A stretch of DNA of 64,000 nucleotides from Microcella daejeonensis (GTDB lineage: Bacteria > Actinomycetota > Actinomycetes > Actinomycetales > Microbacteriaceae): NCBI RefSeq assembly GCF_026625045.1, contig NZ_CP113089.1, forward strand, positions 1,922,001-1,986,000, written 5' to 3'. Below the pieces are notes generated by a model. That model worked only from the letters and a program-made list of their open reading frames with translations. It searched no databases and was not told the origin of the DNA. Numbering within the stretch: the stretch's first letter is position 1; every line of letters begins with the position of its first letter. Made by a program: the position numbers and the translations under genes. Of the stretch, positions 1 to 64,000 are shown piece after piece.

Positions 1-1
1 G

Positions 2-946
2 GAGGCCGACGAGGCCGAGAGCCACGCGATGCTCGACGCCTTCGCCGCCGCGGGCGGCACGCTCATCGACACCGCCGACGTCTACAGCCGCGGCGTGAGC
101 GAGAGCATCATCGGCCGCTGGCTCGCCGCGAACCCCGATCAGGCCGAGGTCATGGTCATCGCCTCGAAGTCCCGGTTCCCGATGGGGGAGGACGCCAACG
201 ACCTCGGCAGCTCGCGCCGTCACCTGCGTCGCGCCATCGAGGCCTCGCGGCAGCGGCTAGGGGTGGACTGCCTCGACCTGTTCCAGTTGCACGCCTGGGA
301 TCCGCTGACGCCACTGGAGGAGACCCTCTCGGCGATCGACGACGAGATCCGCGCCGGCCGCATCGGCTACTGGGGCGTGTCGAACTTCACCGGCTGGCAG
401 CTCACCAAGGCCGTGCACCTCGCCGCCGCGCGCGGCATGGACGCCCCCGTCACCATCCAGCCGCAGTACTCGCTGCTCTCGCGCGAGATCGAGTTCGAGA
501 TCGTTCCCGCGGCGCTCGACGCCGGCGTGGGCCTGCTGCCCTGGGGCCCGCTCGCGGGCGGCTGGCTGACGGCCAAGTACCGCCGCGACGCCGCCCCGAC
601 GGGCGCGACGCGCCTCGGCGAGAACCCCGATCGCGGCATGGAGGCCTACGCGCGCCGTTCGGCCGATGAGCGCACCTGGGCGGTGCTGGATGCCCTGCAG
701 GCGATCGCCGACGAGCACGCCGCACCGCCCGCCTCGATCGCGCTCGCGTGGCTGCAGGGCCGCCCGGGCATGACCTCGGTGATCCTCGGCGCCCGCACCG
801 TCGCGCAGCTCGAGCAGAACCTCGCCGCCGGGGCGGTCGAGCTGACCGCCGAGCAGACGGCACGTCTCGACGCGGCGAGCGCGCCGGCCGCCCCCGACTA
901 CCCCTACGGCGAACTCGGCGTGGAGCAGCGGGCCCGCCGCTTCTAG
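2..946 (+). CDS. Aldo/keto reductase, 5' end outside window
   Basis: NADPH-dependent aldo/keto reductase of the TIM-barrel family, acting on an unknown carbonyl substrate in the cytoplasm. The frame is open from the first bases, so the start lies upstream of the window; 314 residues are visible. Family marks seen are the GTLIDTADVY stretch (catalytic Asp/Tyr region), DLFQLHAWDP, the GYWGVSNF strand and a C-terminal IALAWLQGRPGMTSVILGAR segment that binds the cofactor phosphate. The first visible ATG, at 29, lies inside the conserved barrel region, so it is not the real start. It ends 17 nt before the DUF3097 gene, on the same strand. The family is secure; the substrate is not known. Confidence 0.92.
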   Translation, partial: EADEAESHAMLDAFAAAGGTLIDTADVYSRGVSESIIGRWLAANPDQAEVMVIASKSRFPMGEDANDLGSSRRHLRRAIEASRQRLGVDCLDLFQLHAWDPLTPLEETLSAIDDEIRAGRIGYWGVSNFTGWQLTKAVHLAAARGMDAPVTIQPQYSLLSREIEFEIVPAALDAGVGLLPWGPLAGGWLTAKYRRDAAPTGATRLGENPDRGMEAYARRSADERTWAVLDALQAIADEHAAPPASIALAWLQGRPGMTSVILGARTVAQLEQNLAAGAVELTAEQTARLDAASAPAAPDYPYGELGVEQRARRF

Positions 947-963
947 TCGAGTACGGTCGCGGG

Positions 964-1797
964 GTGGATCGTTACGGCTCGGACGTGCTCGGCGGCGACT
1001 GGCGGGCGGCGGGTCGCCGGGCGGTGCCGCAGGTGCCGGCCGAGCGAGGGCTCGTGGTCGAGCTGCCCGACTCGGGCTTCGTCGGCGCCGTCGTCGGCGT
1101 CGAGGCCGGCAACGTGCACCTCGAGGATCGCGCCGGCCGGGTGCGGGGCTTCCCCCTCGGGGCAGGGTTCCTCGTCGAGGGCGAGCCCGTCGTGCTCGTG
1201 CCTGCGGTCGCCGCCGCGGCGCCCGCGGCCCGCCAGCGCACCGCGAGCGGCTCCTTCGCCGTCGCCGACGCCCGCGCGCGCGTCGCCCGTGGCAGCCGCA
1301 TCTGGGTCGAGGGCCGGCACGACGCCGAGCTCGTCGAGCAGGTCTGGGGCGACGACCTGCGGGTCGAGGGCGTCGTCGTCGAGTACCTCGAGGGCGTCGA
1401 CCACCTCGCCGAGCGGCTGCGCGAGTTCGCGCCGGGCGTCGGGCGCCGGGTCGGCGTGCTCGTCGACCACTGGGTCGCCGGATCGAAGGAGGAGCGGCTC
1501 GCGCGCGAGGCGCTGCGCGGCGTGGATGCCCGCCACGTGCTCGTCGTCGGGCATCCGTTCATCGACGTCTGGCAGGCCGTGAAGCCGTCATCCGTCGGCA
1601 TCGAGGCCTGGCCCGTCGTGCCCAAGGGCGAGGAGTGGAAGACCGGCGTGCTGCGCCGCCTCGGCTGGCCCCACGCCACCCAGGCCGACACCGCGGCGGG
1701 ATGGCGGCGCATCCGTTCCCGCGTGCGGCACTTCGGCGATCTCGAGCCCGAGCTGCTCGGCCGGGTCGAGGAGCTCATCGACTTCGTCACCGCGTAG
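964..1797 (+). CDS. DUF3097 domain protein, TOPRIM-like
   Basis: A 277-aa protein of the actinobacterial DUF3097 family; its function is not established. The start is taken as GTG 964, where family-like sequence (VDRYGSDVLGGDW) begins; an in-frame upstream extension overlaps the aldo/keto reductase and reads as noise. The middle holds IWVEGRHDAELVEQVWGDDL and, further on, RVGVLVDHWVAGSKEERLA. Together these resemble the Glu and Asp-x-(Asp/His) motifs of TOPRIM domains, which suggests, by inference only, a nucleic-acid-linked role. It is followed by a strong hairpin shared with the converging cold-shock gene. Confidence 0.85.
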   Translation: MDRYGSDVLGGDWRAAGRRAVPQVPAERGLVVELPDSGFVGAVVGVEAGNVHLEDRAGRVRGFPLGAGFLVEGEPVVLVPAVAAAAPAARQRTASGSFAVADARARVARGSRIWVEGRHDAELVEQVWGDDLRVEGVVVEYLEGVDHLAERLREFAPGVGRRVGVLVDHWVAGSKEERLAREALRGVDARHVLVVGHPFIDVWQAVKPSSVGIEAWPVVPKGEEWKTGVLRRLGWPHATQADTAAGWRRIRSRVRHFGDLEPELLGRVEELIDFVTA

Positions 1798-1857
1798 CCC
1801 GTGCGGCGCGCGGCGCGCGCGGAGCATCCCGACGGATCGAACCGGCCCGGACATGAC

Positions 1858-1889
1858 GAAGGCCGCCCCGGCGAACCGGGACGGCCTTC
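1858..1889. terminator. Bidirectional hairpin terminator
   Basis: Perfect stem with arms GAAGGCCG and CGGCCTTC plus an inner CCGG/CCGG stem, lying between the converging DUF3097 and cold-shock genes. No long T run follows, as is usual in high-GC actinomycetes. Confidence 0.75.
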
Positions 1890-1939
1890 GATGCTCAGGT
1901 CGCGTGATCGCTCACGCGGGCCTGCTCAGTTCTGACGAA

Positions 1940-2143
1940 CTAGAGCGGGCGGATGTTCTCGGCCTGGAGGCCCTTGGGGCCCTGGGCGACGTCGAACTCG
2001 ACCTTCTGGTTCTCATCGAGCGAACGGTAGCCGTTCGACTGGATGGCGGAGAAGTGCGCGAACACGTCGGCGCTTCCGTCATCGGGGGTGATGAAGCCGA
2101 AGCCCTTTTCGGCGTTGAACCACTTCACGGTACCTGTAGTCAT
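1940..2143 (-). CDS. cspA: Cold-shock protein, CspA family
   Basis: A 67-aa single-domain cold-shock protein, which binds single-stranded RNA and DNA and melts RNA structure. The RNP1 motif [10 protein letters not shown] and the RNP2-like motif VFAHFSAI are both present, and the length is canonical. An AAGGAG Shine-Dalgarno lies about 7 nt upstream of the ATG. The roughly 280-nt leader upstream (2144-2421), before the next divergent gene, holds no other gene; long structured leaders are typical of cold-shock mRNAs, so post-transcriptional control is plausible. Confidence 0.97.
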
Positions 2144-2421
2144 GGCTGACTCCTTTAATCCTGTTTCACGGAGTTTCGACTGTCGAAACCACCAGTCGAA
2201 CCAACTCGTGAACCGTATCCATAGGGGAGTAGCGACCTGCTTGGTGTTTCAGGGCGTTCGGTGCAGCGAGGCGTATCAACTTCAGTACCGACAGTAGTGC
2301 ACATCGCCCCCGTCGGCACTATCCGCGTCAAGTTGTTACCTCGCAGACACACAGGAGGCTGCGAGCGCGTCGCCCTAGCGTCGATGCCGCCCCTGCTCGA
2401 TCCGACCGTGAATGAGGACTC

Positions 2422-3054
2422 ATGAGCTTTCTCGACCGCATCTTCGGCGCTCGCACGCCCGAGCCGGAGCCCGTGCCGCGCGCGGCCCCGCGCAGCGACG
2501 ACGAGCGCGCCGTCGAGCGCTACCGCTACCTGCTCGAGACCGCCCCGCCGGCGACCATCGAGCAGGTGCACGCCGAGGCGTTCGCCAAGCTGACCCCCGA
2601 GCAGCGGCAGCTGGTCTTCCAGCAGCTGACCGCGACCGCTCCCGCGGGGGAGGCGCCCGCCGACGACCGCGCGCCGACGCTCGCCCAGGCCGCGACCCGA
2701 GCCGAGCTGCGGCAGCCCGGCACCATGGAGCGCGCGTTCCAGGGCGGTGGGCAGCAGGGCGGCCCCGCCGGCCGCGGCGCCCCCGGCTTCGGCAGCATGC
2801 TCGGCGCCTCCCTGCTCGGCACGGTGGCGGGCTACGTGGTCGGTTCCGCTCTGGTGAGCGCGTTCCTGCCGCCGATGGACGGCATGACCGATGCCGGCGG
2901 CGCGGATGCCGGCGACGCGGGCGCCGACGGCGGCGCCGACGCGGGTGCCGACGCCGGCGGCGACGTCGGGGGCGCGGACGCGGGCGGCTTCGACGGCGGG
3001 GGCTTCGACGGCGGCGGCTTCGACGCCGGCGGTTTCGGCGACTTCGGGTTCTGA
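2422..3054 (+). CDS. Hypothetical protein with Gly/Asp-rich tail
   Basis: A 210-aa protein I do not recognise by function. Residues 1-70 are charged and helical (LTPEQRQLVFQQLT). A short hydrophobic or glycine-rich stretch near residues 125-150 (LGTVAGYVVGSALVSAF) could be a single membrane segment. The last 55 residues are almost only Gly, Ala, Asp and Phe, including repeated GGFDG units. Such proteins recur in actinomycetes as uncharacterised entries. The DUF427 gene starts 10 nt downstream, so the two are probably co-transcribed. Confidence 0.75.
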   Translation: MSFLDRIFGARTPEPEPVPRAAPRSDDERAVERYRYLLETAPPATIEQVHAEAFAKLTPEQRQLVFQQLTATAPAGEAPADDRAPTLAQAATRAELRQPGTMERAFQGGGQQGGPAGRGAPGFGSMLGASLLGTVAGYVVGSALVSAFLPPMDGMTDAGGADAGDAGADGGADAGADAGGDVGGADAGGFDGGGFDGGGFDAGGFGDFGF

Positions 3055-3064
3055 GGGGGAGATC

Positions 3065-3562
3065 ATGGCTCGACCGAAGCGCATCGCCCCCGGCCCGGGG
3101 CAGGAGTCGGTATGGGACTACCCGCGGCCGCCGCGGGTCGAACCCGTGCACGCCCGTGTGACCATCGAGCTCGGCGGCCGCGTGATCGCCGACACCACGC
3201 GAGCCGTGCGCGTGCTCGAGACCAGTCACCCGCCGGCCTACTACCTGCCGCAGGAGGACTTCGTGGAGGGAGCGCTGCAGCCGGTCGACGGCAGCACCTT
3301 CTGCGAGTTCAAGGGGCGCGCGGCCTACTTCGACGTCGTGCAGGGCGCGACGACCGCTCGGCAGGCGGCGTGGACGTACCCCGAGCCGAGCCGCGGATTC
3401 GCCGAGCTCGCCGGGCTCGTCTCGGTCTACCCCGGCCGGATGGACCGCTGCACCGTCGACGGCGAGGAGGTGCAGGCGCAGGAGGGCGACTTCTACGGCG
3501 GCTGGATCACGCGCGCCATCGTCGGCCCGTTCAAGGGTGCCGCGGGCACCTGGGGCTGGTAG
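3065..3562 (+). CDS. DUF427 domain protein
   Basis: A 165-aa protein of the DUF427 family (small beta-rich proteins of unknown activity). Typical family features are RVIADTTRAVRVLETSHPP, YYLPQEDF, the CEFKGRAAYFDV core, and the terminal region around DGEEVQAQEGDFYGGW. The start is ATG 3065 with GAGGGGGAG just upstream, overlapping nothing; an earlier in-frame start would overlap the preceding gene heavily. It forms a likely two-gene unit with the Gly-rich protein upstream. Confidence 0.9.
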   Translation: MARPKRIAPGPGQESVWDYPRPPRVEPVHARVTIELGGRVIADTTRAVRVLETSHPPAYYLPQEDFVEGALQPVDGSTFCEFKGRAAYFDVVQGATTARQAAWTYPEPSRGFAELAGLVSVYPGRMDRCTVDGEEVQAQEGDFYGGWITRAIVGPFKGAAGTWGW

Positions 3563-3670
3563 CCCGAGCGCGGAGCGGGCTGCGGCAGCCGAGCGCTGCG
3601 GGCCGGGCGGAGCGCGGCCGTTTCGGGCGGCCGAACAGCGACCGGGCATCTCCGCTGACATCCTGATGCC

Positions 3671-4786
3671 GTGAGCACCCCTGAGCCGTCGCCCCTCGCC
3701 GGCGCCCCTGCGGGCGCCGCTCCCTCGGCGGCCGATCTGCGCCGGTGGCGCCGCTACCTCGCCGACGAGCGCGCCGAGGCCGCGGTGTACCGCGATGTCG
3801 CGCGCCGCCGCACGGGGGAGGAGCGGGCGATCCTGCTCGCCCTGGCCGAGGCCGAGGGCCGGCACGAGGCGCACTGGGTGCGGCTGCTCGGCGCCGAGGC
3901 CGATCGGGTGCCGGCCGTCTCGCTGCGCACCCGCGTGCTCGGCTTCTTCGCCCGGCGCTTCGGCTCGGTCTTCGTGCTCGCCCTCGCGCAGCGCGCCGAG
4001 GGTCGCTCGCCCTACGAGGCCGACGCTCACGCGACGGCGGCGATGGCGGCCGACGAGCGCATCCACCAGGAGGTCGTGCGCGGTCTCGCCGCGCGGGGCC
4101 GGGCGCGGCTCTCCGGCAGCTTCCGGGCGGCGGTGTTCGGCGCCAACGACGGGCTCGTCTCGAACCTCGCCCTCGTGCTCGGCATCGGGGCGACCGGCGT
4201 CTCCGCCACGACGGTGCTCTTCACCGGGCTCGCGGGGCTGCTCGCCGGGGCGCTGTCGATGGGTGCGGGGGAGTACGTCTCGGTGCGCTCCCAGCGCGAG
4301 CTGCTCGCCGCCTCGGTCCCCGATCCGCAGGCGCACACCGCCGTGCCGCACCTCGACGTCGACGAGAACGAGCTCGCCCTCGTCTACCGCGCGCGCGGCA
4401 TGAGCGAGCAGGAGGCCGCCGCGCACGCTCACGAGGTGCTCACAGGCTACGACCCCGCGACCGCCGCGGCGCAGGCGAGCGCCGAACCGGTCGACGAGCA
4501 CGAGGAGATCGGCTCGGCGTGGGGCGCCGCCGCCTCGAGCTTCGCCTTCTTCGCCTCGGGCGCGATCATCCCGGTGCTGCCGTACCTGTTGGGGCTCGTC
4601 GGCGGGGCGGCCGTGCTCGTCGCCGCCGTCCTCGTCGGGGTGGCGCTGCTCATCACCGGCGCCGTCGTCGGCGTGCTGTCGGGAGCCTCGCCCCTGCGGC
4701 GGGCGCTGCGTCAGCTGGTCATCGGCTTCGGGGCGGCCGGGGCGACCTACGCGCTCGGGCTCGCGTTCGGCACGACGCTCGCGTAG
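3671..4786 (+). CDS. Ferritin-like/VIT1 membrane iron transporter (MbfA type)
   Basis: A 371-aa fusion of a cytoplasmic ferritin-like four-helix domain (about residues 15-150) to a VIT1/CCC1 membrane domain (about 155-371). Family members of this architecture (MbfA) export or sequester Fe/Mn. Di-iron-type residues are visible in ADERAEAAVYRDVA, AEAEGRHEAHW and AADERIHQEV. The VIT1 part starts with FGANDGLVSNLALVLG and carries the SMGAGEYVSVRSQRE motif, then three further hydrophobic helices. The start is GTG 3671. The upstream 108 bp hold GC-rich inverted sequence but no gene. Family is secure; the metal is inferred. Confidence 0.9.
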   Translation: MSTPEPSPLAGAPAGAAPSAADLRRWRRYLADERAEAAVYRDVARRRTGEERAILLALAEAEGRHEAHWVRLLGAEADRVPAVSLRTRVLGFFARRFGSVFVLALAQRAEGRSPYEADAHATAAMAADERIHQEVVRGLAARGRARLSGSFRAAVFGANDGLVSNLALVLGIGATGVSATTVLFTGLAGLLAGALSMGAGEYVSVRSQRELLAASVPDPQAHTAVPHLDVDENELALVYRARGMSEQEAAAHAHEVLTGYDPATAAAQASAEPVDEHEEIGSAWGAAASSFAFFASGAIIPVLPYLLGLVGGAAVLVAAVLVGVALLITGAVVGVLSGASPLRRALRQLVIGFGAAGATYALGLAFGTTLA

Positions 4787-5044
4787 GAGTCCACCGGCCC
4801 GGCGGCGCAAGGGCGACGCGCACACCGCCCAGGACTCTGCCAGGTTCGGTGGGGCACCCTGGAAGAGCGGCTACGGAGCCGTGGGAGCGAGCATCCCCGC
4901 TGTGAATGGTCCGGCGGGCGCGGTGCGATGACCTCCGGTCGCCCGGCACCTACCCCTCGGTCGGGCGCGATCGCGCAACGGTGTGCACTGCCCTGACGAG
5001 ACGGCGCCCGATGCGCCCGCCCGAACCCGGAAACGCCCTCCTCC

Positions 5045-5722
5045 ATGCTCCCTGATCCCCTTCGCGCCGCGCTGCCCGTGCGCGCGCTCGATCCCCGACG
5101 ATCCCATCAGCGCCTGCTCGCGGCCTCGGCCGTGCTGCTCGCCGGCTCCCTCGCCGCCGGCACCGGCATCAGCGCGTGGGCCGCCACGACCGACGGCGAG
5201 GTGCGCGACGGCCCCGCGCCCCAGAGCATGACCGTGGCGCAGGATGCCCTCCCGCAGTCGATCGTGCGCGACGAGCTCACCGTCACCTGGTCGCCGCCCG
5301 TCGTCTACCCGGTCGGCACCTCGGCGCCCATGGGCAGCGGGTTCGGATACCGCGCGGCACCCTGCGCCGGCTGCAGCTCGAACCACCAGGGCGTCGACTG
5401 GAACCCGGGCTCCGGCACGCCGATCACGGCCATGGCCGACGGCGTCGTCGTCGGCGTCGGCGACCCCGAGGGCGCCTACGGCGTGTGGATCGAGATCGAG
5501 CACGTCGTGAACGGCCAGCGCCTCACGACCCTCTCCGCGCACATGCAGTACGGCTCGCTGCGGCACGGCGTCGGCGACGTCGTCGAGGTCGGCGAGGTCG
5601 TCGGAGCCGTGGGCAGCACGGGGGCGAGCACCGGCGCGCACCTGCACTTCGAGGTGCGGATCGACGGGGTCGCGGTGGATCCGGCGGTCTGGCTGCGGGC
5701 GAACTACCGCGAGACCCCGTGA
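5045..5722 (+). CDS. M23 family metallopeptidase
   Basis: A 225-aa secreted or membrane-anchored peptidoglycan hydrolase of the LytM/M23 family. It has an N-terminal hydrophobic segment (about residues 24-45, LLAASAVLLAGSLAAGTGIS), a short linker and a C-terminal M23 domain. Zinc and catalytic motifs are complete: NHQGVDWNPG (HxxxD) and AHLHFEVR (HxH). GDVVEVGEVVGAVGSTG is the usual beta-hairpin before the HxH. The 258 bp upstream (4787-5044) contain no gene I can support. Confidence 0.93.
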   Translation: MLPDPLRAALPVRALDPRRSHQRLLAASAVLLAGSLAAGTGISAWAATTDGEVRDGPAPQSMTVAQDALPQSIVRDELTVTWSPPVVYPVGTSAPMGSGFGYRAAPCAGCSSNHQGVDWNPGSGTPITAMADGVVVGVGDPEGAYGVWIEIEHVVNGQRLTTLSAHMQYGSLRHGVGDVVEVGEVVGAVGSTGASTGAHLHFEVRIDGVAVDPAVWLRANYRETP

Positions 5723-5875
5723 CGGCGGTGCGCTGAGGCGAGCAGGGCGGCGCGACGCGCGGAGGGCACCAAGCGGAGCATCCCCCCGCTCCGAATCCCG
5801 AATGCTTAGACTGACGCTGCATCTGGCACCCCCGCGGTGACCGCAGCGCTGCCGCAACCCCGAGGAGCCCCACCT

Positions 5876-7342
5876 ATGTCGATCGCCGCATTCGCCCGTC
5901 GGATCGAGCTCGAGACCCGCCCCATCCACCCCGACACGCGCGTCGCGCTCGACAAGCGCTGGGCAGAGCTGCCCGAGCACGCGAAGACCCCCGAGCAGCT
6001 GCTCGGCAAGTGCGCGGTCGGCTGCGAGGGCACCCACGGGGTGTTCCCGAAGTGCAATCTCACCTGCTCGCCCTGCTACCACTCGGCCGACGCCAACAAG
6101 GTGCGCATCGACGGCAACCACACCGTCACCGAGGTCACCAAGCAGATGGCGCTCCTGCGCCAGATCCGCGGCCCGCGCGCCCACGCCCAGCTCATCGGCG
6201 GCGAGGTCAGCTTGCTCGACCCGAAGGACCACCGCGACACCCTCAAGGCCATGCGGGCCGTCGGCCGCGAGCCGATGTCGATGACGCACGGCGACTTCGA
6301 CTACGACTACCTGCTCGCGACCGTCCTCGACGAGGACGGCAAGCCCGCCTTCAAGAAGGTCTCGTTCGCCGCCCACTTCGACTCGCTCATGCGCGGGCGC
6401 CGCGGTGCGGTGCGCCCGAAGAGCGAGGCCGAGCTCAACCCCTTCCGCGAGCAGTTCACGAAGATGTTCGCCGACCTCAAGAAGGAGCACGGGGTCGACT
6501 CGTACCTCGCGCACAACATGACGGTGACCCCCACGAACCTCGACGAGGTGGAGGAGGTCACCCGCGACGTGCTGGCGATGGACTACGACATGATGTCGTT
6601 CCAGCCCGCGGCCTTCATCGGCGACGACCGCCGCTGGAAGGAGAACTTCGAAGAGGTGACGATCGACGCCGTCTGGGAGCGGATCGAGGCCGGAGCCGGG
6701 CAGAAGCTGCCGCACAAGGCCGTGCAGTTCGGCGACCCGCGCTGCAACCGCCACACGGTCGGCGTCATGGTCGACGGCCGCTTCGCGACCGTCCTCGACG
6801 GCGACGAGCCCAAGGACATCGCCGCGCGCGACCGCTTCCTCAGCCACTTCGGCGGCATGATCTTCGGCGACATCCCGACGTGGGCGCTCACGGTCAAGGT
6901 CATCCGCGCCGTCGCCAGCCACCCCGGCGACATCCCGCCGCTCATCGGCCTCATGAGCCGCATCCTCAAGCGCGCCGGCGGCACCCGTGCGGTCATCCGC
7001 GCGGCGCGCAAGGGCAAGGTCAGCTTCAAGACCTTCGTCGTGCACAACTTCATGGACGCCGAGCAGGTCAAGCCCGCGTGGGAGATGATGCAGAAGGGCA
7101 TCGTCGCCGACGACCCCAAGCTCAAGGAGACGCAGGAGCGGCTCGGCGCGTGCATGTACGCCATGAGCCACCCCGAGACCGGCGAGCTCGTGCCCGCCTG
7201 CGCCCAGCACTCCGTGCTCGACCCGATCGAGAACATCGGCCTGCGCAAGCTGCTGCCGCTCGAGCCCAAGGGCGAGCGCCGCACGGGCATCTCGAACGGC
7301 AAGGCCGACGAGCTCGTCGCCGAGGGCGGATCGCGCTGGTAG
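5876..7342 (+). CDS. Radical SAM domain protein
   Basis: A 488-aa radical SAM protein. The cluster motif CNLTCSPCY (CxxxCxxC) lies near residues 60-68, followed by a QLIGGEVSLL stretch equivalent to the GGEP motif. A C-terminal region has two more cysteine sites (RLGACMYAMS, VPACAQHS), which may bind a further cluster. ATG 5876 is preferred because GAGGAG lies about 8 nt upstream. The gene is a single transcription unit closed by a strong terminator. The reaction is unknown; the neighbourhood gives no clue. Confidence 0.88.
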   Translation: MSIAAFARRIELETRPIHPDTRVALDKRWAELPEHAKTPEQLLGKCAVGCEGTHGVFPKCNLTCSPCYHSADANKVRIDGNHTVTEVTKQMALLRQIRGPRAHAQLIGGEVSLLDPKDHRDTLKAMRAVGREPMSMTHGDFDYDYLLATVLDEDGKPAFKKVSFAAHFDSLMRGRRGAVRPKSEAELNPFREQFTKMFADLKKEHGVDSYLAHNMTVTPTNLDEVEEVTRDVLAMDYDMMSFQPAAFIGDDRRWKENFEEVTIDAVWERIEAGAGQKLPHKAVQFGDPRCNRHTVGVMVDGRFATVLDGDEPKDIAARDRFLSHFGGMIFGDIPTWALTVKVIRAVASHPGDIPPLIGLMSRILKRAGGTRAVIRAARKGKVSFKTFVVHNFMDAEQVKPAWEMMQKGIVADDPKLKETQERLGACMYAMSHPETGELVPACAQHSVLDPIENIGLRKLLPLEPKGERRTGISNGKADELVAEGGSRW

Positions 7343-7351
7343 TACCTCGCT

Positions 7352-7384
7352 GAACGGCCCCCGGCATCGTGCCGGGGGCCGTTC
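7352..7384 (+). terminator. Strong intrinsic hairpin
   Basis: Perfect 14-bp stem GAACGGCCCCCGGC / GCCGGGGGCCGTTC with a 5-nt loop, 10 nt after the radical SAM stop codon. It probably also terminates the converging ABC operon. Confidence 0.88.
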
Positions 7385-7414
7385 TCGTGCGGGTCGGGCG
7401 CGCGACGGGGCTGG

Positions 7415-7462
7415 CGGTCGGGCTCTCGGTCGGGCGCGCGGTCGGGCTCTCGGTCGGGCTCC
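7415..7462. repeat. Four tandem 12-bp units
   Basis: Four head-to-tail copies of CGGTCGGGCTCT-like units (variants ending GCTCT, GCGCG, GCTCT, GCTCC) sit between the radical SAM terminator and the stop codon of the converging ABC gene. No function is evident. Confidence 0.8.
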
Positions 7463-7465
7463 GCG

Positions 7466-8542
7466 TCAGGCGAGCGGCACGACGGCGCAGGCCGAGCGCG
7501 GGATGAGCGCCGTCACGCGCTGACCCGCGGTGATCGCGCGGCTCGCGGCGACCTCCGCCTCGAGGGCGGTGGTGGAGGGGCTCTCGCCGACGACGAGCTC
7601 GAGCACCGCCCGGGCGCCGCGCGCGCGGCGCTCGGCGACCACCGCGTCGAGGGTGATGGTGGCGTCGTCGCAGGGCGGGGCATCCCCGCTGATGATCTGC
7701 ACGGCTTCGTGGCGCAGCACGAGCACACCGGCGCCGTCCGGCCACTGCTCGCCCTCGGGGGCCGGCACGCGCCCGAGCGTCGAGGTGTGCACGCCCTCGG
7801 CGACGGTTCCGGGGATCTCGACGCGGCCGCCCATGAGACGGGCGACGGCGAGCGAGCGCGGGCGCGTGTACAGGCGCTCGACGGCGTCGTGCTGCAGCAG
7901 ATGCCCGCCCTGCAGCAGGGCGACCTTGTCGGCGACGGTCGCCGCCTCGTCGCGGTCGTGGGTGACCATGACGACGGTGGGGTTCAGCTGCGCGCGGATG
8001 CGGGCGAGCAGGTCGTGCATGTCGAGCCGCAGCTCGGGGTCGAGGGCGCTGAAGGGCTCATCGAGGAGCAGCACGCGGGGCCGCGCCGCGAGGGCCCGGG
8101 CGAGGGCGACGCGCTGCTCCTGACCGCCGGAGAGCGCGGTGACCGGTCGGGCTCCGAAGCCCTCGAGCTGCACGAGCGCGAGGAACTGCTCGGCATCGGC
8201 GCGGGCCTCACGGCGCGGCTGCCCGGCGACCGTGGCCGCGAAGGCGACATTGTCGAGCACGCTGAGGTGCGGGAACAGCAGGGGCCGCTGGAAGACCATG
8301 GCCATGCCGCGGCGCTCGGGTGCGACCCCCGCGACATCGGCGCCGTCGACGAGGATGCGCCCGGAGTCGGGCACGTCGAGACCGGCGATCGAGCGCAGCA
8401 CGGTCGACTTGCCCGAGCCCGAGGGGCCGAGCACGGCGAGGCACTCCCCGGGGGCGACGTCGAACGAGATCGCGTCGACGGCGGGCGTGGAGGCGCCCTC
8501 GAAGGTCTTGGTCAGCGCGTCGATGCGCAGGGAGGCGCTCAC
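7466..8542 (-). CDS. ABC transporter ATP-binding protein (YnjD-like)
   Basis: A 358-aa ABC ATPase energising the import system encoded just upstream. Walker A GPSGSGKST, Q-loop VFQRPLLFPH, signature ALSGGQEQRVALARALA, Walker B LLLDEPFSALD and the switch His in MVTHDRDEA are all present. A C-terminal extension of about 120 residues looks like a TOBE-type regulatory domain. The GTG start at 8542 overlaps the permease stop by 4 nt (GTGA), so translation is coupled. The gene order is binding protein, permease, permease, ATPase, all on the minus strand. Confidence 0.92.
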   Translation of the reverse strand: MSASLRIDALTKTFEGASTPAVDAISFDVAPGECLAVLGPSGSGKSTVLRSIAGLDVPDSGRILVDGADVAGVAPERRGMAMVFQRPLLFPHLSVLDNVAFAATVAGQPRREARADAEQFLALVQLEGFGARPVTALSGGQEQRVALARALAARPRVLLLDEPFSALDPELRLDMHDLLARIRAQLNPTVVMVTHDRDEAATVADKVALLQGGHLLQHDAVERLYTRPRSLAVARLMGGRVEIPGTVAEGVHTSTLGRVPAPEGEQWPDGAGVLVLRHEAVQIISGDAPPCDDATITLDAVVAERRARGARAVLELVVGESPSTTALEAEVAASRAITAGQRVTALIPRSACAVVPLA

Positions 8543-9450
8543 AGGAAGCCTTTCGCGGAGCGGCTGCGGGGGGATCCGCTGCCGGGCAGGTTCGAGACGG
8601 GGTAGCGGCGGCCGAAGCGCCCGAGCACGAGCAGCAGCAGCAACGGGGGCAGGATGGCGCTGACCGAGAGCACGGCGACGACCGCGCTGTTGCCGACGCC
8701 CGCCGCGGAGCCCGCGACGAGCAGCGGCAGCGTGATGATCGTGCCGCCGCCGACGAGCACGGTGATGACGTAGTCGCTCCAGCCGACGAGGAACGCGAGG
8801 AACGCCGCGCGCGCGAGACCCGGCGCGACGAGCGGCAGGTGCACCCGCCACAGCACGTGCCGGCGCGTGGCGCCGAGGGTGCGCGCCTCCTCCTCGTAGG
8901 CCATGTCGTGCGCGGCGTAGGCGACGCGCATCGTGTACACGGTGTACGGGATGGCGGCGGCGACGAGCAGGATGACGACGGCCACGAGCCCGGGCACGCG
9001 GGCCCGCAGCAGCACGACGGTGAGGCCCATGACGGCGACGAAGGCGGGCAGGGCGAGGGGGGCGAGCAGGATGCCGCTCACGAGCCGCGGCGCCGGCACC
9101 GAGCCCTTCGTGAGCGCGCGCGCCGCCATGGCTCCGAGCGGCGTGGCGATGGCCGCGACCACGAGGCCGAGCACCAGGGATCGGCCGAAGGCCGGCACCG
9201 CCCCCTGCGCCACGGCCGACGCCGCCCCCGAGAATCCCCACTCCGTGGGCAGCGGGGCGGGGAACGACCACCGATCGGCGACCATCCACAGCAGCAGGGG
9301 CACGATGGGCAGCGCGAACCAGACGGCGAGCAGCGCGGCGACGATCACGCGCACGGTGCGGTCGACCGGCCGCGGCCGCATGAGCCCGCGGGCGCCGGTC
9401 GTGCGGTCGTCGGGGGTGACCCGCTGCCCGTAGGGCACCATCATCGCCAT
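8539..9450 (-). CDS. ABC transporter permease (YnjC-like, second half)
   Basis: A 303-aa inner-membrane permease of the binding-protein-dependent type, with about six hydrophobic helices. The EAA loop is seen as EEEARTLGATRRHVLWRVHLPLV. The start used is the ATG at 9450; a later in-frame ATG in MRPRPVDRT is possible. It lies 43 bp downstream of the first permease and overlaps the ATPase gene by 4 nt. Together the two permeases form the channel. Confidence 0.9.
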   Translation of the reverse strand: MAMMVPYGQRVTPDDRTTGARGLMRPRPVDRTVRVIVAALLAVWFALPIVPLLLWMVADRWSFPAPLPTEWGFSGAASAVAQGAVPAFGRSLVLGLVVAAIATPLGAMAARALTKGSVPAPRLVSGILLAPLALPAFVAVMGLTVVLLRARVPGLVAVVILLVAAAIPYTVYTMRVAYAAHDMAYEEEARTLGATRRHVLWRVHLPLVAPGLARAAFLAFLVGWSDYVITVLVGGGTIITLPLLVAGSAAGVGNSAVVAVLSVSAILPPLLLLLVLGRFGRRYPVSNLPGSGSPRSRSAKGFL

Positions 9451-9493
9451 CAGCGTCCGCCCGCAGGTCTCGGTCGATCCGTCGTCATGCCGG

Positions 9494-10333
9494 TCACTTC
9501 CACAGCGGCGTGCGCCGCAGCAGGGCCATGCCGACGCCGACGGCGACGAGGCTGATGAGCGTGGTGATGACGGCGACGGCGGCGGCCTCGGGCCGCGAGG
9601 TGAGGGTGATCGAGTCGAAGAGCCGGAAGGCGAGCACCGGCAGCGGCTCGGGGTAGGGGCGGCCGAGCAGCCAGGCCACCTCGTACGAGCCGAGGGTGTA
9701 GACGAAGACGATCATGGCGCAGACGATCACCGCGGGCCGGGCGAGCGGGATGACGACGTGCCGCAGGCGGCGGGCGCGCGAGGCGCCGAGCAGGGCGGCG
9801 GTCTCGTCGTAGCGGGCGACGCGGCTCGCGAGCACCCCGGCGACGACGAGGGCGACGAAGGCCGACTCCTTCCAGGTGTACTCGAAGACGACGGCGGCCC
9901 ACCAGGCGCCGCCGACGATGTCGGGCCAGTCGCCGGAGGAGATGCCGAGGATGCGGGGCAGGATGCCGGCGTCGGAGAGCAGGAGACCCACCGAGGCGGC
10001 GCCGACGAGGTGGGGGATGGGGATGGTGATCGCCGAGAGTCCCGCCACGAGGCGGCCGGTGATCCGGCCCTGGGTGATGACGACGGCGGCCGCGAGCCCG
10101 ATGACGCAGGAGAGCGCGGTCGAGGCCGTCGCGATGGCGAGGGAGAGGCCGACGCCGGTGAGGAGCTCGTCGGCGTTGGCGCCGTAGGCGTCGAGCGAGA
10201 GGCGGGCATCCCCCACGAGCGGAGCGAGACCGATGCTCTGCACCACCGACATGAGGATGCCGCCGATGACGACGAAACCGGCGACGAGGAGGGCGGGGGT
10301 GACGAGCGCGGCGGAGAGCCAGCGCCTGCGCAC
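9494..10333 (-). CDS. ABC transporter permease (YnjC-like, first half)
   Basis: A 279-aa permease with six predicted helices and a cytoplasmic loop DETAALLGASRARRLRHVVI that matches the EAA motif contacting the ATPase. In E. coli YnjC the two permease halves are fused; here they are two genes. It follows the binding-protein gene after a 93-bp gap containing a hairpin. Confidence 0.9.
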   Translation of the reverse strand: MRRRWLSAALVTPALLVAGFVVIGGILMSVVQSIGLAPLVGDARLSLDAYGANADELLTGVGLSLAIATASTALSCVIGLAAAVVITQGRITGRLVAGLSAITIPIPHLVGAASVGLLLSDAGILPRILGISSGDWPDIVGGAWWAAVVFEYTWKESAFVALVVAGVLASRVARYDETAALLGASRARRLRHVVIPLARPAVIVCAMIVFVYTLGSYEVAWLLGRPYPEPLPVLAFRLFDSITLTSRPEAAAVAVITTLISLVAVGVGMALLRRTPLWK

Positions 10334-10354
10334 GCGGTCGCGGTCGGCCGGCGC

Positions 10355-10401
10355 CCACGACGAACGCCGGGAACCCGCGGTGCGGGCCCCCGGCGTCGTG
10401 G
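10355..10401 (-). terminator. Hairpin between binding-protein and permease genes
   Basis: Two-part stem: CCACGA/TCGTGG outside and CGCCGGG/CCCGGCG inside, with a CGAA bulge. It lies between the binding-protein stop and the first permease. A partial terminator or mRNA-stabilising stem here would raise binding-protein output over permease output; this role is inferred from position. Confidence 0.6.
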
Positions 10402-10426
10402 TCGTCGTCGAGGTCAGTGCTCTGCC

Positions 10427-11674
10427 TTACCGGGCGAGCACCTGCTGGCGCCAGCCCTCGTCGATCGGCGAGACCCAGCCCGAGGCGAGCTCGGGGTTGG
10501 CGTTCTCGCTGAGCACGTCGTAGGCGGGCACGACCGGCGACTCGGGGATCGCGTCGAACTGCGCGCGCTCCTCCTCGCTCAGCTGGTCGAGGTCGAGCAC
10601 GGTGAACTGGCCCCAGGTGTCGGGCAGGGCCTTGGCGACCTGCTGCTCGACGGAGAGAGCGATGTTCGCCACGACCATGGCGCCGGCCTTGCTGCCCGAG
10701 GTCGAGGCGAGGCCGAGGAAGCTGGCGTTGCCGACGGTGCCCTCATCGAGCGTGAGCACCTTGGTGCCGGCGGGGTACGTGCCGTTCGCCACGAGCTCGG
10801 TGAGCGTCGCGGGGCCGTAGGTCATCGTGAAGTCGACCTCGCCGTTGGCGAAGAGCTCGTTGAGCTCGTTCGAGTCCTGCGGGTAGGTCGCGCCCTCGCG
10901 CCACAGCGACGGGGCGAGATCCTGCAGCTCCTCGTAGAGTGCGGGGGTGACCTCGTCGAAGTCGGCCTGGTCGAAGGCGAGCGGCACGTTCTCGTAGCCG
11001 CCGTTGACGCTGTAGAGCACCTCGCGCACGAAGACCGAGCCGGTGAAGTCCGGCGGGGCCGGGTAGGTGAAGCGGCCCGGGTTGGCGCGCGCCCAGTCGA
11101 GCAGCTCCTCCATCGAGCTCGGCACGTCGGTGACCGTGTCGCTGTTGTAGACGAAGGTGAACTGCGCCTTGTGCCACGGGGCCTCGCAGCCGTCGACCGG
11201 CGTGCCGAAGTCGTCCTGCAGCAGCGGGTCGTCGGGGTCGGTCAGCGCCATGTTCGGCAGCATGTCGGTCCAGCCGCACTCCCAGGCGCCCGCCTCCTTG
11301 CCGGTGCCGAAGTTGTTGCCGTTGACCCACACGAGGTCGACCTCGCCGTCGGTCTCACCGGCCTGCACCTCGCTGAGGATGCGGTTGAGGGCGTCGGGGG
11401 TGTCGGCGATCGGCACGCGCTCGAGCGTGACGCCGGCCTCGGCGGCGGCCGGGATGAGCTCGGAGTCGATGTAGGCGTTGCCCTGCTCGTCTCCGCCGTA
11501 CATCCAGAGGCGCACGGTCTGGCCGTCGGCGGCCTCGAGCACCTCCTCCCAGCTGCCGTACTCCTGGTCGTCGGCGGCGTCGCCGGCGGGGGCCGAGCAG
11601 GCGGCCAGCGAGGCCGCCAGTCCGAGCGCGAGGGCGCCGGCGGTGACCGCGCGGCGGGGGTTCGTTGTGATCAC
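10427..11674 (-). CDS. ABC substrate-binding lipoprotein (YnjB-like)
   Basis: A 415-aa extracellular binding protein. A signal peptide ends in a lipobox (SLAACSAP), giving a lipid-anchored protein. The pattern GQTVRLWMYGGDEQGNAYID and VDLVWVNGNNFGTGKEAGAW matches the YnjB branch of extracellular binding proteins, whose ligand is unsettled; thiamine-related compounds have been suggested for relatives. It heads the four-gene importer operon and is divergent from the TVP38 gene, with about 100 bp of shared promoter space. Confidence 0.88.
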   Translation of the reverse strand: MITTNPRRAVTAGALALGLAASLAACSAPAGDAADDQEYGSWEEVLEAADGQTVRLWMYGGDEQGNAYIDSELIPAAAEAGVTLERVPIADTPDALNRILSEVQAGETDGEVDLVWVNGNNFGTGKEAGAWECGWTDMLPNMALTDPDDPLLQDDFGTPVDGCEAPWHKAQFTFVYNSDTVTDVPSSMEELLDWARANPGRFTYPAPPDFTGSVFVREVLYSVNGGYENVPLAFDQADFDEVTPALYEELQDLAPSLWREGATYPQDSNELNELFANGEVDFTMTYGPATLTELVANGTYPAGTKVLTLDEGTVGNASFLGLASTSGSKAGAMVVANIALSVEQQVAKALPDTWGQFTVLDLDQLSEEERAQFDAIPESPVVPAYDVLSENANPELASGWVSPIDEGWRQQVLAR

Positions 11675-11775
11675 GTTGCTCCTGAGGAGAAGGGGCCGGG
11701 CGCCGTGTGCGCCCGGGTGATGAATGCTGCGTCGGCTCCGGCGGTGAGTCGGGCCGACTCCTAGAATGACCCACG

Positions 11776-12546
11776 ATGAGCGATTCGCAGCACGACCACG
11801 CCGCGGCCCCCGAGCGGGCTGCGGGCAGCACGGCGACGATCGCTCGCGCGATCGCTCTGGCGGTGTTCGGAGCGGTCGCCGTACTCGTCTGGATCCTCGT
11901 GCCGCTGCCCTCGGTCGACGAGGTGCGCGCCGCGGTCGGCGGCCTCGGACCCCTCGGCGGCATCGTGCTCGCCCTGGCGTACGCCGCCATCACGCTCACC
12001 CCCGCGCCGAAGAACGTGCTGACCGTCGCGGCCGGCCTCGCCTTCGGGTTCTGGCAGGCGATGCTCTGGGTCTACCTCGGCGCACTTCTCGGTGCCGCCG
12101 CGGCGTTCGTGCTCTCGCGCCGCCTCGGTCGCGAGGCGGTCGAGCGCTACACGGGCGCCCGCGTCGAGCGCTTCGACGAGCTCGTGCGCCGTCGAGGCCT
12201 TGTGGCGATGATCGGGGTGCGGCTGGTGCCGGTGCTCCCCTTCACCGCGATCAACTACCTGGCGGGGCTCTCGGCCGTGCGCCGGCGCGACTACGCGCTC
12301 GGCACGGCCATCGGCATCGTGCCGGGCACCGTCGCCTACATCGCCGTCGGCGCCTTCGGTCTCGACGCGGGCTGGCAGGCCTGGGCGGCCATCGGGGGCC
12401 TCGTCGTGCTCACCCTCGCGGGCGGGGCCGTCGCGCTCGTGCGGCGGCGCCGCGGTCGGGATGCCCGTGCCGCCGCCGCGACCGCGAGCGGGCATCCCGC
12501 CCCCGCGCCCGCCGCGTCGCCCGCCACCCCGCCGCAGGAGGCCTGA
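11776..12546 (+). CDS. TVP38/TMEM64 family (VTT domain) membrane protein
   Basis: A 256-aa polytopic membrane protein with the VTT (SNARE-associated) domain. Diagnostic stretches are TLTPAPKNVLTVAAGLAFG, the GxxxG-rich helix LWVYLGALLGAAAAFVLSR, and GVRLVPVLPFTAINYLAG. The C-terminus is a basic then Ala/Pro-rich cytoplasmic tail. Family members are linked to phospholipid handling or membrane integrity. Its stop overlaps the start of the phosphatidyltransferase gene by one base (TGATG), which supports a shared role in lipid metabolism. Confidence 0.9.
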   Translation: MSDSQHDHAAAPERAAGSTATIARAIALAVFGAVAVLVWILVPLPSVDEVRAAVGGLGPLGGIVLALAYAAITLTPAPKNVLTVAAGLAFGFWQAMLWVYLGALLGAAAAFVLSRRLGREAVERYTGARVERFDELVRRRGLVAMIGVRLVPVLPFTAINYLAGLSAVRRRDYALGTAIGIVPGTVAYIAVGAFGLDAGWQAWAAIGGLVVLTLAGGAVALVRRRRGRDARAAAATASGHPAPAPAASPATPPQEA

Positions 12547-13175
12547 TGCTCGACCGCCGCGCCCGGGCGCTGCTCGCCCGCCCCGTCGATGCGATCACCC
12601 GCGCCGTCGACCGCCCCGGCATCACCCCCGACGGGCTCACGCTCGCGGGGCTCGGCCTGGGGCTCGCCTCGGCGCTCGCCGCGGGTCTGCAGCTGTGGGC
12701 GCTCGCGCTCGTGCTGTGGCTCGTCTCGCGCGTCGTCGACGGGGTCGACGGGGCCCTCGCCCGCCGGCGCCGCGCGGACGGGCGCCTGTCGAGCGAGAGC
12801 CAGGCCGGCGGGTTCCTCGACATCACGGCCGACTTCGTCGTCTACGGCGCGACCGTCGTGGGCGTCGCCGTCGGCGCGACCGCCGGCTTCGGAGCCCCGT
12901 GGTGGCCGTTCCTGCTCGTGCTCCTCGTCTACTACGTCAACGGCACGGCGTTCCTGGCGTTCTCGTCGATCGCCGAGCGCACGGGCCGCCGCATCGATGA
13001 CGGCCGCTCGCTGTCGTTCCTCGGCGGCCTCGCCGAGGGCACCGAGACGATCATCGTGCACGCCCTGTGGCTGATCCTGCCGTTCTGGGCCTGGCAGATC
13101 GCGCTCGTCTGGGTCGTGGTCGTCGGCATCAGCGCGACCCAGCGCATGGTGGCGGGGTACCGCGCGCTGCGATGA
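12546..13175 (+). CDS. CDP-alcohol phosphatidyltransferase
   Basis: A 209-aa integral membrane enzyme transferring a phospho-lipid group from a CDP-alcohol to an alcohol acceptor. The hallmark DG-x2-(A)R-x8-G-x3-D-x3-D is visible: DGVDGALARRR followed by GGFLDITADF (the spacing is a few residues longer than in the textbook motif). Several hydrophobic helices follow. It is translationally coupled to the VTT protein upstream. The acceptor (glycerol phosphate, inositol phosphate or other) cannot be told from the sequence. Confidence 0.88.
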   Translation: MLDRRARALLARPVDAITRAVDRPGITPDGLTLAGLGLGLASALAAGLQLWALALVLWLVSRVVDGVDGALARRRRADGRLSSESQAGGFLDITADFVVYGATVVGVAVGATAGFGAPWWPFLLVLLVYYVNGTAFLAFSSIAERTGRRIDDGRSLSFLGGLAEGTETIIVHALWLILPFWAWQIALVWVVVVGISATQRMVAGYRALR

Positions 13176-13214
13176 CGGGGGAATGCCCGTCGGCCGCGCG
13201 GGGTTGGCCCGAGG

Positions 13215-14228
13215 GTGAGTGACGAGCGCAGCATCCCCCTCTCCCTTCTCGATCTGGCCCCCATCGCCCCCGGGCAGTCGGTGGGCGAGAGCTTCGCGGC
13301 GAGCGTGCGCCTCGCGCAGACGGGGGAGGAGGCCGGCTACCGCCGCGTCTGGTACGCCGAGCACCACAGCATGGCCACGATCGCCTCCTCGGCGCCCGCC
13401 GTGCTCATCGCGCACATCGCCGCGCACACCTCGACGATCCGCCTCGGGGCGGGCGGCGTCATGCTGCCCAATCACGCGCCGCTCACGATCGCCGAGCAGT
13501 ACGGCACCCTCGCCGAGCTGCACCCCGAGCGCATCGACCTCGGGCTGGGGCGCGCGCCCGGCAGCGACCGCACCACGATGCGGGCGCTGCGGCGCGATGC
13601 CGCCTCGAGCGAGGCGTTCCCGCAGGACGTGCGCGAGCTGCAGGGCTACCTCGCCGACGACTCGCTCATCCCCGGGGTCCGTGCCGTTCCCGGCGCCGGA
13701 ACGAACGTGCCCCTCTACATCCTCGGCTCGTCCCTCTTCGGGGCGCAGCTCGCCGCCGCCTTCGGTCTGCCGTTCGCCTTCGCCTCGCACTTCGCGCCCG
13801 ACCTGCTGCTGGAGGCCTCCGCCCGCTACCGCGCCGGCTTCACGCCCTCAGCCCAGCTCGCCGAGCCCCACATGATCGCCGCCGTCAACGTCATCGCGGC
13901 GGAGACCGACGAGGATGCCCGGGCGCAGCACCGCGCCGCCGTGCGGCATCGCGTGCGGCTGATGATCGCGCGCGGGCCCGAGCCGGTGACCTACAGCGAC
14001 GAGCAGATCGACGCGTTCCTCACCACGCCGCAGGGAGCGCAGATCGCCGACATGATGCGGCACACCGCGGTCGGCGCTCCGGGGGAAGTGCGCCAGTACC
14101 TGCACGAGTTCGCGCGGCACGCCCAGGCCGACGAGCTCATCACCGCGCACGCCTCGCTCGACCTCGACGCGCGGCTGGCGTCGGTGCGGCTCACGGCCGA
14201 GGCGATGCGGCCCGTGCTGGCGGCGTAG
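13215..14228 (+). CDS. LLM class flavin-dependent oxidoreductase
   Basis: A 337-aa luciferase-like monooxygenase (MsnO8-type). The start is GTG 13215 (VSDERSIPLSLLDLAPI). Typical features: YRRVWYAEHHSM near residue 45, the RLGAGGVMLPNHAPLTIAEQ barrel strand, and the ERIDLGLGRAPGSDRTTMRA flavin-phosphate region. It oxidises an unknown substrate with reduced FMN. It stands 39 bp after the phosphatidyltransferase and has no evident functional tie to it. Confidence 0.92.
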   Translation: MSDERSIPLSLLDLAPIAPGQSVGESFAASVRLAQTGEEAGYRRVWYAEHHSMATIASSAPAVLIAHIAAHTSTIRLGAGGVMLPNHAPLTIAEQYGTLAELHPERIDLGLGRAPGSDRTTMRALRRDAASSEAFPQDVRELQGYLADDSLIPGVRAVPGAGTNVPLYILGSSLFGAQLAAAFGLPFAFASHFAPDLLLEASARYRAGFTPSAQLAEPHMIAAVNVIAAETDEDARAQHRAAVRHRVRLMIARGPEPVTYSDEQIDAFLTTPQGAQIADMMRHTAVGAPGEVRQYLHEFARHAQADELITAHASLDLDARLASVRLTAEAMRPVLAA

Positions 14229-14286
14229 GCCCCGCGGGGGCATCCCGACTGCCGGCGATCACGCGATCGCCTCGTCCCGCGAGGGG

Positions 14287-14514
14287 TCAGGGCCGCACGC
14301 GCACCGTGCGGCCCTCAAAGCTCACAACATCGCCGTCGTGCAGTTGGCGGCCCCGGCGACGATCGACCTCGCCGTTCACGGTGACGTAGCCGTCGATGAT
14401 GACCTCCTTGGCGTCGCCGCCGGAGTCGAGCAGGCCGGAGAACTTCAGGAACTGCCCGAGGCGGATCATGTCGCCGCCGATGGATACGGCCTCGATCGGA
14501 TCGTCAGTCGTCAT
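14287..14514 (-). CDS. Small S4-domain RNA-binding protein
   Basis: A 75-aa protein made of a single S4 RNA-binding domain (IRLGQFLKFSGLLDSGGDAK, then VTVNGEVDRRRGRQLHDGD). It resembles YbcJ/YaaA-type small S4 proteins, thought to bind structured RNA or ribosome intermediates. It lies alone between a converging oxidoreductase and the DedA gene upstream on the same strand. Confidence 0.88.
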   Translation of the reverse strand: MTTDDPIEAVSIGGDMIRLGQFLKFSGLLDSGGDAKEVIIDGYVTVNGEVDRRRGRQLHDGDVVSFEGRTVRVRP

Positions 14515-14545
14515 CCCTGAATGCTAACGACCCGCGGGGATGCCC

Positions 14546-15352
14546 TCAGAGCAGTCCGTCGGGCTTCTCGTGACGGCCGTCGGGCTTGCCGACGACCTTG
14601 CGCGGGTCGTGCGCGCCCGTGTGCGCGGCCTCGTGCCGGCCGTCGTGCTGCTCGCCCTCGACCCAGATGGTCGGCTCGGGAACGGGGATGCCGGCCTTCT
14701 CGAGCGCCTCTTCCTGCTTCTGCTCGCGGCGCTCCTTGAGCACGTGGAAGGCGATGCCGAGCAGCACGAACCCGATGATGATGAGCAGCACGGTCTCGAA
14801 GTGCGCCGTCACGAGGTCGGCGACCCCGGGGATGTGCGCGACGCCCCAGCCGAGCAGCGTCAGCCCGGTGCCCCAGAGAACGGCGCCGATCGTGTCGAAG
14901 AAGAGGAAGGTGCGGTAGTTCATGCGCCCGACGCCGGCGGCGACGGGGGCGATCGTGCGCACCACCGCGATGAAGCGGGCGATCGTGATGGCGAAGCCGC
15001 CGTACTTGAGGAAGAAGGCCTCGGTGCGGGCGACGGACTTCTTCGAGAAGAACCCGGCCGACTTGCGCTCGAAGATCGACGGGCCGACCGTGCGGCCGAT
15101 CCAGTAGCCGAGGTTGTCGCCGCCCATCGTCGCGAGCGTGATCGCGAGGCAGACGAGCCAGATCGGCTGCTCGACGACCCCGGTGTAGGTGAGAACGCCG
15201 GTGATGATGAGCAGGGTGTCGCCCGGCAGCAGGAAGCCGACCAGCAGGCCCGTCTCGACGAAGACGATGGCGCAGACGACGACGAGCGCCCACGGCCCGG
15301 CACCCGTGATGATCCCTTCGACATCGAAGAGACCGAGATCGGTCGCGAGCAT
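14546..15352 (-). CDS. DedA family membrane protein
   Basis: A 268-aa DedA/VTT protein with the family's re-entrant segment (FVETGLLVGFLLPGDTLLI), the conserved arginines in FARF-like TIARFIAVVRTIAPVAAG, and a C-terminal membrane helix. DedA proteins support membrane potential and recycle undecaprenyl phosphate or phosphatidylethanolamine in several bacteria. The last 60 residues are a charged His- and Glu-rich tail (GRHEAAHTGAHDPRK) outside the domain. It is the second VTT-superfamily member within 4 kb. Confidence 0.92.
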   Translation of the reverse strand: MLATDLGLFDVEGIITGAGPWALVVVCAIVFVETGLLVGFLLPGDTLLIITGVLTYTGVVEQPIWLVCLAITLATMGGDNLGYWIGRTVGPSIFERKSAGFFSKKSVARTEAFFLKYGGFAITIARFIAVVRTIAPVAAGVGRMNYRTFLFFDTIGAVLWGTGLTLLGWGVAHIPGVADLVTAHFETVLLIIIGFVLLGIAFHVLKERREQKQEEALEKAGIPVPEPTIWVEGEQHDGRHEAAHTGAHDPRKVVGKPDGRHEKPDGLL

Positions 15353-15588
15353 GCGGGGCTCCGGTGGCTGGGCGCGGATGAGGTGGCTTCAGCGTACTGC
15401 CGCGGGGTGAACGCGCGGATAACGGAACGGCCAGCATCGGCCGGGAGTGCGCGGCATCCCGGTCGCGCCTCGGGTGCGCCCGCCCCGTCCGCTCGGTTCG
15501 CTCCGTCCGCTCGACGGATGTCGGCGACCGCGCGTACTCTGCTGTTCGCGGTGGCCGGACTGCGCATCCCTGAGTCGAGGAGCGCGCG

Positions 15589-15915
15589 ATGGACGACCGG
15601 CGGCACGGCCCCGTCTGGCATCCCCTCCTCGCCGCCGTCGAGCACGAGCCGGGCCTCTGGCTCATGACCTCGCAGACGGGCGTCTACGCGGTCGTGCGGC
15701 TGATCCGCATCGGCGACGAGGTCGGGTACCGCGCGACCACCTACGACGAGCCGCGGCGCCTGCTCGGCTACCGCCGCACGCTGCGCTCGGCGTGCGAGCT
15801 CGCGCATCGCGCCTGGGTGCGCGGCCACGGGCCCGACCCGGGGGCCGACCAGTACCCGGTGTTCACCGTGCGGAAGGAGGGACTCGAACCCTCACGCCGA
15901 AGCACAGGAACCTAA
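15589..15915 (+). CDS. Small orphan protein overlapping tRNA-Leu antisense
   Basis: A 108-aa protein of unknown function. Residues 9-90 form a compact conserved unit (WHPLLAAVEHEPGLWLMTSQ, then GYRATTYDEPRRLLGYRRTL and SACELAHRAW) rich in Trp, His and Arg. An almost identical unit is encoded on the mobile island at 23981-24277; I count 58 identical residues over 81 aligned. The last 16 codons run into the tRNA-Leu gene on the other strand, so the C-terminal tail is antisense tRNA and probably carries no function. AGGAG lies about 8 nt before the ATG. Confidence 0.75.
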   Translation: MDDRRHGPVWHPLLAAVEHEPGLWLMTSQTGVYAVVRLIRIGDEVGYRATTYDEPRRLLGYRRTLRSACELAHRAWVRGHGPDPGADQYPVFTVRKEGLEPSRRSTGT

Positions 15916-15948
15916 ATCCTGCGTGTCTACCGATTCCACCACTCCCGC
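15869..15948 (-). tRNA. tRNA-Leu (anticodon UAG)
   Basis: Class II tRNA on the minus strand. The acceptor stem GCGGGAG pairs with CTTCCGC, the anticodon arm is CAGGA-TTTAGGT-TCCTG (anticodon TAG), a long variable arm of the leucine type follows, and the T arm carries GTTCGAGTC. CCA is not encoded. The neighbouring small orphan gene overlaps its 3' half antisense. Confidence 0.95.
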
Positions 15949-15996
15949 GAGCGGCGCCAGTCTAGCCAGCGGGCAGGCGGCATCGGGATGCTTCGC

Positions 15997-17490
15997 TCAC
16001 GCCCGCCCCGCCGCCACGAGCGCCGCCCACAGCTCCGCCCGCGCGGGGAACGCCTTGAGGTCGCGCCCGAGCAGCCCCTCCGCGCGCGCCACCCGGGCCC
16101 GGAGCGTGTGCCGATGCACCCCGAGGCGCGCGGCGGCCGCCTCGGCGACCGCGTCGGCGCCGAGCCATTCGGCCAGCGTGCGCACCAGCTGATCGCCCGT
16201 GCGCGCGTCGTGCTCGTCGAGCGGTGCGAGCACGGCGGCCGCGATGCGCCGGGTGTCATCGCCCGAGAGCGAGGCGAGCACCCCGTCGTCGCGCACGCTT
16301 GCGAAGTCGACGAGCGGGTGCGCCGCGCTCGCCCGATCCGCGGCGCGGCCGGCGTCGTCGACCGCGCCGGCGAGGCTCGCGTAGTCGGTGCCGCGCACGA
16401 GGCCGCCGGTGACACGGGTGCGCTCCACGATCTCGGCGACGAGGTCGGCGCGCGCCTCCGGCACGGCGATGACGATGCGCCCGCCGTCGCGCGCGTGGAA
16501 GAGGCCGCCGCGGCTGCGTTCGACCCGCGTCTCGAGCAGCTCGAGCACCCCGGCGCGCTGGGCGGCGAGCACATCGAGCACGGCGACGGCGAGCGGCTCC
16601 TCGGGCAGCGGCCCCCAGAGCGCGCGCGAGGTGGAGGCGACGAGCTCGCGCTCGCCGCGCAGCAGCGCGGCGAGCAGCCCCGTGCGCAGGTGGTCGATCG
16701 CGCGGGCGAGAGTGCGATCCCGCTCGAGGGCGAGGCCCGCCATGGCCACCACGCTCGTCACGACCGCGCGCACGGCGTCGTCGTGCGCCGCGGCGTCGCC
16801 GACCGCGAGGATGCCGCGGAGGGCATCCGATCGCCCCACCGTCTGCAGGGCGGTGCCGTCGACGGTCGTCGCAGCGCGGCGCCCCTCGGCGAGCAGGCGG
16901 CGGGCGGCGGCGAGCACCGCCGGGGTGAGCGCGGGGGCGGGGGAGCGCCCCGTGAGCGCGACCTCGCCGTCGGGGCCGAGCAGCGCCACGGGGGCGTCGA
17001 TGCGGCGCGCGAGCTCGTCGAGCGTGGCGGCGAGCCCGTCGGCCTTGAGAGCGGCGACCGCGATGGCGCGCTGGGTCTCGAGGCTCCAGCGCACACGGGC
17101 GTAGCGCTCGCGCTCCTCGGCGTCGGCGACCGCGCGGGCCACGGCGATGAACGGCGTGCGGTACGGCACCTCGAACAGGGCGATGCCGTGAGCGGTGCAG
17201 GCGCGCTCGAGCTCGGCGGGCGTGCCCGCGCGCACCACCTCGGTGCCGAAGCCGACCGCGGGAACGCCCGCGGCGGCGAGCCGCTCGACCCACGGCGCGA
17301 TCGCCGCATCGTCGGGCCACTGCGTGCCGGTGGTCAGCAGCGCGTCGCCGGGGGAGAGGAACGGCGTCGGATCGCTCAGATCGCTCGAGTGCACCCACTG
17401 CCACGGCCGGGCGAGCGCCTCGGCGTCGGCGGCGACGGCCCGCAGTCCGAGAGCGGGCACGGCGAGCATCTGCGCGAGCGTCACGGGCAT
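15997..17490 (-). CDS. PucR family transcriptional regulator
   Basis: A 497-aa regulator. The N-terminal PucR-type sensor domain (TLAQMLAVPALGLRAVA...) covers about residues 1-120, a GGDEF-like central region follows, and the C-terminus has the PucR helix-turn-helix (AAAARLGVHRHTLRARVARA). The ATG at 17490 is chosen because the domain begins there; a longer frame would run across the shared promoter. It is divergent from gabT-gabD, and PucR members often control neighbouring amine or purine catabolism genes, so it is the likely regulator of that operon. Confidence 0.92.
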   Translation of the reverse strand: MPVTLAQMLAVPALGLRAVAADAEALARPWQWVHSSDLSDPTPFLSPGDALLTTGTQWPDDAAIAPWVERLAAAGVPAVGFGTEVVRAGTPAELERACTAHGIALFEVPYRTPFIAVARAVADAEERERYARVRWSLETQRAIAVAALKADGLAATLDELARRIDAPVALLGPDGEVALTGRSPAPALTPAVLAAARRLLAEGRRAATTVDGTALQTVGRSDALRGILAVGDAAAHDDAVRAVVTSVVAMAGLALERDRTLARAIDHLRTGLLAALLRGERELVASTSRALWGPLPEEPLAVAVLDVLAAQRAGVLELLETRVERSRGGLFHARDGGRIVIAVPEARADLVAEIVERTRVTGGLVRGTDYASLAGAVDDAGRAADRASAAHPLVDFASVRDDGVLASLSGDDTRRIAAAVLAPLDEHDARTGDQLVRTLAEWLGADAVAEAAAARLGVHRHTLRARVARAEGLLGRDLKAFPARAELWAALVAAGRA

Positions 17491-17512
17491 GACGGCATCC
17501 TCTCCTCGCGCG

Positions 17513-17549
17513 TGTACGCGAAGTACAAACAATGTGCTCTGAATGTACA
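17513..17549. promoter_or_regulatory. Candidate operator in pucR-gabT intergenic region
   Basis: A TGTAC-5nt-GTACA inverted repeat (17513-17527) is followed 17 bp later by another TGTACA palindrome (17544-17549). It lies in the only shared regulatory space between the PucR regulator and gabT. Function is inferred from symmetry and position. Confidence 0.45.
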
Positions 17550-17625
17550 TCGTGTCCACCGTGCGCGCCCCGCACTCGCCCTACGCTGACTGCACCGCCA
17601 CCGCCGCATCGAGAGGATGCCCGCC

Positions 17626-19014
17626 ATGACCCTCACCGCGCCCACCCCCGCGCCCGCCGACGCCGCCGCGCCCGCCGCGACCGCGCCCCAGCAGGGCGGC
17701 CCCGGCCTGCCGCAGGAGCGCCGCCTCGTCACCGCCATCCCCGGCCCGAAGAGCGTCGAGCTCATGCAGCGCAAGCACGCGGCGGTCTCGAGCTCGGTCG
17801 GCACGATGATGCCCGTCTACACCGCGGCCGCGGGCGGCGGCGTGCTCGTCGACGTCGACGGCAACAGCCTCATCGACCTCGGCTCGGGCATCGCCGTCAC
17901 GACCGTCGGCAACGCCGACCCGCACGTGGCCGCCGCCGTCATGGCGCAGGTGCAGAGCTTCACCCACACCTGCTTCATGGTCACGCCCTACGACAACTAC
18001 GTCACCCTCGCTGAGAGGCTCAACGCGCTCACCCCCGGCGACCACGCCAAGAAGTCGGCCCTGTTCAACTCGGGCGCCGAGGCCGTGGAGAACGCCATCA
18101 AGATCGCCCGCTACTACACGGGCAAGAGCGCCGTCGTCGCCTTCGACCACGGCTACCACGGGCGCACGAACCTCACGATGGCGCTCACCGCCAAGGCCAT
18201 GCCGTACAAGGCGGGCTTCGGCCCCTTCGCTCCCGACGTCTACCGCGCGCCGATGTCGTACCCGTTCCGCGACGGGCTCTCGGGCGCGGAGGCCGCGAAG
18301 CGGGCCATCCACACGATGGAGAAGCAGATCGGCGCCGACCGCCTCGCCGCGATCATCATCGAGCCCATCCAGGGCGAGGGCGGCTTCGTCGTGCCCGCCC
18401 CCGGCTTCCTGCCGGCGCTGCAGAAGTGGGCCAACGAGAACGGCGTCGTCTTCATCGCCGACGAGGTGCAGACCGGCTTCGCCCGCACCGGCCAGATGTT
18501 CGCGAGCGAGCACGAGGGCGTCGTGCCCGACATGATGACCCTCGCCAAGGGCATCGCGGGCGGCCTGCCGCTCGCCGCCGTGGTGGGCCGTGCCGAGATC
18601 ATGGATGCCCCGCACACCGGCGGCCTCGGCGGCACCTACGGCGGCAACCCCATCGCGACGGCCGCCGCACTCGCCACCCTCGACAGCTACGAGGCCAACG
18701 ACTCGCTGGCCCGCGCCGCCGAGCTCGGAGCGATCATGACCGAGGTGCTCACCGCCCTGCAGGCGCAGGATGCGCGCATCGGCGACATCCGCGGCCGCGG
18801 CGCGATGATGGCGATCGAGCTCGTCACCGCCGAGGGCGCGCCCGACGCCGCCCTCACCGCGGCCGTCGCGAAGCACTGCCACATGAACGGCGTCATCGTG
18901 CTCACCTGCGGCACCGACGGCAACGTGTTCCGGCTGCTTCCGCCGCTGTCGATCAGCGACGAGCTGCTGCGCGAGGGTCTCGGCGTGCTCGCCGAGGCGC
19001 TGGCCGCGAACTAG
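17626..19014 (+). CDS. gabT: 4-aminobutyrate aminotransferase
   Basis: A 462-aa PLP-dependent class III aminotransferase converting GABA and 2-oxoglutarate to succinate semialdehyde and glutamate. Visible marks: the cofactor-binding NSGAEAVENAIKIAR, FDHGYHGRTNLTM, the IIIEPIQGEGG and FIADEVQTGFARTG region with the PLP-ring Asp, and the Schiff-base Lys in TLAKGIAGGLPL. ATG 17626 is preferred to the ATG nine bases earlier because the GAGAGG ribosome site would otherwise abut the start. The N-terminus is Ala/Pro-rich for about 25 residues. gabD follows after 105 bp. Confidence 0.95.
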   Translation: MTLTAPTPAPADAAAPAATAPQQGGPGLPQERRLVTAIPGPKSVELMQRKHAAVSSSVGTMMPVYTAAAGGGVLVDVDGNSLIDLGSGIAVTTVGNADPHVAAAVMAQVQSFTHTCFMVTPYDNYVTLAERLNALTPGDHAKKSALFNSGAEAVENAIKIARYYTGKSAVVAFDHGYHGRTNLTMALTAKAMPYKAGFGPFAPDVYRAPMSYPFRDGLSGAEAAKRAIHTMEKQIGADRLAAIIIEPIQGEGGFVVPAPGFLPALQKWANENGVVFIADEVQTGFARTGQMFASEHEGVVPDMMTLAKGIAGGLPLAAVVGRAEIMDAPHTGGLGGTYGGNPIATAAALATLDSYEANDSLARAAELGAIMTEVLTALQAQDARIGDIRGRGAMMAIELVTAEGAPDAALTAAVAKHCHMNGVIVLTCGTDGNVFRLLPPLSISDELLREGLGVLAEALAAN

Positions 19015-19119
19015 CGCGAGGCCGCACCTCCCCGTCGCACCGCCTCATCGCCGCACCGCACCGCACCGCCGCACCGCTCTCCCGATCCGACCGATCCGCA
19101 TCGACTCAGAAGGCATCCC

Positions 19120-20580
19120 ATGATCAGCGAATCCGACCTGCTCGCGAAGGTCCCCACCGGCCTGTACATCGGCGGGGAGTGGATCGGCGCCGAGGGCGGC
19201 AAGACCCTCGTCGTCAGCGACCCCTCGACGGGCGCCGCGCTCGTCGAGATCGCCGACGCCTCCGTCGCCGACGGCAAGCGCGCGATGGATGCCGCTGCCG
19301 AGGTTCAGGCGGAGTGGGCGGCCACGGCCCCCCGCGTGCGCGGTGAGATCCTCCGCCGCGCGTTCGACCTCACGCAGGAGCGCGCCGACGAGTTCGCCCT
19401 GCTCATGACGCTGGAGATGGGCAAGCCGCTCGCCGAGGCGCGCGGCGAGGTCGGCTACGGCGGCGAGTTCCTGCGCTGGTTCAGCGAGGAGGCCGTGCGC
19501 ATCTCGGGCCGCTACGGCCAGAACCCCGAGGGCACGGGCACGATGGTCGTCTCGCGCAAGCCGGTCGGCCCCGCGTTCCTCATCACGCCGTGGAACTTCC
19601 CGCTCGCGATGGCGACCCGCAAGATCGCCCCCGCGATCGCCGCCGGCTGCACCTCGGTCGTCAAGCCCGCCGCCCTCACGCCGCTCACGACCCTCTACTT
19701 CGTGAAGCTGCTCGAGGAGGCCGGGCTGCCGAAGGGGGTCGTCAACGTCGTCACGACCTCGAGCAGCTCCACGCTCTCGGCCGAGATCATCGCCGACCCG
19801 CGCCTGCGCAAGCTCTCGTTCACCGGCTCGACCGGGGTCGGACGCCAGCTGCTCAAGCAGGCCGCCGACGGCATCCTGCGCACCTCGATGGAGCTCGGCG
19901 GCAACGCGCCCTTCGTCGTCTTCGACGACGCCGACCTCGACAAGGCGGTCGACGGCGCGATGCTGGCGAAGTTCCGCAACATCGGGCAGGCCTGCACGGC
20001 GGCCAACCGGTTCCTCGTGCAGCGCGGCGTGGTCGAGGAGTTCAGCCGCCGCGTCACCGAGCGGGTGCAGGCGATGCGCATGGGCCGTGGCACCGAGGAG
20101 GGCGTCACGATCGGCCCGCTCGTCAACGACGCGGCCGTCGACGGCTCGCACGAGCTGGTGCAGGATGCCGTGGACCGCGGCGCCTCGCTGGCGACGGGCG
20201 GCGCGGTGCCGGAGGGCGCGGGCTCGTTCTACCCGCCCACCGTGCTCACCGACGTGCCGCGCGACAGCCGCCTGCTGACGGAGGAGATCTTCGGCCCCGT
20301 GCTCGCCATCGTTCCCTTCGACACGGAGGACGAGGCGGTCGAGCTCGCCAACGCCACCGAGTACGGCCTCGTGAGCTACGTCTTCACCGAGGATCTGCGC
20401 CGCGGCATGCGCATGATCGACCGCCTCGACACGGGCATGATGGGCCTCAACGCGGGCGTCGTCTCGAACGCCGCAGCGCCCTTCGGCGGGGTCAAGCAGT
20501 CGGGGATCGGCCGCGAGGGCGGCCTCGAGGGCATCGACGAGTACCTCGTCACCAAGTACACGCTGATCCCGCACGCGTAG
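19120..20580 (+). CDS. gabD: Succinate-semialdehyde dehydrogenase
   Basis: A 486-aa NAD(P)-dependent aldehyde dehydrogenase completing GABA breakdown to succinate. The ALDH core is intact: ITPWNFPLAMATRKIAPA, the catalytic Glu in MELGGNAPFVVFDDADL, the nucleophile Cys in NIGQACTAANRF, and the C-terminal FGGVKQSGIGREGGLEGI of the SSADH branch. It is in operon with gabT. The 105-bp spacer between the two contains short CCGCA repeats but no gene. Confidence 0.94.
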   Translation: MISESDLLAKVPTGLYIGGEWIGAEGGKTLVVSDPSTGAALVEIADASVADGKRAMDAAAEVQAEWAATAPRVRGEILRRAFDLTQERADEFALLMTLEMGKPLAEARGEVGYGGEFLRWFSEEAVRISGRYGQNPEGTGTMVVSRKPVGPAFLITPWNFPLAMATRKIAPAIAAGCTSVVKPAALTPLTTLYFVKLLEEAGLPKGVVNVVTTSSSSTLSAEIIADPRLRKLSFTGSTGVGRQLLKQAADGILRTSMELGGNAPFVVFDDADLDKAVDGAMLAKFRNIGQACTAANRFLVQRGVVEEFSRRVTERVQAMRMGRGTEEGVTIGPLVNDAAVDGSHELVQDAVDRGASLATGGAVPEGAGSFYPPTVLTDVPRDSRLLTEEIFGPVLAIVPFDTEDEAVELANATEYGLVSYVFTEDLRRGMRMIDRLDTGMMGLNAGVVSNAAAPFGGVKQSGIGREGGLEGIDEYLVTKYTLIPHA

Positions 20581-20600
20581 GGATTTCAGCGGACGCACGT

Positions 20601-20636
20601 CCGCCGCCGGGCGCTGTGGTGGCCGCCCGGCGGCGG
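20601..20636 (+). terminator. Terminator after gabD
   Basis: A 13-bp perfect stem CCGCCGCCGGGCG / CGCCCGGCGGCGG with a 10-nt loop, 20 nt after the gabD stop. Confidence 0.85.
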
Positions 20637-20726
20637 ATACTCCTGCGCGCGGTGCGGGTTCTCAGCGCGGGGGAACGGGTGCGGTCGACGCGGCGCGGGC
20701 GCCCGGTGCGGGATGCCCGGCTCGCG

Positions 20727-20996
20727 TCACATGCCGACGAGGTTCTGCGGCGGCCGGCTGCCGTTGCGCAGGCTGTCGCTCTGCTGGGCGGCGGCCAGCC
20801 GGTCGCGCTCGCGGTCGGCGCGGTCGGCGCGGTCGGCGGCGAGGCTCTCGCGGTGGGTCGCGGCCTTCCGGCGCGAGCCGAGAAGGGCGACGGCGGCGAT
20901 GATGAGGCCGACGACGACGAGAACGACGATGCCGACGATCCAGCCGGAGTCGCTCTCGGTGACGGCGGCCGCGGCGGTGGCGGTGAACAGGCTCAT
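20727..20996 (-). CDS. Small single-pass membrane protein
   Basis: An 89-aa protein with one strong membrane helix (about residues 18-40, WIVGIVVLVVVGLIIAAVAL) and a charged cytoplasmic tail rich in Arg, Asp and Ala (ADRADRADRERDRLAAAQQ) likely to be helical. No family is recognised. It is predicted as real because the hydrophobic pattern and charge distribution are protein-like and no other frame competes. Confidence 0.65.
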   Translation of the reverse strand: MSLFTATAAAAVTESDSGWIVGIVVLVVVGLIIAAVALLGSRRKAATHRESLAADRADRADRERDRLAAAQQSDSLRNGSRPPQNLVGM

Positions 20997-21070
20997 GAGG
21001 CCCCCCTCTTCGCCGCGGAGCGGCGCTCGCCGTCAGTCTGGCACGGCGCAGGGCACGGGGTGCGGAATTC

Positions 21071-21691
21071 TCAGCTGCGGCGCGCGCGCCGCCCGCGCAG
21101 CACGAGCGCGAGCACGATGAGCAGCGGCCAGACCGACTCGGTGTTCGCGGCCACGCGCTCCGAGAGGCCGATGAACGGCCCGTCCATCGCCTCGAGCTGG
21201 GCGAAGCCGATGCACAGCCCGCCGAGCAGCAGCGTGCCGAGGGTGGCGCCGAGCGGGCGCAGCAGCCAGGGGGCGTCGGGTCCGCGCCGCATCCCGAGGA
21301 ACGGCCAGGCCGCGAGGGCGATGAACCCGATCATGGCCGAGTAGTAGTGCGCGGCCGAGGTGGTCTCCACCGTCGGCAGGGGGAAGGCCGCGACGGCCCA
21401 CAGTGCGACGCCGGCGAGGCCCAGCGAGAGGCGGCCGAGCAGCCCGATGGCGGGCACGAGCGCGGCGGTGACGAGGTGGCAGAGGCCGGTGAGCACGAAC
21501 ATCGCCGTCATGAAGACGCGGGTCGGGGCATCCCCGGCCGCCAGCTCGCTGATGGTCTGGTTCACCGGATCGAATCCCGGCCAGGCGAGCTCGGCGACGA
21601 TCGTGCCGCCGATGAAGAACACGGGGGCGAGCGAGGCCGAGACGACAGCGGCGGGATGCACCGCGCGCGGGCGGGCGAGGGATGGGGTCAC
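21071..21691 (-). CDS. DUF998 family membrane protein
   Basis: A 206-aa polytopic membrane protein of the DUF998 type, with about six helices and the conserved extracellular loop containing PGFDPVNQTISELAAGD. The GTG start at 21691 is chosen since earlier in-frame sequence is low-complexity. Function of the family is unknown. Confidence 0.82.
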   Translation of the reverse strand: MTPSLARPRAVHPAAVVSASLAPVFFIGGTIVAELAWPGFDPVNQTISELAAGDAPTRVFMTAMFVLTGLCHLVTAALVPAIGLLGRLSLGLAGVALWAVAAFPLPTVETTSAAHYYSAMIGFIALAAWPFLGMRRGPDAPWLLRPLGATLGTLLLGGLCIGFAQLEAMDGPFIGLSERVAANTESVWPLLIVLALVLRGRRARRS

Positions 21692-21738
21692 CCGGCCAGC
21701 CTCGCAGGCCCGCGCTGTGACCGGGCCGCGGGCGCCGC

Positions 21739-22032
21739 TCAGGTGATGCTGCGCGAGCGCGGGCGCCGGGAGCGGCGACGAGCGTGCGGGCGGCGCAGGC
21801 GCAGGCGCACGGGCTCCTCGGCGTGGTGCTCGGTCACATCGTGCAGGCTGTGGCCGAGCCGCCACAGCCAGGCGACGACGACGATCGTGCCGATGCCGAT
21901 GAGGATGATGAGCGGCGTGACGAGCCAGTCGAGGTTCAGCGGGGGCTGATCATCGAGCTGCAGGCGCAGGAGTGTCGGGTTCACGGCGGCCGTTTCGGGA
22001 GCGAGGCGGGGCGGTCGGGTTCGTGCGCGCAT
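21739..22032 (-). CDS. Small single-pass membrane protein, basic tail
   Basis: Up to 97 aa, with one membrane helix (LVTPLIILIGIGTIVVVAWL) and a very basic C-terminus (RLRLRRPHARRRSRRPRSR). The likely start may be the internal GTG at 21984 (VNPTLLRLQLDD). No family recognised; it could be a small membrane component or regulator. The 147 bp between it and the ZIP gene hold nothing I can support. Confidence 0.55.
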   Translation of the reverse strand: MRARTRPPRLAPETAAVNPTLLRLQLDDQPPLNLDWLVTPLIILIGIGTIVVVAWLWRLGHSLHDVTEHHAEEPVRLRLRRPHARRRSRRPRSRSIT

Positions 22033-22179
22033 CGTCGCGTCGCGGCGGCCCTCGGTGAGCCGTGGTCATGAGGGAACCACATTCGGGGGTGGAACGCACG
22101 GGTTTCGTGCGAATCCATTTCAGAGTGTCACATATCCCACATACGGCCTGGAGGTCGACGCAGAAGGGCGCCGGGTCGT

Positions 22180-22956
22180 TCAGCCCAGCTGCGTCAGCGC
22201 GAACGAGAGGGCGAATCCGAGGGCGGCCCACAGGCCGGTGAACGAGCGGTCGGAGGCGAAGGCCTCGGGGATGAGCGTGTTGGCGACCATCGCCAAGATG
22301 GCTCCCGCCGCGATGGTGGTCACGACCGCGATGGCCTCCAGCGGAGCCTCGGCGAGGAGTGCGAAGCCCATCGCCGCGGCGATGCCCGAGGCGAGCGCGA
22401 TGCCGCCCCAGACCCCGAAGACGTAGCGCGCGCTGCGCCCCTCGTGCTTCATGCCCGCGGCGCTGCCGAGCCCTTCCGGCAGGTTGGAGACGGCCACCGC
22501 GACGAGGATGGGCAGGCTCACCGCCCCGCCGTCGGCGAGCGAGAGCCCGAGCACGAGGCTCTCCGGAACGCCGTCGAGCAGCGCCCCCAGGGCGACGGCG
22601 AGCCCGACGGCGCTGCTCGCGGTCGCCGCCGGCAGCGCGTGCACGCCGGGCTCGCTCTGCAGGGCGATCGAGGGCTTGCGCGCGCGGGCGCCCCGTCGGG
22701 CGAGCAGCAGGTCGGCGGCGACGAAGACGACGGCGCCGAGCACGAACCCGCCGAGGGTGGGTAGCACCCCTCCCGTGCGGCGGGCCTCGCCGACGAGCTC
22801 GAAGGCGAGGGTCGAGACGAGGGCGCCGGCGCCGAAGGCCATGACGCCGGCCACGAGCGTGGCGGGCAGGCGCAGGAACCATCCCATCGCCGCCCCGACG
22901 ACGAGCCAGCTCGCGGCGCCGAGCCCGGCCAGCCCGGCGATGAGCACCTCGGGCAT
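22180..22956 (-). CDS. ZIP family divalent metal transporter
   Basis: A 258-aa membrane transporter with eight predicted helices. The two conserved metal-site helices are visible as GALLDGVPESLVLGLSLA and VAVSNLPEGLGSAAGMKHEG; the first lacks the usual His before the Pro-Glu pair. The start is ATG 22956; the longer frame adds a Pro-rich stretch unlike the family. It is divergent from the tad locus, with about 100 bp between them. Confidence 0.85.
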   Translation of the reverse strand: MPEVLIAGLAGLGAASWLVVGAAMGWFLRLPATLVAGVMAFGAGALVSTLAFELVGEARRTGGVLPTLGGFVLGAVVFVAADLLLARRGARARKPSIALQSEPGVHALPAATASSAVGLAVALGALLDGVPESLVLGLSLADGGAVSLPILVAVAVSNLPEGLGSAAGMKHEGRSARYVFGVWGGIALASGIAAAMGFALLAEAPLEAIAVVTTIAAGAILAMVANTLIPEAFASDRSFTGLWAALGFALSFALTQLG

Positions 22957-23058
22957 CCGGCCTCCTCGCACGAGCGGCGTCGGCGGCGCCGGCGCGGTGC
23001 GCACAGCCTAGGGGCGGCCCCGCGCGGCGGTGCCGACCCGCTGTGGAGAGAGCGCGGG

Positions 23059-23365
23059 ATGCCCGCCCGCCGATTGCGCATGATGTCGCGCATGTCGACC
23101 GCCGTCTCCGCCATCACCGACCGGGTCCGCGAGCGGGTGCGAGCCGAGCGGCTCGATCTGCGGCGCGACCCGGAGGGAGCGGAGCGCCTCATCCGCGAAG
23201 AGCTGCGCCGCTACGCCGAGCGCTCGCTCTCCGGCATCCTGCCGCGCATCCCCGATGAGGCCGCCGCCTTCGGCCAGGTGCTCGCGGGCCTCACCGGCTA
23301 CGGCCCGCTGCAGCCCTACTTCGACGATCCGACGGTCGAGGAGATCTGGATCAACCGCCCCGACG
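23059..23365 (+). pseudogene. tadA: TadA/CpaF pilus ATPase, N-terminal fragment
   Basis: The first 102 codons of the Tad (Flp) pilus assembly ATPase. Visible are the N-terminal helical domain (DRVRERVRAERLDL, LIREELRRYAERSL) and the start of the conserved GYGPLQPYFDDPTVEEIWIN region. Translation then enters the inserted element and stops at 23430 after unrelated residues. The remainder of the gene resumes at 34084. Joining 23364 to 34084 gives NRPD-AIFIARAG in one frame, matching the family's EEIWxN-x-FVARxG pattern, for a full protein of about 408-419 residues. ATGs at 23059, 23083 or 23092 are possible starts. Confidence 0.92.
23360..23365. other. attL core of the integrated element
   Basis: The 6-bp CCGACG at the left junction, identical to that at 34079-34084. 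Left of it the sequence codes for TadA; right of it TadA coding is lost. Confidence 0.8.
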
Positions 23366-23439
23366 GCTCAGTAGCAATTGTAGATGTTGGTAGCCGTGGG
23401 GCTGTGGAGATCCGCTCTTCCGTCACCTAATCTCACAAC

Positions 23440-23883
23440 GTGACTCAGACGCCACCCATCCCGCCCGGTTGGTATCCCGAGAGCGGGTCGCTGCGATGGT
23501 GGGACGGCACAGCATGGACTGACCAGCGTGCGCCGCTCACCGGCCCGCCTCCTGCCCCCGCTCCCCGTCGAGGGTTCGGAGCGGGCATCGGGTGCCTGGT
23601 GCTCCTGGGCCTCGTTCTAGTCCCGTTCTTCATCTGGCAGGCCATGGGCAGCCCTGGCGGCACTCCAGGCGCGCACGAGACCTGCATCGAGGAGATCAGT
23701 CAGGCCTGGGAAGGTCGATTCGACAACCCCATCATCGTCAGCGAAACCGAGACCGCCATCGCCTGGGATGTACAGGGCCGATTCGATGGTGGAACGTTCG
23801 CGTGTGGATTCAGCAAGAACCCTCTGACGCTGGAGCAGGCCATCGTCTTCCCCGGCGACGATGCTGTGGTCGTGGTGCCCTAG
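23440..23883 (+). CDS. DUF2510 domain membrane protein
   Basis: A 147-aa protein. Residues 5-28 are a DUF2510 motif (PPGWYPESGSLRWWDGTAWT), a Pro-rich linker follows, then one membrane helix (GCLVLLGLVLVPFFIWQAMG), and an extracellular domain with two cysteines. DUF2510 proteins are common in actinomycetes, usually as N-terminal cytoplasmic tags of membrane proteins of unknown role. GTG 23440 is the start. It is the first gene at the left end of the island. Confidence 0.82.
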   Translation: MTQTPPIPPGWYPESGSLRWWDGTAWTDQRAPLTGPPPAPAPRRGFGAGIGCLVLLGLVLVPFFIWQAMGSPGGTPGAHETCIEEISQAWEGRFDNPIIVSETETAIAWDVQGRFDGGTFACGFSKNPLTLEQAIVFPGDDAVVVVP

Positions 23884-23980
23884 GGCCGCAGGTGCTCTTC
23901 GGCACCCACGGTGGTGCTCGGATGTCCCCTTGCTCGCGTACCGTGGGGGTCTCGGCCGGAGTGAGGAACGATGACGCTCT

Positions 23981-24277
23981 GTGGCTGACTGGCACCCCGT
24001 CCTTGCCGCCGTGGAGCACGAACCCGGCCACTGGATCCTGACCGCTCAGACCGGCCCCTACGCCGTCGTGGAGATCATCCGCAATTGCAATGAGACCGGG
24101 TACCGAGCATCCACCTACGTCGAGCCGCGCCGGGTCGTCGGATACCGGCTCACGCTCAAGTCAGCCTGCGAGATCGCGCACCGCGCGTGGATCCGCAGAC
24201 ACGGTCCCGACCCCGGTGAGAACCAGTACCCCCAGCACCTCCGGCAGCACTGCCCGCCCGCCGCAGGCGAGAGTTGA
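23981..24277 (+). CDS. Island copy of the tRNA-Leu-adjacent orphan protein
   Basis: A 98-aa protein of unknown function starting at GTG 23981. It is nearly collinear with the chromosomal 15589-15915 product: WHPVLAAVEHEPGHWILTAQ, GYRASTYVEPRRVVGYRLTL, SACEIAHRAW. The C-termini differ, which marks the true limit of the conserved unit (about 82 residues ending near PGENQYP). Presence on both an island and the chromosome suggests a small family that moves with elements or regulates them; this is inference. Confidence 0.75.
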   Translation: MADWHPVLAAVEHEPGHWILTAQTGPYAVVEIIRNCNETGYRASTYVEPRRVVGYRLTLKSACEIAHRAWIRRHGPDPGENQYPQHLRQHCPPAAGES

Positions 24278-24416
24278 TGCTGTTGCGGTGGGTCAGGCCC
24301 ACACCGTCACGAGATCGACGGCGCAAGATGAAACTACGGAGTAGCGCCACTCATGCTGAGTCACGCGTTGACCGCCAACGCGTCCGAGGACGCTGACCAC
24401 GTGTCAGAGTTGGGAC

Positions 24417-24956
24417 ATGTTCAAGCGTTGGCGCAACCAAAGGCCTCCAGTACCCAGAGACTTCATCGAGTACGCCACGCGACCGTGGCTGGTGATCGTT
24501 TACGCAGGGTTTGTTTCTTTCGTGATAGCCGACCTCGTGGCTGCATATGAGGGATTGGCCTTTTCCGGCTTTCTTGGTCTATGGGCGACACTATGGGCAC
24601 TCGTTTTGGCAGCCTTGATCTTCGTCATCAACGCAGGCGAGCAACGCCAGTTGAGGGAGGAGATCGTAGGTCTGCAGGGCTCCATGAGCGAGATGGTGGA
24701 GAGCCTGCTCACGAAGCAGTCAGAAGCGCAGCTCGCTGCAGCCAAGGACGACTACAGGGACTACCTCGATGAACTGCTGCGCATGTTCCCTGCCATTCCC
24801 GAGAGCGACATAGTGACGGTCGAACGGCTACCAGGCAAGGGCAACCTGCCGGTCATCATCGAGACCAAGCTGCGACGGTACAGCGTCTGGCGTGGGGGTC
24901 GGAATGGCGGCTTCCACATCACAAAGCTGAGCGACCCCAACGGTCAGGCCGTGTGA
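24417..24956 (+). CDS. Two-helix membrane protein with coiled coil
   Basis: A 179-aa protein of no recognised family. Two membrane helices occupy about residues 24-42 (WLVIVYAGFVSFVIADLVAA) and 51-71 (FLGLWATLWALVLAALIFVI). A cytoplasmic coiled coil follows (GEQRQLREEIVGLQGSMSEM), then a small soluble domain ending in a beta-like stretch (IIETKLRRYSVWRGG). It lies next to the defence-like cluster and could be a membrane-associated sensor or effector, but nothing shows this directly. Confidence 0.7.
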   Translation: MFKRWRNQRPPVPRDFIEYATRPWLVIVYAGFVSFVIADLVAAYEGLAFSGFLGLWATLWALVLAALIFVINAGEQRQLREEIVGLQGSMSEMVESLLTKQSEAQLAAAKDDYRDYLDELLRMFPAIPESDIVTVERLPGKGNLPVIIETKLRRYSVWRGGRNGGFHITKLSDPNGQAV

Positions 24957-24970
24957 ACCCAATCAAGGGC

Positions 24971-25744
24971 TCAATCCGAGTCGTCGATAGTCGAGTGGTC
25001 ACCCTCCGCGAGAACGTCTTCCGCGGCCATGACTAGAAGTTCCGCGACGATCCAGGTTCCCGGCGGCAACACGCCGCCCGAGATCGTTCGCGTGAGTCTC
25101 CGCCCCCAAGCAAACAGCTCCTTTTCCCAAAGATCTTTCAGTAGAGAGTCGAGTGACCTCTGGGCCTGCCGGTACTGGGAAAGACCGTCGAGGTCCTGAG
25201 ATATCTCACCCCAACTCTGCGCACTTTCAAGGAAGGCGTCCGCAGCGTCGATCCGGTCGTCCGTATGGTCTTCCGCAAGCGGAATCAAGTTGTAGGCCTG
25301 GACGTTCCGAACTAAGCCGAACGCCTGCGCCCCGGAACGAATCGAGTCAAAAGGTATCGAGTCCTCGTCGGCATCTCTTTCGATCTTGATTGGCTGCGGA
25401 ACGGGGTCGTCATCGATCCGTGACTCGGACCACCTCTCGTGCTCCAGCTTCATCGAGCGGAGTTTCTCCACTGTATAAACATCGGGCTGTTCGTCCACGC
25501 GTTTATGGTCCTCGGGGCAAAGCAGAATCAAGTTGGCGTACGCGTCGATCGCTTTGCGGCTACCTAAGTCACCACGAGGACCAGCAAGAGCACGCGCGAT
25601 GATGTGTGCTTCCTCGCCGAGAACGAGGCCTGGCAATCCCGGTGACTCTGCATCTCCTGTCAGGGGACGTTTGCAAAGCGCGCATCGATTGTGGGAGCGA
25701 CCCCAAAGCAGTTTTCGGTCCCTCTGCGAGATCGCCACTTGCAC
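24971..25744 (-). CDS. HNH endonuclease domain protein
   Basis: A 257-aa protein. The N-terminal half is an HNH nuclease with zinc ligands: CALC (Cys21, Cys24), EEAHIIARA (His47), YANLILLCPEDH (Asn71, Cys76, His80). These fit the HNH catalytic triad His-Asn-His. The C-terminal half (about residues 125-257) is helical and unassigned, possibly a sensor or partner-binding domain. The start is GTG 25744 (a second GTG six bases later is possible). It is divergent from the phosphoribosyltransferase gene across 198 bp and may form part of the same defence cluster. Confidence 0.82.
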   Translation of the reverse strand: MQVAISQRDRKLLWGRSHNRCALCKRPLTGDAESPGLPGLVLGEEAHIIARALAGPRGDLGSRKAIDAYANLILLCPEDHKRVDEQPDVYTVEKLRSMKLEHERWSESRIDDDPVPQPIKIERDADEDSIPFDSIRSGAQAFGLVRNVQAYNLIPLAEDHTDDRIDAADAFLESAQSWGEISQDLDGLSQYRQAQRSLDSLLKDLWEKELFAWGRRLTRTISGGVLPPGTWIVAELLVMAAEDVLAEGDHSTIDDSD

Positions 25745-25942
25745 TCTCCATCAAGTTGGGATTTGGGCTTCGAGTGTCCTCCGACCACGAGGCCGTGAAC
25801 CAGTGCTGCCAAGAGTCTGCACCAGCCGATCTAGAGACCTTCATCGCACCGGTGCGAGTCCGCGTATCTTCCGACCCTGGGTTCAAGCGCATGGGTGGCG
25901 GTGAAACGCGCCTTCTTGGATTGTCCGGACTACGCTTGAGTA

Positions 25943-26695
25943 GTGCATGAGCTCCCCTCGCAGCCAATCTCTTTCGTAGATGGCGACGAGCTTGCTCAGA
26001 TGATTCTGCCTCCGATCCCGGATCACGTTGTGTGCCGATGGTGCCGAGGTCTGCTCGCGGGCAACGTTGATTCTTGCTTCAACTGTGTGGAGAACGCAGC
26101 GGCCCTCGATGGGGTCTTACAGCCGGTAGTCCCGATCTCGCTGTATTCCAAACCCAGCGCTCTTCGAGACTGGCTGACCTTTTACAAGGACGATGGCGAC
26201 ACTCTCGCCGACCCTGCAGCAGGTCGCGCTGTCAGTCGCATCGTAGGCTCGTTTTTCGCCTCCAGCAGCGACTGGTTGAGAGATCTTGAAATCGACGGAT
26301 GCATGGTGGTGCCTTCAACCATCCGTAAGCCTCCCCATCCGCTCGCCGTACTTTTGGAAGCGACCGGAGTTGTCAACTATCCGACTTTGGGCGGGTTGCG
26401 TCGCACTACAAGTGCGCTAGGCCACAACCGTCCGAACCGTTTGGCGTTCGAGGCCGACGGGGATCTGGCAGAGCGCAGCGTCTTGCTGATAGATGATGTC
26501 TACACATCGGGCGCGCGAGCGCAGAGTGCTGCATTTGCTCTGAGGAGTGTCGGTGCCAACGTCGCTGCGCTTGTCGTAGTGGGTCGTCGCTACAACCCGA
26601 ACTACAGCCGGGATAGTCAGACAGTATTCGAGCGTCAGAGATCCGTTGCGTTTGACTGGACCGCTGCTGCCCGACTCGATTTCAGGCGAACATAA
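25943..26695 (+). CDS. ComF-like phosphoribosyltransferase with zinc ribbon
   Basis: A 250-aa protein. The N-terminus has a two-pair cysteine knuckle (CRWCRGLL and SCFNC, about residues 31-50), and the C-terminal half is a type I phosphoribosyltransferase with the PRPP loop VLLIDDVYTSGARAQSAAFA. The layout resembles ComF/ComFC proteins of DNA uptake, but there is no competence context. It converges on and overlaps the SIR2 gene by 14 nt. Phosphoribosyltransferases recur in anti-phage loci, so a role in nucleotide-based signalling or toxicity is plausible. GTG 25943 is the start; an overlapping ATG at 25947 is in a frame that closes quickly. Confidence 0.82.
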   Translation: MHELPSQPISFVDGDELAQMILPPIPDHVVCRWCRGLLAGNVDSCFNCVENAAALDGVLQPVVPISLYSKPSALRDWLTFYKDDGDTLADPAAGRAVSRIVGSFFASSSDWLRDLEIDGCMVVPSTIRKPPHPLAVLLEATGVVNYPTLGGLRRTTSALGHNRPNRLAFEADGDLAERSVLLIDDVYTSGARAQSAAFALRSVGANVAALVVVGRRYNPNYSRDSQTVFERQRSVAFDWTAAARLDFRRT

Positions 26696-28097
26696 GGCGA
26701 CCGACCATCTCAACAGCAGATTTGGTCACAGACTCCGCGTCCCCTACCCGCAATTGATTCCACAGTTCGAGGTCATGCGCTTCAATGCCGTCCTGGTCAA
26801 GGATCTCCTGCCAGAGTTGCTCCGCAGCACCCCCAGTCGCCGCAACCGGGATGATCTGCACGCCATGGGCTCGGGCCTCCCTGGCTTCTTCCGCAGTACG
26901 TCTGCCTCCGCCCACAATGAGCATCGCCCGCACTTGTTGGAACACGCTCGTTCGCATTTCGGCAAGGTCTTGCTCGGTGAAGACGGCCATTCCGACCCGG
27001 TGTTCGATGGGTAGCGATTCGTCGTCAGTCACAGCTTTTCGGTAGTAGAACCGGATGCTTTCTGGGCTGTAGTCGCTGGGACCTAATGCGTCCCGGAGCG
27101 CCCGACCGACAGCAAGGGCCGACGGACCACCAAATGAGGCAACAGCGAGTTCGTGGTCGCGCACGAGTTGAGCAAGGGTCTGTCCGACGCCGCTGGCGAC
27201 CGATGCGGCAAACTCGGATGCTTCTCGATCCGCCGCATCGAAGCTTCCCGCGATGAACAATCGAGGTTCTCTACACCGGACTTCGAGCCGCGCGAGAAGT
27301 GGCGTCATGGCGTCGAACGAATCAATCATGATGACTGTCACTCCAGAGGCTTCTAGATCCCGCACGCGCAAGTCTTGTAGTCGAGCATCCAACTCTCCAG
27401 CTTCCCTCTTCAACACTACGTAGTGCGTAGGAGCCTTGGCGTTTTCGGGCAACGAGCGGGTTAGTTGGAGCAAGATGTTCAAGTTCGGATCATCAAAGCT
27501 CAGACCCAAAAACAGGAAGCTGTTCGTCAACCACTCTGCTCGCAGTCGAGCCCATGTGATTGGGTGGCGCTCTTCGTACCACTCGTAGTCGGTTCGAGTC
27601 AGCACTGGTTTAGATGACCAAGTTCGTGATCTTGGCTCTCCTTCCAAAGAGCCGTGCATCTTCGTGAGCCGTCGAGCTGCCGTCGTCCTCAAGCCACGTT
27701 GATAGTCGCTCTCGCTTACGAGGACCCTCAGGGGGAGTTTGGTGGCCGAGAGAGCATCTTCCATAAGGGTGTCGTAGTTCGTTGTCCAGAAGTCCCGTAC
27801 CGCCAAGGCTGCGAGGTGGAAGTGCGAGGCTGTTGGCGTGGCATCGGTATCCAGTCGATTTCGTACGTGCTCATCGAGTTCGTTGCGACCCCGCTCCTGC
27901 ACCACGTACTCGGCAGCGAGAGGTCCATCTGACACGGCATCCGGGACCTGAGCAACCTCCCTGATGTCCTTGATCAGCGATTTCCAGTCGTCCAGCCCAG
28001 CGGCGACGGAGAGGCCTGCGCCGACGAATACAGACGCTTCGCCTAGGCGAACGGCCTCGGCGAAAGCGGCAATGAGCGTGTTCGCGTCGGTGGCCAC
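26682..28097 (-). CDS. SIR2-SLOG (STALD) protein, ThsA-like NADase
   Basis: A 471-aa protein with the layout of Thoeris effector ThsA: an N-terminal SIR2 domain (about 1-285) and a C-terminal SLOG/STALD ligand-sensing domain (about 300-471). SIR2 signatures: SVFVGAGLSVAAG, WTTNYDTLMEDA with Asn107, KMHGSL with His148, and FLFLGLSFDDPNL. Asn107 and His148 correspond closely to the catalytic Asn112 and His152 known in Bacillus ThsA, so NAD hydrolysis is likely. The SLOG part has RLFIAGSFDA, ASFGGPSALAVG, MLIVGGGRRTAEE and IIPVAATGGAAEQLW. The start is GTG 28097, 4 nt after the stop of the primase-like gene; the longer frame overlaps that gene. No TIR (ThsB) gene is adjacent. Confidence 0.88.
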   Translation of the reverse strand: MATDANTLIAAFAEAVRLGEASVFVGAGLSVAAGLDDWKSLIKDIREVAQVPDAVSDGPLAAEYVVQERGRNELDEHVRNRLDTDATPTASHFHLAALAVRDFWTTNYDTLMEDALSATKLPLRVLVSESDYQRGLRTTAARRLTKMHGSLEGEPRSRTWSSKPVLTRTDYEWYEERHPITWARLRAEWLTNSFLFLGLSFDDPNLNILLQLTRSLPENAKAPTHYVVLKREAGELDARLQDLRVRDLEASGVTVIMIDSFDAMTPLLARLEVRCREPRLFIAGSFDAADREASEFAASVASGVGQTLAQLVRDHELAVASFGGPSALAVGRALRDALGPSDYSPESIRFYYRKAVTDDESLPIEHRVGMAVFTEQDLAEMRTSVFQQVRAMLIVGGGRRTAEEAREARAHGVQIIPVAATGGAAEQLWQEILDQDGIEAHDLELWNQLRVGDAESVTKSAVEMVGRLMFA

Positions 28098-28101
28098 GGA
28101 C

Positions 28102-28815
28102 CTAGGGTACGCGGGCCGTGAAGCGCGGTACTTGCCCGCGCTCGTTGGGCGAGATGCGCAGCGCTCCCTCTCCTTGGCGGAGCTGATGTGCGATCCACCG
28201 CTCATCGACAATCGGCGTAAGCAAGAGAGCTCGCGCCCAGAAATTCGTCTGCTCCGCGCGTTCCATCAGTTGCGAACCATAGAAGTGGAACGAACGACCA
28301 GATGCCGCCAGGAAGCCCGGCGCACCTAGTACCCGAGCTGCCGACGCAACCGTTGAAGCGGAACCCCTGAGGTCCGACTTGGAGGTGAAGTCGAGCATGG
28401 GGATGAATCGCTCTTCACCGGTGGGCAACTCAACCCTGGACGTAAGAGCAAGTACATCGCGACCTTCCACCTTCTCAGCCAGGGCGATGAGGTCGTCTGG
28501 CGTGTGTGGTCCCACTTCCAGGGTCGTCACGTCTCCATCGGCAGGGTCCTGGTGGTACATCGCGGATCGAAGGATGTCATCCGGAACCCCCGATTCGGCC
28601 TGCTCTCCTGCCAAAAAAAGTGCATGCCAAAACGGCATCCCCGTGAAGGTTCGAAGGGTGCGCGCTTCAGCGATCAAGGCTTCGCTCGCCTCTGCGCCCT
28701 CTACTCGACGTTGAACCCGGGGGGCGGCTTGCAGGTGGCTCACCTTGACCTTGCTGCCCGCCGGAACCCCGCTCAAGATGTTGTTGATCAAGTCCCGAAT
28801 CTCGTTGGACATCAC
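28102..28815 (-). CDS. Primase-like (Prim-Pol 1D-like) protein, tentative
   Basis: A 237-aa protein directly upstream of, and almost touching, the SIR2-SLOG gene, so the two are one operon. The C-terminal half has RFIPMLDFTSKSD, then SGRSFHFYGSQLM, then DERWIAHQLRQGEGALRIS. This order (acidic strand, S-x-H strand, Arg-x-Ser strand) resembles the remnant catalytic motifs of archaeo-eukaryotic primase folds, and I recall 'primase 1D-like' proteins of this size with such motifs; the assignment is not secure. The N-terminal 90 residues are helical. It may sense nucleic acid or make a nucleotide signal for the SIR2-SLOG protein. Confidence 0.5.
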   Translation of the reverse strand: MMSNEIRDLINNILSGVPAGSKVKVSHLQAAPRVQRRVEGAEASEALIAEARTLRTFTGMPFWHALFLAGEQAESGVPDDILRSAMYHQDPADGDVTTLEVGPHTPDDLIALAEKVEGRDVLALTSRVELPTGEERFIPMLDFTSKSDLRGSASTVASAARVLGAPGFLAASGRSFHFYGSQLMERAEQTNFWARALLLTPIVDERWIAHQLRQGEGALRISPNERGQVPRFTARVP

Positions 28816-28883
28816 TCACCCCCGTCTCCAATGTGCAACGAAATCACTGTAGAGCCGAGCAGGGACATTCGAGCCAGGACGCC

Positions 28884-29813
28884 TCAGCGCGCCAAGGAGT
28901 TAGCTACCGCGTAAGCGCTTGACTTTTCCAGTCGCGCGCGTGCGCGGTCGTATCGTCTCGTTGTGCGTGGATCTGCGTGGCCAAGGCTGTCTTGCAGATC
29001 CGCCAAAGGAACTCCAGCTTCAAGGGCCAACGTGGCGTGGGTGTGTCGCATGCTGTGCGGTGTCACCTTCCCCTCCAGGCCAGCGGCGCGTGCGATGCGC
29101 TGTACGGCGCGAAACGCTTCACTTTGTGCCCAGCGACTTCCCGAGCGCGTCGTGAACAGCGGTCGATCCTGGGTGTCCGCCCCTGCTTGGACGACCGCAA
29201 GGCCTAACGCTTGCTGGGCACCAACAAGTGGCGCGAACGCATCCACAACCTGCGGGGCTAGGACTACTTTCTGTCTTCTGCCACCTTTCCTGCTGATGAC
29301 GAGAACACGATGGCCCGCATCATGCTGAAGGTCGCTGAGGTTGGCTTTCAAGGCTTCCGAAAGTCTCACCCCGCTGATGAGGAGCAGGGCCAAGAGTGCC
29401 CCTGACCTTGGGCTGTCCTCCCTTGCGCTAACAAGCATGACCTTCGCTTCTTCGAGCGTCAGGCCACGGGTCGCACTGTGATCGGGATCGACTCTCGGGC
29501 GGCGAACATGCGCGACGGGATTCGAGCTGACGACATCTTCCGAGAGCAGGTAGGCGTAGAAGGAAGCAACAGCCGAGATGCGGCGGGCGATGGTTGTTGG
29601 TGCCCCGACAAGCGTCTGAACCCAAAGGTCGATGTGGCGGCGCTGAGCCTCAAGCGCATCAAAGTTGGCCGAGTCGAAGAGAGTGAAGAGCCCCTGCAGG
29701 TCGCGACTGTAAGCGCGCCGAGTGTTCTCGTTCCTCAGTGACATCAGCCAGGCACCGGCCAGCGCGCCGTGTCTGCCCTCATTCGAATCGGAGAACGACA
29801 GCGATAGCCTCAT
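28884..29813 (-). CDS. Tyrosine recombinase (Xer/phage integrase family)
   Basis: A 309-aa tyrosine recombinase. The N-terminal SAM-like domain binds core DNA (NENTRRAYSRDLQGLFTLF), and the C-terminal catalytic domain keeps all expected residues: Arg in ISGVRLSEAL, Lys in ISRKGGRRQK, HSMRHTHATL (HxxR), LGHADPRTTRRYDRA (His and nucleophile Tyr). Length and lack of an arm-binding domain fit Xer-like simple recombinases. ATG 29813 is preferred since the longer frame would be encoded by the dif-like palindrome that lies 4 nt upstream. It is the second recombinase on this island. Confidence 0.92.
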   Translation of the reverse strand: MRLSLSFSDSNEGRHGALAGAWLMSLRNENTRRAYSRDLQGLFTLFDSANFDALEAQRRHIDLWVQTLVGAPTTIARRISAVASFYAYLLSEDVVSSNPVAHVRRPRVDPDHSATRGLTLEEAKVMLVSAREDSPRSGALLALLLISGVRLSEALKANLSDLQHDAGHRVLVISRKGGRRQKVVLAPQVVDAFAPLVGAQQALGLAVVQAGADTQDRPLFTTRSGSRWAQSEAFRAVQRIARAAGLEGKVTPHSMRHTHATLALEAGVPLADLQDSLGHADPRTTRRYDRARARLEKSSAYAVANSLAR

Positions 29814-29816
29814 TTC

Positions 29817-29842
29817 CACATGATAACAGACATTATCGTGTG
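29817..29842. other. dif-like recombination site candidate
   Basis: Two 10-bp arms, CACATGATAA and TTATCGTGTG, are inverted repeats of each other with one mismatch and flank a 6-bp centre CAGACA. Two inverted binding arms ending in GATAA/TTATC around a 6-bp spacer is the layout of Xer dif and other simple tyrosine recombinase sites. It sits 4 nt upstream of the tyrosine recombinase start codon. Confidence 0.6.
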
Positions 29843-29864
29843 TGTTTTGGTCCGGCAGGATCAC

Positions 29865-29908
29865 GAGGTCCGCGACCTAAGGCGTGCCCACCCAGGGTCG
29901 CGGACCTC
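29865..29908. repeat. 13-bp perfect inverted repeat
   Basis: Arms GAGGTCCGCGACC and GGTCGCGGACCTC separated by 18 bp, in the gap between the recombinase promoter region and the next gene. A terminator for the minus-strand genes upstream or a protein-binding site are the plausible readings. The perfect symmetry and GC content favour a stable RNA hairpin. Confidence 0.7.
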
Positions 29909-30010
29909 CTGCTCGGCTCGACGCCATCTCACTGACCGTCGGCCTCGCAGCTCAGGACTACTGCCGCATCGCAGCAGCCCTGAGAGTCGAAAGGGAGATG
30001 CGCAAGGTGT

Positions 30011-30268
30011 TCACCCGGGAAGGCCCCTCGGATGCACGGTGGTCTCTCCGAAGTACCGGCTGCAAACCAGGCTCGCCAGCGGCTCGGGGATGTCGAACGC
30101 CTCGCCCGCGCCAGTAAGGGCGTGAACCCTGCCGTCGGGGGTCAGGGCATACGCCACGCGCTCGCCCTGGATGTGAGCTACACGGGAGCGAGGGGGGATC
30201 TCGAAACGGTGTCGTCCCACTTGCACTGGAATCATGCTCTGGAAATGTCCATTGATGCGAAGACCCAT
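30011..30268 (-). CDS. Small hypothetical island protein
   Basis: An 85-aa protein with no family I recognise. It is beta-rich in pattern (MIPVQVGRHRFEIPP, VAYALTPDGRVHAL). It starts 5 bp after the stop of the 30274-30765 gene and is therefore the third gene of a tight operon (31064 to 30011). Confidence 0.6.
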   Translation of the reverse strand: MGLRINGHFQSMIPVQVGRHRFEIPPRSRVAHIQGERVAYALTPDGRVHALTGAGEAFDIPEPLASLVCSRYFGETTVHPRGLPG

Positions 30269-30273
30269 GGTCT

Positions 30274-30765
30274 TCAGCTCTCACGGTGAAGCGTCATGGA
30301 TCTCGTCACCAAGCGGCCCTGGGAGGACATTCGAGAGCGCTGATCAGCGATTTGAACTTCATTGCTCGTGCCTGCGCCCAGAGTGCGCGAGGTGGGCAAC
30401 GCGGCACCGTAGGTAGCCTCGACCTGACGGAGAGCAGCAGCACGTCGCACCGGGTTGGGCTCCGCCCACGCGACCTTCCGGTCTCGTTCCCGCGCTTCAG
30501 CCTCCTCGACGCTGCCCGCAGTCCAGGTCGGACCGCCCGGCCACGCACCCTTCTGCAGCCGCCCATCCGGCCTGCTGAGCTCGCGGTCAAGGAAGCTCGA
30601 CCCGTCGCGATCCAAGGTCCCTTCGATCATCGCGGCGGTGAGAGTGATCTCCTGCCCACGCACAAGTACTCCACCGAACGCGGTGAGGCCGCTCTGGACG
30701 CAGTGGACGACATCGCCTTCCGCTGCCATGCCCAGTGGCGTTTCAACCTTGTGTGCGGTCATCAC
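30274..30765 (-). CDS. Hypothetical island protein
   Basis: A 163-aa protein of unknown function; the second codon is also Met. Residues 1-60 form a likely beta domain (VVHCVQSGLTAFGGVLVRGQ), followed by a charged helix rich in Ala, Glu and Arg (VEEAEARERDRKVAWAE). Its start overlaps the stop of the upstream gene by 4 nt. Layout and size recall accessory genes of phage-like elements, but no structural family is evident. Confidence 0.62.
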   Translation of the reverse strand: MMTAHKVETPLGMAAEGDVVHCVQSGLTAFGGVLVRGQEITLTAAMIEGTLDRDGSSFLDRELSRPDGRLQKGAWPGGPTWTAGSVEEAEARERDRKVAWAEPNPVRRAAALRQVEATYGAALPTSRTLGAGTSNEVQIADQRSRMSSQGRLVTRSMTLHRES

Positions 30766-31064
30766 TTCATTCCCTTCTGAGCGGTGTGGATCTTCGAGAT
30801 CCGGTCCCGACTAAGAGCGGTGGCGCGCATGAGCGCGGCGACCGGGATCCCTGCGTCGCGTGCTGAGGAGATCAGTTCGTCGCGGACTTGACGCTCGGAC
30901 TCGTACTGCGCCTGGGCGTCTTGTGTCGCGGCCACCTGCTCGCGGAGGGATTCGACGGCCATGACCGCCGAGAAGGTCAGCTTTTCCTGGAGCGGGCCTG
31001 CAGCCTGCGGGCTACGAGGAAATGGATTGCAGTCAATTGCGCTCATGCTTGTGATATCGGCCAT
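30762..31064 (-). CDS. Small helix-turn-helix-like protein
   Basis: A 100-aa protein. Residues 40-70 form a coiled coil (VAATQDAQAQYESERQVRD) and the C-terminus reads as a helix-turn-helix (ISSARDAGIPVAALMRATAL then SRDRISKIH). A DNA-binding role, such as regulator or directionality factor for the island, is plausible. First gene of the three-gene unit. Confidence 0.62.
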   Translation of the reverse strand: MADITSMSAIDCNPFPRSPQAAGPLQEKLTFSAVMAVESLREQVAATQDAQAQYESERQVRDELISSARDAGIPVAALMRATALSRDRISKIHTAQKGMK

Positions 31065-31119
31065 CGGAGTTCCCGGTGCGGGATCGTTGTAGTGCGCAAG
31101 ATTCGGCGCGACTGACGCG

Positions 31120-32004
31120 CTAGAGATCCGCTCCCTCCAGAAGACGATCCAGCTCCGCCGAAGTGGGCGTAGAGGAGACCGAGGGATCGATGAGGCCGGT
31201 CAGCACGTCATCGATGCCGATGGGATCTGGGTCAGGGATGTGCCAGCCGCCATTGCTCAGCCGGACGACGCCCATGCCAGCGAACATCTCGGTGATCTCG
31301 TCGTAGATCAGCTGCTTAGACTCGTTTTCGGAAAGCAGTCCCACGTCGATGGGAGGTGCATTCATGCCGGGCTCAGGGGTGGGCTCAGGCTCATCGGCCA
31401 GGAAGGCGTCGATCCAGTCCTCCTCGGGCTGCCGGGTTCCTTCCACGGGATCGATGGAATCCAGCAGGGCCTTGTCGGCAGCCTCAGCTGCGGAAACGGA
31501 TGCCGCTGCAGCGGCTCTGCGGAGCCGGGAGACCGTGCTGAGTGAGACGCCCAGGGAGGTGGCCTGCTGCGCGATGCTGAGGTCTTCCAGGCCCTCCAGG
31601 GAGTGCGTGGTGCGGCGCTTGCTCTTGCTGCCGCCTTTGGCTGCTCGCACGTAGATCAGCGGGTTGTAGTTCTCCAGAGCCCAGGTCGCGGCTTCCAGTG
31701 CCTTGTGCTCGATGTCCTCGACCGAGGTGCGCCACTTGCTCTTCGTGTCGTCCATGACCGCCTCAGCCTTCGGGAAGGTGATCCCCTCCAGCCAGATGGC
31801 GAGGTCTTCGATGGTGGGGAACGGCAGCCCAGCCTTCTCGTAAGCCCGGAGCTTGCGGAGAGCGTTCCGGCCCATCCAGCGAATCAGGTTGGTGCTGAAA
31901 TCGCGATATTGCTCTGGGTCATTCATTTCCACGGAATAGGTCCACGGGGGGAGCCTGCGGTGGTACCGAGGAGTTGGGAATGGGTACAGCTTGGGGGAGT
32001 CCAT
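31120..32004 (-). CDS. HTH protein next to iterons, possible replication or control protein
   Basis: A 294-aa protein I cannot assign to a family. The middle (about residues 138-160) carries a clear helix-turn-helix (SIAQQATSLGVSLSTVSRLR), preceded by a basic linker (GGSKSKRRTTHS). The C-terminal half is acidic. The N-terminal 100 residues are aromatic-rich. It is transcribed away from a 567-bp gene-free segment that contains iteron-like repeats and a palindrome directly before its start. That arrangement resembles replication initiators or copy-control proteins of plasmid-like elements; this is inference. Confidence 0.6.
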   Translation of the reverse strand: MDSPKLYPFPTPRYHRRLPPWTYSVEMNDPEQYRDFSTNLIRWMGRNALRKLRAYEKAGLPFPTIEDLAIWLEGITFPKAEAVMDDTKSKWRTSVEDIEHKALEAATWALENYNPLIYVRAAKGGSKSKRRTTHSLEGLEDLSIAQQATSLGVSLSTVSRLRRAAAAASVSAAEAADKALLDSIDPVEGTRQPEEDWIDAFLADEPEPTPEPGMNAPPIDVGLLSENESKQLIYDEITEMFAGMGVVRLSNGGWHIPDPDPIGIDDVLTGLIDPSVSSTPTSAELDRLLEGADL

Positions 32005-32019
32005 GTGAGCTTCTATCCT

Positions 32020-32052
32020 GCGAGATAGCTTTTGCTATCCGGGATGTCTCGC
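32020..32052. promoter_or_regulatory. Palindrome upstream of the HTH gene
   Basis: GATAGC-TTTT-GCTATC (32024-32039) nested inside GCGAGA (32020-32025) and TCTCGC (32047-32052), 16-48 nt before the HTH gene start. A likely operator or leader hairpin for that gene. Confidence 0.5.
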
Positions 32053-32286
32053 ATCGCTTCCCGGAGCAATTATTGCTTCAACGGGAGCTACGGGACTCGT
32101 GCTCATTGTGCTGCTTGCAGACTCATAGCCATTGGTTTGGATGTCGCTGTGTTGGGTCAACTCTGCCGCATCCGCGCGGGCTGCACAAGCCGCAACAGTT
32201 GCGATCCGGTCCGGGGCTCAGCAGCTGCCGCTGGCGAGGCTCAGGGCTGGACCCCGGCAGTTCTTCACATCCTTCCGATGGAAGGA

Positions 32287-32397
32287 TAGTTATCTGGCAG
32301 AGCCTGCAGCCCTAGTTATCTGACGGATGTTGCAGTCCAGCAGCACTAGTCATTTGACAGAGGTCGGCTGCGTGATCCGCCTAGTTATCTGACAGAG
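32287..32397. repeat. Iteron-like direct repeats
   Basis: Four 16-bp repeats near TAGTTATCTGACAGAG at 32287, 32313, 32347 and 32382 (spacing 26, 34, 35 bp), with 0-3 changes from that consensus. A looser copy TAGATTATCCGACGAG lies at 32483. Same orientation and near-helical spacing suggest protein binding. Confidence 0.7.
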
Positions 32398-32571
32398 GCC
32401 AGGGCGCAAGGATGCCCCCGCCTCATTGGCTTGCTTAGGGCCGAGACGGGGGCGAGGAGGATTAGAAGCTCTTCCCATCAATTAGATTATCCGACGAGCT
32501 GGAATCAATCTAGATCGCAATTGACGCATTATGGAAAGCAATTGCCACTAACGCATCTGCATTCCTGCTGA

Positions 32572-34059
32572 CTACGCGGCTTCGTCGTTGAGGGACGTGA
32601 CAACGGTGTGGGTGACGAAGTACTTCTGCAGCCCTCTACCGGGCAGGACGCGAATGTCCAGCAGCTTCGCCACCAGCATCCGGCGCTGCTCGATGTGGAG
32701 GGCGTCGAAGCGCTCGGCGAGCTGCTGACGAGCCGTCACGGCATCGTCCAGGCTCACCCGTCCCGGCGTGAAGATTCGGCGGTGGAGATCCAGCAGCATG
32801 TGGGCTGAGGCGTTGCTCTGACGAGCCTCCTCCAGCTGCTCCTCGATCTGCTCCCGACGCTCCTTGAGCTGCACCAGGCGCTCCCTCTTCACAGCAGCAG
32901 TGATGAGGTCGGCGTCGAAATCGTCGTACACGTCCTGCACGTCCGCCTGCACTCGCTGGAGCTTGGTGAGCATCGCATCCACGTCCATGCCCTCATGGCG
33001 GGGCATCAGCAGATCACCGCCGAAGAGAAAGGCTGCGATGACCTCCTTGTGGACGAGGGCCTCCAGATCCATCAGGTGGGCGCTGGCGTGACGCTCACCC
33101 TTTTTGGCGGCGGCACAGCGGAGGATCTTCACCCGCGTGCCTCGGCGGCTGTCGGTGGCTGTGTTGGAGCGCATCGAAGATCCGCAGACCCCGCACCGGG
33201 CGTGACCGCTGGAGAGGTGGACCGGCTGGAAGCCCGGCGCGGTGCCCTTGCGGGTCGCCAATACTTGCTGGACCGTGTGCCACAGCTCGGGCTCCACGAT
33301 GGCCTCCCACTTGCCGATGGGCTCCCCGTCTGGATCTACCAGGCCAGCGTTCCGGGGGCGCTTGAGGATGTTGTTCAGGTGCGCATACTGCCAGCGAGCG
33401 CCTCCCTTCCGCTGGGGGACTCCCTTCTCGTTCCACTCACGCACGATGCTGCCCACGGTGCGCCCGTCGGCCACCAGCAAGTAGGCCTCCTTGATGAGGT
33501 CTGCCTCCCACGGCACGAGCTTGGAGCGGTCCTCGTCGTCGTAGCCGAAGGTGCCCTTGGGGGCCTGGTACTCGCCCTTCTCGCGCTTGAGCTTCACGGC
33601 ATTGCGGACGGCCTCTGACTTCATTGCCGACTGGTACTGAGAGACGGCCTGCGCCATCTGGAACTGCAGACCGCCTGACGCGCTGGAGACATCGGTCAAC
33701 TCGCCGGAGAAGCCCATGATGGGGATCCCGCTGTCGGCCAGCGCCATGCGGATGGAGGAGTTGTCGGCATCGTTGCGGCCAAGCCGGTCGGCAGCACGGG
33801 CGATGACGTAATCCACGTCCTTGCGGATGATGTACCCCATGAGGGCGTTGAAGGCCGCGCGCTCCTTGCCGCTGTAGCCGGAGATGCCGTCATCCACCAG
33901 CTCTTCGATGATGGTGATTCCCTTGGCCTTCGCTAACTCTGCCGCTGCTGCCAGCTGTGCCTGGATTGAGTTAGAGGCCTCAGCGGCCTGCTCCTCCCTG
34001 GTCTTCTTGCCCTTGGAGAAATCGTCCTTGGACACTCGCGCGTACAACACTGCTCTCAT
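32572..34059 (-). CDS. Large serine recombinase (integrase)
   Basis: A 495-aa large serine recombinase, responsible for site-specific integration of the island. The N-terminal resolvase domain begins MRAVLYARVS with nucleophile Ser10 and continues with IARAADRLGRNDAD. The recombinase domain and a zinc ribbon (HARCGVCGSSMRSN, then LRCAAAKKG) follow, and a coiled coil (ERREQIEEQLEEARQ) lies before the C-terminus. The start codon at 34059 is 20 bp from the right attachment core, the usual position. It stands back to back with a GTG that opens the remaining tadA frame. Confidence 0.96.
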   Translation of the reverse strand: MRAVLYARVSKDDFSKGKKTREEQAAEASNSIQAQLAAAAELAKAKGITIIEELVDDGISGYSGKERAAFNALMGYIIRKDVDYVIARAADRLGRNDADNSSIRMALADSGIPIMGFSGELTDVSSASGGLQFQMAQAVSQYQSAMKSEAVRNAVKLKREKGEYQAPKGTFGYDDEDRSKLVPWEADLIKEAYLLVADGRTVGSIVREWNEKGVPQRKGGARWQYAHLNNILKRPRNAGLVDPDGEPIGKWEAIVEPELWHTVQQVLATRKGTAPGFQPVHLSSGHARCGVCGSSMRSNTATDSRRGTRVKILRCAAAKKGERHASAHLMDLEALVHKEVIAAFLFGGDLLMPRHEGMDVDAMLTKLQRVQADVQDVYDDFDADLITAAVKRERLVQLKERREQIEEQLEEARQSNASAHMLLDLHRRIFTPGRVSLDDAVTARQQLAERFDALHIEQRRMLVAKLLDIRVLPGRGLQKYFVTHTVVTSLNDEAA

Positions 34060-35037
34060 GTGGGAAATAGTAAAGCAGCCGACGCGATCTTCATCGCCCG
34101 CGCGGGCATCAGCGAGCAGCTGCCCCTGCGTCTCAGCGACGACGAGGTGCGCACGCTCGTCGAGCGCATGCTGCAGGCCACCGGCCGCCGCGTCGATCTC
34201 TCGAGCCCCTTCGTCGATGCCTCCCTGCCCGACGGCTCGCGCCTGCACGTCGTCATCCCCGACGTCACCCGCAGTCACTGGGCAGTCAACGTGCGCAAGT
34301 TCTCGCAGCGCATCCGCTCGCTCGACCGCCTGGTCGAGCTCGGCTCGATGACCCCGCCCGCGGCGGCCTTCCTCCGGCGCGCCGTGCTCGCGGGCTGCAA
34401 CATCCTCGTCTCGGGCGCCACGCAGTCGGGCAAGACGACGATGCTGGGCTCGCTGCTCGCGAGCGCCCGGCCCGAGGAGCGGGTCGTCACCGTCGAGGAG
34501 ACCTTCGAGCTCGACCTCACGGCCGTCGACTGCGTCGCGATGCAGTGCCGCAGCCCCAACCTCGAGGGCACCGGCGAGATCAGCCTGCGCCGCCTCATCA
34601 AGGAGGCGCTGCGGATGCGCCCCGACCGCCTCATCGTCGGCGAGGTGCGCGAGGCCGAGTCCCTCGACCTCCTCATCGCCCTCAACAGCGGACTGCCGGG
34701 CATGTGCTCCCTCCACGCCAACAGCGCGCGGGATGCCCTCACCAAGCTCTCGACCCTGCCCCTGCTCGCCGGGCGCAACATCGACGCCTCGTTCGTCGTA
34801 CCGACGGTGGCGAGCGCGATCGACCTCGTCGTGCACTGCGAGCTCGTGGCCGGAGGGCGACGCCGCGTCGCCGAGATCATCGCGCCGACGGGCCGGCACG
34901 CCGAGGGCGTCGTCGAGGCCGACACCCTGTTCCGGCTCGTCGACGGGCGCCTCACCGCGACCGGCTCCCTCCCGCGCCGCACCGAGAAGTTCGCCGCCGC
35001 CGCGCTCGAGCCGCACGGTGAGGGGGCGGCGGCATGA
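34060..35037 (+). pseudogene. tadA: TadA/CpaF pilus ATPase, C-terminal fragment
   Basis: The larger part of TadA: VERMLQATGRRVDLSSPFVD, LPDGSRLHVVIPDVTRSHWA, Walker A SGATQSGKTTMLGSL, the Asp box VTVEETFELDL, LRMRPDRLIVGEVREAESLD (Walker B) and the His-box CSLHANSARDAL. The catalytic core is intact, but the N-terminal domain is on the far side of the island. A GTG at 34060, contributed by the island, opens this frame, so a truncated ATPase could still be made. It overlaps tadB by 4 nt (ATGA), so coupling to the pilus operon is kept. Confidence 0.93.
34079..34084. other. attR core of the integrated element
   Basis: CCGACG at the right junction, identical to the left copy at 23360-23365. Immediately to the right the TadA frame resumes at the residue expected after the left fragment. 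Confidence 0.8.
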
Positions 35038-35891
35038 CGGTCGTCGCCGCCCTGCTGATGGCGGCGGGCGCGCTCCTCATCGCCTCGCCGTGGCTCTGGC
35101 CCCGCACGGATCGGCCCCGCGAGCGGCGTGCATCGGGCGCCCTCGCCGACCTGCTCGCGCGCGCCGGGCTGTCCACCGTCTCGCCCGTCGTCCTCATCGT
35201 CGTCATGCTCCTGCTCGCTCTCGTCGCCGCGGCCGCCGTCTTCGTCGTCGTCCCGGTACTGCCCCTCGTGCCCGTCGCAGCGGTCGTGGCGGGCGTGCTA
35301 CCGATCATGGGCCTGCGGGCACGGGCCGCCGCGCGGCGCCGGGCGCTCCGCGGCGTGTGGCCCGACGTCGTCGACCACCTCGTGTCGGGCATCCGAGCGG
35401 GGTTGGGCCTGCCCGAGGCGATCGGAGCGCTCGGCGAGACCGCCCCCGATGCCGTGCGCGGGCCGTTCCGGCAGTTCCGGCGGGAGTGGACCTCGACCGC
35501 GCGCTTCGGCGACTCGCTCGACGGGCTCAAGACGGCGCTCGCCGACCCCGTGGCCGACCGCATCATCGAGACCCTGCGCATGGCGCGCGAGGTGGGCGGC
35601 ACCGAGCTGCCCGGCGTGCTGCGGTCGCTCGCGCAGTACCTGCGGTCGGATGCCGCCGTGCGGGCCGAGGTCGACGCCCGCCAGTCGTGGGTGCGCAACG
35701 CGGCCCGGCTCGGCGTCGCCGCCCCCTGGATCGTGCTGCTGCTGCTCGGCACCCGCCCCGAGGCCGCCGCGGCCTACAACTCGCCGACCGGGGCCGCGCT
35801 CATCGTCGGCGGGCTCGCCGCGACGCTCATCGCCTACCGGCTCATGCTCGCGCTCGGCCGGCTGCCCGAGGAGGGGCGGTGGTTCCGATGA
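35034..35891 (+). CDS. tadB: Tad pilus inner-membrane protein TadB
   Basis: A 285-aa type II secretion F-domain protein. N-terminal membrane helices are followed by the cytoplasmic F domain (WPDVVDHLVSGIRAGLGLPEA, then TLRMAREVGGTELPGVLRSL) and two C-terminal helices. It forms the platform on which TadA acts in pilus assembly. Overlaps tadA and tadC by 4 nt each. Confidence 0.92.
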   Translation: MTVVAALLMAAGALLIASPWLWPRTDRPRERRASGALADLLARAGLSTVSPVVLIVVMLLLALVAAAAVFVVVPVLPLVPVAAVVAGVLPIMGLRARAAARRRALRGVWPDVVDHLVSGIRAGLGLPEAIGALGETAPDAVRGPFRQFRREWTSTARFGDSLDGLKTALADPVADRIIETLRMAREVGGTELPGVLRSLAQYLRSDAAVRAEVDARQSWVRNAARLGVAAPWIVLLLLGTRPEAAAAYNSPTGAALIVGGLAATLIAYRLMLALGRLPEEGRWFR

Positions 35892-36826
35892 CGACCTCGA
35901 TGGCGCTCGCCCTCGCCGCGGGCTCGACCCTCGGGCTGGGCCTGTGGATGCTCGTCTCCCTCGTCCCCCGCCTCGGCCGGCCCCGGCTCACGACCCGCCT
36001 CGCGCCCTACCTCGTCGACATGTCCGCCGAAGCGCGGGAGCTGCTGCGCGATCGGCGCAGCGACCCGCTCCCCGTCCTCGGGGCCATGACCTCCCCGTTG
36101 ATCGACGGCGCCCTCCGCACCATCGAGACGGTCTTCGGCGGGGAGGCGGTCATCCGCACCCGTCTGCGGCAGAGCGGCTCGCTCGCCCCGGTCGGCAGCC
36201 ATCGCACCCGGCAGCTCGTCGGCGCCGCGCTCGGTGCGGCGGCGGGGCTCGCGCTCGGGCTCATCGCCGGCCGCCAGGGGCTCGCCATGATCCCGGCGGG
36301 CATCGCGGGCGCGGTGGGCGGGCTCGTCGCCGGGGTGGCGCTGACGGATGCCCTGCTCGCCCGCGCCGCCCGTCGACGGGTGGCGCGCATCGCCCAGGAG
36401 TTCCCCACGGTGGTCGAGTTCCTCTCCCTCAGCGTCGCGGCGGGGGAGAGCATCCACGATGCGATCCGTCGCGCGGCCTCGACCGGCTCCGGCGAGCTCG
36501 CGGGGGAGCTGTCGCGGGTGGAGCAGCGCACGGCCGCCGGCCAGGCGCTCACGGCGAGTCTCGCCGAGCTGCGCGACGACCTGCAGATCCCCGCGGTCTC
36601 TCGCCTGGTCGACCAGGTGCTCGCGGCGCTCGATCGCGGCACCCCGCTCGCCGAGGTGCTGCGCGCCCACGCCCTCGACGCCCGCGACGAGTCGAAGCGG
36701 CTGCTGCTCGAAGCCGCAGGAACGCGCGAGGTCGCGATGCTCGTGCCGCTCGTCTTCCTCAACCTGCCGGTGACGGTGCTCTTCGCGGTCTTCCCGGGGC
36801 TCATGGTGCTGCAGCTCGGCTTCTGA
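35888..36826 (+). CDS. tadC: Tad pilus inner-membrane protein TadC
   Basis: A 312-aa F-domain protein, partner of TadB. The F domain reads EFPTVVEFLSLSVAAGESIH and SRLVDQVLAALDRGTPLAEV, with the usual terminal helices (VPLVFLNLPVTVLFAVFPGL). ATG 35888 overlaps the tadB stop. About 50 bp separate it from the next gene. Confidence 0.92.
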   Translation: MTTSMALALAAGSTLGLGLWMLVSLVPRLGRPRLTTRLAPYLVDMSAEARELLRDRRSDPLPVLGAMTSPLIDGALRTIETVFGGEAVIRTRLRQSGSLAPVGSHRTRQLVGAALGAAAGLALGLIAGRQGLAMIPAGIAGAVGGLVAGVALTDALLARAARRRVARIAQEFPTVVEFLSLSVAAGESIHDAIRRAASTGSGELAGELSRVEQRTAAGQALTASLAELRDDLQIPAVSRLVDQVLAALDRGTPLAEVLRAHALDARDESKRLLLEAAGTREVAMLVPLVFLNLPVTVLFAVFPGLMVLQLGF

Positions 36827-36879
36827 CGACGCCGGTGGAGCGAGGCTCGCTAGGGTGCGGAGCGGGGAGAGGCGGGGGC

Positions 36880-37953
36880 ATGCGACCGGATGCTGAGGGT
36901 CTGGCTGTCGCGGAGCTGATGAGCGGCCCTCGCGGGCGTCGGCTGTGCCTCTCGCTCGCGGGTCGCGCGGGGTACGAAGTCTCGCAAGCGCTCATGCAGC
37001 TCGCGCACGAGATGGACCCCCATCCCAGGACCGCCGCCGAGGTCGCCGCCGCTCGCATCTCGAACGGTGAGCCTCCTCCCCCGCCTGACCCGATAAGCGT
37101 CGAGGAGTTCGCACGGCTACTGCCGTACCGGGCGGCGCGGGTGCTTACCGCGAAAGACATCGACGACGCCCTGGATGTGGCCGTGAGCTACGCGCGCTAC
37201 TGGCAGGCACCTGATGGCGAGGACGTGCTCGCCGAGCACCCTGCGGTTCGCAGCGCGCTCGAACCGATCGCTCGCTCGCTGCTCTCCAGCCCGCTCACCG
37301 CCGACTGGCCCGCGCCCGCCTCGCCTCGTCAGTGGCGCGTCGCCTGGGATGACGCGCGGCCGCGGGGGCTGCCGACCGGGTCGCTGCTGCGGGAGTGGGC
37401 CGATCGCACGCGGGCCGACGAGGTGCGATCGCGATCGGCCCGGCCCGTCGATCCTGGTGAGGGAGCGTCGGGGGAGTGGTGGTCGATCCCCGGCGGCGTT
37501 CCGAGCACCGTCGGGGTGACACCGAGGGGGTTCGACCTCGTGGAGGATCATCTCGGATGGGAGAGAGCGACGGTGATGCCGATCGCACTCGGCGAGCATC
37601 GCGTGCTCGAGCTGCGCACGGCCGAGGATTGGGCCGCGCTCTGCCGCGCGCACCCGATCGACGTCTCCGCCTCCCGACGGCACGACTGGTTCCGCACCAC
37701 GGGTCGGGACGGCGCCTGGGTGCTGCCGGACTGGCAGGCCATCGCCGGGGAGTGGGATGCGATGCACCTCTCCGTCTCGGCGTACCTCGCGCTCGCGGGT
37801 CGAGTGATCCCGGTCGACGATGAGCGGGCATCCCTCATCGCCGGGTGGAGCCCCGACACGACCTTCTGGCTCACCGAGCCACCGCGGCCGGATGGGCCGG
37901 CGCAGCAGTGGCGACGGGACGACGCCGGCGGAGCATGGGCTCGCATGCGCTGA
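36880..37953 (+). CDS. Hypothetical protein inserted in the tad operon
   Basis: A 357-aa soluble protein of unknown family, rich in Trp, Arg, Asp and Pro. No membrane segment or known motif is seen. Residues 230-300 include a Trp-rich stretch (DWFRTTGRDGAWVLPDWQAI). It starts 54 bp after tadC and precedes the pilin gene by 181 bp; codon use is like the flanking genes. It may be an accessory pilus gene or an unrelated insertion. Confidence 0.75.
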   Translation: MRPDAEGLAVAELMSGPRGRRLCLSLAGRAGYEVSQALMQLAHEMDPHPRTAAEVAAARISNGEPPPPPDPISVEEFARLLPYRAARVLTAKDIDDALDVAVSYARYWQAPDGEDVLAEHPAVRSALEPIARSLLSSPLTADWPAPASPRQWRVAWDDARPRGLPTGSLLREWADRTRADEVRSRSARPVDPGEGASGEWWSIPGGVPSTVGVTPRGFDLVEDHLGWERATVMPIALGEHRVLELRTAEDWAALCRAHPIDVSASRRHDWFRTTGRDGAWVLPDWQAIAGEWDAMHLSVSAYLALAGRVIPVDDERASLIAGWSPDTTFWLTEPPRPDGPAQQWRRDDAGGAWARMR

Positions 37954-38134
37954 CGGTGTCCGCGTGGCGCGGTCGTCGCGCCGACACGCCGTCTGCGGAG
38001 TCTGCGCGGCGGCGGGGCGCTCCGTCCACCGCGCAGGGCGGACATCGCACGCCCGATGCACTGTGGAGAGCGACCGCCCTCGCCCCCGCCCGGCCTCCAT
38101 CATCCCTCTGTCACCCGGAACGGAAGGATGCGTC

Positions 38135-38311
38135 ATGTCGCGCTGGAGCAGGATCGTGGACCGCTTGTCGACCGAGGATCGCGGGGACGTTCCCGGTTGG
38201 GTGCTCATCACGCTCATGACCGCGGGCCTCGTGATCGTGATCTGGGCGCTCGCCGGCCCGGCGCTCAGCGGCGTGTTCGAGCAGGCGATCGATCGGGTCA
38301 CCGGCTTCTGA
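38135..38311 (+). CDS. Flp-type pilin-like small protein
   Basis: A 58-aa protein with a short charged N-terminus (STEDRGDVPGWV) and one hydrophobic helix (LITLMTAGLVIVIWALAGPA), typical of the pilin-like small protein in actinobacterial Tad loci. It probably is the pilus subunit or a minor pilin. TGATG overlap with the next gene. Confidence 0.8.
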   Translation: MSRWSRIVDRLSTEDRGDVPGWVLITLMTAGLVIVIWALAGPALSGVFEQAIDRVTGF

Positions 38312-38703
38312 TGCGCCGCTGGTCGCTCGTCGACGATCGCGGCTCGGCCCCGGTCGAGTTCACGCTCGTCGGCGTGCTGCTGACGGTGGTGACGCTCTCC
38401 GTGCTGCAGGTCGCCCTCGCCCTCCACGTGCGCTCGACCCTCATCGACGCGGCGGCCGAGGGCGCGCGGTACGCGGCGCTCGCCGACAGCTCGCTCGAGC
38501 GGGGCGTCGAGCGCAGCCGCGAGCTCATCGAGACGGCCCTCGGGCCCGGTTACGCGCGCGACATCTCCGTAGCGGTCGATGACAGCAGCGAGATCGCGAT
38601 CGTGACGGTGTCGGTGCGCTCGCCGCTCCCGCTCGTCGGCCTCGCCGGCCTCGACGGAACCCTGGAGGTCTCGGGCCGTGCCGCCCTCGAGCCCCTGCGC
38701 TGA
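38311..38703 (+). CDS. TadE-like pseudopilin
   Basis: A 130-aa protein with the TadE N-terminus: RGSAPVEFTLVGVLLTVVTL, a Glu within the hydrophobic start that marks prepilin-peptidase substrates, followed by an extracellular domain. Likely a minor pilin. Confidence 0.88.
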   Translation: MRRWSLVDDRGSAPVEFTLVGVLLTVVTLSVLQVALALHVRSTLIDAAAEGARYAALADSSLERGVERSRELIETALGPGYARDISVAVDDSSEIAIVTVSVRSPLPLVGLAGLDGTLEVSGRAALEPLR

Positions 38704-39235
38704 GCGGCTCCGGCCTAGGCCGCGGACTCGGTTGCGTGCCGGGGCGCGGGGGCGCCGGACGATCGCCGGCTCGCGGATCCTCGCCCGCCTGCACCGCGCC
38801 GCCCGCGCCGACGACGGCTCGGCCTCGCTCGAGTTCATCACCGCGGGTCTGCTCCTGCTCGTGCCGCTCGTCTACCTCGTTCTGACCCTCTCCGCCATCC
38901 AGTCGGCCTCGCTCGCGACGGAGGGGGCGGCCCGTCAGGCAGCGCGGGTCTACGTGCAGGCGCCGGGCGACGAGGCCGGCCGGGCCGCCGCCGCGCGGGC
39001 CCTCCAGCTGGCGCTGGACGACCACGGCGTCGAGGGGGAGCCCGCGCTGAGCATCCGGTGCGCGCCCCGCCCCGATGTCTGCCACACCCGCAGCGGCTGG
39101 GTCTCGGTCGACGTCGCGGTCGACGTGCCCCTGCCGCTCATCCCGCCGGTCCTCGACCTGCGGGTGCCGCTCTCGGTGCCGATCGAGGCGACGGCGACGC
39201 AGCAGGTCTCGCGGTTCTGGGGGTCGACTCCGTGA
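38678..39235 (+). CDS. TadE family protein
   Basis: Up to 185 aa. GTG 38678 is chosen because GGAGG (38664-38668) lies 9 nt upstream inside the previous gene; a TTG at 38732 is the alternative. The TadE segment is DDGSASLEFITAGLLLLVPL, then an extracellular domain with two Cys (SIRCAPRPDVCHTR) that probably form a disulfide. Stop overlaps the next start. Confidence 0.85.
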   Translation: MPPSSPCAERLRPRPRTRLRAGARGRRTIAGSRILARLHRAARADDGSASLEFITAGLLLLVPLVYLVLTLSAIQSASLATEGAARQAARVYVQAPGDEAGRAAAARALQLALDDHGVEGEPALSIRCAPRPDVCHTRSGWVSVDVAVDVPLPLIPPVLDLRVPLSVPIEATATQQVSRFWGSTP

Positions 39236-39684
39236 TCGGGATGCGCAGCCGCGGCCGCGACGACGAGGGCTCGATCCTGCCGCTCGTCGCCGGGTACGGC
39301 GCGCTCGCGCTCCTCGTCGTGCTGCTCGTCACCGCGGCCACGAGCCTGTACCTCGAGCGTAAGCGCCTGCTCACCCTCGCCGACGGCGCGGCGCTCGCCG
39401 GAGCGGAGGCGTACGAGCTCACCGACCTCACCGTCGCGCCGAGCGGCGCGATCTCCCGTCCGCCGCTCGACGACGCCGCCGTGCGCGCCGTCGTCGAGCA
39501 GTACCTCGCCGAGGCCCCGGTGCAGGGCTTCGAGGGCCTTCAGCTCGAGCGCGCCGAGAGCGAGGACGGCTCGAGCGCGACCGTGAGGCTCTCGAGCTTC
39601 TGGCGCCCACCGGTGGTGACGCCGTTCGTGCCGGAGGGCATCCGCCTCGATGTGACGACCGTCGGCCGCAGCGTGCTCGGCTGA
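39232..39684 (+). CDS. TadE/TadG-like protein (Rv3654c type)
   Basis: A 150-aa protein starting at GTG 39232 (GTGA overlap). N-terminal DDEGSILPLVAGYGALALLV then a helix with LYLERKRLLTLADGAALAGA, the mark of the TadG/Rv3654c-type proteins of actinobacterial Tad loci. It is the last gene of the tad operon. Confidence 0.88.
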   Translation: MIGMRSRGRDDEGSILPLVAGYGALALLVVLLVTAATSLYLERKRLLTLADGAALAGAEAYELTDLTVAPSGAISRPPLDDAAVRAVVEQYLAEAPVQGFEGLQLERAESEDGSSATVRLSSFWRPPVVTPFVPEGIRLDVTTVGRSVLG

Positions 39685-39691
39685 GCAGGCC

Positions 39692-39741
39692 GGCATCCGC
39701 GGGCATCGAGCAGCCCGGCATCCGCGGGCGTCGAGCAGCCC
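39692..39741. repeat. 25-bp tandem duplication
   Basis: Two copies of a 25-bp unit beginning GGCATCCGCGGGC, differing at one base, between the last tad gene and the SDR gene. No function is evident. Confidence 0.75.
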
Positions 39742-39815
39742 GGCGACAGACCCCGGCTGGGAGGAAGCCTGACCGGGAGCCAAGAGTTCCCACGGAACGC
39801 GGATAGTGTGACCTC

Positions 39816-40994
39816 ATGGCTGAACTGGCTGGATCCTCGATCCTCATCATCGGCGCGACCGGCGGGCTCGGGCGGCACATCGCCCGGCAGCTCGCCGATG
39901 CGGGCGCGAACCTCACGCTCACCGCCCGCTCGCAGCAGGCCCTCGACGAGCTCGGTATCCCCGGCACGCACATCGCCGGCGATCTGACCGACCCCGAGCT
40001 GCCCGAGACCCTCGTCGCCCTCGCCGTCATGGCGCACGGGCGCCTCGACGGCGTCATCAACGCCGCGGGCGTCGTCGCCTTCGGCCCCGTCGCCGAGACG
40101 AGCGACGCCACGCTTGACGAGCTCTGGACCGTCAACGCCCTCGCCCCCATGCGCGTCCTCCGCGCCGCCGTGCCGGCCCTCGAGCACGCCAAGGAGGACG
40201 GCGGCACCCCCTTCATCGTCACCCTCAGCGGCGTCGTCAGCGAGAACCCGACCGCCGGCCTCGGCGCGTACTCCGCCGTCAAGACCGCCGTCGCCGCGTT
40301 CCACTCGGTCGCCGCCCGCGAGCTGCGTCGGCAGGGCATCCGCGTGATGGATGCCCGCCCCGGGCACACCGAGACCGAGCTCTCGCGGCACCCCATCGCG
40401 GGCGAGACGCCGAAGTTCCCCACCGGCTACGACCCTGCGGGCGTCGCCGCCCGCATCGTGGCGGGCATCGTGAACGACGAGAAGGATCTGCCGTCGTCGG
40501 CCTTCACCGAGATCTCCCACCCCGAGGCCCCGATGGTCGCCGCGGAGCCGGTCGAGGCCGGCCCTGACGCTCATCCGGCGGTGAAGATGGCGGCCGAGAT
40601 GCCGCTCGAGGTCTCGGCCTCGGCCCCGACCGATGCTTCGGCGTCGAGCCCCGCCTCGGCGGGCAGCGCCGGCAGCCCAGCATCGGTCGACAGCCCGGCG
40701 TCGCCCGGCAGCGCCCACCCGGCCGCGAGCAGCGCCTCCGCTCCGAGCGCGCCGAGCGCCCCGACCCCCGGCAGCGCTCCGGCGCCGACCGACGACGGCG
40801 CTCCCGCTCCGGCCGAGCACGCCGAGCACATCGAAGCCGAGCAGCAGCAGCACGATGGCGGCGAGCAGCACGAGCCGGCGCAGCACGACAGCGGCGAGCA
40901 GCAGCACGACGGCAGCCAGCACGACGGCGACGAGCACCACGATGCCGAGCAGCACGGCGACCCGCAGCACGAGGGCGACCAGCACCGCGACTGA
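39816..40994 (+). CDS. SDR oxidoreductase with long His/Gln/Asp-rich tail
   Basis: A 392-aa protein. Residues 1-240 are a short-chain dehydrogenase: cofactor motif IIGATGGLGRHIA (TGxxxGxG), the NAG stretch VINAAGVVAFG, catalytic Ser in VTLSGVVSEN and YSAVK. The next 90 residues are Ala/Ser/Pro-rich. The final 60 residues repeat Glu-Gln-His-Asp-Gly combinations (EQHGDPQHEGDQHRD) and could bind metals or be disordered. The substrate is unknown. Ends before a hairpin shared with the converging MFS gene. Confidence 0.88.
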   Translation: MAELAGSSILIIGATGGLGRHIARQLADAGANLTLTARSQQALDELGIPGTHIAGDLTDPELPETLVALAVMAHGRLDGVINAAGVVAFGPVAETSDATLDELWTVNALAPMRVLRAAVPALEHAKEDGGTPFIVTLSGVVSENPTAGLGAYSAVKTAVAAFHSVAARELRRQGIRVMDARPGHTETELSRHPIAGETPKFPTGYDPAGVAARIVAGIVNDEKDLPSSAFTEISHPEAPMVAAEPVEAGPDAHPAVKMAAEMPLEVSASAPTDASASSPASAGSAGSPASVDSPASPGSAHPAASSASAPSAPSAPTPGSAPAPTDDGAPAPAEHAEHIEAEQQQHDGGEQHEPAQHDSGEQQHDGSQHDGDEHHDAEQHGDPQHEGDQHRD

Positions 40995-41009
40995 CCCGCT
41001 GACGGGCGG

Positions 41010-41026
41010 CCCGGCATGCGGCCGGG
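41010..41026. terminator. Short bidirectional hairpin
   Basis: CCCGGC / GCCGGG stem with a 5-nt loop between the converging SDR and MFS genes. Confidence 0.55.
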
Positions 41027-41032
41027 TCGTGC

Positions 41033-42253
41033 CTACTCCGCGCCGGGCAGCTGCCGGGGGATGTAGTAGCCGAGCATCCCGGCCCCGATGAGGCCGACCA
41101 CGCCGAAGACGCCCGCCGCGACCGCGATGCCGCCGAGCGCGGTGATGCCGGCGAGCGCGAGCGGGGCGCCGGCCGAGCCGGAGTCCATGACGAAGCGCCA
41201 CGCTCCGAGGAACGGCGCCGGATTCGTGCGGCCGGCGAGGTCGCTGCCCATCGTCATGAGGATTCCCGCGCCGATGCCGTTCGCGAGCGACAGCCAGACC
41301 GCCACGGCGACGAACCACGGCACCGGGTCGGTCGAGAGGTCGGAGAGCGCGAGTCCGATGAGGCCGAGCCCGAGACCGATCATCGAGGGCACGGCCGTGT
41401 AGAGGCGGCCGAAACGGTCCATGAGCCAGCCGCCCAGGTAGAACAGGGCCACGTCGACGCCCGCCGCGATGCCGATGATGAGCGCCGTCTCGGCCTCGCC
41501 CAGCCCGATGCTGACGGCCCAGAGCGGCAGGATCACCTGACGCACGGCGCGCAGGGCCGACACCACGAGCGCGGCGGCTCCGAGCCGCGCGAGCACGCCG
41601 CGACGCTCGCCGATCGTGCGGAACACGCCCGCGGGGCTCTGGCCGCCGCCGTCGGGCGTGGAGCGGTGATGCAGGATGCGCTCGGGGTCGGGCAGGGTCA
41701 CGAGGCTGAGCGCGACGAGCCCGCACATGAGCAGGGCGAACCACAGCACGGCGCCGACGTCGCCCGTCGCGGCCACGAGGGCCGCCGCGGCGAACGGGCC
41801 GAGGAAGAGCCCGAGCCGGAAGGTGCCGCCGAGGGTGGAGAGCGCGCGGGCCCGGAAGGCGGCCGGCACGACGCTCGTGAGCAGCGCGTGGCGAGCGAGC
41901 CCGAAGACCGCCGCGGCGATGCCGAGCACCGTCATGCCGAGGCCGAGCACGACCGCGGTCGGCGCCAGCAGGGCGAGCCCGATGCCGAGCGCGGCCAGCG
42001 CCGAGGCGCCGAGCATGGCGATGCGCTCGCCGATGCGGCCGACGATCCAGCCGGCGGGCACGTCGCCGATCAGCACGCCGACGAGCAGCATCGCGGCGAC
42101 GACGCCGGCGCCGGAGAGGTCGGCGCCGACCCGCAGCGCGAGGGCCGGGATAAGCGGCATGATCGCGCCCTCGCCGATCGTGAAGAGCAGGGTGGGCCCG
42201 AAGGCGGGGGCGGCGATCGACCGCCACCGGAAGGGACGGTCATCGATCGGCAT
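41033..42253 (-). CDS. MFS transporter
   Basis: A 406-aa major facilitator with twelve predicted helices. The loop after helix 2 (GDVPAGWIVGRIGERIA) and the equivalent in the second half (YLGGWLMDRFGRLYTAVPS) are typical. Helix 5 has GTFRLGLFLGPFAAAAL. Likely an exporter; substrate unknown. Divergent from prfB, with 58 bp between. Confidence 0.9.
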   Translation of the reverse strand: MPIDDRPFRWRSIAAPAFGPTLLFTIGEGAIMPLIPALALRVGADLSGAGVVAAMLLVGVLIGDVPAGWIVGRIGERIAMLGASALAALGIGLALLAPTAVVLGLGMTVLGIAAAVFGLARHALLTSVVPAAFRARALSTLGGTFRLGLFLGPFAAAALVAATGDVGAVLWFALLMCGLVALSLVTLPDPERILHHRSTPDGGGQSPAGVFRTIGERRGVLARLGAAALVVSALRAVRQVILPLWAVSIGLGEAETALIIGIAAGVDVALFYLGGWLMDRFGRLYTAVPSMIGLGLGLIGLALSDLSTDPVPWFVAVAVWLSLANGIGAGILMTMGSDLAGRTNPAPFLGAWRFVMDSGSAGAPLALAGITALGGIAVAAGVFGVVGLIGAGMLGYYIPRQLPGAE

Positions 42254-42311
42254 GGCCTCTGGATGCTACGCCCGGGTCGCGGCGTCAACCCGCGGGTAGG
42301 CTGGGCGCGAC

Positions 42312-43421
42312 ATGATCGATCTGGACTTCTCCGAGCGCATCGCCGCCGCCCGCTCCACCTTCCGCGACATCCAGTCCGTCGTCGACGTCGAGGCCCTCCG
42401 CGCCGACGTCGAGGATCTGAGCGAGCAGGCCAGCGCGCCCGACCTCTGGGACGACACCGACAAGGCGCAGAAGGTCACGAGCGCCCTCAGCCACCGGCAG
42501 ACCGAGCTGCGCCGCATCGTCGAGCTCGACCAGCGCCTCGACGACCTCGACGTGCTCATCGAGATGGCCCGTGAGGCCGACGACGAGGATGCCGCTGCCG
42601 AGGTGCTCGCCGAGCTCGAGGGCATCGAGAAGACCCTCGGCGACATGGAGGTGCAGACCCTCCTCGACGGCGAGTACGACGACCGCCCCGCCGTCGTCAC
42701 CATCCGCGCGGGCGCCGGAGGCGTCGACGCGGCCGACTTCGCCGACATGCTGTTCCGCATGTACCTGCGCTGGGCCGAGAAGCACGGCTACGGCGCGACC
42801 GTCATGGACACCTCCTACGCGGAGGAGGCGGGCATCAAGAGCGCGACCTTCCAGATCGACGCGCCCTACGCCTTCGGCACGCTCAGCGTCGAGGCCGGCA
42901 CGCACCGCCTCGTGCGGATGAGCCCCTTCGGCGCGGCCGGCAAGCGTCAGACCAGCTTCGCGGCGGTGGAGGTCATCCCGCTCATGGAGGAGACGCTCGA
43001 GGTCGACATCCCCGAGGGCGACATCCGCGTCGACGTCTTCCGCTCCTCGGGCCCCGGCGGTCAGAGCGTCAACACCACCGACTCGGCCGTGCGCATCACC
43101 CACCTGCCGACCGGCACCGTGGTCTCGATGCAGAACGAGAAGAGCCAGATCCAGAACCGCGCCGCCGCCATGCGCGTGCTGCAGTCGCGCCTGCTGCTCA
43201 TCCAGAAGGAGCAGGAGGCGGCGACCAAGAAGGAGCTCGCCGGCACCATCACCGCCAGCTGGGGCGACCAGATGCGCTCCTACGTGCTCGCGCCGTACCA
43301 GATGGTGAAGGACCTGCGCACCGAGCACGAGGTCAACAACCCCACCGCGGTCTTCGACGGCGACCTCGACGGCTTCATCGCCGCCGGCATCAAGTGGCGC
43401 AAGCGCCCGCAGGACGACTGA
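42312..43421 (+). CDS. prfB: Peptide chain release factor 2
   Basis: A 369-aa class I release factor recognising UGA and UAA. The anticodon-like tripeptide Ser-Pro-Phe is in [15 protein letters not shown] and the catalytic GGQ is in [15 protein letters not shown]. The reading frame is uninterrupted: the programmed +1 frameshift found in many bacteria is absent, as is usual in actinobacteria. In related genomes ftsE follows directly; here 3.4 kb intervene. Confidence 0.97.
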
Positions 43422-43448
43422 CCCGCGGCACGGAGGCGGAACGCGCCC

Positions 43449-44999
43449 TCACCACCGCAGCTCGGCCTCCGAGCGTCGCGTGCCCAGCACGACGACCCCC
43501 GGATAGGCCCGGAGGGTGTCGAGGAGCGCGCCTGCGGCGTCATCGGGCAGGACCTCCAGCATCCCGTCGAGGATGAGCAGCGGAGGCTCGTCGAGCATCG
43601 CGCGCGCCGCGAGCACGATGGAGCGCTGCGCCGCGGTGAGCGGCGCCCCGCCCTCCCGCAGACGCGTGCGGATGCCGTCGGGGAGTCCGTCCGGATCGAG
43701 GCCGAGCCGACGCAGCATCGCCTCGGCGGATTCCGCGGGGAGTCGCGGACGGCGGTAGGTCACCGCGCGCGCGAGGGGGCCGCGCTCGATCAGCCATCCC
43801 GACCGTCCCGCACCGACGAGCCGGCGGCGTCGGCGCTCGCTCATCGCCGCGATCGGGTCGCCGCCAATGCGGACGGCATCGCGCCGGCCGGCACCCGACG
43901 CGGCGTCGACGAGGACGTCGAGCAGCGCCCCGTCCTCGTGCGGGTCGAGGCGCACGCGCGTGCGGGGAGGCCACCGCACCGTCCGCCCGCCCACGGCGAC
44001 CTCGACGACCGGACCGTCGTCGGCCGTGTCGGCGCCGTCGGCGCCGTCGGCCGTCGGCGCGGAACCCTCGATGGCAGCGGCCTCCTCCGCGAGGGCGGGT
44101 TCGATCATCCTGCGCGCCGCCCGGAAGTTCTGCCGGTACTCGACGCTCCGCCCCAGATCGGCCAACGGGGTCGCGAGCAGCCCCGTGAGGGTGAGCGCCG
44201 ATCCGATCGTCGCGAGCTCGAGCCCGACTCCGGTGCCGACGACGACGACCGAGATGGTCGCGGCCGAGGCGGCGGCGAGGACGAGGGCGCGCATCGCGCC
44301 GACCGCGGAGGCGCGATGGATCGACGCGGACATCACGAGCTCACCCGCCCGTCCGACGCGGGCGACCTCCCGCTCGATCCCGCCGCCGGCGGCGACGGAG
44401 GGAGCGGCGCGCGCGGAATCCGCGACCAGGGCGGCGAGTCGGCCTCGCAGCGTGCGCACCGCCCGCGCCCGGGCGAGGATCGCGCCGGCGATGACGACGA
44501 CCGCGCACCCGGTGAGCGCGAGGAGACCGGCGACGACGCCCCCCAATCGGGCATCGAGCACGAGGAGGAACACGGTGGCTCCGACGACGAGCGGCGTCGC
44601 CGTCACGAGAGGTGCGATGCCCTGCGCGATCCACATCCTCACCGCGGCGAGATCGTTGCTCGTGCGGGTCACGAGCACCCCGAGCGAGCCTCGCCGATCG
44701 GGTCGCAGCATGCTCCGGACGAGCCCCCGACGAAGATCCATCACGAAGGACTGCCCGAGTCGCTCGCCCAGCACGCGCTCCGCGTATCGGGCGGCCGCGA
44801 TCCCGCCGAAGGCGAGGAGGAGCCCCGCCGTCATCGCGACGCCGGGCGGCCCCCCTGCCGCCAGCGCCTGCCCGACGCCGATCGCGGCGACCACGGCCAG
44901 TGCGGAGGAGACCAGCCCGACCACCACGAGTGCGCCGAACACCGCGCGGCGTCCGCCGACGAGCAGGCGCGGCCAGGGGCTCGTCGAGGCGCGCGTCAC
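43449..44999 (-). CDS. ABC exporter-like protein with degenerate ATPase
   Basis: A 516-aa protein with an N-terminal six-helix ABC exporter membrane domain (about 1-310) and a C-terminal domain shaped like an ABC ATPase but without key residues. No Walker A GxxGxGK is found where expected; the signature is LTAAQRSIVLAARAML; Walker B reads LLILDGMLEVLP with Gly in place of the catalytic Glu. It starts at GTG 44999, overlapping the upstream P-loop gene by 4 nt. It could pair with another ATPase, or have become a non-transport membrane protein. Confidence 0.8.
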   Translation of the reverse strand: MTRASTSPWPRLLVGGRRAVFGALVVVGLVSSALAVVAAIGVGQALAAGGPPGVAMTAGLLLAFGGIAAARYAERVLGERLGQSFVMDLRRGLVRSMLRPDRRGSLGVLVTRTSNDLAAVRMWIAQGIAPLVTATPLVVGATVFLLVLDARLGGVVAGLLALTGCAVVVIAGAILARARAVRTLRGRLAALVADSARAAPSVAAGGGIEREVARVGRAGELVMSASIHRASAVGAMRALVLAAASAATISVVVVGTGVGLELATIGSALTLTGLLATPLADLGRSVEYRQNFRAARRMIEPALAEEAAAIEGSAPTADGADGADTADDGPVVEVAVGGRTVRWPPRTRVRLDPHEDGALLDVLVDAASGAGRRDAVRIGGDPIAAMSERRRRRLVGAGRSGWLIERGPLARAVTYRRPRLPAESAEAMLRRLGLDPDGLPDGIRTRLREGGAPLTAAQRSIVLAARAMLDEPPLLILDGMLEVLPDDAAGALLDTLRAYPGVVVLGTRRSEAELRW

Positions 45000-46108
45000 G
45001 CCGAGGCTCCGCTCCCCATGGTGAGCGCGCGAGCGACGTCGGCCTCGCGGAGGTGATCGGTCGCCACGATGGGCGTCGTCGTCGCCCGTCGGGCCTCGGC
45101 GACGGCGAGGGGCGACGAGGTGAGAACCCCCGTGACCGCGCTGATGGGCATCCCGAGCGCGGTGAGCTGCTCGATGGCGGCGAGGGCGCCGAGGGCATCC
45201 TGCGCGGCGAAGACCACGCTGGAGATGACGCGCGCGAAGACCGGATCGGCGATGAGATCGGCGGTCTCCGTGTGCAGGATGCCGTCGGCGACCTCGATGA
45301 GGATCACGTCGGGCTCGTCGGCGGCCAGCTCCGCCACCATCGAGGCGAACAGGTCCCGGATGCGGTCGGTGCCCGCGCCGAACGTCGTCGGCAGGCCGAA
45401 ATCGGTGAAGTCGAGCGCGCGCCGCGCACCGAAGTCGCGGAAGCGGTGCGGGTCGTTGCCCGAGCACGTTCCGGTGGCCTTCCCCGCCGCCACCACCAGT
45501 CCTGCGGCCGACAGCCCGCCGGCCAGGCTCGCGAGCGCCGTCGTCTTGCCCGAGTTCATCGCGGAACCGAGGACGGCGATCACGGGAGGGAGCGCGCTCG
45601 GCGTCACGCGGTGCGCGTCGACGACGGCGTGCGGCGCCGCACGGTCGAGACGCAGACGGCCGTGCGCATCGCCCAGCACGCCGAGAGGGGTGATCGAGGT
45701 GGCGGCCGCGATGCTGTCGTGCTGCTCCTGGACGAGCGCGGCGAGGCCGCCGCCGGCGACGAGGTGGCACGGCTCGAGCGTGTCGGGCACGATCGCGAGG
45801 AACTGGTCGCTCGCGTACCGGTTGCCGTAGAGCACGATGATCTCATCGCCGGGCAGGATCGTCTGGCGGCGCGAATCGACCCCCTCGAGCCGACGGTGCT
45901 GGCCGATCTCCTCGACCCGGGCGAGCACGACGTCGCCCGCTCGAGGGGCGAGGCCGTCGTCCGCCAGGAGGACGAGATCGTCGCGCCCGAGGAGCGGGAC
46001 ATGACGGGTCGAGTAGGCGCGCTTCGCCCGCTCGACACGGGCTCGCGCGATCGGGGCGCCGGTCTCGACGGGCGCGGCCTGTGCGGTCTCCAGTGCGGTG
46101 ATGGTCAT
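44996..46108 (-). CDS. P-loop protein, DUF1611-like
   Basis: A 370-aa protein. The C-terminal half is a P-loop NTPase: Walker A VLGSAMNSGKTTALASLAGG, then DVILIEVADGIL as the Walker B-like strand. The general pattern follows DUF1611/MobB/dethiobiotin-synthetase-like P-loop proteins. The N-terminal half (about 1-150) is beta-rich and unassigned. The stop is inside the start of the degenerate ABC gene, so the pair is translationally coupled. The two probably work together in one unknown system. Confidence 0.75.
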   Translation of the reverse strand: MTITALETAQAAPVETGAPIARARVERAKRAYSTRHVPLLGRDDLVLLADDGLAPRAGDVVLARVEEIGQHRRLEGVDSRRQTILPGDEIIVLYGNRYASDQFLAIVPDTLEPCHLVAGGGLAALVQEQHDSIAAATSITPLGVLGDAHGRLRLDRAAPHAVVDAHRVTPSALPPVIAVLGSAMNSGKTTALASLAGGLSAAGLVVAAGKATGTCSGNDPHRFRDFGARRALDFTDFGLPTTFGAGTDRIRDLFASMVAELAADEPDVILIEVADGILHTETADLIADPVFARVISSVVFAAQDALGALAAIEQLTALGMPISAVTGVLTSSPLAVAEARRATTTPIVATDHLREADVARALTMGSGASA

Positions 46109-46310
46109 CGTGCGTCCTCTCTCGTCTCCCGCCGTCCTTCGGCGACGAGGTCGAGTCCATCGATCGCCGATTGCAGAGACGTGAGATCACCATGAGCGGA
46201 CTGTCATCTGCGTCCCATGCTCCGGTCATGCGGCCATGACGGATCGCCGCCGCCGCGTGCTCCTCGCCCGCACCCTTTACGACCGCCGCGCCCGCCCCTA
46301 GGGTGGCGCC

Positions 46311-46688
46311 ATGGTGCGCGCTGAGATCGTCGAGATCCCCGTGGCCGACCTCGTGCAGGCGGCCGCCTTCTACTCCGCCGTGTTCGACGTCGACCTCGTC
46401 ATCGAGACCATCGGGGGACTGACGATGGCCTTCTTCCCCGATGAGCCGGGCGCCACCGGGGGAGCGGTCGCGCTCTGCGCGGGCGACGGCTACCGGCCGA
46501 GCGGCCTGGGAGTGCGCACTTTCCTGCGCATCGACGACGTGGATGCCGTACTCGCGCGCGCGCTCGAAGCAGGTGCCCAGCTCGTCGCCGAGCCGGTCGA
46601 GATGCCGGGCTGGGGGCGCTTCGCCGAGTTCAGCGATCCCGAGGGCACGGTCGTCGGCATCGTGCAGCTCGAGCAGCCCGCGGCCTGA
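46311..46688 (+). CDS. VOC (glyoxalase/bleomycin-resistance) family protein
   Basis: A 125-aa single VOC-domain protein with paired beta-alpha-beta-beta-beta units (EIPVADLVQAAAFYSAVFDV, then FLRIDDVDAVLARALEAGA and FAEFSDPEGTVVGIVQL). Metal-site residues (His/Glu) are only partly evident. Function unknown. The 202 bp upstream, shared with the P-loop gene, hold no gene I can support. Confidence 0.9.
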   Translation: MVRAEIVEIPVADLVQAAAFYSAVFDVDLVIETIGGLTMAFFPDEPGATGGAVALCAGDGYRPSGLGVRTFLRIDDVDAVLARALEAGAQLVAEPVEMPGWGRFAEFSDPEGTVVGIVQLEQPAA

Positions 46689-46797
46689 GCGGCCGGGCCG
46701 CGCGCCGCGCGGGACGGCACGGCGCGAGTCCATGAGGCTCCGGCGTTCCGGGTGTCGCTGCGCGGGCATCCCGAACCCCGACCTAGGCTGACCGGCG

Positions 46798-47627
<830 letters not shown>

Positions 47628-47631
<4 letters not shown>

Positions 47632-48542
47632 GATTCGGCTTCGTCATGTCGGAGGTCGGTCAGGGCCTGCGCCGCAACCTCTCGATGGTGATCTCCGTCG
47701 TGCTGGTCACCTTCATCTCGCTGACCTTCGTCGGCACGGCCATCCTGCTGCAGGCGCAGATCAACCAGATGAAGTCGTACTGGTACGACCGCGCGCAGGT
47801 CGCCGTGTACATGTGCACCGAGTTCTCCACCGCCGGCGGCTGCGACACGCAGGCCGCGACGCCCGACCAGATCGCGCAGGTCGAGGCGCAGCTCGAGTCG
47901 GAGACGCTCGCGCCCTTCATCGAGGACTTCTACTTCGAGGATCGCGACCTCGCCTTCGCGAACTTCCAGGAGCAGTTCGAGGGCAACGCGATCGCCGATC
48001 TCGTCACGCCCGAGCTGCTGCCCGAGGCGTTCTGGGTGAACCTCGCCGACCCGACGCAGACCGAGATCCTGGAGGACGCGCTCACGGGCATCGCCGGCCT
48101 CGAGAGCGTGGTCGACCAGCGCAGCTACCTGGAGGGCATCTTCGACATCCTGAACGCCTCGAGCTTCACGGCCATCGGCATCGCGGCCCTCATGCTCGTG
48201 GCGGCCGCCCTGCTCATCTCGACGACGATCCGGCTGAGCGCCTTCTCGCGGCGGCGGGAGCTCGGCATCATGCGCCTCGTCGGCGCCTCGAACCGCTTCA
48301 TCCAGACGCCGTTCATCATCGAGGGCGTCGTGGCGGCGCTGCTCGGCTCGATCATGGCGGGCGGTGCGGTCGTCGCGATCGTGCACTTCTTCGTGCAGGG
48401 CTACCTGTCGCAGACGCTGCCGACGACGAGCTTCGTGACCCTCGAGGATGCCCTGCTCGTGGTGCCCGTGCTGCTGGGCGCGGGAGCCGTGCTCGCGGCG
48501 CTCTCGGCGAACGTCGCGATCACGCGCTACCTGCGCGTGTAG
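47628..48542 (+). CDS. ftsX: Cell division protein FtsX
   Basis: A 304-aa four-helix membrane protein. After the first helix (MVISVVLVTFISLTFVGTAI) comes the extracellular domain with two Cys (MCTEFSTAGGCD), as in mycobacterial FtsX, then three C-terminal helices and the cytoplasmic loop AFSRRRELGIMRLVGASNRF. It activates peptidoglycan hydrolases outside the membrane under control of FtsE. Confidence 0.97.
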
Positions 48543-48643
48543 CGCGGCGGGGGCTCGCGCGGCGCGCCGACTCCCCGTCGGATATGCTGGAGGGCTGCCG
48601 CGGCCCGCGGCGAGCATCCATCGATACCGGCCGGAGGTGAATC

Positions 48644-49120
48644 GTGCCCAAGGAGACGGGCGAGAAGGTCGTCGCGACCAACCGCAAAGCGCGCTACGAC
48701 TACACCATCGAGGACACTTACGAGGCCGGGCTCGTGCTGAGCGGCTCCGAGGTGAAGTCGCTGCGCATGGGGCGCGCGAGCCTCGTCGACGGCTACGGCT
48801 TCATCGACGGCGGTGAGGCCTGGCTCGACGCCGTGCACATCCCCGAGTACACGCAGGCCACGTGGACGAACCACCCGCCGCGGCGCAAGCGCAAGATGCT
48901 GCTGCACAAGGCGCAGATCATCAAGATCAGCCAGAAGACGCAGGAGGGCGGGTACACGCTCGTGCCCCTGCGCATCTACTTCGTCGACGGCCGCGCGAAG
49001 GTCGAGCTCGCCGTCGCCAAGGGCAAGCGCGAGTACGACAAGCGGCACACGCTGCGTGAGAAGCAGGACAAGCGCGAGGCCGAGCGGGCCATGCGCTCGC
49101 GCAACCGCCTCGGCGACTAG
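48644..49120 (+). CDS. smpB: SsrA-binding protein SmpB
   Basis: A 158-aa tmRNA-binding protein for ribosome rescue. Typical motifs are [38 protein letters not shown], and the basic tail [20 protein letters not shown]. The GTG 48644 start has GGAGGTG upstream. Its partner ssrA lies 2.9 kb downstream. Confidence 0.97.
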
Positions 49121-49235
49121 CGCGGCCCGCGCGGCGCGCTCGGGCGACTCGGGCGCGCAGGGCTCCTGCGTGCGCGCTCGGAACCCCGCGGCCTCGGAGC
49201 GGCAGTCCAGCGGGCCGGGCGTAGGCTCACGGTTC

Positions 49236-50783
49236 GTGACTCACCGCCCTGCCGAGACCGACGACGCCCCCGACTCCGAGGCCCCCGACTCCGCCGCGAT
49301 CGGGGAGGACGGCTACACCGACCGCACCCGCTGGCAGGCCTTCGCCGTCGCGGTGGCGGTCGCCTCGCTCACCATCCTCGACCTCTCGAAGGTCAACGTC
49401 GGCATCCCGGCGATCGAGCTCGCCTTCGGCGCGGGGCCGACCGAGATCCAGCTCATCGTCGCGGGCTACGTGCTCGCCTTCGGCATCGTGCTCGTCCCGG
49501 CCGGGCGGCTCGGCGACCTCAGCTCGCGCCGGCGCCTGTTCCTCATCGGGCTCGTCGTGTTCCTGCTGGCGAGCCTGTTCTGCGCCATCGCGCCGACCGT
49601 CGAGCTGCTCGCGGCCTCGCGCATCCTGCAGGGCGTGTCGGCGGGACTGCTCATGCCGCAGGTGCTGGGACTCATCCAGCAGCTCTTCACCGGCGCGGCC
49701 CGCGGCCGGGCCTTCGGCGTCTTCGGCGCCGTGATCGGGCTCGCCACGGCCTTCGGCCCCACCCTCGGCGGCCTGCTCATCGGCGTCGGCGGCCCGGAGG
49801 ACGGCTTGCGGCTGATCTTCTGGATGAACGTGCCGCTCGTGCTGCTGCTGTTTCCCTTCGCCTACAAGCTGCTGCCGCGCACGCAGCCGACGACGGGAGC
49901 GGCGAAGGACCTCGACCTCATCGGCACCGCCCTCCTCGGCGGCACCGTGCTGAGCCTCATGCTGCCCTTCGTGCTCACGACGGGCGCCCCGAGCGACGAT
50001 CCGGCGCGCTGGTGGTGGCTCGCGGTGTTCGCGGGCCTCGCCACGGTCTTCGTGCTCTGGGAGCGCCGGTACACCGCGGGCGGGCGCACGGCGATCGTCG
50101 ACTTCGCGCTGTTCCGCATCGGCGGGTACCGCAACGGCATCCTCATCTCGACGTTCTACTTCGCGGCGATGCCGGCGACCTTCCTCACGCTCTCGCTGTT
50201 CCTGCAGTTCGGCCTCGGCCTCGAGCCGGTCTACGCGGGCATGGTGACCATCCCCTTCGCCCTCGCCTCGGCCGTGACCAGCTGGTACAGCGGCAAGGTC
50301 GTCACCACCTACGGGCGCTCGATCGTCGTGCTCGGCCTGTTCGGCGTGGTGATCGGCTTCGGCGGCGTGCTCGCCTCGGCCTTCCTGCTGCCGGCGGCGG
50401 TCTCGCCCTGGGTGATCGCGGCCTTCATGACGATCGCGGGAGCGGGCGGCGGCGCGGTCATCGCCCCGAACCAGACGCTCACCCTCGCCGACGTGCCGGT
50501 CACCTCCGGCGGCGTCGCCGGCTCGATCGGTCAGGTCGGCCAGCGCGTCGGCACCGCGGTCGGCATCGCGGCGGCCACGGCGGCCTTCTACGTGACGATC
50601 TACGCCGAGGAGGGCAGCGTCGGCGAGCTCATGCTCTACCAGGACGCCTTCCGCAACGCGGCCCTCGTCATCCTGACCTTCGTCGGCCTGGCTCTGCTGC
50701 TCGCGCTCGTCGACCTGCGCGGGCGCAAGGCCGGCACGCTCGAGAACACGCCGAGCGCCACCGAGGGGCTGCCGCAGGACTAG
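49236..50783 (+). CDS. MFS transporter, EmrB/QacA (DHA2) type
   Basis: A 515-aa fourteen-helix transporter. Marks include DLSKVNVGIPAIELAFGAG, GRLGDLSSRRRLFLIGLVVF, and LAASRILQGVSAGLLMPQVL (motif C region). Start GTG 49236 (VTHRPAETDDAP). Likely a drug/proton exporter. Lies between smpB and ssrA. Confidence 0.9.
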   Translation: MTHRPAETDDAPDSEAPDSAAIGEDGYTDRTRWQAFAVAVAVASLTILDLSKVNVGIPAIELAFGAGPTEIQLIVAGYVLAFGIVLVPAGRLGDLSSRRRLFLIGLVVFLLASLFCAIAPTVELLAASRILQGVSAGLLMPQVLGLIQQLFTGAARGRAFGVFGAVIGLATAFGPTLGGLLIGVGGPEDGLRLIFWMNVPLVLLLFPFAYKLLPRTQPTTGAAKDLDLIGTALLGGTVLSLMLPFVLTTGAPSDDPARWWWLAVFAGLATVFVLWERRYTAGGRTAIVDFALFRIGGYRNGILISTFYFAAMPATFLTLSLFLQFGLGLEPVYAGMVTIPFALASAVTSWYSGKVVTTYGRSIVVLGLFGVVIGFGGVLASAFLLPAAVSPWVIAAFMTIAGAGGGAVIAPNQTLTLADVPVTSGGVAGSIGQVGQRVGTAVGIAAATAAFYVTIYAEEGSVGELMLYQDAFRNAALVILTFVGLALLLALVDLRGRKAGTLENTPSATEGLPQD

Positions 50784-50799
50784 ACGCTGCGCGCGCCGG

Positions 50800-51135
50800 C
50801 TACAGCTGCGGCCGCCGCATCGGTGCGTCGAGCCCGACGGTGACGGTGATGCGGGCGGCGAGCTGCGCCAGCTCCGATTCGGGATGCCCCTCCAGGGCGT
50901 CGTCGAACCAGTGGCGCCACACCTGCCGCACGTCGTCGGCCGTCAGCGGCGCCCGTCGCGCGCGCTGCACCAGATCCTCCGCCTCGGGCGCGTACTCGTC
51001 CGTCGGCATGCCGTCGACCCCGGGGGCGAGCCCGCTGAGGTCGGCGCGGGCCAGCAGCCGCGTCACCCGCTCCACGGCACCATGCTGCTCGGGCGTCGGA
51101 CGCGGCCGACGCAGCGGCTGCCGCCGCTCGCTCAT
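50800..51135 (-). CDS. Small hypothetical protein
   Basis: A 111-aa acidic, helical protein of unknown function. DEYAPEAEDLVQRARRAPLT recalls the short DUF1871-type pattern, which is weak evidence. Start overlaps the stop of the SIMPL gene by 4 nt (ATGA), so the two are coupled. Confidence 0.7.
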   Translation of the reverse strand: MSERRQPLRRPRPTPEQHGAVERVTRLLARADLSGLAPGVDGMPTDEYAPEAEDLVQRARRAPLTADDVRQVWRHWFDDALEGHPESELAQLAARITVTVGLDAPMRRPQL

Positions 51136-51803
51136 CGCGCGGCGAAGCGCGCGTCGACGGCCGCCTCGATGACGATCGGCTCGGGGCGCAGCGAGATGCC
51201 GGGGGAGCGGGGGTCGCCGCCCATCATCGCGATGCGCGAGAGGTGCGGGGTGGGGCCCTCGCCCTGACCCTGGTCGCCGAGCATGCCGGGGTCGGCGAGG
51301 GCGAGGGCGGTGACGCTCCCGAGCCCGATGCTCTGGGCGAAGACCGTGGCCTTCGTCACGGCGTCCTTCACGGCGCGCGAGCGCACCTCGGTGAGCACGG
51401 CGGTGCGGCGGCCCTCGCCGAGCATCCATTCGATGCCGTCGATCGTGGCCAGCGGCTCGGCCGCGAGGGCGTCGACGAGGCCGGGCAGGGCGTCGAGGCC
51501 GGAGACGGTGGCGCGGCCGCCGACGCTCGCGCGGTGCACGAGGGGCAGCTGCTCGCCGGTGCTGCTCCAGGGGCGCTGGCCGGCGACGCTCACGCGGTCG
51601 GTCGACCAGGCGGCGACGGGGCCGGTCTGCGGGTCGTGGTGGTCGCGCAGCACGGCGGAGATGCGCTCGAGCGCGGCGGCGACGTCGGCGACGACGGGCT
51701 CGCGCTCGGAGCCGTCGCCCGCGAGCGTGAAGGTGAGCACGGCCCGCTCGGGCGCGTACTCGCCGCGGGCGGAGCCCTGCACGGTGATGATCGTCTCGGG
51801 CAT
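51132..51803 (-). CDS. SIMPL domain (DUF541) protein
   Basis: A 223-aa protein of the SIMPL/DUF541 family: ITVQGSARGEYAPERAVLTF at the N-terminus, the helix VKDAVTKATVFAQSIGLG, and the central WSTDRVSVAG strand. No signal peptide is seen, so it is probably cytoplasmic. Function unknown. Confidence 0.85.
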   Translation of the reverse strand: MPETIITVQGSARGEYAPERAVLTFTLAGDGSEREPVVADVAAALERISAVLRDHHDPQTGPVAAWSTDRVSVAGQRPWSSTGEQLPLVHRASVGGRATVSGLDALPGLVDALAAEPLATIDGIEWMLGEGRRTAVLTEVRSRAVKDAVTKATVFAQSIGLGSVTALALADPGMLGDQGQGEGPTPHLSRIAMMGGDPRSPGISLRPEPIVIEAAVDARFAAR

Positions 51804-52000
51804 TCCGGGCTCCCTGGGGCTCATTGTCAGCGGTGGCCTATACTGTAGGGCTGCACTCGAAACAGTGCATGGGCGTCGGCACCGGGTTACTGGCTGGCCG
51901 GCGATCACAACTCCACAGTGCGTGACAGCGACCCACTCATCGCGTGTCTCATCCGTGCGCCCGTTCGCGGGCGGCCGGGGGAGCAGGCGAGGGTGTCCGC
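51804..52000. other. Intergenic region upstream of ssrA
   Basis: The 197 bp contain TATACT at 51839, and a perfect TGCACT-6nt-AGTGCA palindrome at 51852-51869. These may belong to the promoters of ssrA or of the divergent SIMPL gene; I cannot place a good -35 with confidence. Confidence 0.4.
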
Positions 52001-52371
52001 GGGGATGATCGGTTTCGACACTGCCTGCGACACTGTGAGAAGCGGGTCGAGGATGCAGGGTTATCTCGTAAACGATCTCTGCAAACAACAGGTGCCGATG
52101 CTAAGCGCACCGACTTCGCTCTCGCCGCCTAAGGCAGAGTAGAAAGTCCGTCAGTCCGGGTATGCCTCCGCCCCGGGTCCTGGCGTCATCAAGGAGGATT
52201 GCTGCGTGTGCGCGTCTCAGGAGCACGCGGGACTTTCACTGAGGCTGGGCTCGTCGGTGTAGGGGTCTGCAACAAACACCGGAGCCGAGCAGAACGTCTC
52301 AGCAGACTACGCCCGTAGAAGGCACAGGCTCTCAGTAGTGGACGGGGGTTCAATTCCCCCCATCTCCACCA
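52001..52371 (+). ncRNA. ssrA: tmRNA
   Basis: The 371-nt transfer-messenger RNA. Its 5' end GGGGATGATCGGTTTCGAC pairs with the 3' end CATCTCC, followed by encoded ACCA; the T arm has GGTTCAATTCC. The resume codon is probably GCC at 52094, and the tag reading frame ends at TAA 52130-52132, giving ADAKRTDFALAA. Rescues stalled ribosomes with SmpB. Confidence 0.96.
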
Positions 52372-52443
52372 TGGTCGCTGTCACGCACTGAGGAACCTCT
52401 CCCGTCGAGCTCTCATCGCCGTGCCTGCCAGACTGGCGCGACC

Positions 52444-52818
52444 ATGCGCACTCTTCTCAACATCATCTGGCTCGTGCTCTCGGGCTTCTGGCTGTTCCTC
52501 GGCTACGCCCTCGCCGCGCTCGTGATGTGCATCCTCATCATCACGATCCCGTGGGGCATCGCCGCCTGGCGCATCGCCGTCTACTCGCTCTGGCCCTTCG
52601 GGCGCGACGTCGTCGACAAGCCCACCGCGGGCGGCTTCTCGCTCATCGGCAACATCGTCTGGGTCGTGCTCGCCGGGTGGTGGCTCGCCCTCGGCCACAT
52701 CGTCTCCGCCGTCGCGCTCGCCATCACGATCATCGGTATCCCGTTCGCGATCGCCAACATCAAGATGGTGCCGGTCGCGCTGGTGCCGCTCGGCAAGCAG
52801 ATCGTCGAGCGGCGCTAG
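52444..52818 (+). CDS. YccF family membrane protein
   Basis: A 124-aa membrane protein with two YccF repeats, each a hydrophobic hairpin with Trp and Pro (IIWLVLSGFWLFLGYALAAL, and NIVWVVLAGWWLALGHIVSA). GIPFAIANIKMVPVALVPLG is characteristic. Function unknown. Confidence 0.93.
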   Translation: MRTLLNIIWLVLSGFWLFLGYALAALVMCILIITIPWGIAAWRIAVYSLWPFGRDVVDKPTAGGFSLIGNIVWVVLAGWWLALGHIVSAVALAITIIGIPFAIANIKMVPVALVPLGKQIVERR

Positions 52819-52822
52819 GCCC

Positions 52823-52866
52823 GCGCCGGGCATCCACCCCCGAAGACAGGGCGGGATGCCCGGCGC
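52823..52866. terminator. Bidirectional terminator
   Basis: 13-bp perfect arms GCGCCGGGCATCC and GGATGCCCGGCGC, 18-bp loop, between the converging yccF-like and S9 peptidase genes. Confidence 0.85.
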
Positions 52867-52876
52867 GCGCCGCCGA

Positions 52877-55000
52877 TCAGCCGATGTTCGCCGGGCGCTT
52901 CCAGTCGGCGCCGAGCACGTGCTGGTCGAGGAACGCGAACACCGTCTCGTACCAGACCACCGCGTGCTGCGGCTTGAGGATCCAGTGGTTCTCGTCCGGG
53001 AAGTACAGGAACTTGTGGACGGTCGAACCGTCGTCGGCGCTGTGGTGCGCGTTGAGCTCGGACCACAGGCGCAGGCTCTCGCCGATCGGCACGCGGTAGT
53101 CGCGGTCGCCGTGGATGACGAGCATCGGCGTCACGATGTCGGCCACCGCGTGGTGCGGCGAGTTGGCGTCGAGGCCCTCGGGGGTGAAGATGCTCGTCCA
53201 GTAGGAGGAGTTGTCGGTCGTGCCGCCGAACTGGTCCATCGCCCACAGGCTCGCGTGGCTGACGATCGCGCGGAACCGGTCGGTGTGCCCGGCGACCCAG
53301 TTGGCCATGTAGCCGCCGAACGAGCCGCCCATCGCCGCCGTGCGGGTCTCGTCGATCTCGGGCCGCCGCTCGACCGCGTCGGTGATCGCCATCAGGTCGG
53401 TGAAGGGCTTCTCGCCCCACGAGTTCCAGCCGCGGGCGATGAAGTCGAGGCCGTAGCCGGTCGACAGCGCCGGGTCGGGCAGCAGCACGGCGTAGCCGCG
53501 GGCGACGGCGAGCTGCGGCGCCCAGCGCCAGCTCCACGCGTTCCAGCTGTTGAGGGGGCCGCCGTGGATCCAGAGCAGCAGGGGCGCGGGATGCTCCGCA
53601 CTGGCCCCCTCGGGGGTGAGCAGCCAACCGCGCACGCGCGACCCGTCCGCAGCCAGCGTGTCGACCTCGGTCATCGTGCCGACCTCGGGCGTCGGAGCGG
53701 CGGGGCTCGCGAGCGCGCTCACCTCGCCCGTTCCGGCGTCGATGCGCACGGGGTGCGCCGGGGCCTGCCACGAGGAGCGCAGGGCGACGATGTCGCCGGT
53801 CGCGGCATCCACCTGGAGCCCCGTGTACGAGAAGTGGTCGTGCGTCAGCTGCTCGACCGCACCGCCATCGGTCGGCACGCGGAATACCGGGCCGCGGCCG
53901 TCGTGGTCGGCCGCCACGACGAGCGAGGCGCCGTCGGGGGCGAAGCGGAACTCGGCGGGCCAGTGGTCCCAGCCCTCGGCGAGGCGGCGCGGGTTCGAGC
54001 CGTCGACGCCGGCGATCCACAGCTCCTGATCGCCGGGGCCCTCGGGGGTGCTGAACGGCGCGCGCAGGTAGGCCAGTGCCGTGCCGTCGCGGCTGATCGT
54101 CGGGTACTCGTAGTGCACGCCCTCCTCGCCGAGGAGGGTGCGGCGCTCGCCCGTCGCGACGTCGATCGCGACGATCTCGAAGCGGGGCAGGCCCCGGCTC
54201 GGCACGCGGAGGGCGGCGATGAGGGTGCGGCCGTCGGGGGTGAGCGCCTGGCCCGCCGTGTCGGCGCTGCGGCCGGGCCGCGGGGTGAGGTCGCGCGGCG
54301 CCGGCAGGTGCGCGGGGTACGGGGTCGGGGCATCGCCGTCGGTCGCGCCGGTCGCGCCGGTCTCGTCGCGCGCGTCGGCGGCGGGGGAGCGGTCGGGCAG
54401 TGCGTCGGCGAGGCCCTCGAGGTCGAGGGCGAGCAGGTGCGGCTCGGCCGGGCCGAGGTCGTGGTCCCAATACCGCACGGGGTAGGTCTCGTGCAGGATC
54501 GCGGCGACCTTCTTCTCGCTGCGTTCGGCCCGCGCGGCGGCGTCGTCCTCGACGCCGGTCGAGCTCGGCAGCAGGTCGGCGGCGATGACGATCGTGTCGG
54601 CCTCGAGCGCGGTCGCGGCGACGCCGCTCACCCCGCCGCCGAGCCGGGTGATCGCGCGGGCCTCGCCGCCCCCGGCGGGCAGCAGCCAGAGCTGGCTGGC
54701 GTCGTGCTCCTTCTCGGCCTCCGCATCGGGGCGGCCGGAGACGAAGAGCGCGTCGCCGTCGCGGGTGAATGCGACACCGGCCTCGCCCTTCGCGGAGCGG
54801 GTCAGGCGGCGGGGCGCGCCCTCGCCGCGGGCGGGCACCTGCCACAGCGCCCGCTCGTAGCGGGTGCCGTCGGCGGAGAGCGTCGCGACGGTGAGCACGA
54901 CGCGCTCGCCGTCGGGCGAGAGCGCGAGGCCCTCCACGCGCGGCAGCGCGATGTAGCGATCGAGGGAGTGGAACGGAGTCGAGGTCGTCGAATCGGTCAT
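52877..55000 (-). CDS. S9 family (acylaminoacyl-type) serine peptidase
   Basis: A 707-aa prolyl-oligopeptidase-like enzyme. An N-terminal beta-propeller (about 1-440) precedes an alpha/beta-hydrolase domain with nucleophile GGSFGGYMANW, Asp in HGDRDYRVP, and His in FPDENHWIL. No signal peptide; cytoplasmic. Start ATG 55000. Cleaves small peptides. Confidence 0.94.
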   Translation of the reverse strand: MTDSTTSTPFHSLDRYIALPRVEGLALSPDGERVVLTVATLSADGTRYERALWQVPARGEGAPRRLTRSAKGEAGVAFTRDGDALFVSGRPDAEAEKEHDASQLWLLPAGGGEARAITRLGGGVSGVAATALEADTIVIAADLLPSSTGVEDDAAARAERSEKKVAAILHETYPVRYWDHDLGPAEPHLLALDLEGLADALPDRSPAADARDETGATGATDGDAPTPYPAHLPAPRDLTPRPGRSADTAGQALTPDGRTLIAALRVPSRGLPRFEIVAIDVATGERRTLLGEEGVHYEYPTISRDGTALAYLRAPFSTPEGPGDQELWIAGVDGSNPRRLAEGWDHWPAEFRFAPDGASLVVAADHDGRGPVFRVPTDGGAVEQLTHDHFSYTGLQVDAATGDIVALRSSWQAPAHPVRIDAGTGEVSALASPAAPTPEVGTMTEVDTLAADGSRVRGWLLTPEGASAEHPAPLLLWIHGGPLNSWNAWSWRWAPQLAVARGYAVLLPDPALSTGYGLDFIARGWNSWGEKPFTDLMAITDAVERRPEIDETRTAAMGGSFGGYMANWVAGHTDRFRAIVSHASLWAMDQFGGTTDNSSYWTSIFTPEGLDANSPHHAVADIVTPMLVIHGDRDYRVPIGESLRLWSELNAHHSADDGSTVHKFLYFPDENHWILKPQHAVVWYETVFAFLDQHVLGADWKRPANIG

Positions 55001-55069
55001 CCCTCGACCGTATCGGCGCGGGCTGGGCGGCGTCGCCGAGCGCGCGCAGGGCATCCATCCGATCGCAAG

Positions 55070-55087
55070 TGTCAATGATTCTTGACA
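55070..55087. promoter_or_regulatory. Operator 1 overlapping the -35 box
   Basis: TGTCAATGATTCTTGACA, an imperfect palindrome whose right half contains the TTGACA -35 box. A nearly identical palindrome lies 47 bp downstream. Confidence 0.7.
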
Positions 55088-55110
55088 CCATGTGCGATCT
55101 GCTTTACCTT
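55082..55110 (+). promoter_or_regulatory. Promoter of the small membrane protein/HTH operon
   Basis: TTGACA (55082-55087), a 17-bp spacer and TACCTT (55105-55110). The -35 lies inside operator 1 and operator 2 follows directly after the -10, so a repressor at either site would block transcription. Confidence 0.65.
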
Positions 55111-55116
55111 GGGCGA

Positions 55117-55134
55117 TGTCAGGAATTCTTGACA
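55117..55134. promoter_or_regulatory. Operator 2
   Basis: TGTCAGGAATTCTTGACA, an 18-bp palindrome with one mismatched pair. It shares consensus TGTCAAGAATTCTTGACA with operator 1. Confidence 0.7.
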
Positions 55135-55160
55135 TGCCGATCGAGGAAGGGATGCCCGTC

Positions 55161-55589
55161 ATGGCGTTCGAGGAGAAGGGCGCGTGGGTCGCCCTCATCG
55201 TGGGAGTGATCGCGTACGCCGTGTACGTCGCCGTCGTGCTGGGTCGTGCGGCCGGCGGCGAGCTCGCCGACACCCCCTACGCCGACGCCCTGCTGTGGAG
55301 CATCGGGGCGGCCATCGTCGCCGGCATCCTCGTCACGATCGTCGTGAGCATCCTCACCCGTCGCGACGGGCTCACGAGCGACCAGCGCGACAAGCAGATC
55401 AGCGTGCGGGCCTCGCACTCCTCGCGCGCCTTCCTCACCATCGGGGTGCTCGGAGCGCTCGCGCTCGCCCTGCTCGAGGCCGACCCGTTCTGGATCGCCA
55501 ACACGATCTACCTCGCCTTCGTGGTCTCCGGCCTCGTCGAGGTCGGCGCGCGCATCGCGCTCTACCGCGGGGTCATGCCCGCATGGTGA
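55161..55589 (+). CDS. Small four-helix membrane protein
   Basis: A 142-aa membrane protein with four predicted helices. Start at ATG 55161, about 10 nt after GAGGAAGG; earlier in-frame ATGs are less well placed. No functional family recognised. Its stop overlaps the start of a Cro/CI-type regulator, a pairing seen often in which the two form a module with the regulator repressing both. Confidence 0.8.
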   Translation: MAFEEKGAWVALIVGVIAYAVYVAVVLGRAAGGELADTPYADALLWSIGAAIVAGILVTIVVSILTRRDGLTSDQRDKQISVRASHSSRAFLTIGVLGALALALLEADPFWIANTIYLAFVVSGLVEVGARIALYRGVMPAW

Positions 55590-55810
55590 AGCCCACGAGC
55601 GTCACCAACAGCATCCGCGCCCTGCGGTTCGCCGCCGACGAGATGACCCAGGCGGAGCTCGCCCGGCGCATCGGGGTCACCCGCCAGACCGTCATCGCCA
55701 TCGAGCAGGGGCGCTACTCGCCCTCGCTCGAGATGGCCTTCCAGATCGCCCGCGTGTTCGAGGCGCCCCTCGACGCGGTGTTCCAGTACCCGGCAGGAGC
55801 CGAATCATGA
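55583..55810 (+). CDS. Cro/CI-type HTH regulator
   Basis: A 75-aa HTH_3 regulator: DEMTQAELARRIGVTRQTVI followed by ALEQG-like AIEQGRYSPSLEMAFQIARV. It probably binds the two palindromes upstream of its operon. Overlaps the flanking genes on both sides. Confidence 0.92.
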   Translation: MVKPTSVTNSIRALRFAADEMTQAELARRIGVTRQTVIAIEQGRYSPSLEMAFQIARVFEAPLDAVFQYPAGAES

Positions 55811-56832
55811 CCGAGACCCAGCCCACCCCCTCTGCCCCCGTCGGCGCGGCCGCCACCATGCGCGCCGTCGTGCAGCACGCCTACGGCGAGACCGAGGTGC
55901 TCGACACCGTCACGCTGCCCCTGCCCGCGGTGCGCCCCGGCGCGGTGCGCGTGCGCGTCGAGGCCGTGAGCCCCGACGCCGGCACCGTGCACCTGATGCG
56001 CGGCCGGCCGCTCATGATCCGGGCCGTGCTCGGCCGGCGCCGCCCTCGGCAGCCGATCATCGGCCTCGCCTTCGCGGGAGTCGTCGAGAGCATCGGCGAG
56101 GGCGTGCGCGACCTCGCGGTCAGTGATCGCGTGGCCGGCACGGCTCCGGCGGCGATGGCCGAGTACGTCGTCGCGCGGGCGGATCGCGTGGCGCGCATCC
56201 CGAACGGCGTGACGATGGCGCAGGCCGCGACGCTGCCCGTCTCGGGCGGCACCGCCCTGCAGGCGCTGCGGGCCGCGGGCGAGCTGCGGCCGGGCGCGCG
56301 CGTGCTCGTCATCGGCGCGGGCGGGGGAGTGGGCTCGTTCCTCACCCAGCTCGCGGTCGCCCGCGGCGCCCGGGTCACCGGGCTCGCGAGCGCGAGCAAG
56401 GCGGCGTTCGTGCGCAGCCTCGGCGCCGAGCGGGTCATCGACCACCGCGCCGTGCGGGAGCCCGCCGACTGGGGGCGGTACGACGTCGTCATCGACACGG
56501 CCGACGGTCGCGCGCTGCACGTGCTGCGCCGCGCGCTCACCCCGCGCGGAACCCTCGTCATCGTCGGCGCCGACCACGTCGGCGGGCCCGTGCTCGAGGG
56601 CTTCGATCGGCAGCTGCGCGCCCTGCTGCTGAACCCGTGGGTGCGGCACCGGGTCACCTCGGTCGCCCAGCGCGAGAACGCCGCCGATATCGCCGCGCTG
56701 CTCGCCGAGGTCGCCGCGGGCCGGCTCGCCCCCGCTGTCGACGAGGTCGCGCCGCTCGCCGAGGTCGTGCCGGCGATGCAGCGGCTCGCGGCGCGCACCG
56801 TGCGCGGCAAGCTCGTCGTCGCGCTGCGCTGA
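55807..56832 (+). CDS. MDR family NAD(P)-dependent alcohol/quinone oxidoreductase
   Basis: A 341-aa medium-chain dehydrogenase/reductase. GroES-like N-terminal domain with VRVRVEAVSPDAGTVHLMRG, and a Rossmann domain with VLVIGAGGGVGSFLTQLAVA. The zinc-binding Cys/His set is absent, which places it in the quinone-oxidoreductase branch. Coupled to the HTH gene. Confidence 0.9.
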   Translation: MTETQPTPSAPVGAAATMRAVVQHAYGETEVLDTVTLPLPAVRPGAVRVRVEAVSPDAGTVHLMRGRPLMIRAVLGRRRPRQPIIGLAFAGVVESIGEGVRDLAVSDRVAGTAPAAMAEYVVARADRVARIPNGVTMAQAATLPVSGGTALQALRAAGELRPGARVLVIGAGGGVGSFLTQLAVARGARVTGLASASKAAFVRSLGAERVIDHRAVREPADWGRYDVVIDTADGRALHVLRRALTPRGTLVIVGADHVGGPVLEGFDRQLRALLLNPWVRHRVTSVAQRENAADIAALLAEVAAGRLAPAVDEVAPLAEVVPAMQRLAARTVRGKLVVALR

Positions 56833-56850
56833 CGGTCGCGGGTGCCGTAA

Positions 56851-56908
56851 CTCCTGCAGAACGGCCCCCGGGCGTCCGTCGAGGGCGTTCGGCACCGTTC
56901 TGCAGGAG
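56851..56908. repeat. 14-bp perfect inverted repeat downstream of MDR gene
   Basis: CTCCTGCAGAACGG and CCGTTCTGCAGGAG separated by 30 bp. It can act as a terminator for the operon; a repeated extragenic element is an alternative. Confidence 0.75.
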
Positions 56909-56973
56909 GTCGTGCACGGCCCTCCTGCGGGCGGGGCTCCCGCGGGGGCGGGGCGGGATGCGCAGCCGGCGGG

Positions 56974-57225
56974 CTACTCCCCGAACGAGGTCGTGCGCAC
57001 CGGCGCTTCGTGCCTGTCGTGCGTCGTCCACTCGCCGACCTGGCGGCCGCGGTCGAAGGCGCCGGATCGCATGAGCGAGCCGTCGGCCCGCCACCACTGC
57101 CACGCACCGTGCAGCTCGTCGCCGAGCATCCCGCCGCGGGCCTTGAGGGTGCCGTCGCGGTGGTGCTCCTCGCGGATGCGGTCGGGCGGGGTCGGGCGCG
57201 GGGGCGGGGTCGCGGGCTCGCTCAT
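56974..57225 (-). CDS. YwqK-like (MORN-type) small protein
   Basis: An 83-aa protein with two repeats typical of YwqK-type proteins: DGTLKARGGMLGDELHGAW and DGSLMRSGAFDRGRQVGEW. Related proteins are described as antitoxins; no toxin is adjacent here. Confidence 0.8.
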   Translation of the reverse strand: MSEPATPPPRPTPPDRIREEHHRDGTLKARGGMLGDELHGAWQWWRADGSLMRSGAFDRGRQVGEWTTHDRHEAPVRTTSFGE

Positions 57226-57244
57226 GCCGCCAGTATGTCCCCGC

Positions 57245-58294
57245 TCAGCGCCGTCGCCGCGGTCGCCCCGACTCGATCGGCGCCACCCGGTACCCCGTCG
57301 GGAACAGCGAGATGCCCCACCGCTGCTGCACGAGCCCCCACAGCCCGCGCCGGGCGAACAGCACGAACAGCACCCCGAGCACGCCGAGCACGATGAGGTA
57401 GGTCGAGCCGTAGTCGGCGAGCGACTCCCGCAGCACGAAGAAGACGATGGCCCCGATGAGCGGGCCCTCGAGCGTGCCGAGACCGCCGATGAGCACGATG
57501 AAGATCATGAAGGCGCTCCATTCGACGCTGAAGACCGCGTTGGGCTGCACGCGCAGGGTCGACAGGGCGAGGAGGGCGCCGGCGGCCCCCGCCCCCGCCG
57601 CGGCGGCGACGAAGACGAGGCGCTTCGATCGCTGCACGTCGATGCCCGAGGTGGCGGCGGCGATCGGATCGTCGCGCACGGCGGTGAGGGCGAGGCCGCC
57701 GCGCGAGCGCGCGAAGAGCACGCAGGCGACGACGACGATGACGAGCACCGCGAGCGCCCACCAGTAGACGGTCGCGATGCGCAGGATGCGGTCGAGCCCG
57801 CTGAGCGCCGAGAGCGAGATGCCCGAGCCGGCGCCGAGCTCGGGCACCTGCGACACGGTGAGGCGCAGCACCTCGGCGATGACCCAGGTGCCGATCGCGA
57901 AGTAGCCGCCGACGAGCCGGAAGGCGAGGAACGAGATGGGGATGGAGACGAGCGCCGCGATGAGCGCGGCGACGGGCACGGCGAGGAACGGGTCGAGCCC
58001 CACGAGATCGGCGATGAGCACGAGCCCGTAGGCGCCGATGCCGATGTAGGCCTGCTGCCCGATCGAGAGCATGCCGCCGTAGCCGGCGAGCAGGTTCCAG
58101 GTCGAGGCGAGGATGACGAGGATGAAGAGGCTCACGAGCGACTGGATGGTCGCGAGCCCAACGAGGTAGGGCAGCGCCGCGAGCACGACGACGGCGAGGC
58201 CGAGCATGCTCGTGCCGACGATCGAGCTGCGCGACCAGCGCGTGACGCGGAACGCGGCGGCCGACGGCTGCTCGGTGAGGGTCGGGATGCTCAT
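57245..58294 (-). CDS. Branched-chain-type ABC permease LivM
   Basis: A 349-aa permease of the LivM family with about ten helices. Marks are STWNLLAGYGGMLSIGQQAY and GGLGTLEGPLIGAIVFFVLR. Start ATG 58294, which overlaps the LivH stop by 4 nt. Last gene of the five-gene importer operon. Confidence 0.92.
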   Translation of the reverse strand: MSIPTLTEQPSAAAFRVTRWSRSSIVGTSMLGLAVVVLAALPYLVGLATIQSLVSLFILVILASTWNLLAGYGGMLSIGQQAYIGIGAYGLVLIADLVGLDPFLAVPVAALIAALVSIPISFLAFRLVGGYFAIGTWVIAEVLRLTVSQVPELGAGSGISLSALSGLDRILRIATVYWWALAVLVIVVVACVLFARSRGGLALTAVRDDPIAAATSGIDVQRSKRLVFVAAAAGAGAAGALLALSTLRVQPNAVFSVEWSAFMIFIVLIGGLGTLEGPLIGAIVFFVLRESLADYGSTYLIVLGVLGVLFVLFARRGLWGLVQQRWGISLFPTGYRVAPIESGRPRRRR

Positions 58295-59160
58295 GAGACG
58301 GCCGATCCCTTCAGCAGGCCCTGCGGGCGCACGGCGAGGAAGACGAGGAACACGAGGTGCCCGATGAGCACCTGCTGCGCGGGGAAGAAGGCGCCGCCGA
58401 TCGTCTGCGCGAGGCCGAGGATCATCGCGCCCAGCAGCGTTCCCCACAGGTTGCCGAGCCCGCCGATGATCACCGCCTGGAACGCGAAGATGAGCAGCAG
58501 CGAGCCCGAGAACGGATTGAACGAGCTCTGGATGCCCGAGCTGAAGCCCGCGATGGCGACGAGCCCGAACGCGATCGCGGCCGCCGTCGCGTAGATGCGG
58601 CGCGGGTCGACGCCGCTCAGGGCGACCGTCTCGGCGTCGTCGCTCACCGCGCGGATGAGCCGCCCGTAGGCCGTGCGCTGCAGCACCAGGGAGAGCGCGG
58701 CGAGCAGCCCGACCGCGAGCACGAAGATCGTCAGCGGCAGCAGCCCGATCTGCAGGCCGAAAGGCAGCGAGAGCGAGGCCGTGTCGAAGCCGCCGAGGGT
58801 GAGGCGCCGTTGATCGGCCGACTGGGTGACGAGCAGCAGGTTCTGGATGATGATCGACAGCCCGAATGTGACGAGCAGCGAGGGCAGCGGCGAGGCCTCG
58901 AGGGTGCGCTGCAGCAGGAACCGCTGCAGCACCCAGCCCGCGGCGGCGGTGAGCGGCGCGACGACCAGGAGGGCGACGACGGGGGAGACCGCGAACACGT
59001 TGACGACGAGCAGCATGCCGTAGCTCGCGATGACGGCGACGTCGCCGTGCGCGAGGTTGACGAGCCGCATGACGCCGAAGAGCAGCGAGAGCCCGGCGGC
59101 GAAGAGGGCGTACTGGCCGCCGAGCAGCACCCCCTGCACGATCGGATCGAGCAGGTTCAC
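58291..59160 (-). CDS. Branched-chain-type ABC permease LivH
   Basis: A 289-aa permease: GLSLLFGVMRLVNLAHGDVA at the N-terminus, and GGLGNLWGTLLGAMILGLAQ near the end. GTG start at 59160 overlaps the LivF stop by 4 nt. Confidence 0.92.
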   Translation of the reverse strand: MNLLDPIVQGVLLGGQYALFAAGLSLLFGVMRLVNLAHGDVAVIASYGMLLVVNVFAVSPVVALLVVAPLTAAAGWVLQRFLLQRTLEASPLPSLLVTFGLSIIIQNLLLVTQSADQRRLTLGGFDTASLSLPFGLQIGLLPLTIFVLAVGLLAALSLVLQRTAYGRLIRAVSDDAETVALSGVDPRRIYATAAAIAFGLVAIAGFSSGIQSSFNPFSGSLLLIFAFQAVIIGGLGNLWGTLLGAMILGLAQTIGGAFFPAQQVLIGHLVFLVFLAVRPQGLLKGSAVS

Positions 59161-59945
59161 GACTCCTCCAGTTCTGCCGCGTCGAGCGTGGTGATGGTGC
59201 CGGTCGGGGTGACGTGCGCGACGCCGGCGCCGAAGTAGGCGGCCGAGATCTCGTCCATCGTGAAGCCGCTGCCGGCGAGCGAGGTGGCCCCCTGCAGCAG
59301 GCAGTGCACCTCGTCGCTGACGGCGAGCGCCTGCCGCACGTCCTGCTCGACGACGAGGATGGACGTTCCCGTGCTCTGGATCTCGGGCAGGCTCGCGTAC
59401 AGCTGCCCGATCACGGCGGGAGCGAGTCCGAGGCTCACCTCGTCGAGCAGCAGCACCTCGGGGTTCGACATGAGGGCGCGGGCGATGGCGGTTGCCTGCC
59501 GCTCGCCGCCGGAGAGGTCGCCCGCGGAGCGCGACCTCCGCTCCGCGACGAGGGGCATGAGCGCGTACACGCTCGACAGGTCCCACTGGCCGCGGCGCTT
59601 CGTCGACGCGCCGACGAGCAGGTTCTCCTCGACCGTGAGGGAGGGGAACAGCCGGCGGCCCTCGGGAACGAGGATGATGCCCGCACGGGCGCGCTCGTGG
59701 GCGGGCATCCGCGTGATGTCGGCGCCGTTGTAGAGGATGCGCCCGCCCGTCGGCGCCATCTGCCCTGCGAGCGTCTTCAGCAGCGTGGACTTGCCGGCGC
59801 CGTTGGCGCCGATGACGGCGAGCGTCTCGCCCCGCTCGAGCCGCAGCGAGATGCCGCGGAGGGCCGGCAGCTCGCCGTAGCCGGCGCGCAGCTGCTGCAC
59901 CTCGAGCACGATCTCCTTGCCCGAGCTCGCGGGCGCCTCACGCAT
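59157..59945 (-). CDS. ABC ATP-binding protein LivF
   Basis: A 262-aa ATPase with GANGAGKSTLLKTLAG, DLSGGERQATAIARALM, LLLDEVSLGLAP and the LivF-type PEGRRLFPSLTVEENL. Pairs with LivG. Overlaps livG by 8 nt. Confidence 0.93.
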   Translation of the reverse strand: MREAPASSGKEIVLEVQQLRAGYGELPALRGISLRLERGETLAVIGANGAGKSTLLKTLAGQMAPTGGRILYNGADITRMPAHERARAGIILVPEGRRLFPSLTVEENLLVGASTKRRGQWDLSSVYALMPLVAERRSRSAGDLSGGERQATAIARALMSNPEVLLLDEVSLGLAPAVIGQLYASLPEIQSTGTSILVVEQDVRQALAVSDEVHCLLQGATSLAGSGFTMDEISAAYFGAGVAHVTPTGTITTLDAAELEES

Positions 59946-60687
59946 CCTCGTCCTCCTCCGGGTCGATGCCGAGGTAGACGCTCTTGACCCGCGGGTTCGC
60001 CATGACCTCGTCGGGGCTGCCGACCGCGATCACCTCGCCGTAGGTGAGGCACATCATGCGGGTGGCGACGGCGGTGAGCGCGTGCACGACGTGCTCGATC
60101 CAGACGACGGTGACGCCCGCGGCGAGCACCTCGCGGACGAGCTCGACGAGCTCGGGCACCTCGGCCTCGGTGAGCCCGCCGGCGATCTCGTCGAGCAGCA
60201 GCAGGCGGGGGTTCGCCGCGAGCGCGCGCGCGACCTCGAGCCGTTTGCGGTCGAGCAGTCGCAGGGATCCCGCCGCGACGTTCGCCTGCGCGTCGAGGCC
60301 GGTGCGCGACAGGGCCTCGATCGCCCGGGTCTGCGCCGTCGAGCCGCGCGCACCGCCGGCGAAGGATGCCGCGACGAGCATGTTCTCCATCACGGTCATG
60401 CCGGCGAAGGGGCGGGGGATCTGGAAGCTCGTCGCGATGCCCTGCCGCGCCCGCCACGCGGCCGGGCGACGGGTGATGTCGTCCCCGCGGTACTCCAGCC
60501 GTCCGCTCGTCGCCCGCACCGAGCCCGACAGCAGCCCGAGCAGGGTCGACTTGCCCGCACCGTTGGGCCCGATGATGCCCAGGGCCTCTCCGGCCTCGAC
60601 GCGCAGGTCGAGGCCGGAGAGCACGGTGAGGGTGCCGTAGCGCTTGGTGAGCCCGCGCGCATCGACGAGCGGAGCGGCTGGGGTCAC
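59938..60687 (-). CDS. ABC ATP-binding protein LivG
   Basis: A 249-aa ATPase: GPNGAGKSTLLGLLSG, the LivG IATSFQIPRPFAGMTVMENM, LLLLDEIAGGLTEAEV. The signature region reads SLRLLDRKRLEVARAL rather than a clear LSGGQ, a form seen in a branch of this family. GTG 60687 overlaps the binding-protein stop by 4 nt. Confidence 0.92.
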   Translation of the reverse strand: MTPAAPLVDARGLTKRYGTLTVLSGLDLRVEAGEALGIIGPNGAGKSTLLGLLSGSVRATSGRLEYRGDDITRRPAAWRARQGIATSFQIPRPFAGMTVMENMLVAASFAGGARGSTAQTRAIEALSRTGLDAQANVAAGSLRLLDRKRLEVARALAANPRLLLLDEIAGGLTEAEVPELVELVREVLAAGVTVVWIEHVVHALTAVATRMMCLTYGEVIAVGSPDEVMANPRVKSVYLGIDPEEDEDA

Positions 60688-62021
60688 CGACCCGTCCAGT
60701 CGATCAGCTCGATCTCGCCGCCCGTGGGGATCTCGGGGTTGTCGGCGTTCGCGACGATGACGAGCTCGTAGGTGCCGTCGCCGTTGCCGCGCCACTGGCC
60801 GCCGACGAGCGGGGTGAGCGAGACGTTCGGCACGGGGCCGGCCGTGAAGTCGATCGTGCCGGCCACGGTGTCGGTCGTGAGCCCGGCGAGCGAGGCGCGC
60901 AGGTCATCCGTCTCGACGGAGTCGCTCGCGGCGATCGTGGCCGTCGCGACCTCGAACAGCGCGTGGGCGAAGCCGAGCGGCTGGGTCCACTGGCGACCGG
61001 TCTCCTCCTCGTAGGCGGCGGCGAGCTCCTCGGCGCTCTGCCCGGTGAGCGAGCTCGAGAACGGGTGCGAGGGGCTCCACCACACCTCGGTGGCGATGTT
61101 CTCGCCGTCGGCGCCGAGCGCCTCGACAGCGGAGGGGAACAGCAGCGCCTTGGCGATCGTGGCCATCTGCGGCTGGTAGCCCTGCTGGATGGCCTGCTGC
61201 CAGAAGGTCGTGAAGTCGGGCGGGATGGGGACGCCCATGAGGATGTCGGCTCCGGCGTCCTGGAACGCGGAGATCTGGGCCGAGAAGTCGGCCTGCCCGT
61301 TCGGGTACGCGCCCGGGTTGACCGGCGCGAGCCCGCCTCCCTCGATGATCGGGGCGAAGCCCGTCGTCGTGTCGGCCCAGGCGTTGCCGTCGGCGTCGTT
61401 CGGCAGCAGCTGCGCCACGGAGCCCCCGCCGGGCACGGCCGCCCACATCTCGCTGTAGACGCTGCCGACCTCGCCGAGGCCCCAGAAGAAGTGGTACGTG
61501 TAGTCGAAGCCCTGATCGGGCGTGCCGCCGCGGCCGAAGTACCAGGCCTGCCAGGGCGCCACGGTCGTGATGCAGACGACCTGGTTCGCCTCGCACTGGT
61601 CCGAGACGGGGTTGGTGGTCTCGGGCGTGGAGGAGGCGAGGATCATGTCGACGCCGTCGTCGAGGATGAGCTCGGCCGCGACGTCGGCGGCGCGCGCCGG
61701 GTCGCTCTGCGTGTCGGCCACGATGATCTCGACGCTGTACTCGGTGCCCGCGGCGTCGACGACGCCGTTCTCCTCGTAGTACGCGCGCACCTGGTCGAGC
61801 ACGAAGCTGTCGGCCTCGCCGAAGGCGGCGAGCGGGCCGGTCTGCGGGGTGACGTACCCGATGCGGATGACGTTCTCGCCGTCTCCGCCGCCGCCGTCAG
61901 CGCCGCCGAGGGTCGGAGCGGAGCAGGCCGCGAGCAGGAGGACGGTGGACGCGGTCAGGGCGACCGGGGCGAGGATGCGGCGCCGCCGTCCTCCGCTGGA
62001 TGGGTGCAGGAACGTGCTCAT
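60684..62021 (-). CDS. Liv-type ABC substrate-binding lipoprotein
   Basis: A 445-aa binding protein. Lipobox in LLLAACSAP near residue 32, then a mature domain starting VIRIGYVTPQTGPLAAFGEA, the periplasmic-binding fold of leucine/amide binding proteins. Two Cys (CEANQVVC) may be bonded. Heads the importer operon. The cargo could be amino acids, amides or an aromatic acid. Confidence 0.92.
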   Translation of the reverse strand: MSTFLHPSSGGRRRRILAPVALTASTVLLLAACSAPTLGGADGGGGDGENVIRIGYVTPQTGPLAAFGEADSFVLDQVRAYYEENGVVDAAGTEYSVEIIVADTQSDPARAADVAAELILDDGVDMILASSTPETTNPVSDQCEANQVVCITTVAPWQAWYFGRGGTPDQGFDYTYHFFWGLGEVGSVYSEMWAAVPGGGSVAQLLPNDADGNAWADTTTGFAPIIEGGGLAPVNPGAYPNGQADFSAQISAFQDAGADILMGVPIPPDFTTFWQQAIQQGYQPQMATIAKALLFPSAVEALGADGENIATEVWWSPSHPFSSSLTGQSAEELAAAYEEETGRQWTQPLGFAHALFEVATATIAASDSVETDDLRASLAGLTTDTVAGTIDFTAGPVPNVSLTPLVGGQWRGNGDGTYELVIVANADNPEIPTGGEIELIDWTGR

Positions 62022-62236
62022 GGTGCCTCTCCTCAACGCCGTTGTTCGGATTGCGCAACACTGTGCGTATAGAGAACTATGCGACTCGGTCGTTCGGGTG
62101 TCAAGGAGCGCCGGGGTTGACACGAGGAGGCCCCTCGCTCACGCTAAGTTCGGCATGCGTACTTCGCGGCGACCGCCGCACGCCGGGCATCCCCTCGTCG
62201 GGGCCGCCCGCCCCCACTCCCGCAGGAACGGACCAG
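62022..62236. promoter_or_regulatory. Divergent promoter region of Liv operon and iclR
   Basis: Within the 215 bp are a perfect TTGCGCAA palindrome (62051-62058) and an imperfect GCGTATAG / CTATGCGA inverted repeat (about 62066-62084), candidate binding sites of the IclR regulator. Confidence 0.45.
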
Positions 62237-63031
62237 ATGACCGCAGACAGCGCCGCCCCCCTCGTCGATCGGCCGACCGAGTTCGTGCAGTCGCTCGAGC
62301 GCGGCCTCGCCGTCATCCGCGCCTTCAGCGACGAGCGCCCGCGCCTGACGCTCTCCGAGGTCGCCCGCCACACGGGGCTCACCCGCGCGGCCGCGCGACG
62401 ATTCCTGATCACGCTGCAGCACCTCGGCTACGTCGGCAGCGATGCGGGCCAGTTCTACCTCCGGCCCTCGGTGCTGCAGCTCGGCTACGCCTACCTCTCT
62501 TCGCTCTCGCTCGCCGACATCGCGCTCGAGCACCTCACCCCCGCCGCGGACGAGCTGCACGAGTCGTGCTCGGCCTCGGTGCTCGACGGTGACAGCGTGG
62601 TCTACATCGCTCGGGCATCCACCACCCGCATCATGTCGATCAATCTCGCCGTCGGCACCCGTCTGCCCGCCGCGACCACCTCGATGGGGCGCGTCATGCT
62701 CGCCTCGCTGCCCGAGGCCGAGCTCGAGGCGTTCCTCGCGGGCGTCTCGCTCGAACCGCGCACGCCCTCGACCATCACGACCGTCGACGCGCTGCGCGCC
62801 GAGATCGATCGGGTGCGCGAGCAGGGCTGGTGCGTGCTCGATCAGGAGCTCGAGATCGGCGTGCGCAGCGTCGCGGTGCCGGTGCGGGATGCCCGCGGCC
62901 AGGTCATCGCGACCGTCAACGCCTCGGCGCACTCCACCCGGGTGACGCTCGACACGCTGCGCACGACCTTCCTCGCGCGCATCCAGCAGGTCGCCGCCGG
63001 GATCGAAGCCGACCTCGCGGCCCGCCGCTAG
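62237..63031 (+). CDS. IclR family regulator, PcaR/PcaU branch
   Basis: A 264-aa regulator. N-terminal winged HTH (LTLSEVARHTGLTRAAARRF) follows an FVQSLERGLAVIRAF start, typical of the Pca/beta-ketoadipate branch; the C-terminal effector domain has LAVGTRLPAATTSMGRVMLA. It likely controls the divergent importer and the neighbouring aromatic pathway. Confidence 0.92.
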   Translation: MTADSAAPLVDRPTEFVQSLERGLAVIRAFSDERPRLTLSEVARHTGLTRAAARRFLITLQHLGYVGSDAGQFYLRPSVLQLGYAYLSSLSLADIALEHLTPAADELHESCSASVLDGDSVVYIARASTTRIMSINLAVGTRLPAATTSMGRVMLASLPEAELEAFLAGVSLEPRTPSTITTVDALRAEIDRVREQGWCVLDQELEIGVRSVAVPVRDARGQVIATVNASAHSTRVTLDTLRTTFLARIQQVAAGIEADLAARR

Positions 63032-63120
63032 CCGGGCCGCCCGCGTCGCGCGCCGGTAGGCGGGCCGACCGCGCGGCCGGCCGAGTCGTCCTCGGCGCCG
63101 CCCGTGCCGACCGCTCGCGC

Positions 63121-64000
63121 CTAGCCGAACGCGCCGCGCAGGATCCCCTCGATCGCCGCGCGGTCGACCGGAGCCGGGTGCTCGATCGGCAGCTTCGCCT
63201 CGACGATGCCCACGGCCTCCTCGAGCTGCGCCTCGGTGAGGCCGAGCTCGCGCAGTCCGCGGGGCGCGCCGGCCTCGCGACCGAGCTCGCGAAGACCCTC
63301 GACGGCATCGTCGACGCCGAGGGCCTCCGCGAGGCGTGCGGCGACCTCGGGGGCCGCGGGCGCGGTGAAGGCGAGCACGTGCGGCAGCACGACGGCGTGC
63401 GTCTGCGCGTGCGGCAGGTCGAAGGCGCCGCCGAGGGCGTGGCAGATCTTGTGGTGCAGGCCCGATCCGGCGGCGGCGAACGACATGCCGGCGAGGAAGG
63501 AGCCGTAGACGAGGCGCTCGCGGGCGGCGTCGCGGTGCGCGCCGCGGATCCCGCGCAGGCCCTCGGCCAGCGCGCGGACGCCCTCGCCGGCCATGAGGCG
63601 CACGATCGGGTTCGAGGCGGGCGTCCAGAACGACTCGACGCAGTGGGCCATGGCGTTGAGCGCCGAGGCCACGGCGAGGTCGTCGGGGAGGGTGGCGACG
63701 AGCTCGTCGTCGTAGACGACGCTGCGCGGCAGCACGCGGGCATCCACCCCCGTCTCCTTGCGCGCGGCGGTGGTGAGGCCCCAGACCGGCGTCATCTCGC
63801 TGCCGGCGTAGGTGGTGGGGATGGCGATGATCGGCAGGCCGGTGGTGAGCGCGACGATCTTGGCCGTGCCGGTGGTCGAGCCGCCGCCGATCGAGACGAG
63901 GCCGTCGACGTCGTGCTCGGCGGCGACGCGGCGGGCCTCCTCGGCGACCGCGTCGGGAACGTGCGGGCGCACCCCGCTGAAGCGCACCGCCACGCGGTCG
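63121..64000 (-). CDS. Maleylacetate reductase, 5' end outside window
   Basis: 293 residues visible of an iron-type alcohol dehydrogenase fold enzyme reducing maleylacetate to 3-oxoadipate. Visible: DGLVSIGGGSTTGTAKIVAL (cofactor), IAIPTTYAGSEMTPVWGLT, the metal-site region MAHCVESFW and GLHHKICHALGGAFDLPHAQ. The start lies past the window end. Confidence 0.9.
   Translation of the reverse strand, partial: DRVAVRFSGVRPHVPDAVAEEARRVAAEHDVDGLVSIGGGSTTGTAKIVALTTGLPIIAIPTTYAGSEMTPVWGLTTAARKETGVDARVLPRSVVYDDELVATLPDDLAVASALNAMAHCVESFWTPASNPIVRLMAGEGVRALAEGLRGIRGAHRDAARERLVYGSFLAGMSFAAAGSGLHHKICHALGGAFDLPHAQTHAVVLPHVLAFTAPAAPEVAARLAEALGVDDAVEGLRELGREAGAPRGLRELGLTEAQLEEAVGIVEAKLPIEHPAPVDRAAIEGILRGAFG

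What the first reader, a model, noticed from the sequence alone, without database searches (positions are those of the whole stretch)
26682..28097. ThsA-like SIR2-SLOG protein without a TIR partner
Domain order, length (471 aa) and catalytic residues (Asn107, His148, near Asn112/His152 of Bacillus ThsA) match the Thoeris effector, which is activated by a cyclic ADP-ribose made by the TIR protein ThsB. No TIR gene is present anywhere on the island. The SLOG domain should therefore respond to a signal from another partner, with the primase-like protein or phosphoribosyltransferase as candidates. This may be a distinct defence system.
Basis: partly seen in the sequence, partly recalled or inferred. 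Interest (0 to 1): 0.9.

Follow-up and report, generated by a model that had tools for sequence, protein, structure and literature searches.

The report
Virus-defence enzyme without its usual partner
A bacterial enzyme that looks like the cell-killing half of a known anti-virus system comes with a different set of partner proteins, some related to proteins that handle single-stranded DNA, and probably answers to a different alarm signal.

The parts
26682..28097 (-). SIR2-SLOG (ThsA-like) protein, inferred NADase effector, 471 aa, GTG start at 28097
   Evidence: residue checked; codon position computed
27777..27779 (-). codon of Asn107 (aligns with BcThsA Asn112), invariant in 25 of 25 aligned sequences, window's included
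26685..27269 (-). SLOG domain (about residues 277-471)
   Evidence: 7uxs matched to residues 278-470
26886..26954 (-). SLOG ligand loop: Arg382 (= BcThsA Arg371) to Glu404 (= Glu403), with GGGRRT in place of the Lys388 loop
28102..28815 (-). AEP primase-like protein (PF24387); ends 4 nt before the SIR2-SLOG start; AEP (RepB' primase) fold
25943..26695 (+). ComFC/ShosT-like phosphoribosyltransferase with N-terminal 4-Cys motif; convergent, overlaps the SIR2-SLOG 3' end by 14 nt
23366..34084 (.). Inserted element that splits a TadA/CpaF-like (T2SSE) ATPase gene; identical 6-bp core at 23360-23365 and 34079-34084
   Evidence: (comparison with L086, L087, L088)
32572..34083 (-). Large serine recombinase at the right edge of the element (true start probably a little inside this ORF)
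28884..29864 (-). XerC-like tyrosine recombinase directly upstream of the AEP-like gene; not counted as part of the conserved set

Best explanation
This is a mobile, TIR-independent SIR2-SLOG NADase system, distinct from Thoeris. The SIR2 domain is the killing enzyme (NAD+ hydrolysis; inferred from intact catalytic residues and fold). Its SLOG domain is a nucleotide-reading switch whose pocket keeps the Glu and, in most rows, the Arg that hold cADPR in ThsA but has swapped the Lys388 loop for a tight glycine-rich loop (GGGRRTAEE in the window), so it most likely reads a different nucleotide (inferred). The constant partner is a ComFC/ShosT-like PRTase with a zinc-finger motif; with DprA (absent in the window, L010 and L013) and the AEP primase-like protein it forms a set whose known relatives bind single-stranded DNA, PRPP or NTPs. 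Proposed working: phage replication intermediates (ssDNA, or a shift in the dNTP/PRPP pool) are sensed by the PRTase/DprA/AEP set; this alters a nucleotide ligand of the SLOG; the SIR2 protein assembles, as ThsA does, and destroys NAD+, stopping the infected cell. The AEP-like protein is most likely the restraining regulator, because elsewhere the same family sits directly behind a dGTPase, the place that the inhibitory nucleotide synthase CloB has in Clover. Shown here: gene set, clade, residues, predicted folds, no TIR found. Inferred: NADase activity, ligand, sensing step, order of events, defence.
Against: No activity was measured. AEP-like is not found in 3 of 14 loci and DprA in 3 of 14, so neither is essential to the set. 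The AEP-like family has only one Asp in motif I, so nucleotide synthesis is uncertain. The Arg371 position is Val or Leu in 5 of 23. CloB is a Pol-beta enzyme, not an AEP, so the Clover parallel is one of place, not descent. R371, K388 and E403 mutants of BcThsA were constitutively active in plants (PMC10022894), so losing Lys388 could mean altered basal control instead. The HisG link rests on one locus. Some clade genomes do hold TIR genes elsewhere.
Confidence: 0.55

Rival explanations
1. Direct-contact version: no diffusible signal. PRTase, DprA and AEP-like form an ssDNA-sensing complex that docks on the SLOG domain (SLOG-SLOG contact with DprA) and switches the SIR2 domain on.
For: The DprA-like protein is itself of the DprA/SLOG kind (L001: PF02481 1.3e-55 and LDcluster4 4.3e-9); relatives of ComFC bind ssDNA or interact with DprA; the genes overlap or lie close together.
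Against: DprA is absent in the window, L010 and L013, and the SLOG pocket Glu is kept in 23 of 23 rows, which speaks for a bound small ligand.
Confidence: 0.25
2. ShosTA-like toxin-antitoxin: the PRTase is the toxin, and DprA or, in the window, the SLOG of the SIR2 protein is its antitoxin; the SIR2 part is a second toxin.
For: PADLOC ShosA 1.6e-57 and ShosT 2.6e-9 in L001, ShosT 3.6e-5 in the window; DprA homologues are named as antitoxins of shosTA, syrTA and rqlHI (PMC9122126, passage).
Against: SIR2 catalytic residues are invariant in 25 of 25, which an antitoxin would not need; the PRTase is convergent to the SIR2 gene in the window, L002, L010 and L013, not in one operon with it.
Confidence: 0.12
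3. Ordinary Thoeris effector whose TIR partner is encoded elsewhere in the genome.
For: PADLOC calls it ThsA (1.1e-65); ThsB_TIR occurs somewhere in 4 of 13 clade genomes and TIR_2 in 7 of 13.
Against: The window's genome (99.98% complete, one contig) has neither; 5 of 13 clade genomes have neither; the SLOG is outside the canonical clade and lacks the Lys388 loop.
Confidence: 0.04
4. Not a defence system: a stress or housekeeping NAD enzyme carried by a mobile element.
For: No phage test exists; the element also carries unrelated genes.
Against: Patchy (AEP-like in 1 of 396 phylum and 2 of 398 family genomes, both counts including the window's own), on a mobile island and on a plasmid (L083), with relatives of several known defence proteins.
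Confidence: 0.04

Closest known systems
Thoeris type I (ThsA SIR2-SLOG with ThsB TIR)
   Different: No TIR found; different clade; Lys388 loop replaced; PRTase, AEP-like and (in relatives) DprA neighbours instead
ShosTA / DprA-PRTase system of P2-like phages
   Same: PRTase and, in 11 of 14 clade loci, a DprA/ShosA-like gene in one cluster (PMC9122126, passages)
   Different: Here with a SIR2-SLOG protein and usually an AEP-like protein; the window lacks DprA; the PRTase carries a ComFC-type 4-Cys motif
Clover (CloA dGTPase, CloB nucleotide synthase)
   Same: The AEP-like family sits beside a dGTPase in 3 of 3 proteobacterial loci, the place of CloB; both effectors attack a nucleotide pool
   Different: CloB is Pol-beta type, not AEP; the window's effector attacks (inferred) NAD+, not dGTP
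KomBC (Kongming, system name recalled), SIR2 NADase solved with dITP
   Same: SIR2 NADase tied to a non-TIR nucleotide (titles of 9v12, 9xvc, 8zsi)
   Different: KomC is 264-278 aa, too short for a SLOG domain; other partner proteins
ComFC (competence)
   Same: 4-Cys zinc finger plus PRPP loop of the DD-x-x-T-[TS]-G kind
   Different: Beside a SIR2-SLOG gene, not in competence genes

Membership tests
Thoeris type I | SIR2-SLOG effector with intact catalytic Asn/His | tested here: met
Thoeris type I | TIR (ThsB) gene beside the effector | tested here: not met
   Window: none, none in own genome. Clade loci 0 of 13 (three stretches cut short). Same method finds a TIR in 62 of 67 distant ThsA loci
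Thoeris type I | SLOG groups with TIR-linked ThsA | tested here: not met
   split 100/100
Thoeris type I | cADPR-holding residues Arg371, Lys388, Glu403 | tested here: not met
   Window: Arg382 and Glu404 present, Lys388 position a gap; clade R 18/23, K 0/23, E 23/23 against distant ThsA rows 67/67, 61/67, 66/67
Thoeris type I | Activation by 2'/3'cADPR | not testable with these tools
   -
ShosTA | PRTase (ShosT) | tested here: inconclusive
   PADLOC ShosT 3.6e-5 in the window over residues 173-221 only; 2.6e-9 in L001
ShosTA | DprA-like partner (ShosA) | tested here: not met
   No hit of the clade's DprA profile in the 64-kb window; absent also in L010, L013; present in 11 of 14 clade loci
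Clover | dGTPase effector CloA and Pol-beta synthase CloB | tested here: not met
   Neither among the 10 island proteins scanned; the AEP-like protein has an AEP fold
AEP primase superfamily | AEP fold | tested here: met
AEP primase superfamily | Motif I with two acidic residues (recalled), SxH, motif III Asp | tested here: inconclusive
   D134, S167-x-H169, D196 invariant in 14 of 14; second acid of motif I absent in all 14

The most novel reading that the evidence does not exclude
The SLOG domain here is the reader of a nucleotide signal that no TIR makes: either a phosphoribosylated nucleotide written by the PRPP-dependent partner, or a short pppNpN dinucleotide made by the primase-like partner. 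On this reading PRPP or primer chemistry replaces cADPR chemistry in front of the same NADase, and the primase-like family is a portable nucleotide-signal module that controls both SIR2 NADases and dGTPases.
Probability: 0.28. Interest if true: 0.92.

Novelty: new variant of a known kind. Interest (0 to 1): 0.72.

Why it matters
PADLOC models file this protein as Thoeris ThsA, yet its clade has other partners, so by effector alone it would be miscalled as an orphan Thoeris. It makes testable whether SIR2-SLOG effectors can be run by signals other than TIR products. It also links DprA/ComFC/primase-like proteins to NAD+ depletion (inferred), and points to the AEP-like family PF24387 as a possible shared regulator of two nucleotide-pool effectors, SIR2 NADase and dGTPase.

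Tried and rejected
TIR in trans: tested in 13 clade genomes (12 reached through L001-L011 and L013, plus the window's own). ThsB_TIR is somewhere in 4 of 13, TIR_2 in 7 of 13, neither in 5 of 13 including the window's; rejected as a general partner. Several of these genomes are drafts; the genomes of L083 and L012 were not searched for TIR.

AEP-like = CloB: rejected after seeing the abstract and passages of PMC12265719: CloB has a Pol-beta [D/E]h[D/E] motif.

Foldseek with the AEP-like model gave no match with E <= 0.001; the AEP assignment rests on the second look by VIA-align, the Pfam model and the conserved motifs.

Viral contigs: AEP-like alignment, 19 pattern matches and no confirmed relative; SIR2-SLOG alignment, 16 loci at 24-31% identity, like the distant ThsA loci; their neighbours were not examined. 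Phage records: no AEP-like match. Plasmid records: 2 AEP-like matches at E <= 1e-3, L083 and L084; at E <= 10 a further 38 records, those listed at E 0.3 or weaker and almost all annotated as plasmid replication proteins, taken as chance or distant AEP kin. Asking with the Pantoea protein found only itself.

HisG-linked SIR2-SLOG: wanted more cases; 385 genomes of the class of G794 at E <= 1e-25 gave the Loktanella locus itself and G1056, whose locus L115 has a ThsB_TIR gene (1.5e-23) and is canonical. HisG stays a single case.

Papers: searches (listings with titles and starts of abstracts; some searches listed 20 of 59, 40 of 47 and 20 of 66). By those listings I saw no paper on a SIR2-SLOG + PRTase + AEP set. 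Passages only were seen of PMC12265719 (also its outline), PMC9122126, PMC10022894, PMC11204291, PMC9005727 and PMC9503650. Two papers that might describe it (recalled: Burroughs 2015 on nucleotide-centric systems; Nicastro 2023 on nucleotide-targeting effectors) are not held, so novelty in print is not settled.

Rows set apart and limits of counts: L012 (Loktanella, HisG neighbour) falls on the clade's side in the trees but was left out of the 14 loci and of the 23 rows, having no PRTase, AEP or DprA; it has no TIR in its 4.7 kb either. L081 and L082 (same places as the window and L010) were not counted. The SLOG tree used 36 of the 67 canonical rows, drawn at random after L018 was set aside. 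Five of 67 distant loci had no TIR hit (L021, L024, L045, L066, L075), four of them in stretches cut short; two counted hits are unusual (L073, E 0.0014; L078, inside a 1186-aa ORF). Of the 81 stretches (L001-L080, L083), 27 are under 3.5 kb on at least one side.

Full report

Surroundings. The AEP primase-like gene (28102-28815, minus) ends 4 nt before the SIR2-SLOG start, so the two read as an operon. The phosphoribosyltransferase (PRTase) gene (25943-26695, plus) meets it tail to tail with a 14-nt overlap. The same tail-to-tail overlap is seen in L002, L010 and L013. All this lies in an element of about 10.7 kb that splits a TadA/CpaF-like gene (T2SSE 1.1e-41 for the right-hand part; the left-hand part of 123 aa has no Pfam hit and is joined to it by the relatives). 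Compared with L086, L087 and L088 the break falls at 23365/34079, with the same 6-bp core on both sides, and a large serine recombinase sits at the right edge.

No TIR. The own genome (2,720,089 bases, one contig, 99.98% complete) has no hit to TIR_2 or ThsB_TIR, and my own TIR profile finds nothing in the window.

Relatives and neighbours. A TIR profile grown from the ThsB next to the L019 gene (Pfam ThsB_TIR 3.4e-28) finds a TIR within 3.5 kb in 62 of 67 distant loci (L014-L080) and in 0 of the 14 loci L001-L013 and L083. Four of the five distant loci without a hit, and L006, L007, L012 and L013 in the near group, are cut short by contig ends. In the near group counted here (L001-L011, L013, L083 and the window: 14 loci) there is a PRTase in 14, an AEP-like gene in 11 (not found in L008, L009, L011) and a DprA in 11 (not found in the window, L010, L013). 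None of the 67 distant loci has any of them in the stretch held. Hosts are Actinomycetota of several families (Microbacteriaceae, Nocardiaceae, Streptomycetaceae, Micromonosporaceae and others) and a Mycolicibacterium plasmid. AEP-like and SIR2-SLOG proteins found by two separate protein searches share longest-contig lengths in 21 of 51 AEP-like cases, window included (by eye).

Tree. On the whole protein, 23 clade rows plus Loktanella L012 are split from 67 distant rows with SH-aLRT 100. On the SLOG domain alone, 24 rows against 36 are split with 100/100. The root is unknown; L011 and L012 have long branches.

The SLOG pocket. Arg371, Lys388 and Glu403 of BcThsA hold 3'cADPR (PMC10022894, passages). 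In the 67 distant rows they are R 67, K 61, E 66. In 23 clade rows R is kept in 18, E in 23, and the Lys388 position is a gap in 23: the loop is replaced by a short glycine-rich turn, GGGRRTAEE in the window. This resembles the glycine-rich turn of LOG phosphoribohydrolases (recalled, not tested). The pocket therefore still looks made for a nucleotide, but probably not the same one.

How it most likely works. Shown: gene set, clade, predicted folds, residues, no TIR found. Inferred: the PRTase/DprA/AEP set senses replication intermediates or a changed nucleotide pool; a nucleotide held by the SLOG changes; the SIR2 part destroys NAD+; the AEP-like protein restrains the effector. The PRTase is the best single candidate for the activating side, being the only partner found in all 14 loci. 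A Loktanella relative on the same side of the tree has a second HisG copy, another PRPP enzyme, as its neighbour: suggestive, one case.

Against this reading. Nothing was assayed; AEP-like and DprA are each not found in 3 of 14; the Arg371 position differs in 5 of 23; TIR genes occur elsewhere in some clade genomes; mutants of the three pocket residues made BcThsA constitutively active in plants, so the loop swap could mean altered basal control instead.

Verdict. It is a new variant of a known kind: a SIR2-SLOG protein, inferred NADase, with a non-TIR partner set. Whether it is already described cannot be closed with the library at hand.

Noticed in passing
window 24971-25744 (-): HNH-type protein whose first ~110 residues match PADLOC PDC-M68A (1.4e-23) and the N-terminal part of SAVED-HNH effector models; a separate defence candidate on the same element.
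   Followed up: no
L084:6262-8435, L113:3493-5438, L114:5038-7013: AEP-like PF24387 gene directly behind a dGTPase gene in three of three proteobacterial hits: a Clover-like pair with a primase-like protein in the place of CloB. In L084 the dGTPase reads as two ORFs.
   Followed up: partly
L012:180-2309: Loktanella SIR2-SLOG gene followed at once by a HisG gene (PF01634); the genome has a second HisG elsewhere.
   Followed up: partly
window 23366-34084: Element of about 10.7 kb inserted in a TadA/CpaF-like gene, with an identical 6-bp core on both sides, a large serine recombinase and an XerC-like recombinase.
   Followed up: partly
window 24417-24956 (+) and 31120-32004 (-): Two island proteins without a convincing Pfam match: a 179-aa protein with membrane-like stretches by eye, and a 294-aa protein with a weak HTH match.
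   Followed up: no
L021, L024: Two closely related Bacteroidales ThsA loci inside the canonical clade without a TIR hit; both stretches are cut short on one side.
   Followed up: no
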